A DNA stretch of 64,000 bases from Rhodobacter aestuarii (GTDB lineage: Bacteria > Pseudomonadota > Alphaproteobacteria > Rhodobacterales > Rhodobacteraceae), in assembly GCF_900156655.1 (NCBI RefSeq), contig NZ_FTOG01000001.1:434001-498000 (forward strand), written 5' to 3'. Below the pieces are notes generated by a model. It made no database searches. It saw nothing but the letters and a program-made list of their open reading frames with translations, and was not told where the DNA came from. Made by a program: the position numbers and the translations under genes. Positions 1-64,000 of the stretch are shown here, one piece after another (positions within the stretch are counted from its first letter, which is position 1; each line of letters begins with the position of its first letter).

Positions 1-507
<507 letters not shown>

Positions 508-525
508 TCGGGGTTGAGAGTTGTG

Positions 526-556
526 AAAAGGCCGGGGTGGTCCCCGGCCTTTTTGT
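526..556 (+). terminator. Rho-independent terminator of guaB
   Basis: An inverted repeat (AAGGCCGGGG ... CCCCGGCCTT) with a short loop is followed by a run of T. It starts about 20 bases after the guaB stop. The same hairpin could serve the convergent gene ending at 568. Confidence 0.8.
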
Positions 557-567
557 TTGGCGCGTGC

Positions 568-1125
568 TTATTGGCCAAGCCCAATTTGGCGGTAGAATTC
601 GGCATTGTCCCAAAACAGATATTCTTCATCCATCACGCCCGCTTCGGTCCAGTGACCGACCGTCGCCATCGTCAGCTTGTAGGCTTTGCCCGTGGGCTCG
701 ATCACGCTGCCATCGGCAAGCTGCATCGGTGCGGAGAAGGTGCCTTCAATCACGCCCACAACGCCCGTCCATTCGCCTTGGCCGATCTTCACCGGGTGCT
801 GTTCAATCCGGGTGTCGGGGGCGAAGGTGAAGAAATATTTCAGGTAGTCGATATGGGGTTCGATGCCTTCGGTCACCGTGCCATCGGGCAGGTGCACTTT
901 GATGTTTGCAGCATGGCTTTCATGCAGGCGGTCCCATTTTTGCCCGGTGAAAACGTCAAAATCGAGCGTGTCGAACGTATCAAGGTTGTGGGCGATCCGC
1001 GCATCATCGGCTTGGCGGGCGGCCAGTTCGGCGAAAGCCGCAGTGGCGGCGGCATTGTCTTGCGCAGCGGCGGCTGTGGTGATGAAAGCCGCGGCGGTGG
1101 CCGCGAGAATGGCTTTGATTTTCAT
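568..1125 (-). CDS. Exported SnoaL-like / NTF2-fold protein
   Basis: A 185-residue protein with an N-terminal signal peptide (charged start MKIK, hydrophobic Ala-rich core, AAAAQ cleavage-like site near residue 22). The rest resembles SnoaL-type 'ester cyclase' NTF2-fold proteins: a helical start, then alternating strands with LHESHAANIKVHLPDG and a C-terminal DEEYLFWDNAEFYRQIG segment. Such proteins are often annotated as polyketide cyclase-like, but the real substrate is unknown. The start is set by a good ribosome binding site (ACAGGAGA) just before the ATG at 1125; the frame stays open upstream without support. It converges on guaB and is probably monocistronic and periplasmic. Confidence 0.75.
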   Translation of the reverse strand: MKIKAILAATAAAFITTAAAAQDNAAATAAFAELAARQADDARIAHNLDTFDTLDFDVFTGQKWDRLHESHAANIKVHLPDGTVTEGIEPHIDYLKYFFTFAPDTRIEQHPVKIGQGEWTGVVGVIEGTFSAPMQLADGSVIEPTGKAYKLTMATVGHWTEAGVMDEEYLFWDNAEFYRQIGLGQ

Positions 1126-1276
1126 GGTCTTATCTCCTGTAAGGCGTCTTGCCTTATGTCTGTGCAGCCTCAGATAGCGGGAGATTTTGACGCATAAAAT
1201 GACGAAGGCCGGGAATGACTTCGCCGAATTTATTCCTAATGAGGGCAAGCCACATTCGCAGCGCAAGAGACCTTAG

Positions 1277-1346
1277 CCCCTTCGACTTTGTGCAAATATC
1301 CTGGGGGGTGAATGGCCCGTCAGGGCAAGAGGGGGGCAAGGCCCCT
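1277..1346 (+). repeat. Dispersed intergenic element, copy A
   Basis: The layout is CCCCTTCGACTTTGTGC, then AAATATCCTGGGGGG, then TGAAT, then a purine-rich part with a GGGGC...GCCCC inverted repeat. The same order of blocks recurs at 30946-31012, 36228-36300 and 39611-39665. It is a non-coding, REP-like unit; copy A is in plus orientation. Confidence 0.6.
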
Positions 1347-1455
1347 GGCGCGCTTTGATCTCGGCGAGCGTTCCGCGAAACGCGCATCCGGCGCTCGCAA
1401 GTTTGCTCGGGCGCATCCGGCCAGCCCTCGCAGGCGTGCTCGGGCGTTCGCGGCT

Positions 1456-1480
1456 GACAAGGCTACAACGGAGCCTTGTC
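1456..1480 (-). terminator. Hairpin downstream of dCTP deaminase gene
   Basis: A perfect 9-bp stem (GACAAGGCT / AGCCTTGTC) with a 7-base loop starts 11 bases beyond the stop codon at 1491. There is no clear T-run on the minus strand, so it may stabilise a 3' end rather than terminate alone. Confidence 0.4.
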
Positions 1481-1490
1481 CGGGCGCCGC

Positions 1491-2567
1491 TCACCCATTC
1501 CGAAAATGTTTGGCGAGTTTGAGCCCTTGGCCTTGGTAGTTCGAGGCAATGCCTGCACCGTAAAGGCGTTCGGGGCGGTCGGCCATGCGCTCATAGACCA
1601 GTCGCCCGACGACTTGGCCGTGTTCCAGCACAAAAGGCGCCTCGTGGCAGCGCACTTCCAGCACGCCGCGCGCGCCTTCGCCGCCTGCTGCGCCGTGGCC
1701 AAAGCCGGGGTCAAAGAAGCCGGCGTAATGGACGCGGAACTCGCCGACCATTGCGAGGTAAGGCGCCATTTCCGCGGCGAAATCGGGCGGGATTACTACC
1801 GCCTCGCGGCTGACCAAAATGTAGAACGCGCCGGGGTCGAGGATGATCCGCCCATCGCGCGAGCGGATTTCTTCCCAAAAATCCGAGGCCGGGTAATGCG
1901 CGATCCGATCCAGATCAATCACCCCGGTGTGGGGCTTGGCGCGGTAGCCCACCAGATCGCCTGTCTCGGGCCGCAGATCGACCGAGAAGCCCAAGCCGTG
2001 GTCAATCACCGCTTCGCCACTCACCAATGGCTCGGCGCTATGGAGCGCCTTCAATTCGGCATCTGAAAGCGCGGCTTGGCCCGCGCGGAAGCGGATTTGG
2101 TTGAGCCGCATGCCGGGCCGCACCAGCACCGAAAACGATCGCGGACAAATCTCGGCATAAAGCGGGCCGCTATAGCCCTCGGGGATGCGGTCAAACTCGC
2201 TGCCGCCATCGGTGATAACGCGCGTGAGCAAATCCAGCCGCCCGGTCGAGCTTTTCGCGTTTGAGACCGCCGTAAGGCCCATCGGCAGGTTCAGACTTTC
2301 CATCAGGGGCACCAGATAGACGCAGCCCTTTTCGAGCACAGCGCCGTCTGAAAGCTCCATCCGGTGCATTTCAAAATCTGCCAGCTTTGTCTCGACCCGC
2401 TCGCCCTTGCCCGCAAGGAATGAGGCGCGGATGCGGTAAGCCACGCGGCCGAGCCGCAAATCAAGGCTGGCGGGTTGGATCTGTTCGGGGATCACGGGGG
2501 TATCGGCGGCAATTTCGCCGCGCTCAATCATCGCGCGCAATGCGCTATCGGGAAGAACACCCTGCAT
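1491..2567 (-). CDS. dcd: 2'-deoxycytidine 5'-triphosphate deaminase, long form
   Basis: A 358-residue protein of the Dcd/dUTPase superfamily, which makes dUTP from dCTP for dTMP synthesis. It is about twice as long as the E. coli enzyme and matches the alphaproteobacterial two-repeat form with a DCD_N domain: an N-terminal half (IPEQIQPASLDLRLG, VSNAKSSTGRLDLLTRV) and a C-terminal half (FYILVSREAVVIPPDFAAEM, HYAGFFDPGFGHG). The start at 2567 begins at MQGVLPDSALRAMIERGEI; upstream codons in the same frame overlap the tRNA gene and are not real. It stands alone between tRNA-Pro and an intergenic patch. Catalytic details for this long form are inferred from the family. Confidence 0.85.
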   Translation of the reverse strand: MQGVLPDSALRAMIERGEIAADTPVIPEQIQPASLDLRLGRVAYRIRASFLAGKGERVETKLADFEMHRMELSDGAVLEKGCVYLVPLMESLNLPMGLTAVSNAKSSTGRLDLLTRVITDGGSEFDRIPEGYSGPLYAEICPRSFSVLVRPGMRLNQIRFRAGQAALSDAELKALHSAEPLVSGEAVIDHGLGFSVDLRPETGDLVGYRAKPHTGVIDLDRIAHYPASDFWEEIRSRDGRIILDPGAFYILVSREAVVIPPDFAAEMAPYLAMVGEFRVHYAGFFDPGFGHGAAGGEGARGVLEVRCHEAPFVLEHGQVVGRLVYERMADRPERLYGAGIASNYQGQGLKLAKHFRNG

Positions 2568-2603
2568 CTCAATACCCCGTAAAATGGACACGGCGGATAT
2601 GCG

Positions 2604-2631
2604 AACGCCCACTCCCGAAGGAGTGGGCGTT
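2604..2631 (-). terminator. Hairpin 3' of tRNA-Pro
   Basis: A perfect 12-bp inverted repeat (AACGCCCACTCC / GGAGTGGGCGTT) with a CGAA loop lies 8 bases beyond the CCA end of the tRNA. There is no long T-run, but position and stability suit tRNA transcript termination or processing. Confidence 0.55.
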
Positions 2632-2638
2632 GTTCGGT

Positions 2639-2716
2639 TGGTCGGGCCGGAGAGATTCGAACTCTCGACCTTCCGCCCCCCAGACGGACGCGCTAACCAG
2701 GCTGCGCCACGGCCCG
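2639..2716 (-). tRNA. tRNA-Pro (anticodon GGG)
   Basis: On the minus strand a full cloverleaf can be folded. The acceptor is CGGGCCG / CGGCCCG with discriminator A and an encoded CCA. The D arm has GCGC / GCGC, the anticodon arm is TCCGT-CTGGGGG-GCGGA, and the T arm is GAGAG-TTCGAAT-CTCTC. The anticodon loop reads C-T-GGG-G-G, giving GGG, which reads CCC and CCU proline codons. The first pair C1-G72 is the unusual pair characteristic of bacterial tRNA-Pro. Confidence 0.95.
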
Positions 2717-2724
2717 ACGAGGCG

Positions 2725-2754
2725 CATATAGAGCCATTGGGCCGCCGGGCGCAA
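2725..2754 (-). promoter_or_regulatory. Probable promoter of tRNA-Pro
   Basis: On the minus strand a TTGCGC -35-like hexamer (2754-2749) and a TATATG -10-like hexamer (2730-2725), 18 bases apart, precede the tRNA 5' end by about 8 bases. This fits a housekeeping-sigma promoter; inferred from sequence only. Confidence 0.5.
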
Positions 2755-2807
2755 GCGCGAAAACGCAACTTTTTGCGCCAAGTTGGGGCGGAGCGCGGCG
2801 GCCATGC

Positions 2808-5800
2808 TTAGCGGCGCGCCGGGGGCGGGCGGGGCGGCTGCGCCAGCCGCGCTTGCAGCGCCATCAGTCGATCATGCGACGACAAGAGCCGCATCCGTTC
2901 GATGGGCGACAGCATCGTCGGTGCAAACTGGCCCAGCCCTTCTTTGAGCGCGCCCAAGGGGTTCACGCTTGGGTCGATTTGCCCTGCGGTGGGAATCGCT
3001 TGGTTGAGCGGCGCGGTGCCACTCAGAATCAAGCTCACCACACGCTCAAGCGGGTCGGGCGGGGGCGGCAGCACTTCGGCCGGTTCTGGCGGTTCTTGCG
3101 CAGGCGTCAGCGCTTCGATGATCGCCGCGAAGGGCTCGACCGGGGGCAGGGGGCTGGGCGCGTCGTCAAACGCGTCGGGTTGCGGCTCTGCACCCATGTC
3201 CTCAAGCGGTTCGGGCTGCGCTTCAAGCGGCGCGTCTTCGGGCTCCGGGTCCGGTTCAGGCAGCACCGCAAAGTCACGCGCATCCGCTTCAAGCGCGTCT
3301 TCGGGTTCTGGCTCGGGTTCGGGGGCTGGGTCTTCCGCGATAAAGCTTTGATCTGGCTCTGGTTCCAGTTCCTCTTCAATCAGAAGCTCTGGCTCGGGCG
3401 GTTCCGGCGGGAAATAGTCAAAGAGGGAAGGCTGATGCCATTCCTGCGTCGCCTTGGGCGCGGCTTGCACTTGCTCGGGTTCGGGCGCTTCCACCGGATG
3501 ATGGCGCGGGCCACGCGGGGCGACAAAGGAATAGGCGCTGTCATCCAGCGCGGGTTCAGGGTCCTCTGCCTCTGCCTCTGCCTCTGCCTCTGCCTCTGGT
3601 TCGGGCGGCAAGTCGGCCACGGGTTCTGGCGCGGCGTCGATAAAGGGCGCGGCGTCTGGTTCCGGTGCGCTTAGCTCTTCAGCGCTGACCTCGGGCTCGG
3701 GCGCCGTGAGAGCCTCTTCCTGCGCATCTAGCGCGGCAAGCTCTGCGATTTCGTCTTCCGCTCCAAGTGCTTCGGGGTCTTCAAACGCGTCCAGTTCGGC
3801 AATGGGTTCCGAAACAGGCGCGTCTTCCTGCGCGGCGTCATCGGCTGTGGCCGCTTCTTCAACACCCTCCGCAGGTTCTGTCGTTTCCAGCGCGGCGGTC
3901 AGCTCGGGCAAAGGCTCCGCCGGGCGCGGACGGCGAAACACGAAATCGGGGACCGGTTCCGGCTCGGGCGCAGGCTCTGGCACCGGAGTGCGCGCGGCGC
4001 GCGAAAAGACAAGTGGCGGCGGGGCCTCTTCTTCCTCGGGGGCCGTTTCTTCTGAGACCGGAGCGAGAGGCTCAACGGGTACTTCAGCAGCACAGGCTGC
4101 ATCCTCCGTCGGTGCTTCCTCTTCCTCGGCAACCGGTTTGGCTTCTGGCGCGGCGTCTTCTTCTGCGACTTCGACCTCCGTCCGTTCCGGCAAAGTGTCG
4201 AGCGCGGGCGCGTCGAAGGGCGCGGTACCCGCTTCCGAGGCAAGTCCCTCGTCCGGTGCGGTGCTTGCTTCCCGGGGCGCGATGTCTTCAAGCGGCGGCG
4301 CGGTCGCAAAGGCCGCATCGGCCAGCGGCTCCGCTTCTGCGGGCGCTTCTTCTGTGAAAGCGGCTGCTTCCTCGGCCTCCGTCAGCAGCTCCTGCGTCGC
4401 AGCGATTTCGACTTCGGTTTCGACTGTGGTTTCGGCGTCGGTCAGCGCGTCCTGCGCGGCTTCATCCTCTTCCGGTGCCGCCTCTTCCGCGACTTCCTCA
4501 GCCTCGGCTTCCAGCGCGGGCATGCGGCCAAAGACCAGATCAAAGGCGGTATCTTGCGGCTCGGGGGAGGCGGCTTCTTCCTCGGTTAGCGCGTCTTCCG
4601 CAGGCTCGGGATCGAGATCCATGTCCGCAAGAACAGGGGAGGCTTCGCCATCGGGGGCGTTGAAAGCAATTTCTTGCTCTTCGGGCGCCTCAAGGTGCGA
4701 ATCTTCAAGCGGCTCAGCCGCCAAATCTTCAGAGTCGACCTCATCCAAGATGGGCGCAATCGGCGTGTCTTCTTCGGGGGGCTCCGTGTCCTCGGCCTGC
4801 GTCTCGGGCACCGCCAGAGGTTGCTCAAGGCTTGCTTCCAAAAGCGCCTCGGCCACCGCTTCGGCGACAATCTCGGACAGCACCGCCTCAAAGCCGAACG
4901 CATCGGGTTTTGGCGCGGGCGCCACCATCTCGGGCGGATCTTCGGTTTCCGCCTCTATAGGCTCGCCAGTGGTTTCCAGCGCCTCCGCCTCGGCCTCGGG
5001 ATCCTCCGTTCGGCCCAATGCCAGTGTCGGGTCCAGAAGCGGCGGGGGCATTTCTGCGGCGGGGGCGTCTTGTGCGGCGCGGGCGGCGGCGCGGATCGCC
5101 TCAGCCTCGGCGCGCAGGCGTTTCAGTTCCGCGCGCACAGCGGCGGCTTCTGCCCGTGCCATCTCCAGCGCTGCCTGTGCCTCGGCAATCGCTTGGGCTT
5201 CTTCTGGGCTGAGTTCGGGCGCATCTGCCTCGGGTTCGGAGGCATCTTGCGGCGGAAGGACTTCAGCTTCGTCGGTGGTGACAGGGGGCGTTTGCGCATC
5301 GAAGGGCGCTGAGTCTTCGATTTCAGAAACCTCAGAAGCCGCATCTTCTACGTCTTCTTCTGGAAGCGATGGGGCCTCATCCTCGTGTTCTGCCGCAAGG
5401 CTTTCCTCGGCTTCAGGCGTCACATCCTGCGGTGCGAAGGGCGATTCTTCGGCCTCGACAAAAAGGTTCTCAACCGGCGCTTCCAGCGTGTCATCCGCGT
5501 CAGGTGCCTGCGCGGGTGCGAAGGCTTCCGCCGGGGCTTCAAAGGGGGCAGGGGCATCGAGCACGGCGATATCGGGTTCCGTGGCCGCTTCAGGGATCGT
5601 GTCCGCTGCCGCGTCAAAGGCCGCGGCCTCCGCAGTGGTTTCTGCGCCATCATCAAGTGCAAGGCTCTCGGGTGCCGCTTGTAGCTGGTCAAGTTCTTGA
5701 TCTTCAGGCGTTTCAGGCGCAACCGACGCCGTTTCCTGCGCGGGGGCGGTATTCTCTTCTGGCGAGTTTTCTAGGGTCTCAAGCCCTTCAAACGGCGCTT

Positions 5801-6188
5801 CTTCTGCACCTTCTTGCAGCGGTGCGGCGACCGCCTCGGCGACCGTTTCAATCGCGGCGGTGTTGTCAGCCGCCGTTTCCGTCACAGTCTCTTCCGGTGC
5901 GGCGGCGCCATCGACCAGTTCATGGCCGTGTGCGGTCACCGCTTTCACCCCGCGCTTGCGCAGGGTGGCTTGCGCCTCTTTGATCGCGAGGCCGTCGACT
6001 TGTAGCATATGTTTGATGCCCGCGATCAGCGCGACATCATTGGGCCTGTAATAGCGTCGCCCACCAGCGCGCTTGACGGGTTTGATTTGGGAGAATTTGG
6101 TTTCCCAAAACCGCAGCACATGGGTGGGCGTGTCTAGAAGTTCGGAAACTTCAGAAATCGTACGGAAGGCCTCGGCAGACTTGGTCAT
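2808..6188 (-). CDS. MerR-type regulator with a very long acidic, low-complexity tail
   Basis: A 1126-residue protein. Residues about 8-80 form a MerR winged-helix domain ([54 protein letters not shown]). Then follow roughly 970 residues made almost only of Glu, Ala, Pro, Asp and Ser, predicted disordered, with a short Ala/Arg helical insert around residue 350 ([22 protein letters not shown]). The last 80 residues look ordered again ([38 protein letters not shown]). A MerR gene beside ihfA is usual in this group, but such proteins are normally a few hundred residues. DNA binding by the head is likely; the job of the tail is unknown. The frame is uninterrupted, so it is not an assembly artefact by that test. 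Confidence 0.8.
3563..3598 (-). repeat. Hexanucleotide microsatellite (CTCTGC)n inside the MerR tail
   Basis: About five to six consecutive copies of CTCTGC (GCAGAG on the coding strand) encode an alternating Glu-Ala run. The unit is a multiple of three, so slippage would change tail length without a frameshift. Confidence 0.85.
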
Positions 6189-6262
6189 CGGCCGCGTTCA
6201 TCCCTTTCTGGGGTCCTTGTCGGGGCGGGTTTTTGTTATGCCCCGACCGGGCTCGTGCTCGT

Positions 6263-6565
6263 TTACCTCGCGTTGCCGTCGGCCACGCGGTCTTTCATCA
6301 GATGCGAGGGACGGAACGAAAGCACGCGGCGGGGCGAGATCGGAACCTCTTCGCCGGTTTTCGGGTTGCGCCCCATGCGCGACGCCTTATCGCGCACCGA
6401 GAAGGTGCCGAAAGACGAGATTTTCACCGTCTCGCCGCGCACCAGCGCGTCGGACATATGTTGCAGCACGCTTTCCACAAGCTGTGCGGATTCGTTGCGG
6501 CTGAGCCCCACTTCACGGAACACAGCTTCACTCAGATCCATGCGCGTAAGAGTCTTTTCCGACAT
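6263..6565 (-). CDS. ihfA: Integration host factor, alpha subunit
   Basis: A 100-residue HU/IHF-family DNA-bending protein. It has the family arm and signature: [26 protein letters not shown] split by the Pro that intercalates into DNA, and the N-terminal helix [16 protein letters not shown] typical of IhfA. It acts with IhfB in sharp bending of DNA at promoters, origins and recombination sites. The start at 6565 gives the usual length; a GGGGG-rich ribosome site lies upstream. It sits between fabH and the MerR gene, the standard order in alphaproteobacteria, with 159 bases to fabH that may hold its own promoter. Confidence 0.95.
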
Positions 6566-6724
6566 CTCAATCCCCCCGGAGTGATTTTGATCACGATGGG
6601 CGCAACCTAATCGCGAGTCAATATCAATGACTTGCGGGACGCTGTTAAGACGGTGTTTTTCTGTGTTCCTAACCTTTTGCACCTGTTGGCGGGTGATTCC
6701 CACCAGCCCAGATCGCGCAAATGG

Positions 6725-7699
6725 TTACCAGCGCAGCGCCACTGCGCCCCAGGCCAGCCCGCCGCCGATCGCTTCGGTCACGATCAGATCGCCGGTTTTG
6801 ACCTGTCCACGGTCGCGCCCAACAGAAAGCGCAAGCGGGATCGAGGCCGCCGAGGTGTTGCCGTGATCTTGCACCGTGACCACCACGCGCTCCATCGGCA
6901 CGCCCATGCGTTCGGCGGTGGCCGAGATGATGCGCAGGTTCGCCTGATGCGGCACGATCCAATCCACGTCATCGCCGGTCATATCGAGCTTGGCGAGCGC
7001 TTTATGGGCGGTGTCGGAAAGCTTCTGCACGGCATGTTTGAAGACTGCATTGCCCTGCATCCGCAGATGCCCGGCTTTGCCATTGGTGGAAACCCCACCA
7101 TCGACGTAAAGCAACTCGCGGTGACGGCCATCGGAATGCAGATCGGTCGAGAGAATCCCCCGATCATGCACCGTGCCCGTGCCTTGTGCGGCTTCCAAGA
7201 TCAGCGCGCCCGCGCCATCGCCAAAAAGCACACAGGTGCCGCGATCTTCCCAATCCATGATCCGCGAAAACGTCTCGGCGCCAATCACCAGCACACGCTG
7301 TGCTTGGCCCGACACGATCAGCCCATTGGCATTGGCCAGCGCAAAGACAAAGCCGGCACAAACCGCTTGCACATCATAGGCAAAGGCATTGGTGCAGCCG
7401 ATGCCCGCCTGCACCATCGTCGCGACAGAGGGGAAGGTGAAATCCGGGGTCGAGGTGGCGACGATGATCGCATCCACATCCTCGGGTTTCATTTCCGCAT
7501 CAATCAGCGCGGCACGGGCGGCATGGATCGCCAATTGCGAGGTGGTTTCCCCCTCGGCGGCGAAATGGCGCCGCTCGATCCCCGTGCGGGTGCGAATCCA
7601 AGCATCCGTGGTCTCAAGGGTGGCTTCAAACTCGGCGTTTTCAACAATGCGTTCGGGCAAATAGTGGCCAACACCCCGGACCACGGCTCTTATCGTCAT
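6725..7699 (-). CDS. fabH: 3-oxoacyl-[acyl-carrier-protein] synthase III
   Basis: A 324-residue ketoacyl-ACP synthase III that condenses acetyl-CoA with malonyl-ACP to start type II fatty acid synthesis. The catalytic triad is visible: Cys114 in DVQAVCAGFVFALA, His251 in WIVPHQANLRI and Asn281 in QDHGNTSAASIP. Length and the N-terminal VVRGVGHYLPERIV match the family. Its ATG overlaps the stop of plsX (ATGA, 7696-7699), so translation is probably coupled. PlsX makes acyl-phosphate for phospholipid synthesis, so the pair joins fatty acid and membrane lipid supply. Confidence 0.96.
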   Translation of the reverse strand: MTIRAVVRGVGHYLPERIVENAEFEATLETTDAWIRTRTGIERRHFAAEGETTSQLAIHAARAALIDAEMKPEDVDAIIVATSTPDFTFPSVATMVQAGIGCTNAFAYDVQAVCAGFVFALANANGLIVSGQAQRVLVIGAETFSRIMDWEDRGTCVLFGDGAGALILEAAQGTGTVHDRGILSTDLHSDGRHRELLYVDGGVSTNGKAGHLRMQGNAVFKHAVQKLSDTAHKALAKLDMTGDDVDWIVPHQANLRIISATAERMGVPMERVVVTVQDHGNTSAASIPLALSVGRDRGQVKTGDLIVTEAIGGGLAWGAVALRW

Positions 7700-8889
7700 T
7701 TCTTTGTCTCGTCCCCTGCCTCATGCTTGGCGCTATCCTGCCCCGCCGCTGACGCAAGGGCAACCCGCGCCGCCAGCCGATCCACGAAGCCAAGGCCACC
7801 AAGACGGGCAGCCAAGTCGATGGCCGCCGCCACGCCGGTGCCATCGGCCCCGCCATGCGATTTGACCACCGTGCCGTTGAGACCAAGGAACACCCCGCCA
7901 TTGGCCCGGCGCGGATCGATCTTGGCCTTGAGTTTTTTGAGCGCGCGCATCGCAAGGAAGGCGCCCAGTTTCGCCATGATGCCCGAGGTGAATGCCTCGC
8001 GCATCAATTCGCCAGCAAATTTCGCGGTGCCTTCGCCGGTCTTCAGCGCGATGTTGCCGGTGAACCCATCGGTCACAATCACATCGACGCGGGTGCCGGG
8101 CAGGTCATTGCCTTCGACAAAGCCCACAAAGGTGAAATCGCCATTTTGCGCGGCATCGGTAATCAGCTCATGCGCGGCTTTCAGCTCGGCATTGCCTTTG
8201 TGTTCCTCGGTGCCGACATTCAAAAGCCCCACACGCGGACGCGTGAGCCCCAGCGCGTTGCGGGCATAGGAGGCCCCCATCAGCGCATAGGTCAGAAGGT
8301 CGACCGCATCGGCGCGGACATCGGCCCCCATATCGAGCATGACATTGTAGCCCGACGGGTTCTTGGACGGCCAGAAAGAGGCGATGGCAGGCCGGTCGAC
8401 GCCGGGCATCTTGCGCAGCCGCAACATCGACACCGCCATCAGCGCGCCGGTATTGCCGCAAGACACGGCGACTTGGGCTTCCTTGTTGCGGACCGCCTCG
8501 ATGGTGGACCACATCGACGTGCCTTTGCCCGAGCGCATCACCGCCGAGGGCTTGTCGTGCATTGTGACCACATCTTCGGCATGGCGGATCGTCACGCGAT
8601 CCTTGAGCTTGCGCGCTTTCACCAAAGGCACAAGCTCTGCCTCGCGGCCATGCACAAGGAAATGAAGGCTCGGGTTACCGCGGGCCGCAAGGGCGACACC
8701 GTCAAGCACCGCAGCAGGTCCGCGATCTCCGCCCATCGCATCGACGGAGATCACGATGCCGCCAGAAGAAAAAGCGCCGGAAAAATCCGGCGCTGTGGCC
8801 GCGGCGGCGCGGCCTTTTTGCTGGGTGCTAGACGCTTTGTCATCCCGCGCGTTGGCCGCGGTTTGCTCCTGTTCGGGCATATTGGCCAT
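7696..8889 (-). CDS. plsX: Phosphate acyltransferase PlsX
   Basis: Converts acyl-ACP to acyl-phosphate, the first step of phospholipid synthesis with PlsY. The core starts at ISVDAMGGDRGPAAVLDG and includes SCGNTGALMA, NVGTEEHKGN and FVEGNDLPGTRVDVIVTDGFTGN, all family hallmarks. The frame is open from an ATG at 8889, giving 397 residues with a polar 44-residue extension. That extension reads through a terminator-like hairpin (8767-8793), and no ribosome site precedes 8889. A GTG at 8754 (residue 46) would give the usual PlsX length. I keep the longer frame but regard the start as unsettled. It overlaps fabH by four bases. Confidence 0.92.
   Translation of the reverse strand: MANMPEQEQTAANARDDKASSTQQKGRAAAATAPDFSGAFSSGGIVISVDAMGGDRGPAAVLDGVALAARGNPSLHFLVHGREAELVPLVKARKLKDRVTIRHAEDVVTMHDKPSAVMRSGKGTSMWSTIEAVRNKEAQVAVSCGNTGALMAVSMLRLRKMPGVDRPAIASFWPSKNPSGYNVMLDMGADVRADAVDLLTYALMGASYARNALGLTRPRVGLLNVGTEEHKGNAELKAAHELITDAAQNGDFTFVGFVEGNDLPGTRVDVIVTDGFTGNIALKTGEGTAKFAGELMREAFTSGIMAKLGAFLAMRALKKLKAKIDPRRANGGVFLGLNGTVVKSHGGADGTGVAAAIDLAARLGGLGFVDRLAARVALASAAGQDSAKHEAGDETKK
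8767..8793 (-). terminator. Intrinsic terminator or attenuator between rpmF and plsX
   Basis: On the minus strand GCGCCGGA-loop-TCCGGCGC (8 bp) is followed by TTTTTCTT. It would end rpmF mRNA, or attenuate readthrough into plsX-fabH. It lies inside the 5' part of the longest plsX frame, just before the GTG at 8754. Confidence 0.6.
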
Positions 8890-8903
8890 GGCGCGGAAGC
8901 GGC

Positions 8904-9110
8904 TTACGCCGCGTCGTCGTCCAGATCGACCTCGGCGGCTTGTGCCACCACTTCGCGGTCATCGTAGTGGCCGCAAGCGCCACAGACGTGGTGCGGGCGT
9001 TTCAGCTCGCCACAGTTCGGGCAAGCGGCCGGGTTGGCGGCGGTAAGGGCATCGTGCGCGCGGCGCATGTTACGACGGGAGCGCGTGACTCGGTTCTGCG
9101 GGACAGCCAT
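8904..9110 (-). CDS. rpmF: 50S ribosomal protein L32
   Basis: A 68-residue L32 protein of the large ribosomal subunit. The conserved basic start [20 protein letters not shown] and the zinc-ribbon pairs CPNCGE and CGACGH (four cysteines) are present. The start at 9110 is the universal MAVP start. L32 next to plsX and fabH is a widely conserved order in bacteria. A terminator-like hairpin lies shortly downstream. Confidence 0.97.
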
Positions 9111-9297
9111 GTGTCTAACCTCGGTTTTGCGGGGCGCATGGCCCTGATTTTCCTTGGGTTTCGTCACGGTTGCTTGTGGCGGACCGGGGGCGAACCCTCA
9201 ACTCGAATGAGGCCGGGAACATACTGCGTTTCCGGCGCGTTGCAAGCCCTTTTTACAGGCTTTTTTTGAGCGCCTGACAAGGGTGATAAATCGCCTC

Positions 9298-9876
9298 TTA
9301 TTCTGGCGTGTTTTCGTCCGATTTTCCGCCCATCAGCGCGCGGAGATTGGCAAAGGGGCGGGTGTCTTCGTCGCGGATCGGGGCCGCACTCGGAGGCGCG
9401 GCTCGCATCTCGGTGCCTTCGGCGCCCTCGGCATGGGGGTAAAGCGGCAGCGCCAGTTCCAACGCTTCGAGCGCGACAGCGCCAAGGTCGATGCGGTCGG
9501 GCAGGGGCTCAGAATCGGTGTCTTCGGGCATTTCGACTTCTTCGCCCGTCGGCTCTTCCATATTCGCCACGTAATGGCGGCGCAGGTCTTCGCTGATGTC
9601 GGTCACCACCGGGGCCAGCGTTACCACGCAAGGCTGCACCACCTTGGCCGTGAGCCGCGCCTCCAGCAGCCAATCGTTGCGGCCTTGGGGGGTGAGCGTG
9701 CCCTTCAGCTGCAACCCCTCGACGGCGGTGATATCGGCCCATGTGGCAATGGCAGCGAGCGTCTCGCCTTCGGCGGTGATGTTGAACCGGGTCGGTTTGC
9801 GTCCGGCCAGATCGGCCACGCGCAACGGATGCGTGAAGGGCAGCTCATCAAGCGGCTGGGGCGGGGAATGGGTCAT
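9298..9876 (-). CDS. YceD / DUF177 family protein
   Basis: A 192-residue protein of the YceD (DUF177) family, usually encoded just upstream of rpmF and implicated in 23S rRNA accumulation in other organisms. Family features include the strand-rich centre with EARLTAKVVQPCVVTLAPV and a Glu/Asp-rich stretch (EEPTGEEVEMPEDTD) followed by DLGAVALEALELALPLYPH. The C-terminal tail ends with RPFANLRALMGGK, normal for alphaproteobacteria. The start at 9876 (MTHSPPQP) was chosen because upstream codons have no support. It is divergent from bamE with about 140 bases between them that must hold both promoters. Confidence 0.85.
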   Translation of the reverse strand: MTHSPPQPLDELPFTHPLRVADLAGRKPTRFNITAEGETLAAIATWADITAVEGLQLKGTLTPQGRNDWLLEARLTAKVVQPCVVTLAPVVTDISEDLRRHYVANMEEPTGEEVEMPEDTDSEPLPDRIDLGAVALEALELALPLYPHAEGAEGTEMRAAPPSAAPIRDEDTRPFANLRALMGGKSDENTPE

Positions 9877-10019
9877 CGCAAGCTCCGATCGTTCGCGGTC
9901 TGGGGCAGTCGGCCATTTGGGGCCTCGTTTGCGCCATAAGGTGTTACGGCGCTTGAGGGTCGGGCTGTCCTGTTGTAAGCGGGATAAAAGGCCCGAGAAG
10001 ATGAGGCAAGGGGGATAGG

Positions 10020-10496
10020 GTGAGCAGCACGGTTGCACCGCAGCGTATGGCGAAGAAGATAGCCCTGTCTATTGCTCTGGTGGGCATGCTGGCGGCCGCA
10101 AGCTGCACGGCGATTTACCGCAATCACGGCTATGTGCCGAATGAAGAAGACCTTGCCCAGATCGAGGTCGGCAAAAGCAACCAGCAAGACGTGGCCTATG
10201 TGATTGGCCGCCCGGCCTCCAAAGGGCTGCTGCAAGGCGCAGGGTGGTTCTATGTCGGTTCGCGCTGGAAGCATTACGGCGCGCGCGCGCCGCAGGAAGT
10301 GGAACGCGAGGTTGTCGCGGTCAGCTTTGACGACAAGGGCGTTGTCTCCAATATCGAGCGCTTCGGTCTGGAAGATGGCGAGGTTGTTGTGCTGTCGCGG
10401 CGCGTGACCAAATCCAGCATCAAAGGCATCAGCGTTGTGCGGGAACTGCTCGGTTCGCTGGGCCGCGTGTCTGCGGGCCAGATCGTCGGCGACTGA
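10020..10496 (+). CDS. bamE: Outer membrane protein assembly factor BamE (SmpA/OmlA) lipoprotein
   Basis: A 158-residue lipoprotein. The signal peptide ends in a lipobox, LAAASC, with the acylated Cys29. The mature part has the SmpA/OmlA fold: EEDLAQIEVGKSNQQDVAYVIG, a Trp/Tyr strand (GAGWFYVGSRWKHYG) and VAVSFDDKGVVSNIERFGLEDG. BamE is an accessory part of the BAM complex inserting beta-barrels in the outer membrane. The GTG at 10020 has a good ribosome site (AAGGGGGAT); the ATG at 10047 has none but would still leave a signal peptide. Divergent from the YceD gene. Confidence 0.9.
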   Translation: MSSTVAPQRMAKKIALSIALVGMLAAASCTAIYRNHGYVPNEEDLAQIEVGKSNQQDVAYVIGRPASKGLLQGAGWFYVGSRWKHYGARAPQEVEREVVAVSFDDKGVVSNIERFGLEDGEVVVLSRRVTKSSIKGISVVRELLGSLGRVSAGQIVGD

Positions 10497-10609
10497 TCTG
10501 ACAAGCGCGCTGCCGCGTCGCAGCGCGCTGTCTTTTCGCTGTTAAGGAAGTGCCGTAGAGTATCGACGCTGTGGCCAGATCGGGCCCAGGATTCCCTGCC
10601 GGAGCACCC

Positions 10610-11383
10610 ATGTTCTCGCTGTCGAAATTCTCTCTTGCCCGGGGCCGATATGCGGCCCGTTTCGCCGTGACCCCCGAAGATGTTCAGGCCGCGCAGGCTT
10701 TGCGCTGGCGGGCGTTCATCGCCAATCGGGGCCGCGACGGGGCGGCGCAGGCGGCGCTTGATGTCGATGCCTTTGATGCCGATTGCCGCCATGTGCTGGT
10801 GGAGGAAACCGGCTCGGGCCAATTGGTTTGTTGCTTCCGGTTGATGCCCTTGGAAAACGGCGCAGAGCTTGAGCGCAGCTATTCGGCACAGTTTTATGAC
10901 CTGACGCCTTTGTCGGAATACCCCGGCAAAATGGTCGAGATGGGCCGCTTCTGCATTGATCCTGCGTGCCGCGACCCGGATATTTTGCGCCTCGCTTGGG
11001 GGGCGGTGACGCGCTTTGTCGATGCCGAAGGGATCGAGATGCTGTTTGGCTGCTCGTCGTTTCTGAGCACCGATTTTGACAGCTACACCGATACATTCGC
11101 GCTTTTGGCCGAGCGTCACCTTGCGCCGCGGCGTTGGCGGGTGCAGGTGAAGGCCCCCAAGGTGATCCGCTATGCGCGCCAGCTTTTGGGCCGCAAGGGT
11201 GACCCGAAACTGGCCATGCTGAAAATGCCGCCGCTGTTGCGCAGCTATTTGGGCATGGGCGGTTGGGTCAGCGACCATGCGGTCGTGGATGAGGATCTGG
11301 GCACGCTGCATGTCTTCACCGGGCTTGAGATCGGCGCGATCCCGCCCGCACGCGCCCGCGCGCTGCGGCTGGTGGCGGGCTGA
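10610..11383 (+). CDS. olsB: GNAT-type N-acyltransferase, OlsB-like (ornithine lipid synthesis)
   Basis: A 257-residue acyltransferase resembling OlsB, which links a 3-hydroxyacyl chain from ACP to the alpha-amino group of ornithine to make lyso-ornithine lipid. Visible family traits are AQALRWRAFI near the start, a CRHVLVEE / QLVCCFRLMP core, SAQFYDLTPLSEYPGKMVEMGRFCIDP and a C-terminal PPLLRSYLGMGG. The second enzyme OlsA is not adjacent. The start at 10610 has GGAG directly upstream; an in-frame GTG at 10571 is less likely. Cytoplasmic or membrane-peripheral. Substrate assignment rests on family resemblance only. Confidence 0.8.
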   Translation: MFSLSKFSLARGRYAARFAVTPEDVQAAQALRWRAFIANRGRDGAAQAALDVDAFDADCRHVLVEETGSGQLVCCFRLMPLENGAELERSYSAQFYDLTPLSEYPGKMVEMGRFCIDPACRDPDILRLAWGAVTRFVDAEGIEMLFGCSSFLSTDFDSYTDTFALLAERHLAPRRWRVQVKAPKVIRYARQLLGRKGDPKLAMLKMPPLLRSYLGMGGWVSDHAVVDEDLGTLHVFTGLEIGAIPPARARALRLVAG

Positions 11384-11442
11384 TACAACACAAGCGCCCC
11401 ATCCCCGTTGACCTTTGCGCGCGGCCCGGCTAGCGGAAGCAC

Positions 11443-13263
11443 ATGGCACGCGCACCTCTTTTACAGCTTTCGTCGATCTCGCTCACCTTTGGCGGCAACC
11501 CTGTCTTTGACGGGCTTGACCTCACAGTGCAGGAGGGGGATCGGGTCGCCCTTGTGGGCCGCAATGGCTCGGGCAAATCCACCCTCATGAAGGTGATGGC
11601 GGGGCTGATCGAGGCCGATCACGGTGCGCGCGTGGTGCCTACGGGCACGCGCGTGGGCTACATGGAACAAGAGCCGGATCTGAGCGCCTTTGAGACCTTG
11701 GGTGATTTTGCCGCCTCTGGCCTGCCCGAGGGCGAGCGTTACAAGGTCGAGATGGTGGCCGAGGGGTTGAAGTTCCGCCCCGATGCGCCTGTTTCCACGG
11801 CCTCTGGCGGTGAGCGGCGGCGCGCGGCTTTGGCGAAATTGCTCGCTGAAGGGCCGGAATTGATGCTGCTCGACGAGCCTACCAACCACCTTGATATTCA
11901 GGCCATCGGCTGGCTGGAGGACTATCTGCGCGACACCCGCACCGCCTATGTGCTGATTTCCCACGACCGCGCCTTCTTGCGCCATTTGACCCGTGCCGTT
12001 CTGTGGATCGACCGGGGCGAGGTGCGCCGGATGGAAAAGGGCTTTGAGCATTTTGAGGATTGGCGCGAGGAAACTTGGTCTGCGGAAGATGACGCCCGCC
12101 ACAAGTTAGACCGCAAGATCAAGGCCGAGGCGCGTTGGGCGGTTGAGGGGATTTCGGCGCGGCGCAAGCGCAACATGGGCCGGGTGCGCGCGCTGCAAGC
12201 GCTCCGCGCCGAACGGGCGAGCCAAATCCGCCGCCAAGGCACCGCTGCGATGGAACTCGAAAGCGGCCAGCAATCCGGTAAGCGGGTGATCGAGGCGTTG
12301 GGCCTTGCCAAAAGCTTTGCCGAGAAGCCGATTGTGAAAAACTTCGATCTGCGGGTTTTGCGCGGTGACCGGGTGGCTTTTGTGGGCCCCAATGGCGTGG
12401 GCAAAACCACGCTTTTGAAAATGCTCACGGGCGAGTTGGAGCCTGATGCGGGCACGGTGAAACAGGGCACCAATCTGGAAATGGCGGTCTTTGACCAGAC
12501 CCGCTCGGCGCTCGATTTTGAAATGACGCTGTGGGATGGGTTGGTCAATGACCCGGAGATGCGCGTCTCGGGCCGCTCTGACCAGGTGATGGTGCGCGGC
12601 ACGCCAAAGCACGTGGTGGGCTACCTCAAGGACTTTCTCTTTGACGAGGCGCAGGCGCGCGCGCCGATTGGCTCGCTGTCTGGTGGCGAACGCGCGCGGC
12701 TCTTGCTCGCCCGGATCATGGCGAAACCGTCGAACCTTTTGGTGCTCGACGAGCCGACGAACGATCTCGATGTGGAAACGCTCGATCTGTTGCAAGACAT
12801 CTTGGGCGAATATGACGGCACCGTGCTTTTGGTGAGCCACGACCGGGATTTTATCGACCGGGTGGCCTCCACGACCATCGCGATGGAAGGCGATGGCCGC
12901 GCCACGGTTTATGCGGGCGGCTGGTCCGATTATCAGGCGCAAAAGGCGCTCACCGCCCCCGCGCCCGAAGCCGCGAAACCCGCGCCGAAAAAGGCGGAGG
13001 CGGTGAAAGAGGCCCCGAAGGACACGCCCAAGAAAGCGGGCCTGACCTTTACCGAAAAGCACCGTCTGGAAGAACTGCCCGGCGTGATGGAGAAACTTGA
13101 GCGCGAGATTGCCAAGCTGCATGAGCTGCTCTCCGACGCTGATCTGTTCACCCGCGAGCCGGTGAAATTCGCCAAAGCCTCAGAAATGCTGGTCGAACGC
13201 GAAGCCGCACTCAGCGCCGCCGAGGAAGAATGGCTGACGCTTGAGGAAAAGGCGGGCAGTTGA
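11443..13263 (+). CDS. ABC-F family ATPase, Uup-like
   Basis: A 606-residue protein with two ABC domains and no membrane segments. Domain 1 has Walker A GRNGSGKST, signature ASGGERRRAALAKL and Walker B LMLLDEPTNHLD. Domain 2 has GPNGVGKTT, LSGGERARLLLARI and LLVLDEPTNDLD. Between them lies the basic helical linker of ABC-F proteins. After domain 2 an Ala/Pro/Lys-rich hinge (about 500-535) leads to a C-terminal coiled coil, as in Uup. Such proteins act on the ribosome or on DNA/RNA structures rather than in transport. It follows the OlsB gene after 59 bases and ends before a bidirectional terminator. Confidence 0.9.
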   Translation: MARAPLLQLSSISLTFGGNPVFDGLDLTVQEGDRVALVGRNGSGKSTLMKVMAGLIEADHGARVVPTGTRVGYMEQEPDLSAFETLGDFAASGLPEGERYKVEMVAEGLKFRPDAPVSTASGGERRRAALAKLLAEGPELMLLDEPTNHLDIQAIGWLEDYLRDTRTAYVLISHDRAFLRHLTRAVLWIDRGEVRRMEKGFEHFEDWREETWSAEDDARHKLDRKIKAEARWAVEGISARRKRNMGRVRALQALRAERASQIRRQGTAAMELESGQQSGKRVIEALGLAKSFAEKPIVKNFDLRVLRGDRVAFVGPNGVGKTTLLKMLTGELEPDAGTVKQGTNLEMAVFDQTRSALDFEMTLWDGLVNDPEMRVSGRSDQVMVRGTPKHVVGYLKDFLFDEAQARAPIGSLSGGERARLLLARIMAKPSNLLVLDEPTNDLDVETLDLLQDILGEYDGTVLLVSHDRDFIDRVASTTIAMEGDGRATVYAGGWSDYQAQKALTAPAPEAAKPAPKKAEAVKEAPKDTPKKAGLTFTEKHRLEELPGVMEKLEREIAKLHELLSDADLFTREPVKFAKASEMLVEREAALSAAEEEWLTLEEKAGS

Positions 13264-13291
13264 GCCGTTCAAAGCCGCAGCGATGAAAGAT

Positions 13292-13324
13292 AAAAGCCGC
13301 ACTCACCAGAGCGCGGCTTTTGTG
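13292..13324 (+). terminator. Bidirectional intrinsic terminator
   Basis: AAAAGCCGC / GCGGCTTTT inverted repeat with a 12-base loop and A/T runs on both sides. It lies between the ABC-F gene and the convergent gene ending at 13371. Confidence 0.65.
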
Positions 13325-13370
13325 TTTGCTCTCAACGTTCAGGGCGTGCCGAACACCCTCCCGATTGGAT

Positions 13371-13772
13371 TTATTCGAGGTTGGTGAGATACAAAGGTAC
13401 TTCTTGTTCGGTTTGCCCAAGCGCCGCCGCCGGCGGGGCTTTGGTGTTCACGTAGCCACCGCTGACCCCGAAGTTGATGCCGCCGCCATTGCCAAGGCCA
13501 AAGCCGATATCGGCGCCGATATAGAGGTCATTGTCGATATAGGCGGCACCGATGCTCGGGCGCCAGCTGCCCGACTGGAACATGTAATCAAGGCCGATGG
13601 TGCCGACGGTATCGCCTTCTTCGTCATCCGAGAAAATGCGCGCGCCAATGCCGGTTTGCGGGCCGCCAGAGCCGCCAAAAGCAATTGTCATACCAACACC
13701 AATCGTCGGATCCGCAGCAGCGGGGAGCGCAAGCGCCCCAAGGCAGGCGGCCGTCAAGATGATTTTCTTCAT
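13371..13772 (-). CDS. Small exported protein, beta-strand rich, function unknown
   Basis: A 133-residue protein with a clear signal peptide (MKKIILTAACLGALALPAAA, cleavage about residue 21). The mature part is Gly-rich with alternating hydrophobic residues (TIGVGMTIAFGG, TVGTIGLDYMFQSG, DLYIGADIGFGLGNGGG), suggesting a beta-barrel fragment or outer-membrane-associated fold. I do not recognise a named family. The start at 13772 has an AGGAATT ribosome site. It is flanked by a terminator and a gene-free spacer and is probably transcribed alone. Confidence 0.7.
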   Translation of the reverse strand: MKKIILTAACLGALALPAAADPTIGVGMTIAFGGSGGPQTGIGARIFSDDEEGDTVGTIGLDYMFQSGSWRPSIGAAYIDNDLYIGADIGFGLGNGGGINFGVSGGYVNTKAPPAAALGQTEQEVPLYLTNLE

Positions 13773-13903
13773 GATAATTCCTCGTCTTTCACCGTATCGT
13801 TTGAGCCTGTGGCATTCTCAGAAGCCTGTCAATTAAGGTTTTCTATACCACGTTGCGCGGCGCACGGGCTGATTGCGGGGGCTGGATACGGCACAACTCA
13901 AAG

Positions 13904-13930
13904 CAAAAGGGCGGCCCGAAAGCCGCCCCT
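13904..13930 (-). terminator. Intrinsic terminator of the AGCS symporter gene
   Basis: GGGCGGC / GCCGCCC stem, followed on the minus strand by CTTTTGCTTT. It is about 30 bases past the stop at 13958. Confidence 0.65.
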
Positions 13931-13957
13931 TGTCTCTCTTCTGGCACAGCGACAAGC

Positions 13958-15316
13958 TCAGTTCCCGCCTTCGCCGCCCGGGGCGAAATACTCGCGCGTC
14001 AACGAAACGATGATCGGCGAGAGCAGCAGCAGCGAGATCAGGTTCGGGATCGCCATCAGCGCGTTGAGCGTATCGGCCACCAGCCAAGCAAAATCGAGGC
14101 TCAGCGTCGCGCCAAAGAAGACCGCGATGGTCCACAGCAGCCGGAACGGTTTTTCGCTCACCGTGCCAAGCAGGTATTCCCAGCATTTCTCGGCGTAATA
14201 GGCCCAGCCGAGAATGGTGGTGAAGGCGAAGGGCGCAAGGCAGAGCGTCAGCAGATAGTTGCCAAAGCCCGGGATCGCCGCCTCAAAGGCCGAGGCAGAA
14301 AGCAGCGCGCCGGTTTCGCCGTTGGTCCAGACGCCGGTGACCATGATCGCAAGGCCCGTCAGCGTGCAGATGATGATCGTGTCGATGAATGTTCCCATCA
14401 TGCCAACCACGCCCGAAAAGACGGGGTTGGAGGTGGAGCCAGACGCCTGCGCGATACCTGCGGTGCCAAGGCCCGCTTCGTTCGAAAAGATACCGCGCGC
14501 CACGCCCTTTTGCATCGCCATGATGATGCTCGAGCCCAAGAACCCGCCAGCGGCTGCCGTGCCGGTAAAGGCATCCGTCACGATGGTGGCAAAGGCCGCC
14601 GGAATGTTGCCAGCAAAAGCGATCAAAACGAAGATGACAGAGATCAGATAGACCACCGCCATGAAGGGCACGACCTTTTGCGCCACTGCGCCGATGCGCC
14701 GGATCCCGCCCAAAACGACGAGCCCCGTGACGCCGGTCAGAACGATCCCGGTGATCCAAGTTTGCACGCCGAAAGAGTTTTGGATCGCGGCGGCGATGCC
14801 ATTGGCTTGCACCATATTGCCGATGCCAAAGCCCGCAAGCCCGCCAAAAAGCGCAAAGGCAGTGCCGAGCCAATGCCAATGTTTGCCAAGCCCGTTTTTG
14901 ATCGCGAACATCGGGCCACCGATATGTTCGCCTTTGTCGTCCACCTCGCGATATTTCACCGCGACAACCACTTCGGCATATTTCGTGGCCATGCCGACAA
15001 AGGCGGTGACCCACATCCAAAACAGCGCACCGGGGCCGCCCACGGCAATGGCCGTGGCCACACCCGCGATATTGCCGGTGCCGATGGTGCCCGAAAGCGC
15101 CGTCATCAGCGCGGCATAGGGGGTGATTTCCCCTTCCGAGTCCGCGCCGGGGGTGCGGCTCTTCCAGATCATCTTGAAGCCGTAGACAAGCTTGAAGATC
15201 GGCATGAAGCCAAGGCGCAGCTGAAGGAAAAAGCCGGTGCCAATGATCAAGACAATCATTGGAACGCCCCAGACAATACCGTTCAGCCAGTTGAAGAAAT
15301 TAAGTATCAGTTCCAA
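13958..15316 (-). CDS. Sodium:alanine/glycine symporter (AGCS family)
   Basis: A 452-residue inner-membrane carrier with about ten hydrophobic segments. Family signatures include LSGTIGTGNIAGVATAIAVG near residue 75, GPGALFWMWVTAFVGMATKYAE, GGPMFAI and FSNEAGLGTAGIA. It imports alanine or glycine with sodium. The best start is the TTG at 15316, which has GAGGAGA eight bases upstream. The in-frame ATG at 15358 lies upstream of that ribosome site and is probably not used. I looked for a glycine riboswitch in the 5' region and did not see one. A terminator follows. Confidence 0.92.
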   Translation of the reverse strand: MELILNFFNWLNGIVWGVPMIVLIIGTGFFLQLRLGFMPIFKLVYGFKMIWKSRTPGADSEGEITPYAALMTALSGTIGTGNIAGVATAIAVGGPGALFWMWVTAFVGMATKYAEVVVAVKYREVDDKGEHIGGPMFAIKNGLGKHWHWLGTAFALFGGLAGFGIGNMVQANGIAAAIQNSFGVQTWITGIVLTGVTGLVVLGGIRRIGAVAQKVVPFMAVVYLISVIFVLIAFAGNIPAAFATIVTDAFTGTAAAGGFLGSSIIMAMQKGVARGIFSNEAGLGTAGIAQASGSTSNPVFSGVVGMMGTFIDTIIICTLTGLAIMVTGVWTNGETGALLSASAFEAAIPGFGNYLLTLCLAPFAFTTILGWAYYAEKCWEYLLGTVSEKPFRLLWTIAVFFGATLSLDFAWLVADTLNALMAIPNLISLLLLSPIIVSLTREYFAPGGEGGN

Positions 15317-15545
15317 ACGGTTGTCTCCTCTTTCTCCCTCGCAGCGCCGTTTCCACAAAGAACATGGGCGGATATGCGACGCATCTCGCGTAGCAGGGAT
15401 TTATGCTGTTGTTCATGGCCCTCCCGTACATGCCCTTCTTCGCGAAGTTCAACCCCACGATTCGCCACATCCTCCCAGAATGCATAGCCGCTAAGCGTTT
15501 GATCCGGTGAGAAGGTCTTGGCCGCGTAACGCGCCGGGCGAAATG
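15317..15545. other. Intergenic leader of the AGCS gene, no gene recognised
   Basis: About 230 bases upstream of the symporter. Short frames exist on both strands (for example about 35 codons on plus from 15402), but none resembles a known protein. No riboswitch core or clear promoter could be identified by eye. Confidence 0.4.
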
Positions 15546-15573
15546 CAAAAAGGCGGCCCGAAGGCCGCCCTTT
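15546..15573 (-). terminator. Intrinsic terminator of the bactofilin gene
   Basis: GGCGGCC-CGAA-GGCCGCC stem with a TTTTTGC run on the minus strand, about 25 bases beyond the stop at 15595. Confidence 0.72.
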
Positions 15574-15594
15574 GTGTTGGGTGTTTGTGGGCGC

Positions 15595-16122
15595 TTAGGC
15601 GCCCGTCGGCGCTTTCGGCGCGGGGGCGAATTCGGGCGCATCAGGAGCCATCAGCTTCGGCGCATTGGCGCCTTGCAGCGGGTCGTCTTGACGCTGCACC
15701 GAGCCCTCGAAATGGGCGCCGGATTCGATCGCGATGGTTTTGTGGATAATGTCGCCTTCGACCCGCGCGGTCGAGGTCAGGCGCACTTTGAGGCCGCGCA
15801 CGCGGCCCACGACGCGGCCATGCACCACCACATCATCGGCGACGATTTCGCCTTTGATCGTGGCGCTTTCTCCCACGGTCAGCAGATGCGCGCGGATATC
15901 GCCTTCGACGACGCCTTCCACCTGCACATCGCCGGTGGTTTTGATATTGCCCGTGACCGTGAGGTCTGCCGACAGCACCGAGGCCGCAGGCTTAGCGCGC
16001 GGCGTGGAGGAGGGCACGAAATCCCCGAGCGGGCGCGAGGGCGGCATGGTCGCCTCGGACTTCTTCTCGGGATCGGTGGCCGCTTTCGGGCCGGGTTCGT
16101 GGATCTTGCTTTTAGAAAACAT
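15595..16122 (-). CDS. Bactofilin
   Basis: A 175-residue bactofilin, a self-assembling right-handed beta-helix cytoskeletal protein. The central region (about 47-140) shows the repeating strand pattern: SADLTVTGNIKTTGDVQVEG, VVEGDIRAHLLTVGESATI, GEIVADDVVVHGRVVGRV and ARVEGDIIHKTIAIESGAHF. Both ends are Pro/Ala/Lys-rich and probably disordered, as usual. The start codon lies inside the end of the LytM endopeptidase gene (11-base overlap), so the two are translationally coupled. This supports a shared role in localising peptidoglycan remodelling or cell shape. Confidence 0.9.
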   Translation of the reverse strand: MFSKSKIHEPGPKAATDPEKKSEATMPPSRPLGDFVPSSTPRAKPAASVLSADLTVTGNIKTTGDVQVEGVVEGDIRAHLLTVGESATIKGEIVADDVVVHGRVVGRVRGLKVRLTSTARVEGDIIHKTIAIESGAHFEGSVQRQDDPLQGANAPKLMAPDAPEFAPAPKAPTGA

Positions 16123-17428
16123 CCTGAGCCGCCTTGATGAAGGTCATCGGGTTGATGGGGGCGCCACCCACCCGGATTTCATAGTGCAGATGCGGTCCGG
16201 TGGACCGTCCGGTATTGCCTGTATCACCGATCACTTCGCCGCGCGACACTTTTTGCCCCACCTTCACGCGGATTTTGGACAGGTGCCCATAGACGGTGGA
16301 GACGCCAAATTGGTGGCGCAGTTTGATCACATTGCCATAGCCATTTTCCCAGCCGGCTTCGGTCACCACGCCATCGGCGGGGGCGTGCACATCCATGCCC
16401 ACCGGGCCCGCCAAATCAATGCCCGCATGCAGCCGCCCCCAACGATAGCCGAAGGGCGAGGTGAAGCGGTAGCCGCCGCGCAGCGGCATTGCGAAGGGCA
16501 GCTTGTCGATGGCGATCCGGTACAGGTTCATCTCATCAAGGCGCTGCAATATGCCTTCGGCGCGGGCGGTATCTTCATCGGGGTCGATCATGCCCTTGGT
16601 CGAGATCGCCGCCGGGATCAGAGGGCCGCCGGTGCCCGAATAGCCGCGGCGGATTTGGGCGATGATGTCATCGGGGTCCATGCCCGCCTTTTTGAACATG
16701 CGATCAAGGGGCTCCATCGAGATTTGCACCGCTCCTTCGAGCGTATCGAAAATCTCGTCGTTGCGCTCTTCGATCAGGCGGCGTTCAAGCACGGCCTGAT
16801 CGGCTTCTTCGCGCGCGCTTTCGGCATCGCGCGCGGCGCGGTCGCGTTCGGTTGCGGTGCGGGTCAGCGCGACAGAGAGCAGATCGACCGTGCCGCCCAT
16901 ATCGCCGATTTTCGCGCTGAGCGTGGCGGCGCTTTGCGCGCCGGTGCCTTTGGCGGCGGCCAGCTGCGTGCGCGCCTCATCGCGTTCGGACATGGTGCGG
17001 CGCAGGGTCGATTGAATGACGTTGATGCCGGTTTCCAATTCGCGGCGGCGTTCTTCGGAGGCGAGCAGTTGCGATTGCATCTGCGAAACTTGCTCCAGCG
17101 CCATCTGGAACCGATCTTGCGCGGCCAGTGCCTCTGCCGCGCGCTGGTCGCGCTCGCGCGCCAAAATATCGAGCCGGGTTTCAAACTGCGCCATGGCGAT
17201 CCGGGCCTGATCGCGCGCCCCGCCCGAGGAAATCCCGTCGATGAACAGAAGCGACGAGGCGATCACCGACCACAGGAACACCATGCCAAGCGCAAACAGC
17301 GTCACCGCCTGAGTCAGAGGACGCAGCCGCACGAAACGGGTCGCATCTTCGGATTTCAGAAACAGGCGCTGCTCGGGCAGCCATCTTTCCAGCACCATAT
17401 TGGCGCGGTCGAGTATCCGTCTGGGCAC
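16112..17428 (-). CDS. Membrane-anchored LytM/M23 peptidoglycan endopeptidase
   Basis: About 438 residues. A short basic N-terminus is followed by one membrane helix (LTQAVTLFALGMVFLWSVIA), a long periplasmic coiled coil rich in Glu, Arg, Gln and Ala, and a C-terminal M23 domain. The zinc ligands are intact: HAGID and HLHYE, with the intervening GNVIKLRH and GHLSKIRVKVGQ. It is therefore likely an active D,D-endopeptidase, not a degenerate EnvC type. The GTG at 17428 has AGGAAG six bases upstream; an in-frame TTG at 17455 is less supported. Coupled to bactofilin, as in known bactofilin-M23 pairs acting in cell shape. Confidence 0.88.
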   Translation of the reverse strand: MPRRILDRANMVLERWLPEQRLFLKSEDATRFVRLRPLTQAVTLFALGMVFLWSVIASSLLFIDGISSGGARDQARIAMAQFETRLDILARERDQRAAEALAAQDRFQMALEQVSQMQSQLLASEERRRELETGINVIQSTLRRTMSERDEARTQLAAAKGTGAQSAATLSAKIGDMGGTVDLLSVALTRTATERDRAARDAESAREEADQAVLERRLIEERNDEIFDTLEGAVQISMEPLDRMFKKAGMDPDDIIAQIRRGYSGTGGPLIPAAISTKGMIDPDEDTARAEGILQRLDEMNLYRIAIDKLPFAMPLRGGYRFTSPFGYRWGRLHAGIDLAGPVGMDVHAPADGVVTEAGWENGYGNVIKLRHQFGVSTVYGHLSKIRVKVGQKVSRGEVIGDTGNTGRSTGPHLHYEIRVGGAPINPMTFIKAAQDVF

Positions 17429-17631
17429 GGCGGTCTTCCTGTCTTTGGGGCGCAAGAGGAACGCCCGAATTTTGGCCCGGAATGGTTAATATCTCAACAA
17501 TTCGGGCTTTGCCCGGTTAGCAAGCGGGGCAAGCCCGGTGCAACCACTTTTGCCACAACCATGGGGCGAGTGCTGAAAAACGGGCAGAAAATCGCTCAAA
17601 ACCAACTGCTTTGGCGGTGTTTTGCCAAGAG

Positions 17632-17659
17632 CAAAAAAGCCCGGGCAATGCGCCCGGGC
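17632..17659 (-). terminator. Intrinsic terminator of bcp
   Basis: GCCCGGGC-loop-GCCCGGGC (8 bp) followed on the minus strand by TTTTTTGC. It lies 30 bases past the bcp stop. Confidence 0.85.
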
Positions 17660-17688
17660 CTGCGGAAACGACCGATGTCCAAAGGCGC

Positions 17689-18165
17689 TTAGCCCATCGC
17701 GCGCACCGCCTCCAGCACCGCCTCGGCATGGCCCTTGACCGAGACTTTCGGCCAGACCTGCGCCACCACGCCTTCTGAATCGATCAAGAAAGTGGCGCGC
17801 TGAATCCCCATAGAGGTTTTGCCATACATCTTCTTTTCGACCCAAGTGCCATAGGCCTCACAGGTCGCGCCGGTCTCGTCCGAGACCAGCTTCACCCCAA
17901 GGCTATGCTTGGCGCAAAATTTCGCGTGGGCCTTTGGGCTGTCTTTCGAAATCCCCACCACAAGCGCGCCTGCGGCATCGAAATCCGCCCCAAGGCGCGT
18001 GAAATCCAACGCCTCTGTGGTACAGCCGGGGGTGTCGTCTTTGGGGTAGAAATACAAAACAACCTTGCGCGGGCGCAGCGCCGAAAGCGTCAGTTCGCCG
18101 GTTTCTGCCCCGGTTTCGGTGAGCGGCAGGGTGAAATCCGGCGCGTTTTCGCCGATTGCGATCAT
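17689..18165 (-). CDS. bcp: Thioredoxin-dependent thiol peroxidase (Bcp/PrxQ peroxiredoxin)
   Basis: A 158-residue peroxiredoxin reducing hydroperoxides with thioredoxin. The peroxidatic Cys48 lies in YPKDDTPGCTTEALDF. The resolving cysteine five residues later, found in E. coli Bcp, is absent (Leu instead). Cys84 (KFCAKHSLG) or the Cys in GATCEAYG may substitute, or the enzyme may work as a 1-Cys type. The start at 18165 has AGGAGG upstream. It is divergent from the AsmA-like gene and ends in a strong terminator. Confidence 0.92.
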   Translation of the reverse strand: MIAIGENAPDFTLPLTETGAETGELTLSALRPRKVVLYFYPKDDTPGCTTEALDFTRLGADFDAAGALVVGISKDSPKAHAKFCAKHSLGVKLVSDETGATCEAYGTWVEKKMYGKTSMGIQRATFLIDSEGVVAQVWPKVSVKGHAEAVLEAVRAMG

Positions 18166-18255
18166 TTGCGTTCCTCCTTGTCAGATGGCAGGAGTAAGCT
18201 AGAGCAGAACGCGGCGCCGTCAAAGGGGCGCAACAGGCAGGCAAACGGCAAACGG

Positions 18256-21200
18256 ATGAACGAGAGCGGCGCGGACCCCGCGAAAACGGTACAGCCTCCG
18301 GCGCAGCCCGAGGCGGGCGCGACGATGCGCCCCGCGCGCCGGCGCAAGCGCCGTTTGGTGTCGCTTGTGTTCGGGGTGCCGATCTTGGTGCTGTTGCTCG
18401 GCCTTGCTGGTCTGATCGTGACCCATACGCCGGTTCCGGTGCCGCAACTTCTGTTGAGCCGGGTTGAGGCGCAGGTGAACACCGCGCTTGCCGGGCGCTT
18501 GGGGGTGCGGATTGGGGCTGCGGCGGTGGTGGTGGCCGAGGGGCTGGTGCCCGAGGTCCGGCTTGACGTTGTGCGGGCCAACCAACCCTCTGGCCTGCCC
18601 ATTGCGGTTTTGCCCGAACTAGCGGTGCGGTTTGATCTGGGCGCGCTTTTGTCGGGCCGTTTGGCGCCTGAAAGCCTGCGGATCGGTGGGGCGCGTGTCG
18701 CGCTTTATCGCCGCCCCGATGGCAGCATTGATCTGGCGCTGCCCGAGGGGGAAGAGGGCGCGCTGGCCGGGCTTGATCTGACCGATCCGACCAAAGTGAC
18801 CGAGGCGATCGAGACCTTTTTTGCGACGCCACTTTTGGCCAGCGTCGATGAGATCACCGCCGAAGACTTGCACATTCGGCTTGTTGACACGCGGCTTGGC
18901 CGGGTTTGGGAAGTGTCGCAAGGCCGGTTTCGGTTGCGCCAGACCAATGAAGATATCTCGCTGACGCTAGGTTTTGATGTGGGGGAACGCGACCGCTTGC
19001 CCGCACAGGTGGCGCTGACGGCCTCGACCTCGAAATTCTCGCCGCGCGCCGCTTTTGGCGCGGCGGTGACTGAGGTGCCTGCCGCTGATCTTGCGGTGCA
19101 ATCGCCCGCTTTGGCGGTGCTGGGTCTGTTGGATGCGCCGATTTCGGGCACGATCCAATCGGGCATCACCGAGACGGGCGAGTTGGAGCGGCTTGACGCG
19201 ACCTTGCGCATTGGCGCGGGTGCGCTGCGCCCGGTCGAGGGAGCGCAACCCGTCGCTTTTGACAGTGCCGATCTGCGGCTGCGCTATGATCCCGCGGCGC
19301 AGCGGGTGCAGATTGACCGGCTTGATCTGCAAAGCCGGGCTTTGCGGCTTGGGGCCTCGGGGCAGGTGCTTTTGCGGGATGTGGTGAATGGCTTGCCGGG
19401 CGCGGCGCTTGCGCAGGTGGCGCTGCATGACATTGCCGCCGACCCTGAGGGGCTGTTTGAAAAGCCCGCGCTGATTTCCGAGGGCGCGCTTGATCTGCGG
19501 TTACAGCTTGATCCGTTCCGCATTGACGTGGGGCAGGTGCAGCTGGTGGAGGGTGCGCGCCGGGTTGCGGGCCGTGGCAAGGTCGCGGCGGGGCCGGAGG
19601 GGTGGAGCGTCGCCTTTGATGCCGAAGTGGGCGAGATCGCCTCGGATGATCTTTTGGCGCTTTGGCCGAAGGCGCTGGTGCCGCCGACGCGTGATTGGAT
19701 CGAGAAGAACGTTACCACCGGGCAGCTGCGCAATGTGCGCGCGGCGGTGCGCTTGCAGCCGCAAGCTGAGCCACGGCTGGAACTGGGCTATGAATTCCGC
19801 GGCGCCGAGGTGAAGGTGCTCAACACTCTGCCGCCGGTGCGCGAGGGGCGCGGCTTTGCGGGCATCACAGAAAACCAGCATACCTTGATGGTGGAAGAGG
19901 GGCGGCTAGAGGCGCCCCAAGGCGGCGGCATCGAAGTGGCGGATTCGGTGATGACAGTGCCGGACATTCGCCAAATTCCTGCGGCGGCCGATGTGCGGCT
20001 GGTTACCCGCTCGCCGATCCCGGCGGCGCTGTCGCTTTTGGATGAGGAACCGTTCCGCTTCCTCTCCAAAGCTGGGCGCGACACCGATATTGCCGAGGGT
20101 TGGGCCGAGGCGCGCACTGATCTGCATTTCCTTTTGGAAAAGAAGATCTTGGCCGAAGATGTTGAGTTTAACGTCATAGCGCGGCTCACCGATGTGCGCT
20201 CCACCACCTTGGTTCCCGGCCATGAGATCACCGCGCCGCTTTTTAAGTTGGTGGCGGATCGGGCGGGGATGACGGTTTCGGGCGCGGGGCATTTTGACGT
20301 GGTGCCGTTTCAAGGCCGTTGGACACAGCGCTTCGGGCCGGAACATCGCGGCACGTCGCGCGTGGATGGCTTTGTAGAGGTGACACCCGAAGCGCTTGAC
20401 CATCTGAAGATCGGCCTACCCGAGGGCGCGGTGAAGGGCGAAGGCTGGGGGCATTTGGACATTGCTTTCGCCAAAGACGAAGCGCCGCGCTACAGATTCA
20501 AGACCGACCTCAAGGGGCTGCGGCTCTCGATCCCCGAGATCGGCTGGTCAAAAGCGGCCGCGACCGAGGGTCAGTTAGAACTGACTGGCAGTTTGGGCAA
20601 AGTGGCGACGGTGGATCGGCTCGTGGCGTCCGCCCCTGGGCTTGCGACGACGGGGAAGGTGGTGCTGACCGCCACTGGGTTTGAGCGCGCGATTTATGAC
20701 AGTCTCAAGATCGGTCGCTGGTTTGAGGGCGCGGCGGAACTTGTCGCGCGTGGCGCGGGTCGGGCGCCCGATGTGGTGGTGAAATCGGGGCGGTTGGATT
20801 TGCGCGCGCTGCCCAATGGTTCGGGCGGTTCGGGCGGCAAAGGCGGCGGGAAGATCACCGCGCAACTTGACCGGGTGACCGTGACCGATGGGATCGCGCT
20901 TACGGGCCTTGCGGGCAATTTTACCACGCGGGGCGGCTTTGCTGGCGATTTTACCGCGCGGGTGAATGGCGCGGCTGCGGTGCGCGGGGCGGTCATTCCG
21001 CAAGCGGGCCGCGCGGCGATCCGGCTCACGGCACAAGACGGTGGTGCGGTGCTGGATGCGGCGGGGATCTTTTCCAAAGCGCGCGGCGGGGCGATGGATC
21101 TGACGCTGCGCCCGGTTGGCGATAAAAGCTATGATGGCGCGTTGAAGATTGCCGATCTGAAGGTGCGCGATGCCCCGGTGCTGGCCTCGATGCTTTCTGC

Positions 21201-21585
21201 CGCTTCGGTGATTGGGCTGTTGGAGCAACTCAACGGCGACGGGATCACCTTTAATGAAGTGACCGGTGATTTCCGCATTGCGCCGAATGGTGTCACCGTG
21301 CGCGCGGGCGAGGCGCTTGGCGCCTCGATGGGGGTGACGATGACGGGCGTCTACTACCCCGAAACCAAAGCTTTCAACATGGAAGGGGTTGTCTCGCCCT
21401 TCTATATCGTCAATGCCATCGGCCAGATATTCGCACGCAAGGGCGAGGGGCTGTTTGGCTTTACCTATCGGCTGGGAGGCACCGCCGAGGCACCCAAGAT
21501 TTCGATCAACCCGCTGTCGATCCTGACACCGGGGATGTTCCGCGAAATCTTCCGCCGCTCGCCGCCCCCCATTGTGACGGAATAA
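18256..21585 (+). CDS. AsmA/YhdP-like (DUF3971) membrane-anchored protein
   Basis: A 1109-residue protein. After a polar, Arg-rich N-terminus a single transmembrane helix (about residues 34-56, [20 protein letters not shown]) anchors a huge periplasmic region rich in beta strands. The C-terminal 120 residues hold the conserved block of the family ([55 protein letters not shown]). Members of the AsmA/YhdP group are proposed bridge-like lipid carriers between inner and outer membrane. The start at 18256 gives a sensible membrane anchor; upstream codons overlap divergent bcp. queA follows after 5 bases, so the two are co-transcribed. Confidence 0.85.
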
Positions 21586-21590
21586 CTTCG

Positions 21591-22658
21591 ATGAAACTGG
21601 ATGACTTCGATTTCGATCTGCCCGAAGGGTTGATCGCCACCCGGCCCGCGCGGCCGCGCACGGCTGCCAAGCTTTTGGTGGCCGAGGGAGAGGGCATCCG
21701 CGATCTGACTGTGGCCGATCTGCCCGATCTTTTGGGGCCGGGTGATCGGCTGGTGCTCAACAACACCAAGGTGATCCCGGCGCGGCTGACGGGGAGCCGT
21801 GCGCGCGACACGGGGCAGGGCACCGTTGTCGCGAAGATCGAGGTCACACTGCTCGAACCCGCGCCGGGAGGGGCTTGGAGCGCGCTTGCGAAACCCTTGC
21901 GCAAGGTGAAAGAGGGCGAAGAGATCACCTTTTCGGATCGGCTTTCGGCCAAGGTTTTGACGATTGCGGAAGGGCAGATGCAGATCGCCTTCAATTGCAC
22001 CGGGGCCGATTTTGACGCCGCGCTGGCCGAGGCGGGGGCGATGCCCTTGCCACCCTATATCGCCGCTTTGCGCGCGCCCGACGAGGACGACAAGAGCGAT
22101 TATCAAACCGTCTTCGCGCGCCATTCGGGGGCGGTGGCCGCGCCCACGGCAAGCCTGCACTTCACCCCGGAACTGCTTGAAACGCTTCGTCAAAAGGGTG
22201 TCTCGTTCACCGAGGTGACGCTTCACGTCGGCGCGGGGACGTTTTTGCCGGTGAAGGTGGAAGATGTCACCACCCACAAGATGCATGCCGAATGGGGTGA
22301 GGTCTCAGCGCAAGCGGCGGCAGAGATCAACGCGACCAAAGCGGCCGGGGGGCGCGTGATCCCGGTGGGGACAACTGCGCTGCGGCTGATTGAAAGTGCC
22401 GCCGTGGCCGAGGGCGAGATTGCGCCCTTTTGCGACACGACCGAGATTTTCATCTATCCGGGCTATCGCTTCCGCATTGCCGATGCGCTGATGACCAATT
22501 TTCACCTGCCCAAATCCACCCTTTTGATGCTGGTTTCCGCGCTGATGGGGCAGGAACGTATTCGTGAAATTTACGCTCATGCGGTTGCAAAGGGCTATCG
22601 GTTCTTTTCTTATGGGGATGCGTCCCTTCTGCTGCCAAAAGCCCGCAACGGGGGGTGA
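21591..22658 (+). CDS. queA: S-adenosylmethionine:tRNA ribosyltransferase-isomerase
   Basis: A 355-residue QueA, which transfers and isomerises the ribosyl group of SAM onto preQ1 in tRNA to form epoxyqueuosine. Recognisable segments are [20 protein letters not shown], the RLTG strand, the [13 protein letters not shown] loop, [13 protein letters not shown] and [20 protein letters not shown]. Length is normal. It follows the AsmA-like gene by 5 bases. No tgt gene is visible nearby; the next gene is an MFS transporter 61 bases downstream. Confidence 0.96.
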
Positions 22659-22719
22659 CGCTTGTCGCCCCGCGCCCTATCCTGAGCGCAGTCCCTTCTT
22701 TTCCGGATAGGTTTGACCA

Positions 22720-24039
22720 ATGCTGACCGTTTTGCGCACCACTTGGCCTTTGCTCTTGGGCATCATGCTGCTGATGGTGGGCAACGGGATGCAGGGCACG
22801 CTGCTGGGGATCCGGGGCGCGATTGAGCAAATCGGCACCTATCAGATGTCGATCGTCATGTCGGCCTATTTTGCGGGCTTCTTGCTCGGTTCGCAATTGA
22901 CCCCGCTGATGATCCGGCGCGTGGGCCATGTGCGGGTCTTTGCGGCGCTCGGCTCGCTGATCTCTGCGCTGCTGATCCTTTATGCGGCCTATCCGAACTG
23001 GATCGCTTGGGCCTTGATGCGGGTGCTGATTGGCTTTTGCTTTTCGGGCGTTTATATCACCGCCGAAAGCTGGCTTAACGCCTCCACCGCAAACGAGCAG
23101 CGCGGCCAAGCGCTTTCGGCCTATATGATCGTGCAGATGGTCGGCATCATCTCCGGCCAAGCTCTGATGAACGTCGCTGACCCGGCGGGCTATCTGCTTT
23201 TCGTCATTCCCTCGGTGCTGGTGTCGCTGGCCTTTACGCCGATTTTGCTTTCGGCCAGCCCCGCGCCGGCCTTTGCCGAGGTGCGACGGCTTACCCTACG
23301 TGACCTTTACAAAATCTCGCCTTTGGGGGTGGTCGGCATTTTCTTGATGGGCGGCACCTTTGCGGCTTTGTTCTCGATGGTCTCGGTCTGGGGCACGCAG
23401 GTGGGGCTGTCGGTCACGCAAATCTCGATGTTTGTCGCGGCGATCTATTTTGGCGGGCTTGTGGCGCAATATCCGATTGGCTGGGCCTCTGACCGCATGG
23501 ATCGGCGTCAGTTGATCTTGCAAGTTGCCGTTGTGGGGGCGTTCGCAATGCTGGCGGCCTTTTTGCTGGCGCCGGGGTTTTGGACCCTGCTCGCCCTTTT
23601 CGCGGTGATCGGCGGCGTTGCGAACCCGCTTTACGCGCTGCTTCTGGCTTATACGAACGACTATCTTGAAGCGTCAGATATGGCAGCGGCCTCGGCGGGG
23701 CTTTTGTTTGTGAACGGGGTCGGGGCGATCACGGGCCCGCCCGTGACCGGTTGGCTGATGGAAAGCCTTGGTCCGGAAGGTTTTTTCCTTTACGTCGGGC
23801 TGTTGATGGCGGGCATCGCGCTTTACGCGCTGTGGCGGATTGTGCGTGCGCCCGACCGTCAGGGGGAATTCACCTCGGCCTATGCGGTCGTTTCGCCCGG
23901 TGCGACGGCCTTCGCGGTTGAGGCCGTTTTGGAGGCGGGCACTGACAGCGAGGAGCCGGCGAGCGAATCCACCCCAGAGGGCGAGGCCGCGCCTTTGGAT
24001 GAGCACGCCCCCCCAAAGATGCCGCAACGGCACCCATAG
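22720..24039 (+). CDS. MFS transporter (YcaD-like)
   Basis: A 439-residue major facilitator superfamily permease with about 12 membrane segments. It starts at MLTVLRTTWPLLLGIMLLMV and contains typical motifs: RRVGHVRVFAALGS between helices 2 and 3, and GWASDRMDRRQLIL between the two halves. The WLNASTANEQRGQALSAYMI segment is found in YcaD-type carriers. The last 50 residues form an acidic, Pro/Glu-rich cytoplasmic tail. Substrate unknown. It lies between queA and a DUF924 gene and is probably read from the queA transcript. Confidence 0.85.
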   Translation: MLTVLRTTWPLLLGIMLLMVGNGMQGTLLGIRGAIEQIGTYQMSIVMSAYFAGFLLGSQLTPLMIRRVGHVRVFAALGSLISALLILYAAYPNWIAWALMRVLIGFCFSGVYITAESWLNASTANEQRGQALSAYMIVQMVGIISGQALMNVADPAGYLLFVIPSVLVSLAFTPILLSASPAPAFAEVRRLTLRDLYKISPLGVVGIFLMGGTFAALFSMVSVWGTQVGLSVTQISMFVAAIYFGGLVAQYPIGWASDRMDRRQLILQVAVVGAFAMLAAFLLAPGFWTLLALFAVIGGVANPLYALLLAYTNDYLEASDMAAASAGLLFVNGVGAITGPPVTGWLMESLGPEGFFLYVGLLMAGIALYALWRIVRAPDRQGEFTSAYAVVSPGATAFAVEAVLEAGTDSEEPASESTPEGEAAPLDEHAPPKMPQRHP

Positions 24040-24225
24040 ACCCGGGGTCGGAAAACGATCAGGAAGGTTCGGAAAAATAGCCGCGGAACTTTCTGCCTTT
24101 GCACAAAGTTTACACAGCATTTGAATTTTCTTGTCACAGCGCGCCGGGAATCCCCCGCAAGACTTGCGCTTTGACTTAACTCGGGCAGGCTGAAGCTGTG
24201 CTCAACCCAAAATGGGGGTCCACCT

Positions 24226-24792
24226 ATGGAAGCGATCAAGGATCTGATCGCGTTCTGGCACGACGATGTGGGTGCAGAACGCTGGTACAACTCGACGCCG
24301 GAACTGGATGAAGAGATTTTGTCGCGCTACTCGGCTTTGTGGCAAAAGGCGCAAGCTGGAGGATGTGATGATTGGGCGGAAACGCCCGTGGGCGCTTTGG
24401 CGCTGGTGATTTTGTTCGATCAACTGCCGCGCAACATGTTCCGCGGCTCGCGCCAAGCCTTTGCGACCGATGCCCAAGCGCTCAAAGTGGCGACGATGGC
24501 GGTGGAGAAGGGCTTCGACATGCAGATCGAAGACCCGCTGCGGCAGTTCTTCTATGTGCCCTTCATGCATTCGGAAAAAATCGCCGATCAGGAAAAGGGC
24601 GTGCTTTTGGCCGAAGAGCGGATGCCCGACGAACACCTGCAGCATGCTAAGGCGCATCATGCGATCATCGCCCGCTTTGGCCGCTTTCCGTGGCGCAACG
24701 AATTGGTGGGCCGCTATTCCTCGGATGAAGAGGCCGCCTTCCTTTGGGCGGGGGGCTATGAGCGGATGCTGGCCTCGGTTGGCGGGCGCTAA
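24226..24792 (+). CDS. DUF924 family protein
   Basis: A 188-residue soluble helical protein of the DUF924 family (TPR-like helical repeat fold). Typical features are the Trp-rich start DLIAFWHDDVGAERWYNS, the block LALVILFDQLPRNMFRGSRQAFATD, FFYVPFMHSEKIADQE and HHAIIARFGRFPWRNELVGR. These are conserved across proteobacteria, but the function is unknown. The 186-base 5' spacer probably has a promoter. A strong intrinsic terminator follows, so it is likely monocistronic. Confidence 0.88.
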   Translation: MEAIKDLIAFWHDDVGAERWYNSTPELDEEILSRYSALWQKAQAGGCDDWAETPVGALALVILFDQLPRNMFRGSRQAFATDAQALKVATMAVEKGFDMQIEDPLRQFFYVPFMHSEKIADQEKGVLLAEERMPDEHLQHAKAHHAIIARFGRFPWRNELVGRYSSDEEAAFLWAGGYERMLASVGGR

Positions 24793-24811
24793 GACCCGGT
24801 TTTGATCACAA

Positions 24812-24836
24812 GCGCGCGCCTTTGGGCGCGCGTTTT
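24812..24836 (+). terminator. Intrinsic terminator of the DUF924 gene
   Basis: CGCGCGCC-TTTG-GGCGCGCG stem followed by TTTTGCTTTTT, 20 bases after the stop. Confidence 0.8.
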
Positions 24837-24910
24837 GCTTTTTGACCTGCGACTTCTTGAAGCGGGCGGCAAAATAGTTTAATGCCAAACCATCTGAGAT
24901 GGAGGGTTGC

Positions 24911-26305
24911 ATGGCCGCGAAAAGCTTCGACATGATTGTGATCGGTGCCGGTCCGGGCGGTTACGTGGCCGCGATCCGGGGTGCGCAGCTGGGGCTCAAT
25001 GTGGCCGTGGTGGAGCGTGAGCACCTTGGCGGCATCTGCCTGAACTGGGGCTGTATCCCGACGAAAGCGCTGTTGCGCAGCGCCGAAGTGTTCCACCTGA
25101 TGCACCGCGCCAAGGAATTTGGGCTCAGTGCCGACAAGATCGGCTTTGACCTTGCTGCCGTGGTGGCGCGTAGCCGCGCGGTTGCCAAGCAGCTTTCGGG
25201 CGGCATTGGCCATCTGATGAAGAAAAACAAAATCACCGTGCTGATGGGCGAGGCGAGCGTGCCGCGCAAAGGCGTGGTCTCGGTCAAGACCGACAAGGGC
25301 ACCGAGGAAATCACCGCCAAGAACATCGTCCTTGCCACCGGGGCCCGCGCGCGGCAATTGCCGGGGCTGGAGGCCGATGGCGATCTGGTTTGGTCCTACA
25401 AACATGCGCTGGTCGCCAAACGGATGCCGAAGAAACTGCTCGTCATCGGCTCGGGCGCGATTGGCATTGAATTCGCCAGCTTCTTCAACACGCTCGGCGC
25501 CGATACCACGGTGGTGGAGGTGATGGACCGCGTGCTGCCGGTGGAAGATGCCGAAATCTCCGCCTTTGCGAAGAAGCAATTCGTCAAGCAAGGCATCAAG
25601 ATCCTTGAAAAAACCACGGTCAAACAGCTTGATCGCGGCAACGGCAAAGTCACCGCGCATCTGGAAGATGCCAAGGGCGTGACCACGGCGGAATTTGACA
25701 CGGTGATCTCGGCTGTGGGGATCGTCGGCAATGTCGAAGGGCTGGGGCTTGAGGCGCTTGGCGTGAAGATCGACCGCACCCATGTGGTGGTGGATGAATT
25801 CTGCCGCACGGGCGTGGACGGCCTTTACGCGATTGGCGATATCGCCGGTGCGCCGTGGTTGGCGCACAAAGCCAGCCATGAAGGCGTGATGGTGGCAGAA
25901 CTGATCGCGGGCAAACATGCCCATCCGATCAAGTCGGGCTCGATTGCGGGCTGCACCTATTGCCACCCGCAGGTGGCGAGCGTTGGCATGACCGAAGCCA
26001 AGGCGAAAGAGTCGGGCTATGAGGTGAAGGTGGGCCGCTTCCCCTTCATCGGCAATGGCAAGGCGATCGCTTTGGGTGAGGCGGAGGGGATGGTGAAAAC
26101 CGTCTTTGACGCGAAAACGGGCGAGCTTTTGGGCGCGCATATGGTGGGCGCGGAAGTGACCGAGATGATCCAAGGCTATGTGATCGGCCGCACTCTGGAG
26201 ACCACCGAAGAAGATCTGATGAACACCGTCTTCCCGCATCCGACGCTGAGCGAAATGATGCATGAATCGGTGCTCGACGCCTACGGCCGCGCGCTGCACA
26301 TGTAA
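24911..26305 (+). CDS. lpdA: Dihydrolipoyl dehydrogenase (E3)
   Basis: A 464-residue FAD flavoprotein that reoxidises dihydrolipoamide in 2-oxoacid dehydrogenase or glycine-cleavage complexes. Features in order: FAD-binding IGAGPGGYVAA, redox disulfide Cys43/Cys48 in GGICLNWGCIPTK, NAD-binding VIGSGAIGIEFAS, second FAD motif YAIGDIAGAPWLAHKA and the C-terminal His443-Glu448 pair (HPTLSE). The ATG at 24911 has GGAGGG four bases upstream; an ATG at 24899 precedes that ribosome site and is unlikely. No E1 or E2 gene is adjacent, so which complex it serves cannot be told. Confidence 0.95.
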   Translation: MAAKSFDMIVIGAGPGGYVAAIRGAQLGLNVAVVEREHLGGICLNWGCIPTKALLRSAEVFHLMHRAKEFGLSADKIGFDLAAVVARSRAVAKQLSGGIGHLMKKNKITVLMGEASVPRKGVVSVKTDKGTEEITAKNIVLATGARARQLPGLEADGDLVWSYKHALVAKRMPKKLLVIGSGAIGIEFASFFNTLGADTTVVEVMDRVLPVEDAEISAFAKKQFVKQGIKILEKTTVKQLDRGNGKVTAHLEDAKGVTTAEFDTVISAVGIVGNVEGLGLEALGVKIDRTHVVVDEFCRTGVDGLYAIGDIAGAPWLAHKASHEGVMVAELIAGKHAHPIKSGSIAGCTYCHPQVASVGMTEAKAKESGYEVKVGRFPFIGNGKAIALGEAEGMVKTVFDAKTGELLGAHMVGAEVTEMIQGYVIGRTLETTEEDLMNTVFPHPTLSEMMHESVLDAYGRALHM

Positions 26306-26580
26306 GCCGCGAGGCCACGGGCCAAGAATTCCCCCCAGCGGGCGCGACCAAAGCGATGCACGAAAGTGGGCCAACATCGTGAGGGCGCGCGCCTGCCGGG
26401 GGGATGCATATAGCGGTTGCAGCTGACCGTGCGCGCCACCGTCTCTGGCGCCACTCGCCACCCCGCTGCCGGGTGTGCACGGGTCAGGATAGAAATTCCA
26501 TTATCTGCATGTGTTTCCAGCGTTTTTTTGCTGAATGCGCCTGTCAGCATCTTTTGTGAAAGCTTTGTTTACCTCTGGTT
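26306..26580. other. Intergenic spacer before the Hint gene
   Basis: No gene is recognised here. The base composition changes from GC-rich to AT-rich around 26490, marking the left edge of an atypical segment. The AT-rich part (around 26520-26600) presumably holds the promoter of the Hint gene, but no clear hexamers stand out. Confidence 0.45.
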
Positions 26581-26607
26581 GTGTACCGATTGGTGCAGAA
26601 GTACGCT

Positions 26608-27336
26608 ATGGGTGTAGAAAGCATGTTAGAGCGATTAACGAGGCATAATAGCTTTTTTGATTTTGTAGGAGTTCGGAAGGCAGATCGCCGAGAAAACAGA
26701 AAGATGCGAGAGGCATGTTTGACATGCCGATCAGGTCTTTATAGCGGTGTCGAAATTTTAACACCTAAGGGGGAGGTCGCCGTTGAATTTTTACGCGTGG
26801 GCGATTTTGTAAAAACCTTTGATCATGGCTTTCAGCGAATAACGCGGATAAAGCAATACGCGCCCGCAAGCTTGAAGGTCGACTTGCCGGAGAAATTTTG
26901 GCCCGTGTGCCTACCGCAAGGTTTCTTTGACAATCGGCACGATGTACTGGTCGCGTCAGATCAATATGTGCAAATCGAATCCAGTGCGGCAGAGATCGCT
27001 TACGGCGACCCTCACGTCTCTATCCCTGCGCGGGCCGGGTTGATCTTTCCCGAAATCACGCAGGTTGCACCACCAGAAGACAAACAGTTGTTTCGTATCT
27101 TTTGCGAGCGTGATGAATTGCTCGAAACAGGCTATGGCTGGCAATATCTTGCGCGTGGTTCGATTTATTTGGGCAATAGCTTTATCTTCTGCGAAGAAGA
27201 AAATAACATGCCGCTTTCCTATACAAAAATGCCTTATCAAGATGCCGTTGATTTGGTGAAAGCAGATGTTGAAATAATGGGTGGGTTAGAGCCGTATCGC
27301 GAAGCCCTAACCAGATTATGCGTGGCGCATCATTGA
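26608..27336 (+). CDS. Hint-domain (Hedgehog/intein-type) protein, AT-rich, probably acquired
   Basis: About 242 residues counted from the ATG at 26608; other possible starts are GTG 26581, ATG 26623 and ATG 26704. The central region resembles Hint_2 domains of Rhodobacterales: a cysteine pair, then ILTPKGEVAVEFLRVGDFVK and TFDHGFQRITRI, later the histidine-containing DNRHDVLVASDQYVQIES. Such domains can self-process; whether this one does is unclear because nothing like a secreted passenger precedes it. GC content is visibly far below the neighbours (many AAA, TTT and ATT codons), pointing to transfer. The C-terminal 70 residues match nothing I know. It stands alone. Confidence 0.65.
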   Translation: MGVESMLERLTRHNSFFDFVGVRKADRRENRKMREACLTCRSGLYSGVEILTPKGEVAVEFLRVGDFVKTFDHGFQRITRIKQYAPASLKVDLPEKFWPVCLPQGFFDNRHDVLVASDQYVQIESSAAEIAYGDPHVSIPARAGLIFPEITQVAPPEDKQLFRIFCERDELLETGYGWQYLARGSIYLGNSFIFCEEENNMPLSYTKMPYQDAVDLVKADVEIMGGLEPYREALTRLCVAHH

Positions 27337-27393
27337 CGCCTAAATAATGGCGCCGCTTTTCCAAGTGCGCCGTGAGCTTATGCCCATCTCGCA

Positions 27394-27422
27394 ATAAAAA
27401 AGGGGGCCGCGGCCCCCTTTCT
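27394..27422. terminator. Bidirectional intrinsic terminator
   Basis: AAAAAAGGGGGCC / GGCCCCCTTT inverted repeat lies between the Hint gene and the convergent rhodanese gene, with A and T runs suiting both directions. Confidence 0.7.
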
Positions 27423-27433
27423 TCCATCGCAGC

Positions 27434-27808
27434 TTAGCGCACCACTTGGCCGCCGCCGTGGTGCCAGTCGTTTAGCCCGCCGAGGTTGAAGACCTTGGTA
27501 TAGCCCAGCGACACCAGCATCCGCCCCGCGCCTTGGCTGCGCGCACCAGAGGCGCAGTAAAGCACCACGGGTTTGTCGAGCGACAGCTCTTTCAGGCATT
27601 CGGGGCTCGACGGGTCGCATTTCATCGACAGCGACATCATCGGCACATGCAGCGCGCCCTTGGCTTTGCCGGTGGCGCGAAGCTCCATCCCGTCGCGCAC
27701 ATCAAGCAAAACCGCTTCGCCTTTGGCAACCATTTGCACCGCGTCTTTCGGCGCGATCCGTTCGACGCGACCTTGCCCTTGGCCAGAAGGGCGCAGGAAG
27801 TTGAACAT
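27434..27808 (-). CDS. Single-domain rhodanese-like sulfurtransferase
   Basis: A 124-residue rhodanese domain. The active-site loop is YCASGARSQGAG with catalytic Cys85 and Arg90, following the family CxxGxR pattern. AVLLDVRDGMEL and GYTKVFNLGGLNDWH frame the domain. No signal peptide or membrane segment, so it is cytoplasmic and could pass persulfide sulfur. The start at 27808 has AAGGAA upstream. It is divergent from uvrA; the LexA box lies between them but closer to uvrA. No partner gene identifies its pathway. Confidence 0.88.
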   Translation of the reverse strand: MFNFLRPSGQGQGRVERIAPKDAVQMVAKGEAVLLDVRDGMELRATGKAKGALHVPMMSLSMKCDPSSPECLKELSLDKPVVLYCASGARSQGAGRMLVSLGYTKVFNLGGLNDWHHGGGQVVR

Positions 27809-27984
27809 CTCGAATTCCTTCTTTTGCGGCGCCAAAGGGGAGGGGCGCCTGTCGGTTTCATGTGGCAGAACGTTGCGCGGTTTCAAGCGCTTTTGCCTCA
27901 GATATGCGAAGAAATGAATAATTGCCATGCTGCGCGGCAGCAACAAGCGGCAGGCCGCGCAAATCTTTGGCGCTTGGCGAAAAA

Positions 27985-27999
27985 GTTCTCCTTCTGTTC
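27985..27999 (+). promoter_or_regulatory. LexA (SOS) box of uvrA
   Basis: A perfect alphaproteobacterial SOS box, GTTC-N7-GTTC, lies 66 bases upstream of the uvrA ATG. This spaced direct repeat is the known LexA target in Rhodobacter and rhizobia, and uvrA is a classic SOS gene. Confidence 0.85.
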
Positions 28000-28064
28000 G
28001 CATTTTCGCATTGGAGACTCGCCCGCGACCCCCTATCTATTGTGGGCTTTGAACGGAGACGGGT

Positions 28065-30938
28065 ATGGCCGAGCAAAAATTCATCGAGGTGCGGGGCGCG
28101 CGCGAGCACAACCTCAAGGGGGTCGATCTCGACATCCCGCGCGATGCGCTCACCGTCATCACCGGGCTGTCGGGCTCGGGCAAATCATCGCTCGCCTTCG
28201 ATACGATCTATGCCGAGGGGCAGCGGCGCTACGTCGAAAGCCTGTCGGCCTATGCGCGGCAATTCCTTGATATGATGGGCAAACCCGATGTCGATCATAT
28301 TTCGGGGCTGAGCCCCGCAATCTCGATTGAGCAAAAGACCACGTCAAAAAACCCGCGCTCCACCGTGGGCACGGTGACCGAGATTTATGACTATCTGCGG
28401 CTGTTGTTTGCCCGCGCGGGCACGCCCTACAGCCCCGCGACGGGGCTGCCGATTCAGGCGATGCAGGTGCAAGACATGGTCGATCGCGTGATGGCGATGG
28501 AGGAGGGCGCGCGGGGCTATTTGCTGGCCCCCGTCATCCGCGACCGCAAGGGCGAGTATCGCAAAGAGTTTGCCGAATGGCGCAAGGTGGGCTTTCAACG
28601 GGTGAAGGTGAACGGGGCCTTTTACGACCTTGAAGAACCGCCGACCTTGGACAAAAAATTCCGCCACAATATTGATGTGGTGGTGGATCGGATCGTGGTC
28701 CGCGAAGGGTTGGAAACGCGGCTGGCCGACAGTTTCCGCACTGCGCTTGATCTGGCCGATGGGATCGCGCTTTGGGAAGAGGCGCTCTCGAATGATTCAA
28801 TTGAAGCGGGGCAAGAGCCTGCGCGGGTGACGTTTAGCGAGAAATTCGCCTGCCCGGTCTCTGGTTTCACGATTCCGGAAATTGAGCCGCGTCTGTTTTC
28901 GTTCAACGCGCCTTTTGGCGCCTGCCCGGCTTGTGACGGGTTGGGGGTTGAGCTTTTCTTTGATGAACGGCTCGTGGTGCCCGACACTACACTAACGCTG
29001 ATGGCGGGGGCGCTTGCGCCTTGGGCGAAGTCGAAAAGCCCTTACTTCACGCAAACGATTGACGCGCTCGCCAAGCACTATGGGTTTGATAAGCGCAAAC
29101 CGTGGAAAGACCTCAAGCCCGAGGTGCAGCGCCTGTTCCTCTATGGCTCGGGCGAGGAGCAGATCAAATTCCGCTTTGACGAGGCCGGGCGGGTCTATGA
29201 GGTCAGCCGGACCTTTGAGGGCATCATCCCCAATATGGAACGCCGCTACCGCGAGACGGACAGCGCTTGGTCGCGCGAAGAGATGGAGCGCTATCAAAAC
29301 AACCGCTCTTGCGGGGCCTGCCACGGCTATCGGCTGAAGCCCGAGGCTTTGGCAGTGAAAATCGCCGGGTTGCACATTGGCCAATTGGTCGAAATGTCGA
29401 TCCGCGAGGCGCATGACTGGATTGGCACCGTGCCAGAAACGCTCGGCACGCAGCACAATGAAATCGCCCGCCCGATCTTGAAAGAAATCCGCGAGCGGTT
29501 GGGGTTCTTGGTCAATGTGGGCCTTGATTACCTGACGCTTTCGCGCGCGGCGGGCACGTTGTCGGGCGGCGAAAGCCAGCGGATCCGGCTGGCCAGCCAG
29601 ATCGGCTCTGGTCTTACGGGGGTGCTTTACGTGCTCGATGAACCTTCGATCGGGCTGCACCAGCGCGACAATGACCGGCTGCTTGGCACGCTGAAAAACC
29701 TGCGCGATCAGGGTAATACGGTGCTGGTGGTGGAGCATGATGAAGATGCGATCCGGCATGCGGATTACGTTTTTGACATTGGCCCCGGCGCGGGCGTGCA
29801 TGGCGGCCAAGTGGTCGCGCGCGGCACACCTGCCGAGATTGCGGCGGACCCGGCGAGCCTAACGGGGCAATATCTCTCTGGCACCCGCGCGATTGAAGTG
29901 CCGCCCAAACGCCGTAAGGGGAATGGCAAGAAGCTCAAGGTCTCAAAGGCGTGCGGCAACAACCTCAAAGATGTGACGGTGGACTTCCCGCTGGGGAAAT
30001 TTGTCTGCGTCACGGGTGTTTCGGGCGGGGGCAAATCCACCCTGACGATTGAAACGCTTTATAAAAATGCAGCGATGCGATTGAATGGCGCGCGCGAAAC
30101 CCCCGCGCCTTGTGAAAGCATTCGCGGCTTTGAACACCTTGATAAGGTGATCGATATCGACCAACGCCCGATTGGGCGCACGCCACGGTCGAACCCCGCC
30201 ACCTATACCGGGGCCTTCACCCCGATCCGCGATTGGTTCGCGGGGCTCCCCGAGGCGCAGGCGCGCGGCTACAAGCCGGGGCGGTTTTCCTTCAACGTCA
30301 AAGGTGGGCGCTGCGAGGCCTGCCAAGGCGATGGCGTGATCAAGATCGAGATGCACTTCCTTCCCGATGTCTATGTCGAATGCGAAACCTGTAAGGGCCA
30401 CCGCTACAACCGCGAGACGTTGGAAATTCAGTTCAAGGGCAAGTCGATTGCCGATGTGCTGGATATGACGGTGGAAGATGCGCAGGAGTTCTTTAAAGCC
30501 GTGCCCGCGATCCGCGAAAAGATGGATGCGTTGGTTGAGGTCGGGCTTGGCTATATCAAGGTTGGCCAGCAGGCGACCACGCTTTCGGGCGGGGAAGCGC
30601 AGCGGGTGAAACTGTCTAAAGAACTCAGCCGCCGCGCGACGGGCCGCACGCTTTATATCTTGGATGAGCCCACCACGGGGCTGCATTTCGAAGATGTCCG
30701 GAAACTTCTGGAAGTTCTGCATTCTCTGGTCGAGCAGGGCAATACGGTGGTGGTGATCGAACACAATCTCGATGTGATCAAAACTGCCGATTGGATCATC
30801 GACATTGGGCCAGAGGGTGGCGATGGCGGCGGGCGTATTGTGGCCGAGGGCACACCCGAACAAGTGGCCACGGTGCCCGAAAGCCATACCGGGCGCTATC
30901 TTGCGCCAATGTTGGGCTTGCCGGTCGCGGCGGAATAA
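28065..30938 (+). CDS. uvrA: Excinuclease ABC subunit A
   Basis: A 957-residue UvrA, the damage-recognition ATPase of nucleotide excision repair, working as a dimer with UvrB. Two ABC modules are visible: Walker [10 protein letters not shown] with signature [16 protein letters not shown], and GVSGGGKST with [16 protein letters not shown]. Zinc-finger cysteines occur as CPVSG, CPACDG, CGACHG and CEACQGDG...CETCKGH. Length is normal. An SOS box upstream predicts LexA control. It ends next to a dispersed repeat element separating it from a convergent gene. Confidence 0.97.
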
Positions 30939-30945
30939 GGGCAGG

Positions 30946-31012
30946 GGGGGGCGCTGCCCCCTCTTTTCCTGCGGAAAATTCATCCCCGGGATATTTAAAC
31001 AAAGTCGAAGGG
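30946..31012 (-). repeat. Dispersed intergenic element, copy B
   Basis: Read on the minus strand: CTTCGACTTTG, AAATATCCCGGGG, ATGAATT, a GCAGGAAA segment and a GGGGGC...GCCCCC inverted repeat. It has the same block order as copy A. It fills most of the space between convergent uvrA and the gene at 31066, where its GC hairpin might also end transcription. Confidence 0.65.
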
Positions 31013-31065
31013 CAAAGCGTTTCGCTTCAACGTCGCGCCGCGCCAGAAAGGGCAGCGCTGCGCGT

Positions 31066-31440
31066 TTAGCGGCGGCGCATACGGCCCAGCACCTCGATCA
31101 CCTTGCCGGTCTCGGCAGAGACTTTGTAGATGATCCGGTGGTGTTCATAATAGCGCCAAGGGCCATCCACCGGGGGCAGATTGTAGCGCCGCAGATCCAT
31201 CAGCATGGATTGTTCATAGACCGGGAAATCATCGCCCACCGCATAGTCCGGCGCGCGCGCGTTTTCGAGTTTCCAGCGGTGGCCGTATTTGCAAAACCGA
31301 TCCCCCGTTGCGTCCAAAATCCGACATTCGGAGGGCTGCTCGGCCTGCGGCACTTGGGGGCCAATCGGTGCCACGCTTTCGGCGCGCGCGGGGAGCGCTG
31401 CGCAAAGGGCAACTAGCAAAAGGGCAGGGCGGAAGCACAT
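31066..31440 (-). CDS. Exported RcnB-like protein
   Basis: A 124-residue protein with a signal peptide (MCFRPALLLVALCAALPARA). The C-terminal half (YAVGDDFPV, YNLPPVDGPWRYYEHH, RIIYKVSAETGKVIEVLG) resembles the small periplasmic RcnB-type domain, known in E. coli for nickel/cobalt homeostasis but widespread with unknown roles. Two cysteines (ECRI, FCKYG) could form a disulfide. An in-frame GTG at 31446 would add two residues. A second RcnB-like gene lies 1.5 kb away at 32646. Family assignment is tentative. Confidence 0.6.
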   Translation of the reverse strand: MCFRPALLLVALCAALPARAESVAPIGPQVPQAEQPSECRILDATGDRFCKYGHRWKLENARAPDYAVGDDFPVYEQSMLMDLRRYNLPPVDGPWRYYEHHRIIYKVSAETGKVIEVLGRMRRR

Positions 31441-31471
31441 GGGCACAGTGTAAAACCGCCCCCGCCAAATG

Positions 31472-31510
31472 AAAACCCGCCGAAGGCGCGGGGGGCCGTC
31501 GGCGGGTTTG
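31472..31510. terminator. Probable terminator hairpin downstream of DUF2892 gene
   Basis: AAACCCGCCG / CGGCGGGTTT, 10-bp stem with a 17-base loop and an A-run on the left side, which gives TTTTC on the minus strand. Confidence 0.5.
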
Positions 31511-31573
31511 CCCCGTAGCAGAAAATCGGTGGCTCTGGCCAGCCACCGATGCGCGGGGTTAGCTCTTGCCAGG

Positions 31574-31765
31574 TTAGCTCTTGCAGGTGTTGATGCCCAC
31601 GATCGTGTAAAGCGGGCAGGAGCCAGCCAGACCGGTGATCAGCGGCACGACGCCGATCAGCCAGAACCACGAGGCTTCGGGCATCAGGAAATAGGCGGCC
31701 AGCATGGCGGCGCCGAGAACGATGCGGGCGATTTTATCCATCCCGCCGACGTTGTTCTTGAACAT
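31574..31765 (-). CDS. Small DUF2892 (YgaP-like) membrane protein
   Basis: A 63-residue protein starting MFKNNVGGMDKIARIVLGA, the hallmark of DUF2892, with two membrane helices (IVLGAAMLAAYFLM; WFWLIGVVPLITGLAG) and a C-terminal CPLYTIVGINTC. In E. coli YgaP this domain anchors a rhodanese; here it stands alone with its two conserved cysteines. The start at 31765 has GGAGGG upstream. The Crp/Fnr gene lies upstream in the same orientation and a palindrome separates them, so that regulator probably controls it. Confidence 0.88.
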   Translation of the reverse strand: MFKNNVGGMDKIARIVLGAAMLAAYFLMPEASWFWLIGVVPLITGLAGSCPLYTIVGINTCKS

Positions 31766-31839
31766 ATGCACTCCCTCCAATCGGCCCGCGACAGCGCGGG
31801 TTTGTGGTAAAGGAGATAGCACGCGGGCGCTTTAGCGTC

Positions 31840-31854
31840 GGTGACGTGATCACC
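31840..31854. promoter_or_regulatory. Palindrome upstream of the DUF2892 gene (candidate Crp/Fnr-type operator)
   Basis: GGTGACGTGATCACC has GGTGA/TCACC arms and an internal GTGATCAC palindrome. It lies 75 bases upstream of the DUF2892 start, between that gene and the Crp/Fnr regulator gene. Half-site spacing is not the canonical FNR one. Confidence 0.35.
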
Positions 31855-31914
31855 AAGGCCGATCACAGGGACGCGAGCGGATGTTTCAGGCGCCCCCCGG
31901 TCACGCTCCCTCAG

Positions 31915-32577
31915 TCACGCGCCTTCAGTCACCGCATCAAGGCGTTTGAGCGCGGCAGCGTCGCATATCTCAACGAGCCCGCGTTCGGTGCGCACCCAAC
32001 CGCGCCGGGCAAAAGCATCCAAGCGGCGCGAAACCACCTCGCGCGCCGAGCCGATTTGCGCGGCAATCTCGGCATGCGTTGCGGCGACGCGGCTATTTTC
32101 CGCCCGCGCCAAAAGCCAGCTGGCCAAGCGGCTTTCCACCGATTGGAACGAGACCCGCTCCATCAGCCGGATCACCTCTTCCATCCGCACCGCCATCGAC
32201 GAAAACACAAGCGCGCGGAACGAGGGGCTGTCTTCCATTAACCGCAAAAAGGTCGGGCGGGGCACGAGCACGATGCGCGAGGGCGTGGTGGCAATGGCCT
32301 CGCCGGTGTAATCTGCCTCCCCCAAAAGGCCGAGTGTGGTTTGCACGCAGGTTTGGCCGGGCTCGACCGCGTAAAGCATCAACTCGCGCCCATTGGCGCC
32401 GGTCAAAAACACCTCGACCCGGCCTTGCAGCACCAAAACAAAGCCCTGAACCGCATCGCCGGGGCGAAACAGAACGGCGCCCTTGGGCACATCCATCGGG
32501 TTTAGATCTTGCAGCAATGCCCGCTCAGGGGCACCGAGTCGGGCAAGGGCGGGGGAGGTCTCAATCCAGTGCGTCAT
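31915..32577 (-). CDS. Crp/Fnr-family transcriptional regulator
   Basis: A 220-residue regulator: an N-terminal cyclic-nucleotide-like domain (VLFRPGDAVQGFVLVLQGRV) and a C-terminal winged helix (THAEIAAQIGSAREVVSRRLDAF). The four cysteines that bind the FNR iron-sulfur cluster are missing; only scattered Cys remain. It is therefore not FnrL but one of the other Crp/Fnr subgroups. It precedes a DUF2892 gene, a frequent pairing whose inducer is not known to me. No clear ribosome site, so the start is moderately sure. Confidence 0.85.
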   Translation of the reverse strand: MTHWIETSPALARLGAPERALLQDLNPMDVPKGAVLFRPGDAVQGFVLVLQGRVEVFLTGANGRELMLYAVEPGQTCVQTTLGLLGEADYTGEAIATTPSRIVLVPRPTFLRLMEDSPSFRALVFSSMAVRMEEVIRLMERVSFQSVESRLASWLLARAENSRVAATHAEIAAQIGSAREVVSRRLDAFARRGWVRTERGLVEICDAAALKRLDAVTEGA

Positions 32578-32645
32578 GATTTGGATTTAGGCGTGCGGGG
32601 GCACGAGTTACAAGCCCCCGCAGTGGGTTTTGCCGTCGCGTCGGC

Positions 32646-32984
32646 TTAGTTGTTCAAAAGCGCCGTCAGCAGCCCTAGCACCGCCATGGTATTGAGCGTC
32701 TCGGAATCGATCAGCACCACGCGATTGTCGACCACCCGGTATTCCTGCCCATGGGGGGGCGGCGGCAGGCGGCGCAATTGCGCGCTGCTCGGCGCATGGC
32801 CGGGCGCTTGTTTGGCGGCTTGCGGGGCTTGTTTCTTAGCATGGCCGGGGGGCGTGTTGTGGCCGGGGGCAGCACAGCGTGCGCCGGGGGCGCTACAGTC
32901 TTGCGGCGGATTTGCCATCGCGGCGGGGGCAAAGCTTGCAATGGCAATGGCGAGGGCAGCAAGCGTCAGGGGGGTCTGTTTCAT
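32646..32984 (-). CDS. Exported RcnB-family protein
   Basis: A 112-residue protein with a signal peptide ending at AMANP (about residue 24). A Pro/Lys/Ala-rich linker with His-containing PGHNTPPGHAKKQAP follows. The C-terminal RcnB domain is recognisable from LRRLPPPPHGQEYRVVDNR and VVLIDSETLNTM. The start at 32984 is preceded by AAGGAGA. Periplasmic; the His-rich linker would allow metal binding but this is inference. It lies alone between the Crp/Fnr gene and mmsB. Confidence 0.72.
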   Translation of the reverse strand: MKQTPLTLAALAIAIASFAPAAMANPPQDCSAPGARCAAPGHNTPPGHAKKQAPQAAKQAPGHAPSSAQLRRLPPPPHGQEYRVVDNRVVLIDSETLNTMAVLGLLTALLNN

Positions 32985-33069
32985 GGGTTCGATCTCCTTG
33001 GTCTGAAGATCAAACGCGCGAGCCGGGCAAATCAGTCGCCCCGCTCGCAGTTTTGTGAGGAAAATCCGC

Positions 33070-33942
33070 CTATTCGCGGCTGCGGTTTTCAAAGCGCGGC
33101 AGCATGGCCGAGAAATCCATCCCCTTGCCGCCCTCTTCTTCGACAAAGCGCGCATAAAGCGCCGCCGCCTGTTGGCCCATCGGCGTATCGGCATCGACCG
33201 CTTCTGCGGCCTGCTGGCTCAGTCGCAGGTCTTTGAGCATGAGTTCCGCCGCGAAGCCGGGTTTATAGCCATTGTCGGCGGGGCTTTTCGGGCCAACGCC
33301 GGGGGCCGGGCAATAGGCATTCATTGTCCAAGAATAGCCCGAGGAGGTGGAGACCACATCGAACATCTTGGCCCGATCAAGGCCCAGCTTATCGGCCAAG
33401 GCAAAGGCTTCGCAGGTCGCGATCATCGTCACGCCCAAGATCATATTGTTGCAAATCTTCGCCGCTTGGCCCGCGCCGGGGGCGCCGCAATGCACAGCCT
33501 TTTGCCCCATGATCGCAAAGAGCGGCTCAACCGTGGCAAAGGCTTCTGCCGTGCCGCCGACCATGAAGGTGAGCGTGCCAGCGGTGGCGCCGCCAACCCC
33601 ACCAGAGACCGGCGCATCCAAAGCGCCAAGCCCGGCTTTTGCGGCTTGTTCGGCGACCGCGCGCGCGCTTTCGACATCCACGGTTGAGCAATCACATAGC
33701 ACAGCCCCGGGCACCATCGCCGGGATCACCTCTGCCGCCACCGCGCGCAAAATCGCGCCATTGGGCAGCATGGTGATCACCACCTCCGCCCCGGTGGCCG
33801 CTTCGCCTGCCGTGGCCGCTTTGGTCACGCCCGCCGGGCAGGGGGCGGCAAGGTCAAACCCCACCACCTCATGGCCCGCCTGCACAAGGTTCGCCGCCAT
33901 CGGCGCGCCCATATTGCCAAGCCCGATAAATCCGATCTTCAT
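33070..33942 (-). CDS. mmsB: 3-hydroxyisobutyrate dehydrogenase
   Basis: A 290-residue NAD-dependent beta-hydroxyacid dehydrogenase that oxidises 3-hydroxyisobutyrate to methylmalonate semialdehyde in valine breakdown. Rossmann motif GFIGLGNMGAPMAANL is at the start, DAPVSGGVGGATAGTL is the substrate loop, and the catalytic Lys sits in GQAAKICNNMIL. The start at 33942 has GGGGGAGGA. It is the last gene of a four-gene valine/isobutyrate set and follows the HIBYL-CoA hydrolase gene by 31 bases. Its product is the substrate of MmsA. Confidence 0.94.
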   Translation of the reverse strand: MKIGFIGLGNMGAPMAANLVQAGHEVVGFDLAAPCPAGVTKAATAGEAATGAEVVITMLPNGAILRAVAAEVIPAMVPGAVLCDCSTVDVESARAVAEQAAKAGLGALDAPVSGGVGGATAGTLTFMVGGTAEAFATVEPLFAIMGQKAVHCGAPGAGQAAKICNNMILGVTMIATCEAFALADKLGLDRAKMFDVVSTSSGYSWTMNAYCPAPGVGPKSPADNGYKPGFAAELMLKDLRLSQQAAEAVDADTPMGQQAAALYARFVEEEGGKGMDFSAMLPRFENRSRE

Positions 33943-33973
33943 CTGTCCTCCCCCAAATATCAGACGCCTCTCC

Positions 33974-35017
33974 TCAAGCGTCGAAGTCGATCTCCCACTC
34001 CCGCGGCAGAGGGGCCAGGAGTTTCGTCACCAGCGCTTCGGGCAAGGTGTCGAGGCTGTAGGCCCATTGCGGGTTGCGGTCTTTGTCGATGATCTGCGCG
34101 CGCACACCTTCCAAAAAGTCGCTGTGCTCCACTGCGCGTAAGGTGAAACGAAACTCGTTTGACAGCGCCTCGCGGATATTGGGCACGGCGCGAGTCATGC
34201 GCACCAGTCGCAGCGTGCATTCTTCACTGAGCGCAGAGTTGCGGCGCAAAGTGGCCAGCGTCTCGGCGGCGAATTTCGTGGGCAGGTTTTCGAGCTTTGC
34301 CACGATCGTCGCAATATCCTTACCGCCAAAGATCGTTTCAATCTCGGGGCGGCGATCCGCCAGAAAGCCTTTGTACTCGGGCTGGAAGCCGCGCGGGATC
34401 ACCGAAGCCTCGCCGCTTTCGGCCAGTTGCGCAATCACCTCGGGCCAGCGCGCTTCGGGCAGGTAGATATCGGCAAAGCCCGCATAAAGCGCATCCGCCG
34501 CGCCAATCCGGTTGCCGGTGGTGCCCAGATATTCCCCGACCCGCCCCGGTGCACGCGCCAAAATCAGCGTGCCGCCGACATCGGGAATAAGCCCGATCCC
34601 GGTTTCGGGCATGGCGATTTGCGTGCTTTCGCCGACCACGCGGTGGCTTGCATGGCCGCCCACGCCCACGCCGCCGCCCATCACGAAGCCCTGCATAAAG
34701 GCGATGATGGGTTTCGGGTATTCAGCGATTTTTGCGTTCATCCGATATTCGGCGCGCCAAAACTCGGCCCCGACCTGCGGATAGCCCGCGCGCCCGGCTT
34801 TATAAACGGCGGCAATATCGCCGCCTGCGCAAAAGGCCCGGTCGCCCTCGGCATCAATGATCACAAGCTTGACTTCCGGATCATCGCGCCAAGCGTCGAG
34901 CGCCTGCTCAATCGTGAAAGCCATGCTTTCATCAAGGGCATTGAGCGCCTTGGGCCGGTTGAAGGTCAGCCGCCCCGCGCGGCCTTCCTTGCGAGCGATC
35001 ATCCAGTCTTCTTGCAT
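33974..35017 (-). CDS. 3-hydroxyisobutyryl-CoA hydrolase
   Basis: A 347-residue member of the enoyl-CoA hydratase (crotonase) superfamily. Oxyanion-hole segments are FNRPKALNALDESMA, CAGGDIAAVYKAGR and GFVMGGGVGVGGHASHRVVG with METGIGLIPDVGGT-like context (PETGIGLIPDVGGT). The length beyond a plain hydratase and the C-terminal NPQWAYSLDTLPEA block indicate the hydrolase (HIBCH) type. It releases 3-hydroxyisobutyrate in valine catabolism. Its ATG overlaps the TGA of the acyl-CoA dehydrogenase gene by one base (TGATG), implying coupled translation. Confidence 0.9.
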   Translation of the reverse strand: MQEDWMIARKEGRAGRLTFNRPKALNALDESMAFTIEQALDAWRDDPEVKLVIIDAEGDRAFCAGGDIAAVYKAGRAGYPQVGAEFWRAEYRMNAKIAEYPKPIIAFMQGFVMGGGVGVGGHASHRVVGESTQIAMPETGIGLIPDVGGTLILARAPGRVGEYLGTTGNRIGAADALYAGFADIYLPEARWPEVIAQLAESGEASVIPRGFQPEYKGFLADRRPEIETIFGGKDIATIVAKLENLPTKFAAETLATLRRNSALSEECTLRLVRMTRAVPNIREALSNEFRFTLRAVEHSDFLEGVRAQIIDKDRNPQWAYSLDTLPEALVTKLLAPLPREWEIDFDA

Positions 35018-36162
35018 CAGCCGCGCTCCGCCAGCAGGCTGCGGCTAATGATCAGCCGCATGATTTCATTGGTGCCTTCCAAGATCTGATGCACACGCAA
35101 ATCGCGCACGATCTTTTCGATCCCGTAATCGGCAAGGTAGCCATAGCCACCATGCAATTGCAGGCATTGATTGGCCACCTCAAAAGCGGCGTCGGTGACG
35201 TAAAGCTTTGCCATCGCACAGAATTTCGTGGCGTCTGGGGTGCGATTGTCCAATTTCCAAGCGGCTTGGCGCAAGAAGATGCGCGCCGATTGCAGCTTCA
35301 CTTCCATCTCGGCGAGCCGAAATTGCAGCGCTTGGAATTGGTCAAGCGATTGGCCAAAGGCTTTGCGCTCACCCATGTAGGAAAGCGTGGCCTCAAGCGC
35401 CGCCTGCGCGCCGCCCAAAGCACAAGCGGCAATGTTAAGCCGCCCGCCATCAAGCCCCGCCATCGCGTAGCTGAACCCTTTGCCAAGTTCGCCCAGAAGG
35501 TTCTCCGCCCCGATCACGCAATCATCAAATTGCACCTGCGCGGTGGGTTGCGCGCGCCAGCCCATCTTATGTTCTTGCGCACCAAAGCTCAGCCCTGGTG
35601 TGCCGGCTTCGACGATGACGGTGGAAATCCCTTTTGGCCCCGCGTCTCCGGTGCGCACCATGGTGATATAGGCATCCGAATAGCCGCCGCCCGAGATGAA
35701 CGCCTTGGTGCCATTGAGCGTGAACTGCCCCGGCGTTTCCTCGGCGCGGGTGCGCAGCGCGGCCGCATCGGAGCCAGAGCCGGGCTCGGTCAGGCAATAG
35801 GAAAAGACGCTTTCCATCGAACAAAGCTTCGGCAGATAGCGCGCTTTCAAATCCGGTGCGCCGAATTTGTCGATCATGCCGCCGCACATGTTGTGAATGG
35901 ACAAGAAGGCCGAAACGGCGGGGCAGGCCATCGCCAAAGCCTCAAAAACGAGCGTCGCATCCAAGCGGCTCAGCCCCGATCCGCCATACTCTTCGGAAAC
36001 ATAAATCCCGCCCAAGCCGAGCGCTGCCACTTTGGGCCACAAATCGCGCGGGATCGTGCCAGCCTCTTCCCAAGCCCGCGCATGGGGCGCGATTTCATCT
36101 TGGCCAAAGGCATAGGCCATATCGAAAATGGCCTGTTGCTCCTCACTGAGCGCGAAATCCAT
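35017..36162 (-). CDS. Isobutyryl-CoA (acyl-CoA) dehydrogenase
   Basis: A 381-residue FAD acyl-CoA dehydrogenase: N-terminal helical domain (MDFALSEEQQAIFDMAYAFG), YCLTEPGSGSDAAALRT for FAD/substrate binding, KAFISGGGYSD, QLHGGYGYLADYGIEK, and the catalytic Glu in ILEGTNEIMRL. Its place beside the HIBYL-CoA hydrolase, mmsB and mmsA genes makes isobutyryl-CoA (valine pathway) the likely substrate. The start at 36162 has GGAGGAAGG; the longer frame into the repeat element is not real. A repeat-filled 214-base gap separates it from mmsA. Confidence 0.92.
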   Translation of the reverse strand: MDFALSEEQQAIFDMAYAFGQDEIAPHARAWEEAGTIPRDLWPKVAALGLGGIYVSEEYGGSGLSRLDATLVFEALAMACPAVSAFLSIHNMCGGMIDKFGAPDLKARYLPKLCSMESVFSYCLTEPGSGSDAAALRTRAEETPGQFTLNGTKAFISGGGYSDAYITMVRTGDAGPKGISTVIVEAGTPGLSFGAQEHKMGWRAQPTAQVQFDDCVIGAENLLGELGKGFSYAMAGLDGGRLNIAACALGGAQAALEATLSYMGERKAFGQSLDQFQALQFRLAEMEVKLQSARIFLRQAAWKLDNRTPDATKFCAMAKLYVTDAAFEVANQCLQLHGGYGYLADYGIEKIVRDLRVHQILEGTNEIMRLIISRSLLAERG

Positions 36163-36227
36163 GCCTTCCTCCCCAAAGCCTGAATTGAACACCTGTTTAT
36201 TTTGGAAACCTTGCACCAGTGTTGCAA

Positions 36228-36300
36228 GGGGCGGGGGCGGGGCGCTGCCCCTCTTGGCCTGCGGCCAATTCACCCCGGGATATTTTGAGCAAGATGAAAC
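36228..36300 (-). repeat. Dispersed intergenic element, copy C
   Basis: Minus-strand order: TTTCATCTTGCTC, AAAATATCCCGGGG, TGAATT, GGCCGCAGGCC, then GGGGCAGCGCCCC. It is the best-preserved copy and lies inside the valine operon between mmsA and the acyl-CoA dehydrogenase gene. Confidence 0.68.
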
Positions 36301-36307
36301 AGCCCCC

Positions 36308-36345
36308 TTTCATCTTGCTGCAAATATCCCCGCCGGAGGCAGACC
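36308..36345 (+). repeat. Dispersed element, truncated copy C' inverted against copy C
   Basis: TTTCATCTTGCTGCAAATATCCC lies in opposite orientation, 8 bases from the matching arm of copy C. The two 23-base arms agree at 21 positions, so the pair can form one long hairpin (36277-36330) in the mRNA between mmsA and the next gene. Confidence 0.7.
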
Positions 36346-36376
36346 GCGCCAAAGGCGCGGCCCGCTTGCGGTGAGA

Positions 36377-37876
36377 TCAGTCGAGCGCTTTGAAGTTCAG
36401 CGCGACACCGTCTTTGATACCCGAGAACCACCGCGCGGTGACGGTTTTGGTTTTCGTATAGAAGCGCAACGCATCGGGGCCATATTGGTTGAGATCGCCA
36501 AAGGCCGATTTCTTCCAGCCGCCGAACGTGTAGTAGGACAGCGGCACCGGGATCGGGAAGTTGATCCCCACCATGCCCACATTCACCCGTGCCGCAAAGT
36601 CGCGCGCCGTGTCGCCATCGGCGGTGAAGATCGCGGTGCCGTTGCCGTAATCATTGTCGATGATCAGCTTCAGAGCGTCTTCATAGCTGTCTTGGCGCAC
36701 CACGCTCAAGACCGGGCCAAAGATCTCTTGTTTGTAGATCTCCATCTCCGGAGTGACTTTGTCAAAAAGGCTCGGGCCGGTGTAGAAGCCGCCTTCATAG
36801 CCTTGGATCGTCAGGCCACGGCCATCAATCACCAGCTCCGCGCCCGCTTCCACGCCCGAGGCGATCAGCCCTTCGATCCGCTCTTTCGCTTGCGCGGTGA
36901 TCACCGGGCCAAAGTCCACATCATTGCCGCCGGTATAGGGGCCGACTTTGAGCTTTTCGATCTTCGGTACCAGCCGTTCGATCAGCGCTTCCGCCGTGCC
37001 TTTGCCAACCGGAACGGCGACCGAAATCGCCATGCAGCGCTCGCCCGCCGCGCCATAACCGGCACCGACCAGCGCATCCGCCGCTTTGTCCATATCGGCA
37101 TCGGGCATGATGATCATATGGTTCTTGGCGCCGCCAAAGCATTGCGCGCGTTTGCCGTTCGAACAGGCACGGCCATAGATATATTGCGCGATCGGGGTCG
37201 AGCCGACAAAGCCCACCGCTTGGATCGTGTCATTGTCCAAAATCGCATCCACGGCTTCTTTGTCACCGTTCACGACTTGCAGCACGCCATCGGGCAAGCC
37301 CGCTTCTTGCGCGAGTTCTGCCAGCCGCAGCGCGGTCGAGGGGCAGCGCTCCGAGGGTTTGAGGATCATCGCATTGCCCGCCACCAGCGCGGGGCCCATT
37401 TTCCACAGCGGGATCATCGCCGGGAAGTTAAAGGGCGTGATGCCCGCAACAACGCCAAGCGGTTGGCGCATCGAATAAAGGTCGATGCCGGGGCCCGCAT
37501 CGCCGGTGTATTCGCCCTTCATCAGCGCGGGCGCGCCCATGCAAACCTCGATCACCTCAAGGCCGCGCTGCACATCGCCGCGCCCGTCCAGCAGCACTTT
37601 ACCGTGCTCCATCGAGACGAGTTCCGCCAGCTCATCCATATGCTGGTTGATCAGATCGCCAAATTTCATCATCACCCGCGCGCGGCGCTGCGGGTTGGTG
37701 GCGGCCCAGCCCGCTTGGGCTTTTTCTGCCGCGGCCACAGCGGCATCCAGTTCCGCTTTGGTGGCAAGCGCGAGTTTCGCGATCACTTCGCCCGTGGCCG
37801 GGTTCAGCACTTCCGCAAACCGCCCCGAGGTGCCGGGGACCATTTTGCCGTCAATCCAGTGTCCGATCTCTTTCAT
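36377..37876 (-). CDS. mmsA: Methylmalonate-semialdehyde dehydrogenase (CoA-acylating)
   Basis: A 499-residue aldehyde dehydrogenase making propionyl-CoA from methylmalonate semialdehyde. The catalytic Cys281 is in GAAGERCMAISVAVPVG. The general-base Glu of ordinary ALDHs is absent at the usual place (QCFGGAKNHMIIMPDAD instead), as expected for the CoA-dependent MMSDH type. ITPFNFPAMIPLWKMGPALV is also characteristic. The start at 37876 has GGAGG. It is the first gene of the valine/isobutyrate set and is divergent from a LysR gene, with 149 bases between them. Confidence 0.96.
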   Translation of the reverse strand: MKEIGHWIDGKMVPGTSGRFAEVLNPATGEVIAKLALATKAELDAAVAAAEKAQAGWAATNPQRRARVMMKFGDLINQHMDELAELVSMEHGKVLLDGRGDVQRGLEVIEVCMGAPALMKGEYTGDAGPGIDLYSMRQPLGVVAGITPFNFPAMIPLWKMGPALVAGNAMILKPSERCPSTALRLAELAQEAGLPDGVLQVVNGDKEAVDAILDNDTIQAVGFVGSTPIAQYIYGRACSNGKRAQCFGGAKNHMIIMPDADMDKAADALVGAGYGAAGERCMAISVAVPVGKGTAEALIERLVPKIEKLKVGPYTGGNDVDFGPVITAQAKERIEGLIASGVEAGAELVIDGRGLTIQGYEGGFYTGPSLFDKVTPEMEIYKQEIFGPVLSVVRQDSYEDALKLIIDNDYGNGTAIFTADGDTARDFAARVNVGMVGINFPIPVPLSYYTFGGWKKSAFGDLNQYGPDALRFYTKTKTVTARWFSGIKDGVALNFKALD

Positions 37877-37991
37877 CTTTTCCTCCCTATAGTGCCTGCG
37901 CCGTCTGTGGCGTCTCGTGCGTTTGGGTGTTTGTGAGTGGGTTCCGGCGACACTCTAGCCTTGCGAAAATGCGCCATAAAGAGGAAGTCTG

Positions 37992-38017
37992 GCAAAAGCG
38001 TTTTGCAATAATGCAAA
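37992..38017. promoter_or_regulatory. Two overlapping palindromes between mmsA and the LysR gene
   Basis: GCAAAA-GCG-TTTTGC (37992-38006) overlaps TTTGCA-ATAA-TGCAAA (38002-38017). They end 8 bases before the LysR start and about 120 bases upstream of mmsA. This is a natural candidate for an operator of the divergent LysR regulator. Confidence 0.45.
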
Positions 38018-38025
38018 GGTGGGGC

Positions 38026-38970
38026 ATGGATTGGGATGATTTGCGGGTGTTTTTGGCCGTGGTGCGGGCTGAAAGCCTTTCCGGCGCGGGGCGGGCGCTG
38101 AAATGCGATGCCGCGACCGTGGGGCGGCGTGTTGCACGGCTGGAGGAGGCTTTGGGCAATGCGCTTTTCGTTAAATCCCCGCAAGGCTATGCGCTGACAG
38201 AGGCGGGCGGGCGGCTCTTGCCCCATGCCGAAGCGGCGGAGGCCGCCTTTGCGGGTGCGGCCGAGGAACTTTCGGGCACCGGGCGGCAACTTACCGGGCA
38301 ATTGCGCATCGGCGCGCCGGATGGCTGCGCGAATTACCTGTTGCCGCAGGTCTGCGCCGAGATTTGCGACAGCCATCCGGGGCTCGAGATTCAGATCGTC
38401 GCTTTGCCACGGGTCTTTAACCTCTCCAAACGCGAGGCGGATATGGCGATTGCCGTTTCACCGCCCACGGCGGGGCGCCTTACGGTGCAAAAGCTCGTTG
38501 ATTATCAACTGCATCTGGCCGCGCATGAAAGCTACTTGGCCGCGCATCCACCGATCCTGTCGCGCGCCGATCTGCGCGCGCATCGGATCGTGGGCTATAT
38601 TGCCGATATGATTTTCGACAAAGAACTCGACTATTTGGCCGAGACGCGGGCGGAGGGCGTGGGGCTCGCATCCAATTCCGTTTCGGTGCAAATGCAGATG
38701 CTGCGCGCGGGTGCGGGGCTCGGCATCGTGCATGATTTTGCGCTGCCCTTTACGCCGGGCGTGGTGCGGGTGCTGCCCGAGGAAATTGGGCTGAGCCGCG
38801 CGTTTTGGCTCATTCGCCATGCCGATGATCGCCGCTCGGAACGGCTTGAACGGCTTGCCGCCGCTTTGGGGCGCGGCATGCGGCGCGAGGTGGCGCGGCT
38901 TGAAACTTTGGCCGCTGTAGGGCAGGGGGTGGGCTCTCCCACCCGCGCGGTGGTCGCGCCGGGGCTTTGA
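38026..38970 (+). CDS. LysR-family regulator, divergent from mmsA
   Basis: A 314-residue LysR-type regulator. N-terminal winged helix: WDDLRVFLAVVRAESLSGAG, CDAATVGRRVARLEEALGNA, LFVKSPQGYALTEAGGRLLP. The effector domain follows (QLRIGAPDGCANYLLPQVCA). It is divergent from the valine-catabolic mmsA and probably regulates that operon; inducer unknown. The ATG at 38026 has AAAGGTGGGG directly before it; the frame is open further upstream, but those codons cover the palindromes. The C-terminal 25 residues are Pro/Gly/Val rich and probably flexible. Confidence 0.88.
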   Translation: MDWDDLRVFLAVVRAESLSGAGRALKCDAATVGRRVARLEEALGNALFVKSPQGYALTEAGGRLLPHAEAAEAAFAGAAEELSGTGRQLTGQLRIGAPDGCANYLLPQVCAEICDSHPGLEIQIVALPRVFNLSKREADMAIAVSPPTAGRLTVQKLVDYQLHLAAHESYLAAHPPILSRADLRAHRIVGYIADMIFDKELDYLAETRAEGVGLASNSVSVQMQMLRAGAGLGIVHDFALPFTPGVVRVLPEEIGLSRAFWLIRHADDRRSERLERLAAALGRGMRREVARLETLAAVGQGVGSPTRAVVAPGL

Positions 38971-39081
38971 GGGCTTAAGGGGTGTGACGCTGCGCTGCGC
39001 AGCGAGTGGGTTGCAAATCGGGTGCGAATGCTGTTGCGTGCGCTCACCCGTTCGTGAATGCGGCGCAGGAGGAGGGCACCC

Positions 39082-39576
39082 ATGCGCATCGGTCTATATC
39101 CCGGCACCTTTGACCCGGTGACGCTTGGCCATACCGACATTATTCAGCGCGCGCTGGCGCTGGTGGATCGTTTGGTGATCGGCGTGGCGATCAACCGTGA
39201 CAAAGGGCCTTTGTTCACGCTCGAAGAGCGTGTGGAAATGCTGCAAGCCGAATGCGCGGGCATCACCGCCAAATGCGGCGGCGAGATTGTGGTGCACCCG
39301 TTTGAGAATCTGTTGATTGATTGCGCCCATGATGTGGGGGCGAGTGTGATCATTCGCGGCCTGCGCGCTGTGGCGGATTTTGAATATGAATTCCAGATGG
39401 TTGGCATGAACCGCGCGCTGGATGACAGCGTTGAGACGGTGTTCATGATGGCCGATGCCCGGCGTCAGGCGATTGCCTCGAAGCTGGTGAAGGAAATCGC
39501 GCGCCTTGGCGGCGATGTGTCCAGATTCGTGCCGCCTGCGGTGGAAGAACGGCTCGTCGCGCGACTGCGGGGCTAA
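39082..39576 (+). CDS. coaD: Phosphopantetheine adenylyltransferase
   Basis: A 164-residue enzyme making dephospho-CoA from 4'-phosphopantetheine and ATP. The nucleotidyltransferase motif YPGTFDPVTLGH is at residues 6-17, and FENLLIDCAHDVGASVIIRGLRAVADFEYEFQM split by the conserved RGLR follows. The C-terminal SKLVKEIARLGGDVSRFVPP completes the family pattern. The start at 39082 has AGGAGGAGG; upstream arginine codons are not real. It lies 111 bases after the LysR gene and before copy D of the dispersed element. Confidence 0.96.
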   Translation: MRIGLYPGTFDPVTLGHTDIIQRALALVDRLVIGVAINRDKGPLFTLEERVEMLQAECAGITAKCGGEIVVHPFENLLIDCAHDVGASVIIRGLRAVADFEYEFQMVGMNRALDDSVETVFMMADARRQAIASKLVKEIARLGGDVSRFVPPAVEERLVARLRG

Positions 39577-39610
39577 ATCGGCCCTCTCCGTGGGGGGCTA
39601 AGGCCACGGC

Positions 39611-39665
39611 CGCTTTTATCTTGCGCGAAATATCCCGGGGGGGGCGGGGGCAGCGCCCCCGCTGG
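39611..39665 (+). repeat. Dispersed intergenic element, copy D
   Basis: TTTTATCTTGCGC, GAAATATCCCGGGGGG, then GGGGGCAGCGCCCCC. It fills the convergent gap between coaD and mrp and is followed by a separate hairpin, CGCTTCGG-CAGCG-CCGAAGCG (39668-39688), that may help termination. Confidence 0.65.
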
Positions 39666-39701
39666 GTCGCTTCGGCAGCGCCGAAGCGAAACCCGCTTTT
39701 C

Positions 39702-40778
39702 TTACGCGACCCCTGCGTCAATCACATGGCGGGCAAGGGCAGCATAGGCCTCTGCTGCCGGGCTGTCGCCCGCTGCAATCGGCGTGCCTTCATCGCCGGC
39801 AATGCGCACTTCCAACGCTAAGGGGAGGGCGCCCATGAAGGGCAGGCCGAGCCGCGCGGCCTCGGCTTCCACGCCCCCATGCCCAAAGAGATGCGCCTCA
39901 TGGCCGCAATTGGGGCAAACATAGGTGGACATGTTTTCAATCAGCCCAACCACCGGCACCTTCAGCTTGGCAAACATATCGAGCGCTTTCTTGGCATCCA
40001 AAAGCGCCACATCTTGCGGGGTCGACACGATCACCGCACCATCAAGCGTTGCTTTTTGGCACAGGCTCAATTGCACATCGCCGGTGCCCGGCGGCAGGTC
40101 GATCACGAGCACATCCAAATCGCCATAAGCATTCCAGCGCACTTGCCCCAAAAGCTGTTGCATCGCGCCCATCAGCATCGGGCCGCGCCAGATCACCGCC
40201 TCATCTTCGCGCAGCATCAGCCCCAAAGACATCAGCACCACGCCATGCGCCATCACCGGCAAGATCGTATCGCCGTTTTCGGAACCGGGGCGCTCGGTCG
40301 CGCCCATCATGCGCGGCTGGCTCGGCCCGTAGAGATCGGCATCCAAAAGCCCAACGCGGCGGCCCGCTTTCGCCAAAGCGACAGCAAGGTTCGCCGCCAC
40401 GGTGGATTTGCCGACGCCGCCTTTGCCCGAGCCCACCGCCAAAATGTGGCGCACGCCGGGGACCGGGGCAGGGCCTGCCTGCGGGGTTGGGTGGCCTCCG
40501 ATCTTCACGCCTGATTGCGGCTTCTTCGCCCCCATCCCCTTGGGCGGGCCTGCCGGGATCACCACGGAAAGGGAGCTGATCCCTTCAAGACTGCGCACCG
40601 CTTGTTCCAAAACCGGGCGGATCGCCACCAGTTCGGCCTCGGGCGCCCCCTCAAGCACGAACCGCACCACACCCGATTCGACCGCCAGCGCATGCACCAG
40701 GCCGCGGCTCACGGCATCTCCGCCTTCCAGCGGGGTATTGCGCAAACGTTCGAGCACTGATTCTTTCGTAAGAGCCAT
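39702..40778 (-). CDS. apbC: Mrp/NBP35-type iron-sulfur cluster carrier ATPase
   Basis: A 358-residue protein with an N-terminal MIP18 (DUF59) domain of about 80 residues, a Pro/Gly linker and a ParA-like P-loop ATPase (AVGSGKGGVGKSTVAANLAVAL). The family CxxC pair occurs in TYVCPNCGHEAHLFG and probably bridges the 4Fe-4S cluster in a dimer. It transfers Fe-S clusters to apoproteins in the cytoplasm, which fits the many Fe-S proteins in this window. The start at 40778 has AGGAGAAA. Convergent with coaD. Confidence 0.94.
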   Translation of the reverse strand: MALTKESVLERLRNTPLEGGDAVSRGLVHALAVESGVVRFVLEGAPEAELVAIRPVLEQAVRSLEGISSLSVVIPAGPPKGMGAKKPQSGVKIGGHPTPQAGPAPVPGVRHILAVGSGKGGVGKSTVAANLAVALAKAGRRVGLLDADLYGPSQPRMMGATERPGSENGDTILPVMAHGVVLMSLGLMLREDEAVIWRGPMLMGAMQQLLGQVRWNAYGDLDVLVIDLPPGTGDVQLSLCQKATLDGAVIVSTPQDVALLDAKKALDMFAKLKVPVVGLIENMSTYVCPNCGHEAHLFGHGGVEAEAARLGLPFMGALPLALEVRIAGDEGTPIAAGDSPAAEAYAALARHVIDAGVA

Positions 40779-41082
40779 GAATTTCTCCTGTCGATTTGCG
40801 GGCGACTGTGGCGCTTTTGCCGCGCTTCGCAAGGGGGCAGACCCCCTCCACGCAAGATTCGCCTCTTTTTTGAACTGTTCCAAAGCGAATTAACGCAGTT
40901 TTGGGGCGGAAACAGGTCAGAATCCGTTATGCATTTTTCGCAAGGCGGCGTTGCACCCGTCCGCCGTTGTGCAGATGCAGCATTTCCCCCATGTTAGCCC
41001 CAACAGCGACGGCGCACCGCAGAGACATCTCGGTCAAGCAGGCGCAGAACAACATACACAGCGATAGCGAAAGAGACGACGA
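40779..41082. other. Intergenic leader of the DUF1127/cuckoo RNA locus
   Basis: These 304 bases between divergent apbC and the DUF1127 gene hold no coding region I can support. They contain a GGGGGC...CCCCC fragment (around 40833-40850) like the GC end of the dispersed element, a short GGCGG/CCGCC inverted repeat (40945-40965), and a promoter candidate at 40967-40995. Confidence 0.5.
40967..40995 (+). promoter_or_regulatory. Candidate promoter of the DUF1127-cuckoo RNA transcript
   Basis: TTGTGC and CATGTT are separated by 17 bases, with the -10 preceded by CCCC. A C-rich CCCCAT-type -10 fits heat-shock sigma (RpoH) promoters, which drive the homologous locus in R. sphaeroides. Assignment by eye, about 88 bases upstream of the start codon. 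Confidence 0.35.
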
Positions 41083-41286
41083 ATGGCACTGGCGACCGAC
41101 ATCCGCACTTCCGACGCCGGGCTTTCCCAGGTGCTTGCGACCGTGCGCGAAGCGCTGGCCCGCCGCAAGGTTTATCGTCAGACGCTTTCGGAACTGCGCT
41201 CGCTTTCGGAGCGTGAACTGAACGATCTTGGCATGCACCGCTCGATGCTGACCCGCATCGCGCTGGAAGCGGCCTACGGCAAATAA
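41083..41286 (+). CDS. DUF1127 small basic protein (CcaF1-like)
   Basis: A 67-residue protein with the DUF1127 core in its C-terminal half (RRKVYRQTLSELRSLSEREL, NDLGMHRSMLTRIA), helical and Arg-rich. DUF1127 proteins such as CcaF1 of R. sphaeroides bind RNA and influence maturation of the small RNAs encoded just downstream. Exactly such RNAs follow here, starting 7 bases after the stop. The N-terminal 25 residues are variable. Homology to CcaF1 is inferred from domain and context, not alignment. Confidence 0.88.
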   Translation: MALATDIRTSDAGLSQVLATVREALARRKVYRQTLSELRSLSERELNDLGMHRSMLTRIALEAAYGK

Positions 41287-41292
41287 GACTTC

Positions 41293-41321
41293 CTGAGGCC
41301 TCTCCTCCTCCCTGGCCTCGG
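41293..41321 (+). ncRNA. Cuckoo (CcsR-type) RNA hairpin 1
   Basis: Stem GAGGCC / GGCCTC (41295-41300 with 41314-41319, plus flanking pairs) displays the 13-base loop TCTCCTCCTCCCT. It is the first unit after the DUF1127 stop and has one of the shorter stems. Confidence 0.8.
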
Positions 41322-41326
41322 AGATC

Positions 41327-41363
41327 GGCGACACCCTCTCTCCTCCTCCCTGAGGGTGTCGCC
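41327..41363 (+). ncRNA. Cuckoo (CcsR-type) RNA hairpin 2
   Basis: A perfect 12-bp stem, GGCGACACCCTC / GAGGGTGTCGCC, displays the identical 13-base loop TCTCCTCCTCCCT. This is the most stable-looking unit after the last one. Confidence 0.88.
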
Positions 41364-41397
41364 AAACCCATACCGGCCCTATCTGCCGGAAACCTAT

Positions 41398-41425
41398 CAG
41401 GCCCCCTCCTCCTCCCTGGGGCTTG
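41398..41425 (+). ncRNA. Cuckoo (CcsR-type) RNA hairpin 3
   Basis: An 8-bp stem (CAGGCCCC / GGGGCTTG, one G-U pair) displays a 12-base loop, CTCCTCCTCCCT. It is preceded by a 34-base spacer with CCGGCCCTATCTGCCGG, itself a small hairpin without the CCTCC motif. Confidence 0.82.
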
Positions 41426-41432
41426 TAAAGAA

Positions 41433-41469
41433 GGCGGCGGCCTCTCTCCTCCTCCCTGAGGTCGCCGCT
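41433..41469 (+). ncRNA. Cuckoo (CcsR-type) RNA hairpin 4
   Basis: A 12-bp stem with G-U pairs (GGCGGCGGCCTC / GAGGTCGCCGCT) displays the 13-base loop TCTCCTCCTCCCT. Confidence 0.85.
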
Positions 41470-41483
41470 CCTTCAACCTGATA

Positions 41484-41512
41484 CCGCGTCCTCTCCTCCT
41501 CCCTGGGCGCGG
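41484..41512 (+). ncRNA. Cuckoo (CcsR-type) RNA hairpin 5
   Basis: An 8-bp stem (CCGCGTCC / GGGCGCGG, one G-U) displays the 13-base loop TCTCCTCCTCCCT. Confidence 0.83.
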
Positions 41513-41517
41513 GATAT

Positions 41518-41547
41518 GGTGCTGCTCACCTCCTCCCGAGCAGTACC
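41518..41547 (+). ncRNA. Cuckoo (CcsR-type) RNA hairpin 6, short loop
   Basis: A 10-bp stem (GGTGCTGCTC / GAGCAGTACC, one G-U) displays a shortened 10-base loop, ACCTCCTCCC. The core CCTCCTCCC is intact but the usual TCTC start is lost. Confidence 0.78.
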
Positions 41548-41554
41548 GGACATA

Positions 41555-41587
41555 CCAAGGCCTCTCTCCTCCTCCCTGAGGCCGCGG
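41555..41587 (+). ncRNA. Cuckoo (CcsR-type) RNA hairpin 7
   Basis: A 6-bp inner stem (GGCCTC / GAGGCC) and an outer CC/GG pair flank a 2x2 internal loop; the terminal loop is TCTCCTCCTCCCT. The inner stem matches that of hairpin 1 in inverted base order. Confidence 0.8.
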
Positions 41588-41592
41588 TTTTT

Positions 41593-41634
41593 AACGGCGG
41601 TGCCCCTCCTCCTCCCTGGGCGCCGCCGTTTTCC
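41593..41634 (+). ncRNA. Cuckoo (CcsR-type) RNA hairpin 8 and transcript terminator
   Basis: A 13-bp stem (41593-41605 with 41618-41630, one G-U) displays the 12-base loop CTCCTCCTCCCT and runs directly into TTTTCCATTTT. It is both the last CCTCCTCCC unit and the likely Rho-independent end of the DUF1127-sRNA transcript. Confidence 0.85.
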
Positions 41635-41638
41635 ATTT

Positions 41639-41685
41639 TGGGGCTTTGGCCCCGTCTCCCGGCGACATTTCTGGCAAGATGAATG
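41639..41685 (-). repeat. Dispersed intergenic element, degenerate copy E
   Basis: Minus strand: TTCATCTTGCCAG, AAATGTCGCCGGG, then GGGGCCAAAGCCCC. The block order matches the other copies, but the central AAATATCCCGGGG is altered. It lies between the cuckoo RNA array and rlmJ. Confidence 0.45.
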
Positions 41686-41755
41686 CAGCCCTTTGCACAG
41701 CCCGCTTGCGGGGGCGGGCGGTTGCAGGCAGGAAGGCCGAAAGAGGGATCGACCC

Positions 41756-42556
41756 ATGCTGTCATACCAACACGCCTATCATGCGGGAAATCTGGCCGAT
41801 GTGCACAAACATGCACTCTTGGCCGCGATGATCGACTACATGACCCGCAAAGACAAACCGCTGAGCTACCTAGAGACCCATTCGGGCCGGGGGCTTTATG
41901 CGCTCGATGGGGCGGAGGCCGCGAAAACCGGCGAGGCGGCGGCAGGGATCAGCCGCGCTTTGGCCGAGCGCTGGTTCGACGCCGATCACCCCTATCTACG
42001 CGCGCTCAAAACGGTGCGGGACGCGCAGGGCAAAACCGCCTATCCCGGCTCGCCGCTTTTGGCGGCCACGCTCTTGCGCCCGATCGACAGCATTCAACTG
42101 TGCGAACTGCATCCGCAGGAATTTGCCGCGCTGAAAGAGGCGATGGCCGAGCATGGCGGGATCTTTCACCAAAAGGATGGGCTGCAAATGGCGCTTGCCA
42201 TGTGCCCGCCCACGCCGCGCCGGGGGCTCTTGTTGATTGACCCGTCTTGGGAGGTGAAGGCCGATTACGAAACCGTGCCAAAGCTGATGGGGCAGGTGGC
42301 GCGCAAATGGAATGTCGGTGTGATTGCGCTTTGGTATCCGGTGCTCGCCGCTCATGTGCCGGTGGCCGAGGCGCAGGCGCGCACGGTGCGTAACCTCAAA
42401 GCCGCGCATCCCGAAGGGCTGCTTTCAGAGGTGCGCTTCCCGCCCGCGCGCGCGGGGCACGGCATGGTGGGCTCGGGCATGTTCGTGCTGAACCCGCCTT
42501 GGGGGCTGCAAGACGAGGCCGCAAAACTCGCCAAGCTCTTTGCCAAGCTGAAATAG
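41756..42556 (+). CDS. rlmJ: 23S rRNA (adenine(2030)-N6)-methyltransferase RlmJ
   Basis: A 266-residue RlmJ-type methyltransferase. The N-terminal MLSYQHAYHAGNLADVHKH is the family signature. SAM-binding segments are SYLETHSGRGLYALDG and LCELHPQEFAAL, and the catalytic motif IV appears as LLIDPSWEVKADYE in place of the usual DPP(Y/F). The start at 41756 has AGAGGGA upstream; the open frame further upstream crosses the cuckoo RNA array and is not real. A 17-base tandem duplication follows the stop. Confidence 0.93.
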   Translation: MLSYQHAYHAGNLADVHKHALLAAMIDYMTRKDKPLSYLETHSGRGLYALDGAEAAKTGEAAAGISRALAERWFDADHPYLRALKTVRDAQGKTAYPGSPLLAATLLRPIDSIQLCELHPQEFAALKEAMAEHGGIFHQKDGLQMALAMCPPTPRRGLLLIDPSWEVKADYETVPKLMGQVARKWNVGVIALWYPVLAAHVPVAEAQARTVRNLKAAHPEGLLSEVRFPPARAGHGMVGSGMFVLNPPWGLQDEAAKLAKLFAKLK

Positions 42557-42590
42557 GGCGCCCCATAAGGAAAGGCGCCCCATAAAGAAA
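42557..42590 (+). repeat. 17-base tandem duplication after the rlmJ stop
   Basis: GGCGCCCCATAAGGAAA is followed directly by GGCGCCCCATAAAGAAA (16 of 17 identical), and a third partial unit begins with GGCGCGAGGG. Confidence 0.85.
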
Positions 42591-42614
42591 GGCGCGAGGG
42601 TTTCCCCCCGCGCC
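42591..42614. terminator. Possible terminator between rlmJ and the peroxidase gene
   Basis: GGCGCG(A)GGG pairs with CCCCCCGCGCC across a TTT loop, with a bulge. No T-run, but the position between convergent genes supports a 3'-end role. Confidence 0.4.
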
Positions 42615-42652
42615 AGCCCTTGGGACGCACCCCATGGGACAATCGCTCGATC

Positions 42653-43699
42653 TTACATCGGCGCCGGTTTCGGCGTGGCCGAGGTGCGCACCGGCAGGGT
42701 CGGGTGCACGACTTCGGGTTGTTCGCCGGTCAGCGTGGTCAGGAAGGCGGTGATATCGTCGACCTGTTCATCGCTCAGTTCCGCACCAAGTTGCGAGTTC
42801 GCCATGATCGCCACGGCTTGCTTCAGATCCCAAACCTTGCCGGAGTGGAAATAAGGCGCGGTGAGCGCGATGTTGCGCAGCGGCGCGGCGCGGAAGACAT
42901 ATTCGTCATCCGCCGTTTCCGAAACCGCAAACCGGCCTTTGTCGCCTTCGGGCAGCACATCGGCGCCGGGTTTTTCAACCAAACCAAACGGATAGTAGCC
43001 GTTGCCGCCGAAGTTGATGCCATTGTGGCAGCTCGCGCAGCCGGTTTCAACAAACAGGCTCAGACCGTTTTTCTCTTGATCGGTCAGCGCGCCGTCTTGG
43101 CCCATCAGCCATTGGTCAAACTTCGAGTTCGGGGTTACAAGCGTGGCTTCAAACGCCTCGATCGCGAGCGCGAAATTGTCAAAGGTGATCGGGTCGGATT
43201 CGCCCGGGAAAGCGGCATCAAAGGCGCTGACATAGCCATCCATCGATTTCAGCGTCGCCACCACCTGCTCGGGGGTGTTGTTCATTTCCACGCCCGCTTG
43301 CACCGGGCCTTTGGCTTGCGCAGCAAGGTCAGGCGCGCGGCCATCCCAGAATTGGGCGATGTTGAAGACCGCGTTCAGCATGGTCGGCGCGTTGCGCGGA
43401 CCCGCTTGCCAGCCGTGGCCAACAGAGGTTTCCAGCCCGTCAACCCCGCCGATCCCGACGTTGTGGCACGATTGGCACGAGAACAGGCCCGATTTCGACA
43501 TGCGCGGATCGAAGAACAGCATCGCGCCCAGATCGACCTTATCGCGGGTGACGGCGTTGTTGTTTTCAAGCATCGGCGCTTGCATCGGGATCACTTCGAA
43601 GAGCCCTTTGGCCTCTTCGCGTAGCGCGGCATCATCCGCCAAAACGGGCGTGGCAAGGACCGTTGTCAGGGCCAGCCCGAGGGCGATTTTGCGTTTCAT
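42653..43699 (-). CDS. ccpA: Di-haem cytochrome c peroxidase
   Basis: A 348-residue periplasmic bacterial cytochrome c peroxidase of the CCP/MauG family. Signal peptide ends at VLADD (about residue 21). Two haem-binding sites are present: CQSCH (75-79) and CASCH (221-225). LGAMLFFDPRMSKSG and FRAAPLRNIALTAPYFHSG are family blocks. It reduces hydrogen peroxide with electrons from cytochrome c. A perfect FNR box lies 60 bases upstream of the ATG, so low-oxygen induction by FnrL is expected, as known for this enzyme in related bacteria. Confidence 0.95.
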   Translation of the reverse strand: MKRKIALGLALTTVLATPVLADDAALREEAKGLFEVIPMQAPMLENNNAVTRDKVDLGAMLFFDPRMSKSGLFSCQSCHNVGIGGVDGLETSVGHGWQAGPRNAPTMLNAVFNIAQFWDGRAPDLAAQAKGPVQAGVEMNNTPEQVVATLKSMDGYVSAFDAAFPGESDPITFDNFALAIEAFEATLVTPNSKFDQWLMGQDGALTDQEKNGLSLFVETGCASCHNGINFGGNGYYPFGLVEKPGADVLPEGDKGRFAVSETADDEYVFRAAPLRNIALTAPYFHSGKVWDLKQAVAIMANSQLGAELSDEQVDDITAFLTTLTGEQPEVVHPTLPVRTSATPKPAPM

Positions 43700-43758
43700 G
43701 GATGGTTCCTCCGTAGCAAAAGGTAGAATAAATCTAAGTTCACAGGGGCGTGAGAGAG

Positions 43759-43772
43759 TTGATCCAGATCAA
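43759..43772 (-). promoter_or_regulatory. FNR-type box upstream of cytochrome c peroxidase
   Basis: TTGAT-CCAG-ATCAA, a perfect FNR/FnrL consensus, is centred 66 bases before the peroxidase ATG. It is also about 100 bases upstream of the divergent ureohydrolase gene, on whose expression its effect is open. Confidence 0.82.
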
Positions 43773-43815
43773 GTTTGGAACGGTTCCAGGTGCGGCAGCC
43801 TGACGCAGGTTTTGG

Positions 43816-43846
43816 TTGACACTTCTACCTGAAAAAGGCCCATACT
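43816..43846 (+). promoter_or_regulatory. Candidate promoter of the ureohydrolase gene
   Basis: A perfect TTGACA -35 (43816-43821) with a CATACT -10-like hexamer at 43841-43846. The 19-base spacing is longer than ideal. Confidence 0.4.
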
Positions 43847-43868
43847 AACGCCCAAAATGGGGGCGCTG

Positions 43869-44834
43869 ATGGCACTGGAAGACGCGAAAAAACAAGTAGA
43901 TACGGCATTCACCCGCGCCGAGTTGCGCGGCCTTGCCTATGAAAACGCCTTTGCGGGCGCGCCGTCCTTCTTGCGCCGCCGTTACAGCAAGGATCTGGCT
44001 GGCGTCGATCTTGCTTTTACCGGTGTGCCCTTCGACCAAGCGGTGACGAACCGCCCCGGCACCCGCTTTGGCCCGCGCGCGATCCGCGAGGCGGCAACGC
44101 TGCAAGCTTTCGATGCGCCCTATGGCTGGGGCTATGATCCGCTTAGTGAAATGAGCATTGTCGATTACGGCGATCTGGCCTTTGACTATGCGCATACGGC
44201 GAGCTTTCCCGACCGGGTCACCACCCATATCGCCACCATCTTGGGCGCGGGTGTGGGGGTGATTACGCTTGGCGGGGACCATTTCATCACCCAGCCGATT
44301 TTGCGCGCGATGGCGGACCGCCACGGGCCAGTGGCGCTTATTCATTTTGACGCCCATTCCGACACTTGGGCCGATGACGACATGAGCCGGATCGACCACG
44401 GCACCTTCTTGTATAAGGCGCTCAAGCTTGGCTACGTTGCGCCCGAAACCACGGTTTCGGTGGGCATCCGCACCGACAACCCCGATACCTGCGGGGTGCA
44501 TATTCTTGATGCGCCTTTCGTGCATCAAGCGGGCGTGGAAGAAACCGTTGCGCGGATCAAGGCGGTGGTGGGGGAGCGGCCCTGTTACATCAGCTTTGAT
44601 ATCGACTGCCTTGACCCCGCTTTCGCGCCCGGCACCGGCACCCCGGTCTGGGGTGGTTTGGCCAGTTGGCAGGCGGCGGCGCTTTTGCGCGGGCTGGCGG
44701 GCATCAATATGGTCGGCGGCGATGTGGTCGAGGTCTCGCCGCCCTATGACCCGACCGGCGTCACCGCGATTGCGGGCGCCCATGTCGCCACCGAACTCGT
44801 CGCGCTTTACGGATACACCCGCCGCAAAGGCTGA
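43869..44834 (+). CDS. speB: Agmatinase/arginase-family ureohydrolase (SpeB-like)
   Basis: About 321 residues of the ureohydrolase superfamily. All binuclear-manganese ligands are present: His138 in GGDHF, Asp161/His163/Asp165 in DAHSDTW, and Asp244/Asp246 in SFDIDCLDPAFAPGTGTP. Agmatinase (agmatine to putrescine and urea) is the usual call, but guanidino-acid hydrolases share the same motifs, so the substrate is not certain. The ATG at 43869 has GGGGGC nearby; an ATG at 43857 adds four residues and has no ribosome site. A perfect TTGACA lies upstream. The next gene starts 136 bases on. Confidence 0.88.
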   Translation: MALEDAKKQVDTAFTRAELRGLAYENAFAGAPSFLRRRYSKDLAGVDLAFTGVPFDQAVTNRPGTRFGPRAIREAATLQAFDAPYGWGYDPLSEMSIVDYGDLAFDYAHTASFPDRVTTHIATILGAGVGVITLGGDHFITQPILRAMADRHGPVALIHFDAHSDTWADDDMSRIDHGTFLYKALKLGYVAPETTVSVGIRTDNPDTCGVHILDAPFVHQAGVEETVARIKAVVGERPCYISFDIDCLDPAFAPGTGTPVWGGLASWQAAALLRGLAGINMVGGDVVEVSPPYDPTGVTAIAGAHVATELVALYGYTRRKG

Positions 44835-44969
44835 GCGCCAAGGCTGGGGCGGGTCACATCCGCGCAGGGGCGCTTGCAACGGGGCTGGGGTCTTGCAGCA
44901 TGGCCCTGCGATGCCTACATCCAGCAAAAGCATTTGCGGCCGGGTCTCGGCCGCCACAGCGGGGACAGA

Positions 44970-46013
44970 ATGCGCAGCGCCTTCCACTACTTCGGCTGGG
45001 CCTTCGGCTTCACGGCGATTGGTCTGTTGCTCTCTCTCTGGCTTGGGTTTGTCTACGAACATACGTTCTCGGGGGCGATGTCGTTCTTCTTTGTCGCCTG
45101 TGTGCTGGCGGTCTTGGAAATCTCGCTTTCCTTCGACAATGCGATCGTCAATGCCAACAAGCTCAGCCGCATGTCACCGCTTTGGCAGAGGCGGTTTTTG
45201 ACATGGGGGATCATCATCGCGGTCTTTGGGATGCGGATTATCTTTCCGCTGATCATCGTCGTGGTGGCCGCCCATGTTGGCCCGCTTGAGGCGATACGGC
45301 TGGCCGCGACAGAGCCCCAAGAATACGCGAAGATCATAGACGAAGCCCATGTTTCCATTGCAGGATTTGGCGGCGCCTTTCTGATGATGGTTGCGCTGAG
45401 CTACTTTGTCGATGAGGGCAAAGAGGTGCATTGGTTTGCTGCGCTTGAGCGGCGGCTAAGCGCTTGCGCCTCGGTCCGGGGGCTGGAGTTGGGCTTTGTT
45501 CTGGCACTGGTTTTGGGCGTCACTGCCATTCAACCCGTGCATGAACAGGGCACCTTCTTGGTGGCCGCTTGCACCGGGTTGTTGACCTTCTTGGCGGTGG
45601 AGGGCTTGGGGCAGGTGCTCGACCGTGGGGCGTTGGCCTCTGATGTGGCGCGCGGCGGCATTGGCGCATTCCTCTACCTTGAGGTGCTCGATGCCTCCTT
45701 CAGCTTTGATGGCGTGATCGGGGCCTTTGCGCTGACGCAAAACCTCTTTCTGATTGCCATCGGCCTTGGCATTGGCGCGTTTTACGTCCGCTCCATGACG
45801 GTGATGCTGGTTGAACGCCATGCGCTGTCTGAGTTCCGGTTTTTGGAACATGGGGCGTTTTGGTCGATCTTGGTGCTCTCTGCTGCGATGTTCCTGCAAA
45901 CACTGTTCCCGGTGCCGGAATGGGCCACGGGTTTGCTGGGCGTGCTCTTCATCGGGCTGAGCTTCATGTCATCGGTGCGTTGGAAACGCGCCAACCCGGA
46001 ACCCTGCGAATAA
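44970..46013 (+). CDS. DUF475 (TerC-like) integral membrane protein
   Basis: A 347-residue protein with about nine membrane segments, belonging to DUF475, which is related to TerC. The signature is ISLSFDNAIVNANKLSRMSP near residue 52 and a second FSFDGVIGAFALTQNLFLIA, the paired Asp-Asn/Asp motifs of the TerC superfamily. TerC-type proteins are tied to tellurite resistance and metal (manganese) export, but DUF475 itself has no firm role. The start at 44970 has GGGGACAG upstream; earlier codons in the frame are not hydrophobic and unlikely. Confidence 0.85.
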   Translation: MRSAFHYFGWAFGFTAIGLLLSLWLGFVYEHTFSGAMSFFFVACVLAVLEISLSFDNAIVNANKLSRMSPLWQRRFLTWGIIIAVFGMRIIFPLIIVVVAAHVGPLEAIRLAATEPQEYAKIIDEAHVSIAGFGGAFLMMVALSYFVDEGKEVHWFAALERRLSACASVRGLELGFVLALVLGVTAIQPVHEQGTFLVAACTGLLTFLAVEGLGQVLDRGALASDVARGGIGAFLYLEVLDASFSFDGVIGAFALTQNLFLIAIGLGIGAFYVRSMTVMLVERHALSEFRFLEHGAFWSILVLSAAMFLQTLFPVPEWATGLLGVLFIGLSFMSSVRWKRANPEPCE

Positions 46014-46040
46014 GCAAAGCTGCGGTCCAAAGTGAAACGC

Positions 46041-46072
46041 CGCGCAGGGCACTGCGCGACGCTTCTTCTTTC
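46041..46072 (+). terminator. Possible terminator of the DUF475 gene
   Basis: CGCGCAG-GGCA-CTGCGCG (7-bp stem) followed by a pyrimidine-rich TTCTTCTTTCC, 28 bases after the stop and between convergent genes. Confidence 0.45.
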
Positions 46073-46086
46073 CGTGGTGGTATGTC

Positions 46087-48153
46087 TTACGAGGCGGCGC
46101 GCAGCGCCAATTCGCTGGTGGCGCTGCCACTATTGCCAATTCGGAACACGCTCGCCTGTGCCGCCAACTGGCCCGCCTGATTGCTCAGCACGGCGACTGC
46201 GGCAGAGCTTTCTTCAAACATTGCCGCGTTTTGCTGGGTGACTTGATCAAGCTGGTTCACGGCGGAGTTGATCTCGGCCAAGCCGGTGGATTGTTCCACG
46301 GCAGAGCTGGCAATCGCGTGCACCAGCCCGTCGACCTCGCCCACAAGCACGTCAATCTCGCTCAGCGCTTGGCCAGATTCATTGACCAGTTCCACCCCTT
46401 GGCGCACCTGCCGCCCAGAGGTTTCAATCAGTTCGGCAATCTCGCGCGCTGCTTCAGAGGACCGCTGCGCGAGCGCCCGCACTTCCGAGGCCACAACCGC
46501 AAAGCCACGCCCGGTTTCGCCTGCCCGCGCGGCCTCAACACCGGCATTCAGCGCCAGCAGGTTGGTTTGGAAGGCGATGTCGTCAATCACGCTGGTGATG
46601 CGCGAAATCTGATCAGAGCTTTGCGCAATATCGCCCATCGCCGAGATTGTTTGGTCGACCACACGCCGCCCTTCGGTCGAACGGCTGCGCGCCTTACCCA
46701 CAGCGCCCGCTGCATTGCGCGCGCCGGTGGCCGAGCTTTCCACCGAGGCCGAAAGCTCGTTCAGCGCTGCGGCGGTTTCTTCCAGCGAGGCGGCTTGCGT
46801 TTCGGTGCGCCGCCCAAGTTCCGCAGAGGCCCCCGACAGATGCGAGGTTTCAACCCGGATCGATTCAGCGCTGTCCAAGATTGCGCCGACAAGGTCCGAA
46901 AGCTGGCCCATCGCCTCGTTGAAATTGTTGCGCAAAGCCTCAAATTCGGGCGGCATCGCGCTGTGAAGCCGATGATCCAATTCGCCCGCACTCAGCGCCG
47001 CGACGCCTTTTTCAAAGGCGAAGATCGCGTTTTTCTGGGCGGTGATATTGGTGGCGAATTTGACCACTTTATAGGGGCGCCCTTCGGCATCTAAAATCGG
47101 GTTATAGCTCGCTTGAATCCAGACATCCTGGCCGGTTTTCGAAATTCGGCGGAATTCAGAAACCTGCGCCTTGCCTGCGCGCAACTCATCCCAAAAACGG
47201 TTGTAAGCGGGGCTTTCGCGCTCGCCGCTCGCTATGAAAACATCGTGTTTTTTGCCGTGCAATTCATCCAGCGTGTAGCCCATGACCGATAAGAAATTCT
47301 CGTTAGCAGTCAGGATATTGCCGTGCATATCGAATTCGATCACGGCTTGCGAACGTTGCAGCGCATTGATCTGGCCCGCGCGGTCGAGCGCGAGGCGGAA
47401 ATCTTCGGTCACGTCTTGGGCAAATTTCACCACGCCCGAGACTTTGCCATCCAGCCCCTTGATCGGGTTATAACTGGCGCGCAAGAATACCTCGCGCCCG
47501 CCTTTGGCGACGCGGTGGAATGCGCCCGAGACAAATTCGCCGGTGCGCAACGTATCCCAAAACTGTTTGTAATCGGCTTTTTCCGCCGCGCCCGGCGGCA
47601 TGAACATGCGGTGATGTTTGCCAATCAGTTCCTCGCGCGAATAGCCCATCGCCGCAAGGAAAGTGTCGTTCATCTCAACGATATTACCGTGCAGGTCGAA
47701 TTCGATCACCGCTTGCGAGCGATCGAGCGCCGCCATCATCGATTCCCGATGTTTCCGCTCGCGGGTTTTGTCGCTGATATCAGAGGCGAAGTTGAACACC
47801 TCGACCACATTGCCCGCCGCATCGCGCACCGGAACGTAGGTGGATTCGAGCCAAACCATTTCGCCCGATTTGCGCACCCGCGTCACCGCCATATGCACCA
47901 CTTCGCCCGCGCGCAGATCATCCCAAAACTGTCCCGTGCCCACGCTTTTGGCGTAGCTCGGCAGCATGATGATTGCGAGTGATTGGCCCACAAGCTCTTG
48001 TTCGGAATAGCCAATAATGTCGCAATAGCACCGGTTGGCACTGAGGATTTTGCCGGTGAGGTCAAAAGAAATCACAGCAAGGGCAGATTCGACCGCAAGG
48101 TTCAGCGCATTTTGACGTTGTTCTTGTGGCTTGGGCGGACGGCGAAGGAACAT
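46087..48153 (-). CDS. Soluble methyl-accepting chemotaxis protein with three PAS domains
   Basis: A 688-residue chemoreceptor without signal peptide or membrane helix. Three PAS/PAC units follow each other (about 17-130, 140-255, 262-378), each with a VI(E/S)FDLxG(N/K)I start; PAS2 and PAS3 are close in sequence ([28 protein letters not shown]), suggesting duplication. A short HAMP-like stretch ([17 protein letters not shown]) leads to the signalling domain with hairpin tip [28 protein letters not shown] split around Glu-Ala. It should sit in cytoplasmic clusters and sense an internal redox or ligand signal. No haem-ligand motif is evident. No other che genes are nearby. Confidence 0.92.
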
Positions 48154-48250
48154 AGCGGCTCCGGACTGGGCAGGAATTCCGCGCCAGCATATGCTCCGCC
48201 GATTTATGGGGCGTTAATGTGGATCCGCCTTTTGCAAATAGGCCAATTCC

Positions 48251-49246
48251 TTAGCCTTTGCCCCAGCTTTGCATGACTTTGATGTAATTGGCGCGCTCAT
48301 ATCCCTCGGGGTCGTCCATCGCCCCATAGGCGAGTTTGCCGCGCAAATCGGCGGGAGTTTCAAGCCCGCGCGCATCAAGCCAATCTTCCACCCCCTTGAG
48401 CAGCACGCCGATATGTTCGGGCCCGTGGCGCAAAAGCGCGGAGGTGGTCATCACCACATCGGCCCCCGCCAGCAGATAGCGCACCACATCCTCGGCGCTT
48501 TCCACGCCCGTGGTGGCGGCAATCGAACCGCCGAAACGCCCCGCCAAAACGCCGATCCAACGCATCGGTAGCCGCATCTCGTAGCGGCGCGAAAGCTCCA
48601 GTTGCGGTTCAACAGTCAGCCGCACCGGGTCGATCTCGGGTTGATAGAAGCGGTTGAAAAGCACCACCCCTTTCGCCCCCGCGGCCACGATCCGTTTCGA
48701 CATATGCGCGGGAGAAGAGAAATACGGCCCGATTTTCACCGAAACCGGGATCTGCACCGTCTCGCAAACCGCGCTCACCACATCGAGCGTGCGTTGTTCC
48801 ACCTCCGCGCCCGACATATCCGGGTCGGTGGGCAGGAAATGCACGTTGAGTTCAATCGCGCCCGCGCCCGCTTCGGCAAATTCATAGGCCATATCGGTCC
48901 AGCCGGTATCGGTGGTGCCATTGAGCGAGGCAATCACCGGAATGGGCAGCGCGTTGGCCGCCTTTTCCACCACGCTGAGGTGGTTGGAGCTGTCAAAGGC
49001 AAAGGCCGATTGCGTCGGGAAATAGCTCAGCGCTTCGCCCGAACTTTCCGAGCCATGCTCGACCAGCTGATCAAGAATGCGCTGCTCATGCCAGATTTGT
49101 TCCTCAAAGACCGAGGGCAGCACCACCGCCCCCGCGCCGTGATCGGCCAAGATCTTGAGCACCTCAAGCTTGGCGTTTTGCGGGCTTGCCGAGGCCACAA
49201 GCGGGCTTGGCAGATCAAGGCCCAGATAGCGGGTTTTCATCTCCAT
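48251..49246 (-). CDS. Dihydroorotate dehydrogenase-like flavoprotein
   Basis: A 331-residue FMN TIM-barrel protein of the dihydroorotate dehydrogenase family: start TRYLGLDLPSPLVASASPQN, VIASLNGTTDTGWTDMAYEF, GAIELNVHFLPTD, PVSVKIGPYFS, VLFNRFYQPEID and GVESAEDVVRYLLAGADVVM. It is the type often encoded beside pyruvate:ferredoxin oxidoreductase genes rather than the pyrimidine enzyme. It is the last gene of a three-gene set, 12 bases after nifJ. A ferredoxin- or flavin-linked oxidoreductase role is likely; the substrate is unknown. Confidence 0.82.
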   Translation of the reverse strand: MEMKTRYLGLDLPSPLVASASPQNAKLEVLKILADHGAGAVVLPSVFEEQIWHEQRILDQLVEHGSESSGEALSYFPTQSAFAFDSSNHLSVVEKAANALPIPVIASLNGTTDTGWTDMAYEFAEAGAGAIELNVHFLPTDPDMSGAEVEQRTLDVVSAVCETVQIPVSVKIGPYFSSPAHMSKRIVAAGAKGVVLFNRFYQPEIDPVRLTVEPQLELSRRYEMRLPMRWIGVLAGRFGGSIAATTGVESAEDVVRYLLAGADVVMTTSALLRHGPEHIGVLLKGVEDWLDARGLETPADLRGKLAYGAMDDPEGYERANYIKVMQSWGKG

Positions 49247-49258
49247 CTCGGGTCTCCG

Positions 49259-52200
49259 TTACAGTTTGCCAGCCGCCCCAAGCGCCTGCGCCGGGCCGGG
49301 GCCGCCATCCATCGCGGCAAAATCTTCATAGCTGCGGTATTTCTCCAAGATCGCCTGCTGCGCCTCGTCCAACAGGGCGGCGGCATCTTCGGGCCGGGTC
49401 GCGGCAAGGGCGGAATAACGCAACTCATTATAGGCGTAGTCCTTAAAGGGCAGCACCGGGCGCGGGCTATCTAGCCGGAACGGCGCCGCGCCGGTGCCCC
49501 GCAATTGCGGATCATAGCGCAGGAGCGGCCAATAGCCAGAGGCGACGGCCCGGTCTTGCTGGTTCAGCCCTTTGCGGATGTCAAACCCATGCGCGATGCA
49601 ATGGCTATAGGCCAAGATAAGGCTTGGCCCGTCATAGGCCTCTGCCTCGCGGAAGGCTTGCAGCGTTTGCTGCGGGTTTGCCCCCATTGCCACCTGCGCC
49701 ACGTAAACATTGCCGTAAGCCACCGCTTGCAGGGCGAGGTCTTTACGCGCGGTGCGCTTTCCTGCGGCGGCGAATTTCGCAATCGCTCCCAAGGGCGTGG
49801 CTTTTGAAGCTTGCCCGCCGGTGTTGGAATAGACCTCTGTGTCCATCACCAGCACATTCACATTGCGCCCCGAGGCCAGCACATGATCGAGCCCGCCATA
49901 GCCAATGTCATAGGCCCAGCCATCGCCGCCAACGATCCAGATCGAGCGGCGGACAAGGTGATCCACCACGCTCAGAAGATGCCGCGCTTGCGGGGCCTCG
50001 CGATGCGCCAGAAGCCGGGTTTTCAGCGTGGCGACGCGTTCGCGCTGCGCGCGGATCTCGCTTTCGCGGATTTGCGGCGCGCTCAGGATCTCGGCCACCA
50101 AATCCTCGCCCACCATCGGCGCCATCTCTTGGGTGAGTGTGCGGGCAAGATCTAGGTGCTTGTCGGCGGCAAGCCGGAAGCCAAGGCCAAATTCGGCATT
50201 GTCTTCAAAGAGCGAGTTCGCCCAAGCCGGGCCGCGCCCTTCGGCGTTTTTCGTCCAAGGCGTGACCGGAAGGTTGCCCGAATAGATCGAGGAACAACCC
50301 GTGGCATTGGCGACCATCAACCGGTCGCCAAAGAGTTGGCTGAGCAGCTTCACATAGGGCGTTTCCCCACAGCCCGCACAAGCGCCCGAGAACTCAAAGA
50401 GCGGTTCAAGGAATTGAACGCCACGCACATTGGCAAAGTCGATCCGCGCGCGGTCATTCACCGGCAGATGTTCAAAGAAAGTCATCGCCTTACGCGCGGT
50501 TTCGACAAGCGGTTGCTTCTCTGAAAGGTTGATCGCCTTCACGCCCGGCTCATGGGGCGAAAGCGAGGGGCAAGCCTCGATACACAGCCCGCAGCCGGTG
50601 CAATCTTCGACATGGAATTGCAACGAAAACCGCGCGCCGGGGTAGCCACGCGCATTGACCGGCGCGGATTTGAACCCTTCGGGCGCACCTTCCAGCAGGT
50701 CTTCGTCAAAGTATTTCGCGCGAATGACGCTGTGCGGACAGACGAACGAACATTGCCCGCATTGAATGCACAAATCCTCGCGCCAAAGCGGCACTTCATC
50801 GGCGACATTGCGTTTTTCCCATGCCGCCGTGCCGGTGGGGAAGGTGCCATCGGCGGGCAGCAAGCTCACCGGAATTTCGTCGCCGCGATCTTCCATCATC
50901 AGCGCGGTGACGCGGCGCACAAACTCGGGCGCGGTGGCGGGCACGGCGGGCGGGCGCTCGGTCTCTGAACTGGGTGCTTTGGGCACGGTGACCTCATGGA
51001 GCCGTTCCAGCGCGCCATCCACCGCCGCCCAGTTTTGCTCGATCACCCGTTTGCCCTTGCGGCCATAGGTTTTCTTGATCGAGGCTTTGATCTGTTCAAT
51101 CGCCGCCTCGCGCGGCAAAACGCCCGAAAGCGCAAAGAAACAGGTCTGCAAGATCGTATTGGTGCGCCGCCCCAGCCCCACTTCGCGTGCGGCTTTGTTG
51201 GCATCAATCACATAGAATTTCAGCCCCTTATCAATGATCGCCGCTTGGGCCGAGCGGGGCAGGCGGTCCCAAACCTTCTCTGGCCCGAAGGGGGCATTCA
51301 GCAAGAACGTCGCCCCCGGAGCCGCCACGCGCAACACATCAATCTTTTGCATGAAGTGGAACTGATGGCAGGCCACGAAATTGGCCGAATGGATCAGATA
51401 GGGCGCTTTGATCGGGCGCGGGCCGAAACGGAGGTGAGACACCGTCTGCGCGCCGGATTTGTGGCTGTCATAGACAAAATAGCCCTGCGCAAAGCGCCCG
51501 GCTTCTTCCGCCAAAATCTTGACCGAGTTTTTATTGGCCCCCACCGTGCCATCGGCCCCAAGGCCATAAAAGACCGCGCGGACAACATCTTGCGGTTCGG
51601 TGACAACGCTGGGGTCCGCGGGCAGAGAGGTCAGCCCCACATCATCGGTGATGCCAACGGTAAAGCCCTGTTTCGGCGCATCCCCCGCCAGATCATCATA
51701 AATCGCTTTCACCTGCGCCGGGTCAAAGTCTTTGGAGGAAAGCCCATAGCGCCCGCCGGTGATGCGCGGCAGGGTGGCGCGTTTGCCGGTGGCCACGGCT
51801 TCGGCCAATGTGGCCACCACATCCAAAAAGAGCGGCTCGCCCGGGGCGCCGGGTTCTTTGCAACGATCGAGCACGGCCAATTTGGTGCACGCAGCAGGCA
51901 GCGCCGCCAAGAACGCTTCCGCCGGGAAGGGACGGTAAAGCCGCACCACCACCGCGCCGAGTTTCGCCCCTTGTGCGTTCAGCGCGGCGAGCGCCTCTTC
52001 CACCACCTCCGCGCCCGAGCCCATGACCACAATCACCCGCTCGGCCTCTGGGTCGCCGATGTAATCGCACAGCTTGTAAGCGCGCCCGGTGAGCGCGGCG
52101 AGTTTTGCCATTTCCTCGGCCACAATGCCGGGCACGGCGGCGTGGAACGGGTTCGCGGCCTCCCGCCCTTGGAAGAACACATCGGGGTTTTGCGCCGTGC

Positions 52201-52891
52201 CGCGCACCACGGGGTTATCGGGCGAGAGCGCACGGGCGCGATGCGCGCGCACCAGATCATCATCAATCATCGCGCGGATTTGCGCATCGGGGATGAGGCT
52301 CAGCGTATTGACCTCGTGGCTCGTGCGGAACCCATCGAAAAAATGCACAAACGGCACGCGGGCGCGCAGCGTCGCGGCTTGGGCAATCAGCGCCATATCA
52401 TGCGCCTCTTGCACCGAGGCGGAGGCGAGCATCGCAAAGCCCGTCGAGCGCACCGCCATCACATCGGAATGATCACCAAAGATCGAGAGCGCATGGGTCG
52501 CCAAAGCGCGCGCCGCCACATGAAAGACCGTCGGCGTCAGCTCCCCGGCGATCTTGAACATATTGGGGATCATCAGCATGAGGCCCTGCGAGGCGGTGAA
52601 GGTCGTCGTCATCGCGCCGGCTTGCAAAGCACCATGCACCGCGCCTGCGGCCCCGGCTTCGGACTGCATTTCTTGCACCACGGGGACATTGCCCCAGATG
52701 TTGCGTAGATCGCGCGCGGCCCATTCATCGGCCAGTTCCGCCATCGTCGAAGAGGGGGTGATCGGGTAAATCCCGCAAACCTCATTCACGCGGTAAGCGA
52801 TATGGGCGACGGCCGTGTTGCCATCCATCACCGCTTGCACGGTAGTTACGTCTTTTGCGGAGGCCTCTTGTTGCACAACACTGTCACGCAT
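49259..52891 (-). CDS. nifJ: Pyruvate:ferredoxin (flavodoxin) oxidoreductase
   Basis: A 1210-residue single-chain PFOR converting pyruvate and CoA to acetyl-CoA, CO2 and reduced ferredoxin or flavodoxin. Domain order is typical: N-terminal YRVNEVCGIYPITPSSTMAE, gamma domain (FYGLGADGTVGANKNSVKI), two 4Fe-4S sites (CIQCGQCSFVCPH and CTGCGLCIEACPS), the proximal cluster and TPP part (CAGCGETPY, VGGDGWAYDIGYGG, MDTEVYSNTGGQASKATP). The start at 52891 has GGAGGAG. Its first bases overlap the stop of the GltD-like gene by 8, and the DHOD-like gene follows after 12. In Rhodobacter, PFOR can feed nitrogenase and works in low oxygen. Confidence 0.96.
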   Translation of the reverse strand: MRDSVVQQEASAKDVTTVQAVMDGNTAVAHIAYRVNEVCGIYPITPSSTMAELADEWAARDLRNIWGNVPVVQEMQSEAGAAGAVHGALQAGAMTTTFTASQGLMLMIPNMFKIAGELTPTVFHVAARALATHALSIFGDHSDVMAVRSTGFAMLASASVQEAHDMALIAQAATLRARVPFVHFFDGFRTSHEVNTLSLIPDAQIRAMIDDDLVRAHRARALSPDNPVVRGTAQNPDVFFQGREAANPFHAAVPGIVAEEMAKLAALTGRAYKLCDYIGDPEAERVIVVMGSGAEVVEEALAALNAQGAKLGAVVVRLYRPFPAEAFLAALPAACTKLAVLDRCKEPGAPGEPLFLDVVATLAEAVATGKRATLPRITGGRYGLSSKDFDPAQVKAIYDDLAGDAPKQGFTVGITDDVGLTSLPADPSVVTEPQDVVRAVFYGLGADGTVGANKNSVKILAEEAGRFAQGYFVYDSHKSGAQTVSHLRFGPRPIKAPYLIHSANFVACHQFHFMQKIDVLRVAAPGATFLLNAPFGPEKVWDRLPRSAQAAIIDKGLKFYVIDANKAAREVGLGRRTNTILQTCFFALSGVLPREAAIEQIKASIKKTYGRKGKRVIEQNWAAVDGALERLHEVTVPKAPSSETERPPAVPATAPEFVRRVTALMMEDRGDEIPVSLLPADGTFPTGTAAWEKRNVADEVPLWREDLCIQCGQCSFVCPHSVIRAKYFDEDLLEGAPEGFKSAPVNARGYPGARFSLQFHVEDCTGCGLCIEACPSLSPHEPGVKAINLSEKQPLVETARKAMTFFEHLPVNDRARIDFANVRGVQFLEPLFEFSGACAGCGETPYVKLLSQLFGDRLMVANATGCSSIYSGNLPVTPWTKNAEGRGPAWANSLFEDNAEFGLGFRLAADKHLDLARTLTQEMAPMVGEDLVAEILSAPQIRESEIRAQRERVATLKTRLLAHREAPQARHLLSVVDHLVRRSIWIVGGDGWAYDIGYGGLDHVLASGRNVNVLVMDTEVYSNTGGQASKATPLGAIAKFAAAGKRTARKDLALQAVAYGNVYVAQVAMGANPQQTLQAFREAEAYDGPSLILAYSHCIAHGFDIRKGLNQQDRAVASGYWPLLRYDPQLRGTGAAPFRLDSPRPVLPFKDYAYNELRYSALAATRPEDAAALLDEAQQAILEKYRSYEDFAAMDGGPGPAQALGAAGKL

Positions 52892-54524
52892 GGGGGGGCT
52901 CCTCCGCAATCATATCAAGCGCGCCGCAGGGGCATTGGTCGTAACAGCTTGAACAGCCTGTGCATTTGGTCAGATCAATGCGGTAGCCGCGGCCCGGCCC
53001 GTGCTTCACAATTGCCTCTTCCGGGCAGGCGGCAAAGCAATTGTCGCATTCATAACATTGCCCGCAGGAATAGCACCGCGCCGCCTCATAACGGGCTTCC
53101 TTGGTGGTCAGCCCTTTGATGATTTCCTGAAACCCGCCCATGCGCACGGTTTCCGACAAATGCGCCTGCGCGCTTTGCTCGGCATCGGAATAAACGGGCA
53201 AATGTAGCGTCGCGAAATCTGCCACCGGCTGGGGTGGGGGCTCGCTGTACGTCTCGCCGCGCAGCCACGCATCTATATGGCGCGCGGCGCGTTTGCCGTG
53301 GCCGGTGGAGATGGTGACAGATTGCTGCGCGGGCACCATATCGCCGCCCGCAAAGACGCCCGTGGCCCCGGTCATCATCTCGCCCGAAACCACCACCGCA
53401 CCATCGGGGGTGAACTCCAGCCCCGGCACGTTTTTCAAAAACCCACTGTCGGTTTGCTGGCCCAAGGCCAGCACCACCGCATCCGCCGAAAGGGTCTCAA
53501 TCTCGCCGGTGGGTTGGGGGCGGCCCTCGGCATCAATCTCCATCCGCTCGACTTGCAGATCGGAGCCTGAGATTTCCTTGATCGTCGTCAGCCAGCGGAT
53601 TTTGACGCCTTCTTCGATCGCTTCATCGGCTTCAAAACTATGCGCGGGCATATGCTCGCGGTCGCGGCGGTACACGATGATCGTTTCCGTTGCGCCAAGG
53701 CGTTTCGCGGTGCGCGCAGCATCCATTGCCGTGTTGCCGCCGCCATACACCACCACGCGGCGGCCCAAGAGTGGCGGGGTCTCGGACGAGGTTTCATGCA
53801 AAAGGTTCACCGCATCCAAAACCTTGGCGGCATCGCGCGCGGGGATTTCAACGCGTTTGCCCAGCCCCGCGCCAATCGCCAGAAACACGGCATCAAACCC
53901 GCCCTGTTCCTTTTCGTCCATCAGATCCGTGACCTTGTGGTTGAGTGTGATCCGCACCCCCAAATTCACAATCCGCGCCACATCGGCGGCCAGTTCGGCG
54001 CGCGGCATCCGGTAGGCGGGAATGCCGAAATGCATCATGCCGCCCGCAATCGGCCCGGCTTCGCGGATTTCGACCTTATGGCCAAGCCGCGCCAAATGAT
54101 AAGCGGCCGAAAGCCCCGCAGGCCCGGCCCCCACAATCAACACGCGTTTGTCGGTGTCCGAGCGGAGCTTGTGAAATTCCCAGCCCTCGCGCGTGGCCAT
54201 ATCGCCCAAGAAGCGCTCGACCGCGTGGATTGAGACCGCCTCATCCACCTCGCCCCGATTACAGCCGCTTTCGCAGGGGTGGTAGCACACCCGGCCATGC
54301 ACGGCGGGCATCGGGTTCTCCTCGGTCAGCTTTTCCCAAGCGGCGCGGTAGCGGCCCTGCATCGCAAGCTCAAGCCACGCGCGAATGTTTTCCCCCGCGG
54401 GGCAGGCGGCTGAACAGGGCGGGGTGAGCGTGACGTAGCGCGGATGCTGGCTGCGCACCGGCCCTGTGCCGCGGTTGCCATAGGGGCTGACCGATGGTGT
54501 GAAATCCCGAAGCCGCGTGCTCAT
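52884..54524 (-). CDS. GltD-like NAD(P)-binding iron-sulfur flavoprotein
   Basis: A 546-residue protein built like the small subunit of glutamate synthase with a ferredoxin tail. N-terminal helical Fe-S domain: CSAACPAGENIRAWLELAMQ and CYHPCESGC. FAD site VLIVGAGPAGLSAAYHLARLG, NADP site VVVYGGGNTAMDAARTAKRL, then VFAGGDMV. The C-terminal 70 residues carry two 4Fe-4S motifs (CYECDNCFAACPEE, CTGCSSCYDQCPCG). No large GltB partner is present; instead nifJ overlaps its 3' end. It may move electrons between NAD(P)H and ferredoxin for PFOR; this is inference. A weak FNR-like box lies upstream. Confidence 0.88.
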   Translation of the reverse strand: MSTRLRDFTPSVSPYGNRGTGPVRSQHPRYVTLTPPCSAACPAGENIRAWLELAMQGRYRAAWEKLTEENPMPAVHGRVCYHPCESGCNRGEVDEAVSIHAVERFLGDMATREGWEFHKLRSDTDKRVLIVGAGPAGLSAAYHLARLGHKVEIREAGPIAGGMMHFGIPAYRMPRAELAADVARIVNLGVRITLNHKVTDLMDEKEQGGFDAVFLAIGAGLGKRVEIPARDAAKVLDAVNLLHETSSETPPLLGRRVVVYGGGNTAMDAARTAKRLGATETIIVYRRDREHMPAHSFEADEAIEEGVKIRWLTTIKEISGSDLQVERMEIDAEGRPQPTGEIETLSADAVVLALGQQTDSGFLKNVPGLEFTPDGAVVVSGEMMTGATGVFAGGDMVPAQQSVTISTGHGKRAARHIDAWLRGETYSEPPPQPVADFATLHLPVYSDAEQSAQAHLSETVRMGGFQEIIKGLTTKEARYEAARCYSCGQCYECDNCFAACPEEAIVKHGPGRGYRIDLTKCTGCSSCYDQCPCGALDMIAEEPPHA

Positions 54525-54587
54525 GCTGTTCCTCCCCAGGCGCAGTGACCGACGGGGCGAGATTAGCGAGGCGGGGAGGGGGCTTGC

Positions 54588-54601
54588 ATGACATAGATCA
54601 G
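54588..54601 (-). promoter_or_regulatory. FNR-like box upstream of the GltD-like/nifJ operon
   Basis: ATGAC-ATAG-ATCAG has correct half-site spacing but three mismatches to TTGAT-N4-ATCAA. It is centred 70 bases before the first ATG, nearly the same distance as the perfect box before the peroxidase gene. Confidence 0.42.
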
Positions 54602-54644
54602 CCTAAAGGCGTATTCCTACATCACATTATTGCGCTTGAGGCGG

Positions 54645-54675
54645 GGCCGGGGGCAGAGCGTTGCCGCCCCCGGCC
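54645..54675 (-). terminator. Hairpin downstream of ubiV
   Basis: A 10-bp inverted repeat, GGCCGGGGGC / GCCCCCGGCC, with an 11-base loop starts 7 bases after the ubiV stop. It lacks a T-run and may protect the 3' end. Confidence 0.45.
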
Positions 54676-54681
54676 AAAATC

Positions 54682-55590
54682 TTAGGCCGGGATCGGATGC
54701 GCCCAATCGGAGCCAGAGGGCCCGGTAAAGAAGCCATCGGCGAAGCGGCCACCCGGCGCTTCGGGCAGCAGTTGCGCGACCAGAGCTTCGGGGGTGATAT
54801 TGCCCGCGATCCGATCAGCATAGGCGGCGCAAAGCCCCATGAAATCACCGGTTTGCGGCGACAGGCGCAGGCTATCAACGCCCGCATCGCGCAAGGCTTC
54901 GGTGTAATAGGCCGCGCAGCCGGTGGCGGCGGAAAGCGTTTGCACGCCATTCACCGACAAGAAGGCTTGCCCGTCGAGCGTATCAACCTCGCGCCCATCC
55001 CAATCTTCGCCGCAGATGAACTGGCAATTGTCCTTGGCCCGATCATGGAGCCGCGCATGGTAGCAGCGCGCCGAAATGGCAAGCGGCAACCGCCCATGCC
55101 CCCAGACCTCGATCTTCACGCCCGCCTCTTTGCCCGCTTTCGCCAAAGTTGCGATCGAGGCCAGCGGCAATTCGGGCGGCAAGCAGATGCGGGTCGCGCC
55201 CCGGCGCGCCAGATAGGCCACCGTGCCCTCGTTATAGACGTTCACCAGCGGACCCACCCAGAACGGGGTGTTTTCCGGCAAATGTTTGAGCGCGGTGATA
55301 TCGTTGATCTCAACCGGAACCCCCATCCCGAAAATATCATCGGTCTGGTTGCGTTCGCGCTTGAGCGTGACAAGCCCGAGGGTTGAGATTGCCACTTCCT
55401 TGCCCGCCGCTTGCAGCGTGGCGAGCGCGGTGGGAATTTCGGCTTCCCAAAACGGCAAGCGTTTTGAGCAGACCACTTCGCCCACAACCACCCGCGAGAC
55501 CGGGGCCTGCGCAAGGTCAGCGTAGAATTTGCGCGTTGCTTCGGCTGTCCAGAAGAACAGGTTCGAGCCTACCGTCAGGTCCATCGTCAT
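54682..55590 (-). CDS. ubiV: Oxygen-independent ubiquinone hydroxylation protein UbiV (U32 family)
   Basis: A 302-residue U32-type protein that with UbiU and UbiT allows ubiquinone ring hydroxylation without oxygen. The four cluster cysteines are visible with the spacing of E. coli UbiV: Cys41 (VVCSKRLPFW), Cys176 (ARCYHARL), Cys189 and Cys193 (NCQFICGEDWDG). VGSNLFFWTAE at the start is a family trait. Its ATG overlaps the UbiU stop by four bases. It is the last gene of ubiTUV; a GC hairpin follows. Confidence 0.93.
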   Translation of the reverse strand: MTMDLTVGSNLFFWTAEATRKFYADLAQAPVSRVVVGEVVCSKRLPFWEAEIPTALATLQAAGKEVAISTLGLVTLKRERNQTDDIFGMGVPVEINDITALKHLPENTPFWVGPLVNVYNEGTVAYLARRGATRICLPPELPLASIATLAKAGKEAGVKIEVWGHGRLPLAISARCYHARLHDRAKDNCQFICGEDWDGREVDTLDGQAFLSVNGVQTLSAATGCAAYYTEALRDAGVDSLRLSPQTGDFMGLCAAYADRIAGNITPEALVAQLLPEAPGGRFADGFFTGPSGSDWAHPIPA

Positions 55591-56567
55591 CTCCAGGTTT
55601 TCGCATAGGCCCCGGCGGTGGCGGATTGGCCTTCTGTCAGCCGGGCAAGCTCTGCCAGCGGCAATTCGCGCCCATCGGCAAGGGCATCGGTGGCGGCGCG
55701 GAAGGCGCGGACCACTTCGGCCACATAGGCGCGCGAGCGTTGCCGCCCTTCGATTTTGAGCGCGGTCACGCCCGCTTTGGCGAGCGCCGGAATAAGGTGG
55801 CGCGCATCAAGCGAAACCGGGTCTTCAAACACATGGCCGGTTTGTTCCCCAGATGTGAAGCAGCCCTTGCAAAGCGTCGGATAGGGCGCGGGGCGGTCTT
55901 TCGGCGTGCGGTGAATGGTGAAGCCGCCAAGTTTCGCCGCCAGATCCGGGCCTTCTTCGGCATAGACCACGTGGGAAGCCGGCGAGCAGACGCCGTTCAT
56001 ATTGGGCGAAAGCCCGGTGGCGTAAGAGGAAAGCGCACAGCGCCCCTCGGCCATCACGCAAAGCCCACCAAAGACGAAAGCTTCGGTTTCCACGTCGATT
56101 TCTTTGTTGATCGCGGAAATCTCGGCCACGGTCAGCACGCGCGGCAGCACAACCCGTTTTACATCAAAGGCTTCCGCATAGAAGTTGATCGCATCGGGGT
56201 TGGCGGCAGCCGCTTGCACGCTCAGGTGGCGGCGCAGGTTCGGGTGATGCGTCGCGGCATAATCCAAAAGCCCGATATCGGCCAAGATCACCGCATCCAC
56301 GCCCGCGGCCTCGGCATCGGCCAAACGTTGGTGCCAAAGTTTCTCGCCGCCCGCACGCGGGAAGGTGTTGAGCGCCACCAGCACTTTCGCGCCGCGCTTG
56401 TGCGCGCCCGCGACGGCAGGCACCAATTCTTCGGGCGAGAAGTTCAGCCCCGGAAAGTTGCGCGCGTTCGTCTCATCGGAAAACCCGCAATAAACCGCAT
56501 GTGCGCCCGCCTCCACAGCGGCGCGTAGTGCCGCGGGGGTGCCTGCGGGGCAAACCAGTTCCATCAT
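55587..56567 (-). CDS. ubiU: Oxygen-independent ubiquinone hydroxylation protein UbiU (U32 family)
   Basis: A 326-residue peptidase-U32-like Fe-S protein, partner of UbiV. The cluster cysteines Cys170 and Cys177 (GGLCVMAEGRCALSSY), Cys194 (NGVCSPASH) and Cys233 (LCKGCF) have the same spacing as in E. coli UbiU. The start MMELVCPAGTPAALRAAVEAG and the U32 signature region are typical. It overlaps ubiT upstream by 4 bases and ubiV downstream by 4, a tightly coupled set. The pair forms a heterodimer in known systems. Confidence 0.94.
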   Translation of the reverse strand: MMELVCPAGTPAALRAAVEAGAHAVYCGFSDETNARNFPGLNFSPEELVPAVAGAHKRGAKVLVALNTFPRAGGEKLWHQRLADAEAAGVDAVILADIGLLDYAATHHPNLRRHLSVQAAAANPDAINFYAEAFDVKRVVLPRVLTVAEISAINKEIDVETEAFVFGGLCVMAEGRCALSSYATGLSPNMNGVCSPASHVVYAEEGPDLAAKLGGFTIHRTPKDRPAPYPTLCKGCFTSGEQTGHVFEDPVSLDARHLIPALAKAGVTALKIEGRQRSRAYVAEVVRAFRAATDALADGRELPLAELARLTEGQSATAGAYAKTWR

Positions 56568-57109
56568 GTCCAGCCTCCAGCCAGCGTATCGACCCGGTGC
56601 AGCACCATGCCGGAGCGTTTTTCCGCCAAGGTGACGGCGGGCTGCACGAAGGGTTTGAGCGGTCCGGCCAATTCGGTCAGTTCCGCTGCAAGATCAAGTT
56701 CCGCATCATCAATCGCATTGCGCAGCGCCACCACGGCAGAGGTGTCGCCCTCAACGATCAAATCGCGGGAGAAGAAAAGTGCGTCGCCATCATAGGCGCC
56801 GTGCATCATACCAAGGAAACCTGCAATCGGCCCGGCAATGCGCGCCTCGGCCTGAGGCACATTGCGATGCGCGGTCAGCTTCACCTTGCCGCCCCGCAGA
56901 TCAAGCAAGAGCTTGAAGGGCAGGTCGGTCGCGTCCAGCAAGAAACGCGCTTCGCGATATTGGCCAAGGCGTTGAAACAGGCCCGGATGGCGTTTGGCAA
57001 TGCGGCGCGCCAAAAGGGTCAGCGTCACCGACAGCGGCGCAAGCGGCAAGGGCCGCATCGCCCGGCCCATCAGCTTGGGCAGGCGGGGGATCTGATCATG
57101 GTCGGACAT
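56564..57109 (-). CDS. ubiT: Anaerobic ubiquinone biosynthesis accessory factor UbiT (SCP2 domain)
   Basis: A 181-residue protein with one SCP2 lipid-binding domain (DATDLPFKLLLDLRGGKVKLTA split by the family strand turns, and GPIAGFLGMMHGAYDGDALFFSRDLIVEGD in pieces). It is the lipid-binding helper of anaerobic ubiquinone synthesis, replacing UbiJ. It is the first gene of ubiTUV, with 4-base overlap to ubiU. An FNR-like box about 80 bases upstream of its ATG is shared with divergent ubiD, so low-oxygen activation is expected. Confidence 0.9.
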   Translation of the reverse strand: MSDHDQIPRLPKLMGRAMRPLPLAPLSVTLTLLARRIAKRHPGLFQRLGQYREARFLLDATDLPFKLLLDLRGGKVKLTAHRNVPQAEARIAGPIAGFLGMMHGAYDGDALFFSRDLIVEGDTSAVVALRNAIDDAELDLAAELTELAGPLKPFVQPAVTLAEKRSGMVLHRVDTLAGGWT

Positions 57110-57181
57110 GGCGCTCCTTTCGTCAGGGATTTCTCCCCACTCCTAGATGGGCTGCTTTAACGCGGGTCACAATGCGGCAAC

Positions 57182-57195
57182 TTGATCAATGTCAA
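57182..57195. promoter_or_regulatory. FNR-type box between ubiT and ubiD
   Basis: TTGAT-CAAT-GTCAA differs from the FNR consensus at one position. It is centred 79 bases from the ubiT ATG and 56 bases from the ubiD ATG, so one site could serve both divergent operons. Confidence 0.75.
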
Positions 57196-57244
57196 ACCTT
57201 TGATGAACCCTAGATGCTATCGCCACCATGACTTAGGAGGACAT

Positions 57245-58756
57245 ATGCGCAGCTTACCCGTTTTTTCCGACCTGCGGTCCTTCCTAGATTGGGCAAAGGG
57301 CCGCAATGAGTTACGCGCAATCGCAGAGCCGGTGGGCGTTGAATTGCAAATGTCTGCCGTGCATCGCGCGGTTTTGGAGCAAGGCGGGCCGGTGCTGCGG
57401 TTTGACGCGCCGGTGCTGCCCTCGGGCAAACGCTCAAATATCCCGGTGGTGACGAATCTTTTTGGCACCACGTCGCGGGTCGCGGCGGGGCTTGGCTTGC
57501 CGCTTGATCAGGTGCCCGCGCTTGGCGAATTTTTGGCTTCTTTGAAAGCGCCCGCGCCCGTTGAGGGGATGCGTGACGCGATTTCGCGCTGGCCGATGCT
57601 GAAAGCGGCGCTCTCGACCCGCGTCAATATCTCGAAAAAAGGCCCGGTGCAGGATGTCGTTTTGGAGCCCGGCAAGGGGCTGAACCTCGAAGAACTTCCG
57701 GTGCAGCAGTTGTGGCCGGGCGATGGCGGGCGGCTCTTTACGTGGCCCGTCGTCGTGACCCGGCCCTATGGCTCAGATGTTGATGCGGTGATGTCGTATA
57801 ACCTTGGCATCTACCGCGCGCAGTTGCATGGGCCCGAAAGCATCATCATGCGCTGGCTCGCCCATCGCGGCGGCGCGCAGCATCACCGCACATGGCAAGC
57901 GGCGGGCAAGCCGATGCCCGTGGCGATGGTTTTGGGCGCGGACCCGGCGACGCTTCTCTCGGCGGCTTTGCCCTTGCCCGAAAACGTCTCGGAACTCACT
58001 TTCTCGGGCGTGTTGCGCGGCCAGCGCTCGCATCTCGTGCCGTGCAAAACCGTGCCGTTGATGGTGCCTGCGGACGCCGAAATGGTGATCGAGGGTTGGA
58101 TCAACGAGGGCGACACCGCGCCTGAGGGGCCGTTTGGCGACCACACCGGCTATTATAACGCGGTGGAGCCCTTCCCGGTGATGCGGGTCTCTGCGCTGAC
58201 GCACCGCAAAGACCCGATTTATCTCTCCACCTATACGGGGCGCCCGCCCGATGAGCCCGCGATCATTGGCGAGGTGTTCAACGATCTGGCCCTGCCGGTG
58301 ATTCGCCAACAAATCCCCGAGGTGAAAGATCTTTGGCTGCCGCCGGCCGCTTGTTCCTACCGGATCGCGGTGGTGCAGATTAAGAAAAGCTACCCCGGCC
58401 AAGCGCGGCGCGTGATGATGGCGCTTTGGGGGATGCTGGCGCAGTTCAGCTATACGAAAATGGTGATCGTCGTGGATGACGATATCGACCCGCGCAATTG
58501 GGATGATATCGCTTGGGCGATGGCCACGCGGATGGACCCGGGCCGCGATTTGGTGGTGCTCGACCGCACGCCGATGGATTACCTTGATTTCGCCTCCCCG
58601 CTCGAAGGTTTGGCGGGCAAACTGGGCATTGATGCGACCACCAAGATCGGCACCGAAACCACGCGTGAATGGGGCACGGTGATGAAAATGCGCCCCGAAG
58701 ATGAGGCCTTTGCCGAAGCCGTTTTGAAACGGCAATTCCCCGGCGGTGTGAAATGA
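57245..58756 (+). CDS. ubiD: UbiD-family decarboxylase (4-hydroxy-3-polyprenylbenzoate decarboxylase)
   Basis: A 503-residue UbiD enzyme using prenylated FMN to decarboxylate the ubiquinone precursor. Family segments: NIPVVTNLFGTTSRVA, YNLGIYRAQLHGP, MRWLAHRGGAQHH, PEGPFGDHTGYYN with catalytic Glu/Asp residues around EVFNDLALPVIRQQIPE, and VVDDDIDPRNWDDIAWAMAT. The start at 57245 has TAGGAGG; earlier in-frame codons overlap the FNR box. ubiX overlaps its 3' end by 4 bases and supplies the cofactor. Alternative: a UbiD relative for another aromatic acid, but the ubi context argues otherwise. Confidence 0.93.
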   Translation: MRSLPVFSDLRSFLDWAKGRNELRAIAEPVGVELQMSAVHRAVLEQGGPVLRFDAPVLPSGKRSNIPVVTNLFGTTSRVAAGLGLPLDQVPALGEFLASLKAPAPVEGMRDAISRWPMLKAALSTRVNISKKGPVQDVVLEPGKGLNLEELPVQQLWPGDGGRLFTWPVVVTRPYGSDVDAVMSYNLGIYRAQLHGPESIIMRWLAHRGGAQHHRTWQAAGKPMPVAMVLGADPATLLSAALPLPENVSELTFSGVLRGQRSHLVPCKTVPLMVPADAEMVIEGWINEGDTAPEGPFGDHTGYYNAVEPFPVMRVSALTHRKDPIYLSTYTGRPPDEPAIIGEVFNDLALPVIRQQIPEVKDLWLPPAACSYRIAVVQIKKSYPGQARRVMMALWGMLAQFSYTKMVIVVDDDIDPRNWDDIAWAMATRMDPGRDLVVLDRTPMDYLDFASPLEGLAGKLGIDATTKIGTETTREWGTVMKMRPEDEAFAEAVLKRQFPGGVK

Positions 58757-59316
58757 GCGCGCGGGTGATCTTGGGTGTTTCGGGGGCCTCTGGCGCGCTG
58801 TTGTCGCTCGCCGTGGCGGAAGCGCTGAGCGCGCTCAAGGTCGAGATTGATCTGGTGATGTCATCGGCTGCGAAGCTCACCTTCGCGACCGAGGCGGATG
58901 AGGGCGCGTTGGAGCGGTTGCTAGCGCTTGCGACCCGCATTCATCCGATTGGTAATGTCGGTGCGGCGATTGCTTCGGGCTCTGCGCCAAGCGCCGGGAT
59001 GATCGTTGCGCCGTGCTCGATGCGCTCGCTCGCCGCGATTGCCTGCGGGATGGATGATAACCTGCTGGTCCGCGCTGCCTCGGTGCAGCTTAAAGAGCGG
59101 CGTCCGCTGATCTTGCTTGCGCGCGAAGCGCCGCTCACGCTTGCGCATCTGCGCAACATGACTTCGGTCACAGAAATGGGTGGCATCATCTTGCCGCCCG
59201 TGCCGGCCTTCTATCTGCGCCCGCAAGGGGTGGAAGAGATCGCCCGTCAGATCGGCGCGCGGGCCGTGGATTTGCTCCGTCTCGGCCCGCCGCAAGCGCA
59301 AAGCTGGCAGCCTTAA
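58753..59316 (+). CDS. ubiX: Flavin prenyltransferase UbiX
   Basis: A 187-residue flavoprotein that attaches a dimethylallyl group to FMN to make the prenyl-FMN cofactor of UbiD. VILGVSGASGALLSLAVAEAL holds the FMN phosphate loop, and APCSMRSLAAIACGMDDNLL and LILLAREAPLTLAHLRNM are conserved. The ATG overlaps the ubiD stop by four bases, so the two are made together. Its stop overlaps the convergent nnrS stop by four bases. Confidence 0.96.
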   Translation: MSARVILGVSGASGALLSLAVAEALSALKVEIDLVMSSAAKLTFATEADEGALERLLALATRIHPIGNVGAAIASGSAPSAGMIVAPCSMRSLAAIACGMDDNLLVRAASVQLKERRPLILLAREAPLTLAHLRNMTSVTEMGGIILPPVPAFYLRPQGVEEIARQIGARAVDLLRLGPPQAQSWQP

Positions 59317-60575
59317 TCGTTCAGGCCCTTGATCTGAACGGTGGTGGTCATGCCGTCGCCTTTGCCATGCCCCAAAGGCCGCGCCCCCGGTTCGCCGGGG
59401 GTGAGTTTTTTGCCAAAGAGCGCGGGGGCAAGCCCCACCGCCAGCGCCACATAGCCTGCCGCAAAGAAGAGGGCCGAGGCCATCAGCGTGACGGTTTGCT
59501 CGCCCGAGACACGCAGCGCGAGCGCCAAGATCAAAGCGATCCCCGCCGCTTTGAGCGGTTTCGTCGCCACGGCGGGGCGTGCCGCGCGGCCAAGGCTCGA
59601 TTTGATCATCACCGCCATCGACAGGCCCGCCACCGCGCCAATCGCCAGCAAATGGGTCGCGGCGGGGAAGATTTGCATCGAGGTCGCCGCCGACAGCCCC
59701 ATCGCATATTGGCCAAGGCCAAGGCACATGAAGGCGACATGGAAGCCCGTCAGCAGCGCGTCATTTTTGAACGCCCAGCCCGAGCGCCAGAACATCACGC
59801 GGAACAGGTTCGTCGCGCCAGCGAGCACCAGCACCGCACCAAAGGCCCGCACCGGCAAAAACGCGGCGGGCACGCACAGCCCGGTGAAAATCGGCCCCCA
59901 ACGATCAAGGCTTTTCATCGCATGGGGCAGGGCGGTTTCCCCCGCATGGACCATTGCATTGCGGGTCAGCGCATTGGTAAGTTTGCCGCCAAACGCCGCA
60001 TTCATCGTGGCACACGCCATCAAACCCGCCATGGCGCCCGTGGCCGCAATACCATCCCAAATGCCCATCCAATCAAGGTGCATGACAAGGTTGGAGATGA
60101 AGTGCAGGAAGAAAATCATCACAAAACCAAAGGTTTTGAGCTTGGCGTGAAAGGTCTCGACGGTGATCTTGCCTGCAAAGATCGGCATCGCGACTCGCGC
60201 CATCACCACCACGTCAAAGCTGAGATCAATCAGCGCAACCATCGGGGCCGAGAGCGTGGCAGAGGCCGCAACGGCGATCCGCCCCGCGACCCAAAGCGCG
60301 GTCAGAAGCGGAAAGAAAAGCCAGCCGGTGAAGCGCGGCGCATTGGCCAAGAAAATCCCCGCCATCACCGCGCCGCCATAGCCAAAAATCAGCTCATGCG
60401 CGTGCCAATCAATCGGCATGGCGCGGGTGGGCAAAAGCTCATTGCCGATCCCATGGCCGATCCAATGCCCCCAAAGCCCGGCTGCAAGAGCAGCAAAAAG
60501 GGCGGCGGCAAGGTAAAGCGGGCGGTGACCTTCCCGAAGGAAGCGAGGCGGCGCGAAGGTCTGCGCAAAGGACAT
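59313..60575 (-). CDS. nnrS: NnrS-family membrane protein
   Basis: A 420-residue protein with about 12 membrane helices of the NnrS family, haem- and copper-containing membrane proteins linked to nitric oxide stress and denitrification in Rhodobacter. Typical segments are RPLYLAAALFAALAAGLWGH, WHAHELIFGYGGAVMAGIFL, LTNALTRNAMVHAGE-like block, FHVAFMCLGLGQYAMGLSA and THLLAIGAVAGLSMAVMI, with many conserved His. No NnrR-type box was seen upstream. No nitrite or NO reductase genes lie in the window. It lies downstream of oxyR on the same strand with a 97-base gap. Confidence 0.9.
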   Translation of the reverse strand: MSFAQTFAPPRFLREGHRPLYLAAALFAALAAGLWGHWIGHGIGNELLPTRAMPIDWHAHELIFGYGGAVMAGIFLANAPRFTGWLFFPLLTALWVAGRIAVAASATLSAPMVALIDLSFDVVVMARVAMPIFAGKITVETFHAKLKTFGFVMIFFLHFISNLVMHLDWMGIWDGIAATGAMAGLMACATMNAAFGGKLTNALTRNAMVHAGETALPHAMKSLDRWGPIFTGLCVPAAFLPVRAFGAVLVLAGATNLFRVMFWRSGWAFKNDALLTGFHVAFMCLGLGQYAMGLSAATSMQIFPAATHLLAIGAVAGLSMAVMIKSSLGRAARPAVATKPLKAAGIALILALALRVSGEQTVTLMASALFFAAGYVALAVGLAPALFGKKLTPGEPGARPLGHGKGDGMTTTVQIKGLND

Positions 60576-60672
60576 GGGGCGGCTCCTTGTATTTCTTCTT
60601 TCGTGCCCCCAACCGCGCCCCTTGGCAAGCCTGTGACGCGGCGGCAGATAGCTGCACCCAAGCGGGCGTGGC

Positions 60673-63882
<3,210 letters not shown>

Positions 63883-63900
63883 GCAATGGCAAAAAAGACG

Positions 63901-63934
63901 AAAGGCCCCGGCGTGTTCCGGGGCCTTTTTTTAT
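63901..63934 (+). terminator. Rho-independent terminator of katG
   Basis: AAAGGCCCCGG / CCGGGGCCTTT, 11-bp stem with a 6-base loop, followed by a T-run, 18 bases after the katG stop. The remaining 66 bases of the window hold no recognisable feature. Confidence 0.88.
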
Positions 63935-64000
63935 TGTTGGGCTCGATGGGGTCTTTTATGGTCCGGGCGACAAGCCCGGGCCGCGCCTGACCCGCCCCAT

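Follow-up and report, generated by a model that had tools for sequence, protein, structure and literature searches.

The closest known system to the locus described here is ccaF1-CcsR1-4 of Rhodobacter (Cereibacter) sphaeroides (RF02791, the "CIN1" locus type). In the portions of the literature that we draw on, the ccaF1-CcsR operon of R. sphaeroides is reported to have an RpoHI/RpoHII promoter, and CcsR1-4 are described as processed by RNase E and as having a role in stress, with CcaF1 influencing their maturation. Two further groups of RNAs carry comparable loops. Cuckoo RNAs, as outlined by Reinkensmeier and Giegerich (2015), consist of 2 to 4 hairpins each, and NfeR1 of rhizobia (ar14, RF02344) is portrayed as an RNA of three hairpins that is transcribed from a promoter of its own and silences ntrB through the same loops. 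These accounts of ccaF1-CcsR1-4, cuckoo and NfeR1 come from excerpts of PMC10253847, PMC4504443, PMC3927594, PMC8307010, PMC8625941, PMC10746234, PMC12218461, PMC7866481, PMC11089165, PMC3320616, PMC10673084 and PMC5036791. The locus that we analyzed lies in a 64-kb stretch of DNA, referred to throughout as the window; it is of a kind already described, and is new only as this genome's copy.

Eight conserved hairpins behind a DUF1127 gene

In the window, eight inverted repeats with CCUCCUCCC loops follow a 67-aa ORF, with stem-to-stem limits of 41295-41630 (Table 1) and the first loop 17 bases past the DUF1127 stop. The loops start at 41304, 41342, 41408, 41448, 41495, 41529, 41568 and 41608 on the plus strand, at start-to-start spacings of 38, 66, 40, 47, 34, 39 and 40, and they constitute all eight exact CCTCCTCCC matches of the window when both strands are searched, compared with a mean of 0.61 and a maximum of 3 in 100 shuffles. 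The original prediction had placed eight inverted repeats with nearly the same loop behind a DUF1127 gene and tallied their loops as five, two and one. Both statements hold, and the tally is exact: TCTCCTCCTCCCT is found in hairpins 1, 2, 4, 5 and 7, CTCCTCCTCCCT in hairpins 3 and 8, and ACCTCCTCCC in hairpin 6, and the ORF matches the Pfam DUF1127 family.

Table 1. Features of the DUF1127 locus and its hairpin array (positions in the window)
Feature	Positions	Strand	Observations
Promoter-like block, TTGTGCAG...CATGTT...AACAG	40967..41006	+	Upstream of DUF1127 gene
DUF1127 gene (ccaF1 ortholog), 67 aa	41083..41286	+	Pfam PF06568, E 5.2e-12
Hairpin 1 (unit 1)	41295..41319	+	Within CcsR1 match 41287-41367, 44.4 bits
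Hairpin 2 (unit 1)	41327..41363	+	CcsR1 match; fold; three pairs with both partners altered in orthologs
Small motif-free hairpin, gap between units 1 and 2	41373..41389	+	CCGGC...GCCGG; five pairs invariant in six Rhodobacter
Hairpin 3 (unit 2)	41398..41425	+	CcsR1 match 41389-41473, 62.7 bits, E 6e-15
Hairpin 4 (unit 2)	41433..41469	+	CcsR1 match; fold
Hairpin 5 (unit 3)	41484..41512	+	Fold; third hairpin in ar14 match 41388-41519
Hairpin 6 (unit 3)	41518..41547	+	Fold; loop ACCTCCTCCC, altered in TJ_12 and R. maris
Hairpin 7 (unit 4)	41559..41583	+	CcsR1 match 41550-41634, 30.9 bits
Hairpin 8 (unit 4)	41593..41630	+	Fold; then TTTT; possible terminator

Folding energy and comparison with orthologs show that the array of eight hairpins is genuine and conserved. 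Segment 41287-41640 has a minimum-energy fold of -167.1 kcal/mol, against -113.15 +/- 5.04 kcal/mol in 100 shuffles (z -10.70), and this fold includes all eight motif hairpins together with a ninth, small one that lacks the motif. When each hairpin is compared singly with 500 flank shuffles in which the loop is kept, the fraction of nulls that are equally stable is 0 to 0.004 for five of them, which stand out. It is marginal for hairpin 1 (0.05), and energy by itself does not set hairpins 3 (0.154) and 7 (0.118) apart, so that the case for hairpins 1, 3 and 7 rests on conservation. The small motif-free hairpin is perhaps a processing signal.

We evaluated conservation on aligned arrays from six Rhodobacter, using a structure drawn from the window sequence, a choice that biases the result in favor of that structure; 94.5% of stem cells are paired, against 36.5-48.7% with the structure slid, and five of the eight motif helices (hairpins 3, 4, 5, 7 and 8) contain some unpaired cells, being 81.8-97.2% paired. 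Both partners are altered in 6 pairs, where shuffles average 3.2 and 9 of 500 reach the observed number, and in 12 cells, where they average 4.6 and none of 500 does. The covariation score, 0.136, is likewise unmatched in 500 shuffles (0.102). By contrast, additional pair types are no more numerous among the six Rhodobacter than in shuffles (19 against 21.5, with 486 of 500 shuffles at or above the observed value). Compensated changes, which had been claimed from the eight unlike stems of this single genome, are unreadable from those stems but are present among the six orthologs. The accompanying claim that the CCUCC-bearing loops are constant and the stems variable agrees with the alignment, in which 67 of 72 columns are invariant in the 9-base loops, compared with 109 of 150 in stems and 81 of 145 elsewhere. 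In Rhodobacter sp. TJ_12 and R. maris the loop of hairpin 6 is changed, which leaves seven exact loops in each. Coding within the array was considered, since short open frames are present, and rejected, as ortholog indels in these frames and the stem covariation argue against it.

The closest named DUF1127 loci are those of Rhodobacter sp. TJ_12 (87%) and of R. maris, R. capsulatus and R. viridis (81-82%), which places the window within Rhodobacter sensu stricto. The neighboring genes encode an Mrp/NUBPL-type ATPase and RlmJ; among the best 80 of 171 relatives, mrp homologs are found in 74 loci, including all five Cereibacter-type ones, and rlmJ homologs in 30. Upstream of the DUF1127 gene, the elements TTGTGCAG, GCAGCA, CATnTT and AACAG are invariant in that order across 14 aligned loci, from Rhodobacter to Cereibacter, and by analogy we take the block to be the putative counterpart of the RpoHI/RpoHII promoter. 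Between 40700 and 41800, a sigma-70 promoter scan found nothing, and neither did a simple terminator scan, which did not list hairpin 8 with its TTTT. GGAGG is absent before the DUF1127 start in the window, and the gene may thus escape its own RNAs.

Genome-wide, the 9-mer occurs in 23 copies, as does its reversed control; 8 are within the array and 15 are scattered, so that a second array elsewhere was rejected at the level of exact motifs, a search that a diverged array would escape. Two 11-mers in the genome lie outside the array. The one at L002 is inside a 413-codon open frame and is not displayed as a loop. The other belongs to an isolated hairpin that resembles a terminator and carries CTCCTCCTCCC in the loop (L001, 1440-1560; G000:C11:122446, minus strand), near a frame whose translation looks by eye like pyruvate kinase; when 17 further genomes from the genus were compared, a hairpin with the identical loop was found in one, at 79% identity.

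Family assignment and array size

The Rfam model CcsR1 (RF02791) matches hairpin pairs 1+2, 3+4 and 7+8 with 44.4, 62.7 and 30.9 bits, respectively (the three E-values being 6e-15, 1.6e-9 and 1.5e-5, the lowest for 3+4), and hairpins 5+6 (unit 3) give no CcsR1 match at E up to 10. The best score is 2.6 bits below the Rfam gathering score of 65.3, which the TJ_12 ortholog exceeds at 66.4 bits. Placement in the cuckoo/CcsR family, as originally predicted, is supported. The prediction named rejection of most units by a covariance search as its refutation, and here the outcome is mixed, with matches to three of the four pairs and none at the curated cut-off. Because the scores are below the RF02791 cut-off, we file the array by locus-level homology and not as an RF02791 hit. 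The three-hairpin model ar14 scores 58.2 (E 6.8e-10) and 49.4 bits, and we do not file the array under it, its best score being 0.6 bits short of the gathering score of 58.8.

In organization the array resembles both CcsR and cuckoo RNAs: it consists of four two-hairpin units with CCUCCUCCC in both loops, giving eight exact loops, and its hairpins are adjacent, with a constant loop and variable stems. Relative to the 2 to 4 hairpins given per cuckoo RNA, the eight hairpins are read as four two-hairpin RNAs. The array shares with ar14/NfeR1 the same loops in successive hairpins; NfeR1 differs, in the accounts cited above, by its three hairpins and its own promoter. Like the ccaF1-CcsR locus, it has two-hairpin units with CCUCCUCCC loops behind a DUF1127 gene; it also shares the upstream mrp homolog with Cereibacter loci, and has four units, as does C. 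azotoformans. It differs from ccaF1-CcsR1-4 of R. sphaeroides in the length of the protein (67 aa here, 71 there) and in its best score, which stays under the 65.3-bit cut-off. We regard the array as almost certainly the Rhodobacter ortholog of the ccaF1-CcsR1-4 locus.

The original prediction gave R. sphaeroides four hairpins and concluded that the array had been doubled in this genome. This count has to be corrected: RF02791 is a two-hairpin model, RS0680a is described in the relevant part of PMC3927594 as two stem loops with an aSD motif in each, and, since each CcsR RNA has two hairpins, CcsR1-4 already amount to eight. The idea that a four-hairpin ancestor was recently doubled here, in favor of which nothing speaks except the prediction's own count, is also contradicted by relatives with eight loops (C. 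azotoformans, C. johrii, R. capsulatus and R. viridis) and by Tandem Repeats Finder, which found nothing in the window array, and we consider it extremely improbable. In C. azotoformans and C. johrii the eight loops form four pairs, with four CcsR1 matches across the eight loops of C. azotoformans, and in R. capsulatus and R. viridis they are spaced at 39, 67, 39, 48-49, 33-34, 38 and 39, nearly the same as in the window. Eight hairpins, forming four two-hairpin RNAs, are the usual CcsR size, or dose, and not an expansion.

We compared array sizes among the best 80 of 171 confirmed relatives, ranked by DUF1127 similarity, counting exact loops only, with C. johrii represented twice and L057, L068 and L108 ending shortly past the last loop. 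Each of these 80 loci has two or more exact loops behind its DUF1127 gene, and the locus is conserved across the named Rhodobacteraceae loci examined. Among the same best 80, loop number ranges from 2 to 16 and is most often 8 (19 loci), followed by 10 (13), 7 (12), 9 (9), 12 (6), 4 and 6 (5 each), 3 (4), 2 (3), 5 (2), and 13 and 16 (1 each). An uninterrupted stem of at least 5 pairs encloses 592 of 626 array loops, compared with 13.5% of 800 random places, and array stem lengths are bimodal, at about 5-7 and 10-13, in keeping with units that combine a short hairpin with a long one. Repeats with a period of at least 60 occur in 29 of 81 arrays (the 80 relatives and the window), mostly about one two-hairpin unit long. 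A close loop pair is present in 146 of 199 genomes drawn from the family, with a maximum of 25 pairs per genome.

Long homogeneous arrays elsewhere are the real outliers, and are more unusual than the window array; overall, exact loops per array number 2 to 26. The longest array encountered (L017 in G146, 1501-2671, minus strand) has 26 exact loops behind a DUF1127 gene; its repeat unit, present in 6.5 copies with 97% matches, is 140 bases long and holds three loops. Another (L037 in G046, 1490-2240, minus strand) has 14 exact loops and seven CcsR1 matches on a 114-base repeat (5.4 copies, 95% matches). The PufM protein (reaction centre M protein) of G046 is identical over 308 residues to PDB 4v9g chain AM, an R. 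sphaeroides protein. That G046 has seven matches, against the four CcsR RNAs of R. sphaeroides in the published accounts drawn on here, would be accounted for by strain variation or by a collapsed reference. Two-loop places away from the main array were observed at L012 (G103), L015 (G085) and L024 (G039); a DUF1127 frame adjoins the first, and none was found at the other two.

Candidate targets of the loops

Loop-complementary sites of the form GGAGGAG-N4-11-ATG were found in 50 rows, corresponding to 49 distinct genome sites, and the reversed pattern in 7. We took 40 of these sites; the other 9, of which three lie inside the window, were set aside by hand. Of the sites taken, 33 of the 40 have an ORF of at least 100 aa, and 30 were scanned (L142, L144, L145 and 7 short ones omitted). 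As a control, 40 of 91 rows for another 7-base site, AAAGGAG, were picked by hand, approximately every second row, with 31 ORFs of at least 100 aa, of which 30 were scanned (L197 and 9 short ones omitted). Pfam gave no match for 3 of the 30 target ORFs and 5 of the 30 control ORFs. Solute-binding proteins are encoded behind 8 of 30 GGAGGAG sites (L125, L130, L131, L135, L151, L154, L157 and L158) and behind 1 of 30 AAAGGAG sites (L187), with a two-sided Fisher value of 0.026 that is descriptive, as the class was picked after the target list was known. The GGAGGAG set also holds RuBisCO large chain, malic enzyme, transketolase, alanine dehydrogenase, two enzymes with an acetyl-CoA-synthetase N-terminal domain, 3-hydroxyacyl-CoA dehydrogenase and mannonate dehydratase; the AAAGGAG control includes metabolic genes too, such as GAPDH and two arginase-type enzymes.

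GGAGGAG precedes genes for the TRAP receptor DctP in 4 of 11 cases here, 2 of 3 in G200 (another Rhodobacter-group genome) and 2 of 9 in G046, and AAAGGAG in 0 of 23. DctP was chosen for its prominence in the same genome, so that the independent part is the 4 of 12 from G200 and G046, and the binomial value of 1e-5 uses an estimated gene number of 3700. GGAGGAG sites are commoner in G046 (159, reversed 29) than in G200 (57, reversed 12). The enrichment for solute-binding proteins is modest, and TRAP/ABC receptors and carbon-metabolism enzymes are probably enriched among the candidates. This lean agrees with NfeR1, whose candidate targets are mostly ABC transport systems in the excerpted accounts. 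Strong SDs may simply mark highly expressed genes, which is a simpler reason for such sites.

Proposed function and rival explanations

By analogy with R. sphaeroides, we infer the following sequence of events: (i) the DUF1127 gene and the four two-hairpin modules in its 3' UTR would form a single transcript driven by a stress sigma factor, (ii) RNase E, with the DUF1127 protein, would cut this transcript into small RNAs, and (iii) the stems would present the CCUCCUCCC loops for pairing with GGAGGAG-type ribosome-binding sites, which would lower translation or stability of a limited mRNA set. We consider this reading as a whole, a ccaF1-CcsR1-4 ortholog whose processed RNAs silence a limited set of GGAGGAG mRNAs, to be probable, and we lean, with somewhat less assurance, towards silencing of an mRNA subset as the main action. 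The titrator of GGAGG-containing mRNAs suggested in the original prediction is plausible.

The equal loops might instead serve mainly to bind and sequester a protein with affinity for RNA, be it Hfq, an RNase or the DUF1127 protein, with mRNA silencing secondary. Many equal loops, and arrays of 2 to 16 of them among the best 80 of 171 relatives, fit such a protein sponge, and the available passages describe CcaF1 as an RNA-binding protein on the same transcript that acts on CcsR maturation, and CcsR as binding Hfq. It is nevertheless the loop that is complementary to SD sequences, and mutating the three aSD seeds of NfeR1 is reported, in the portion cited, to abolish ntrB silencing; we therefore judge a sponge unlikely. 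Far less probable still is a device confined to the 3' end, in which the hairpins would shield the DUF1127 mRNA against 3' exonucleases and terminate transcription, without acting in trans: the 3' UTR location and the TTTT after hairpin 8 are what such a device would have, but it leaves the constant loop, and its conservation above that of the stems, unexplained, and CcsR and NfeR1 act in trans according to the cited excerpts.

Returning to silencing by the loops, we offer as a speculation, which we think doubtful, that CcsR arrays set an evolvable silencer dose, with module number shifting by unit duplication and loss and with GGAGGAG sites on TRAP/ABC receptors and carbon-metabolism genes as targets. 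If so, a single stress promoter would reduce uptake and assimilation to a degree proportional to the length of the array. The TRAP/ABC receptors with GGAGGAG provide a testable target list for RNAs with few direct targets named in the literature excerpts used here. A long loop-complementary site, GGAGGAGGGCACCCATG, is also present in the window itself at 39068-39084, before a gene that by eye is coaD-like and lies two genes upstream of the array.
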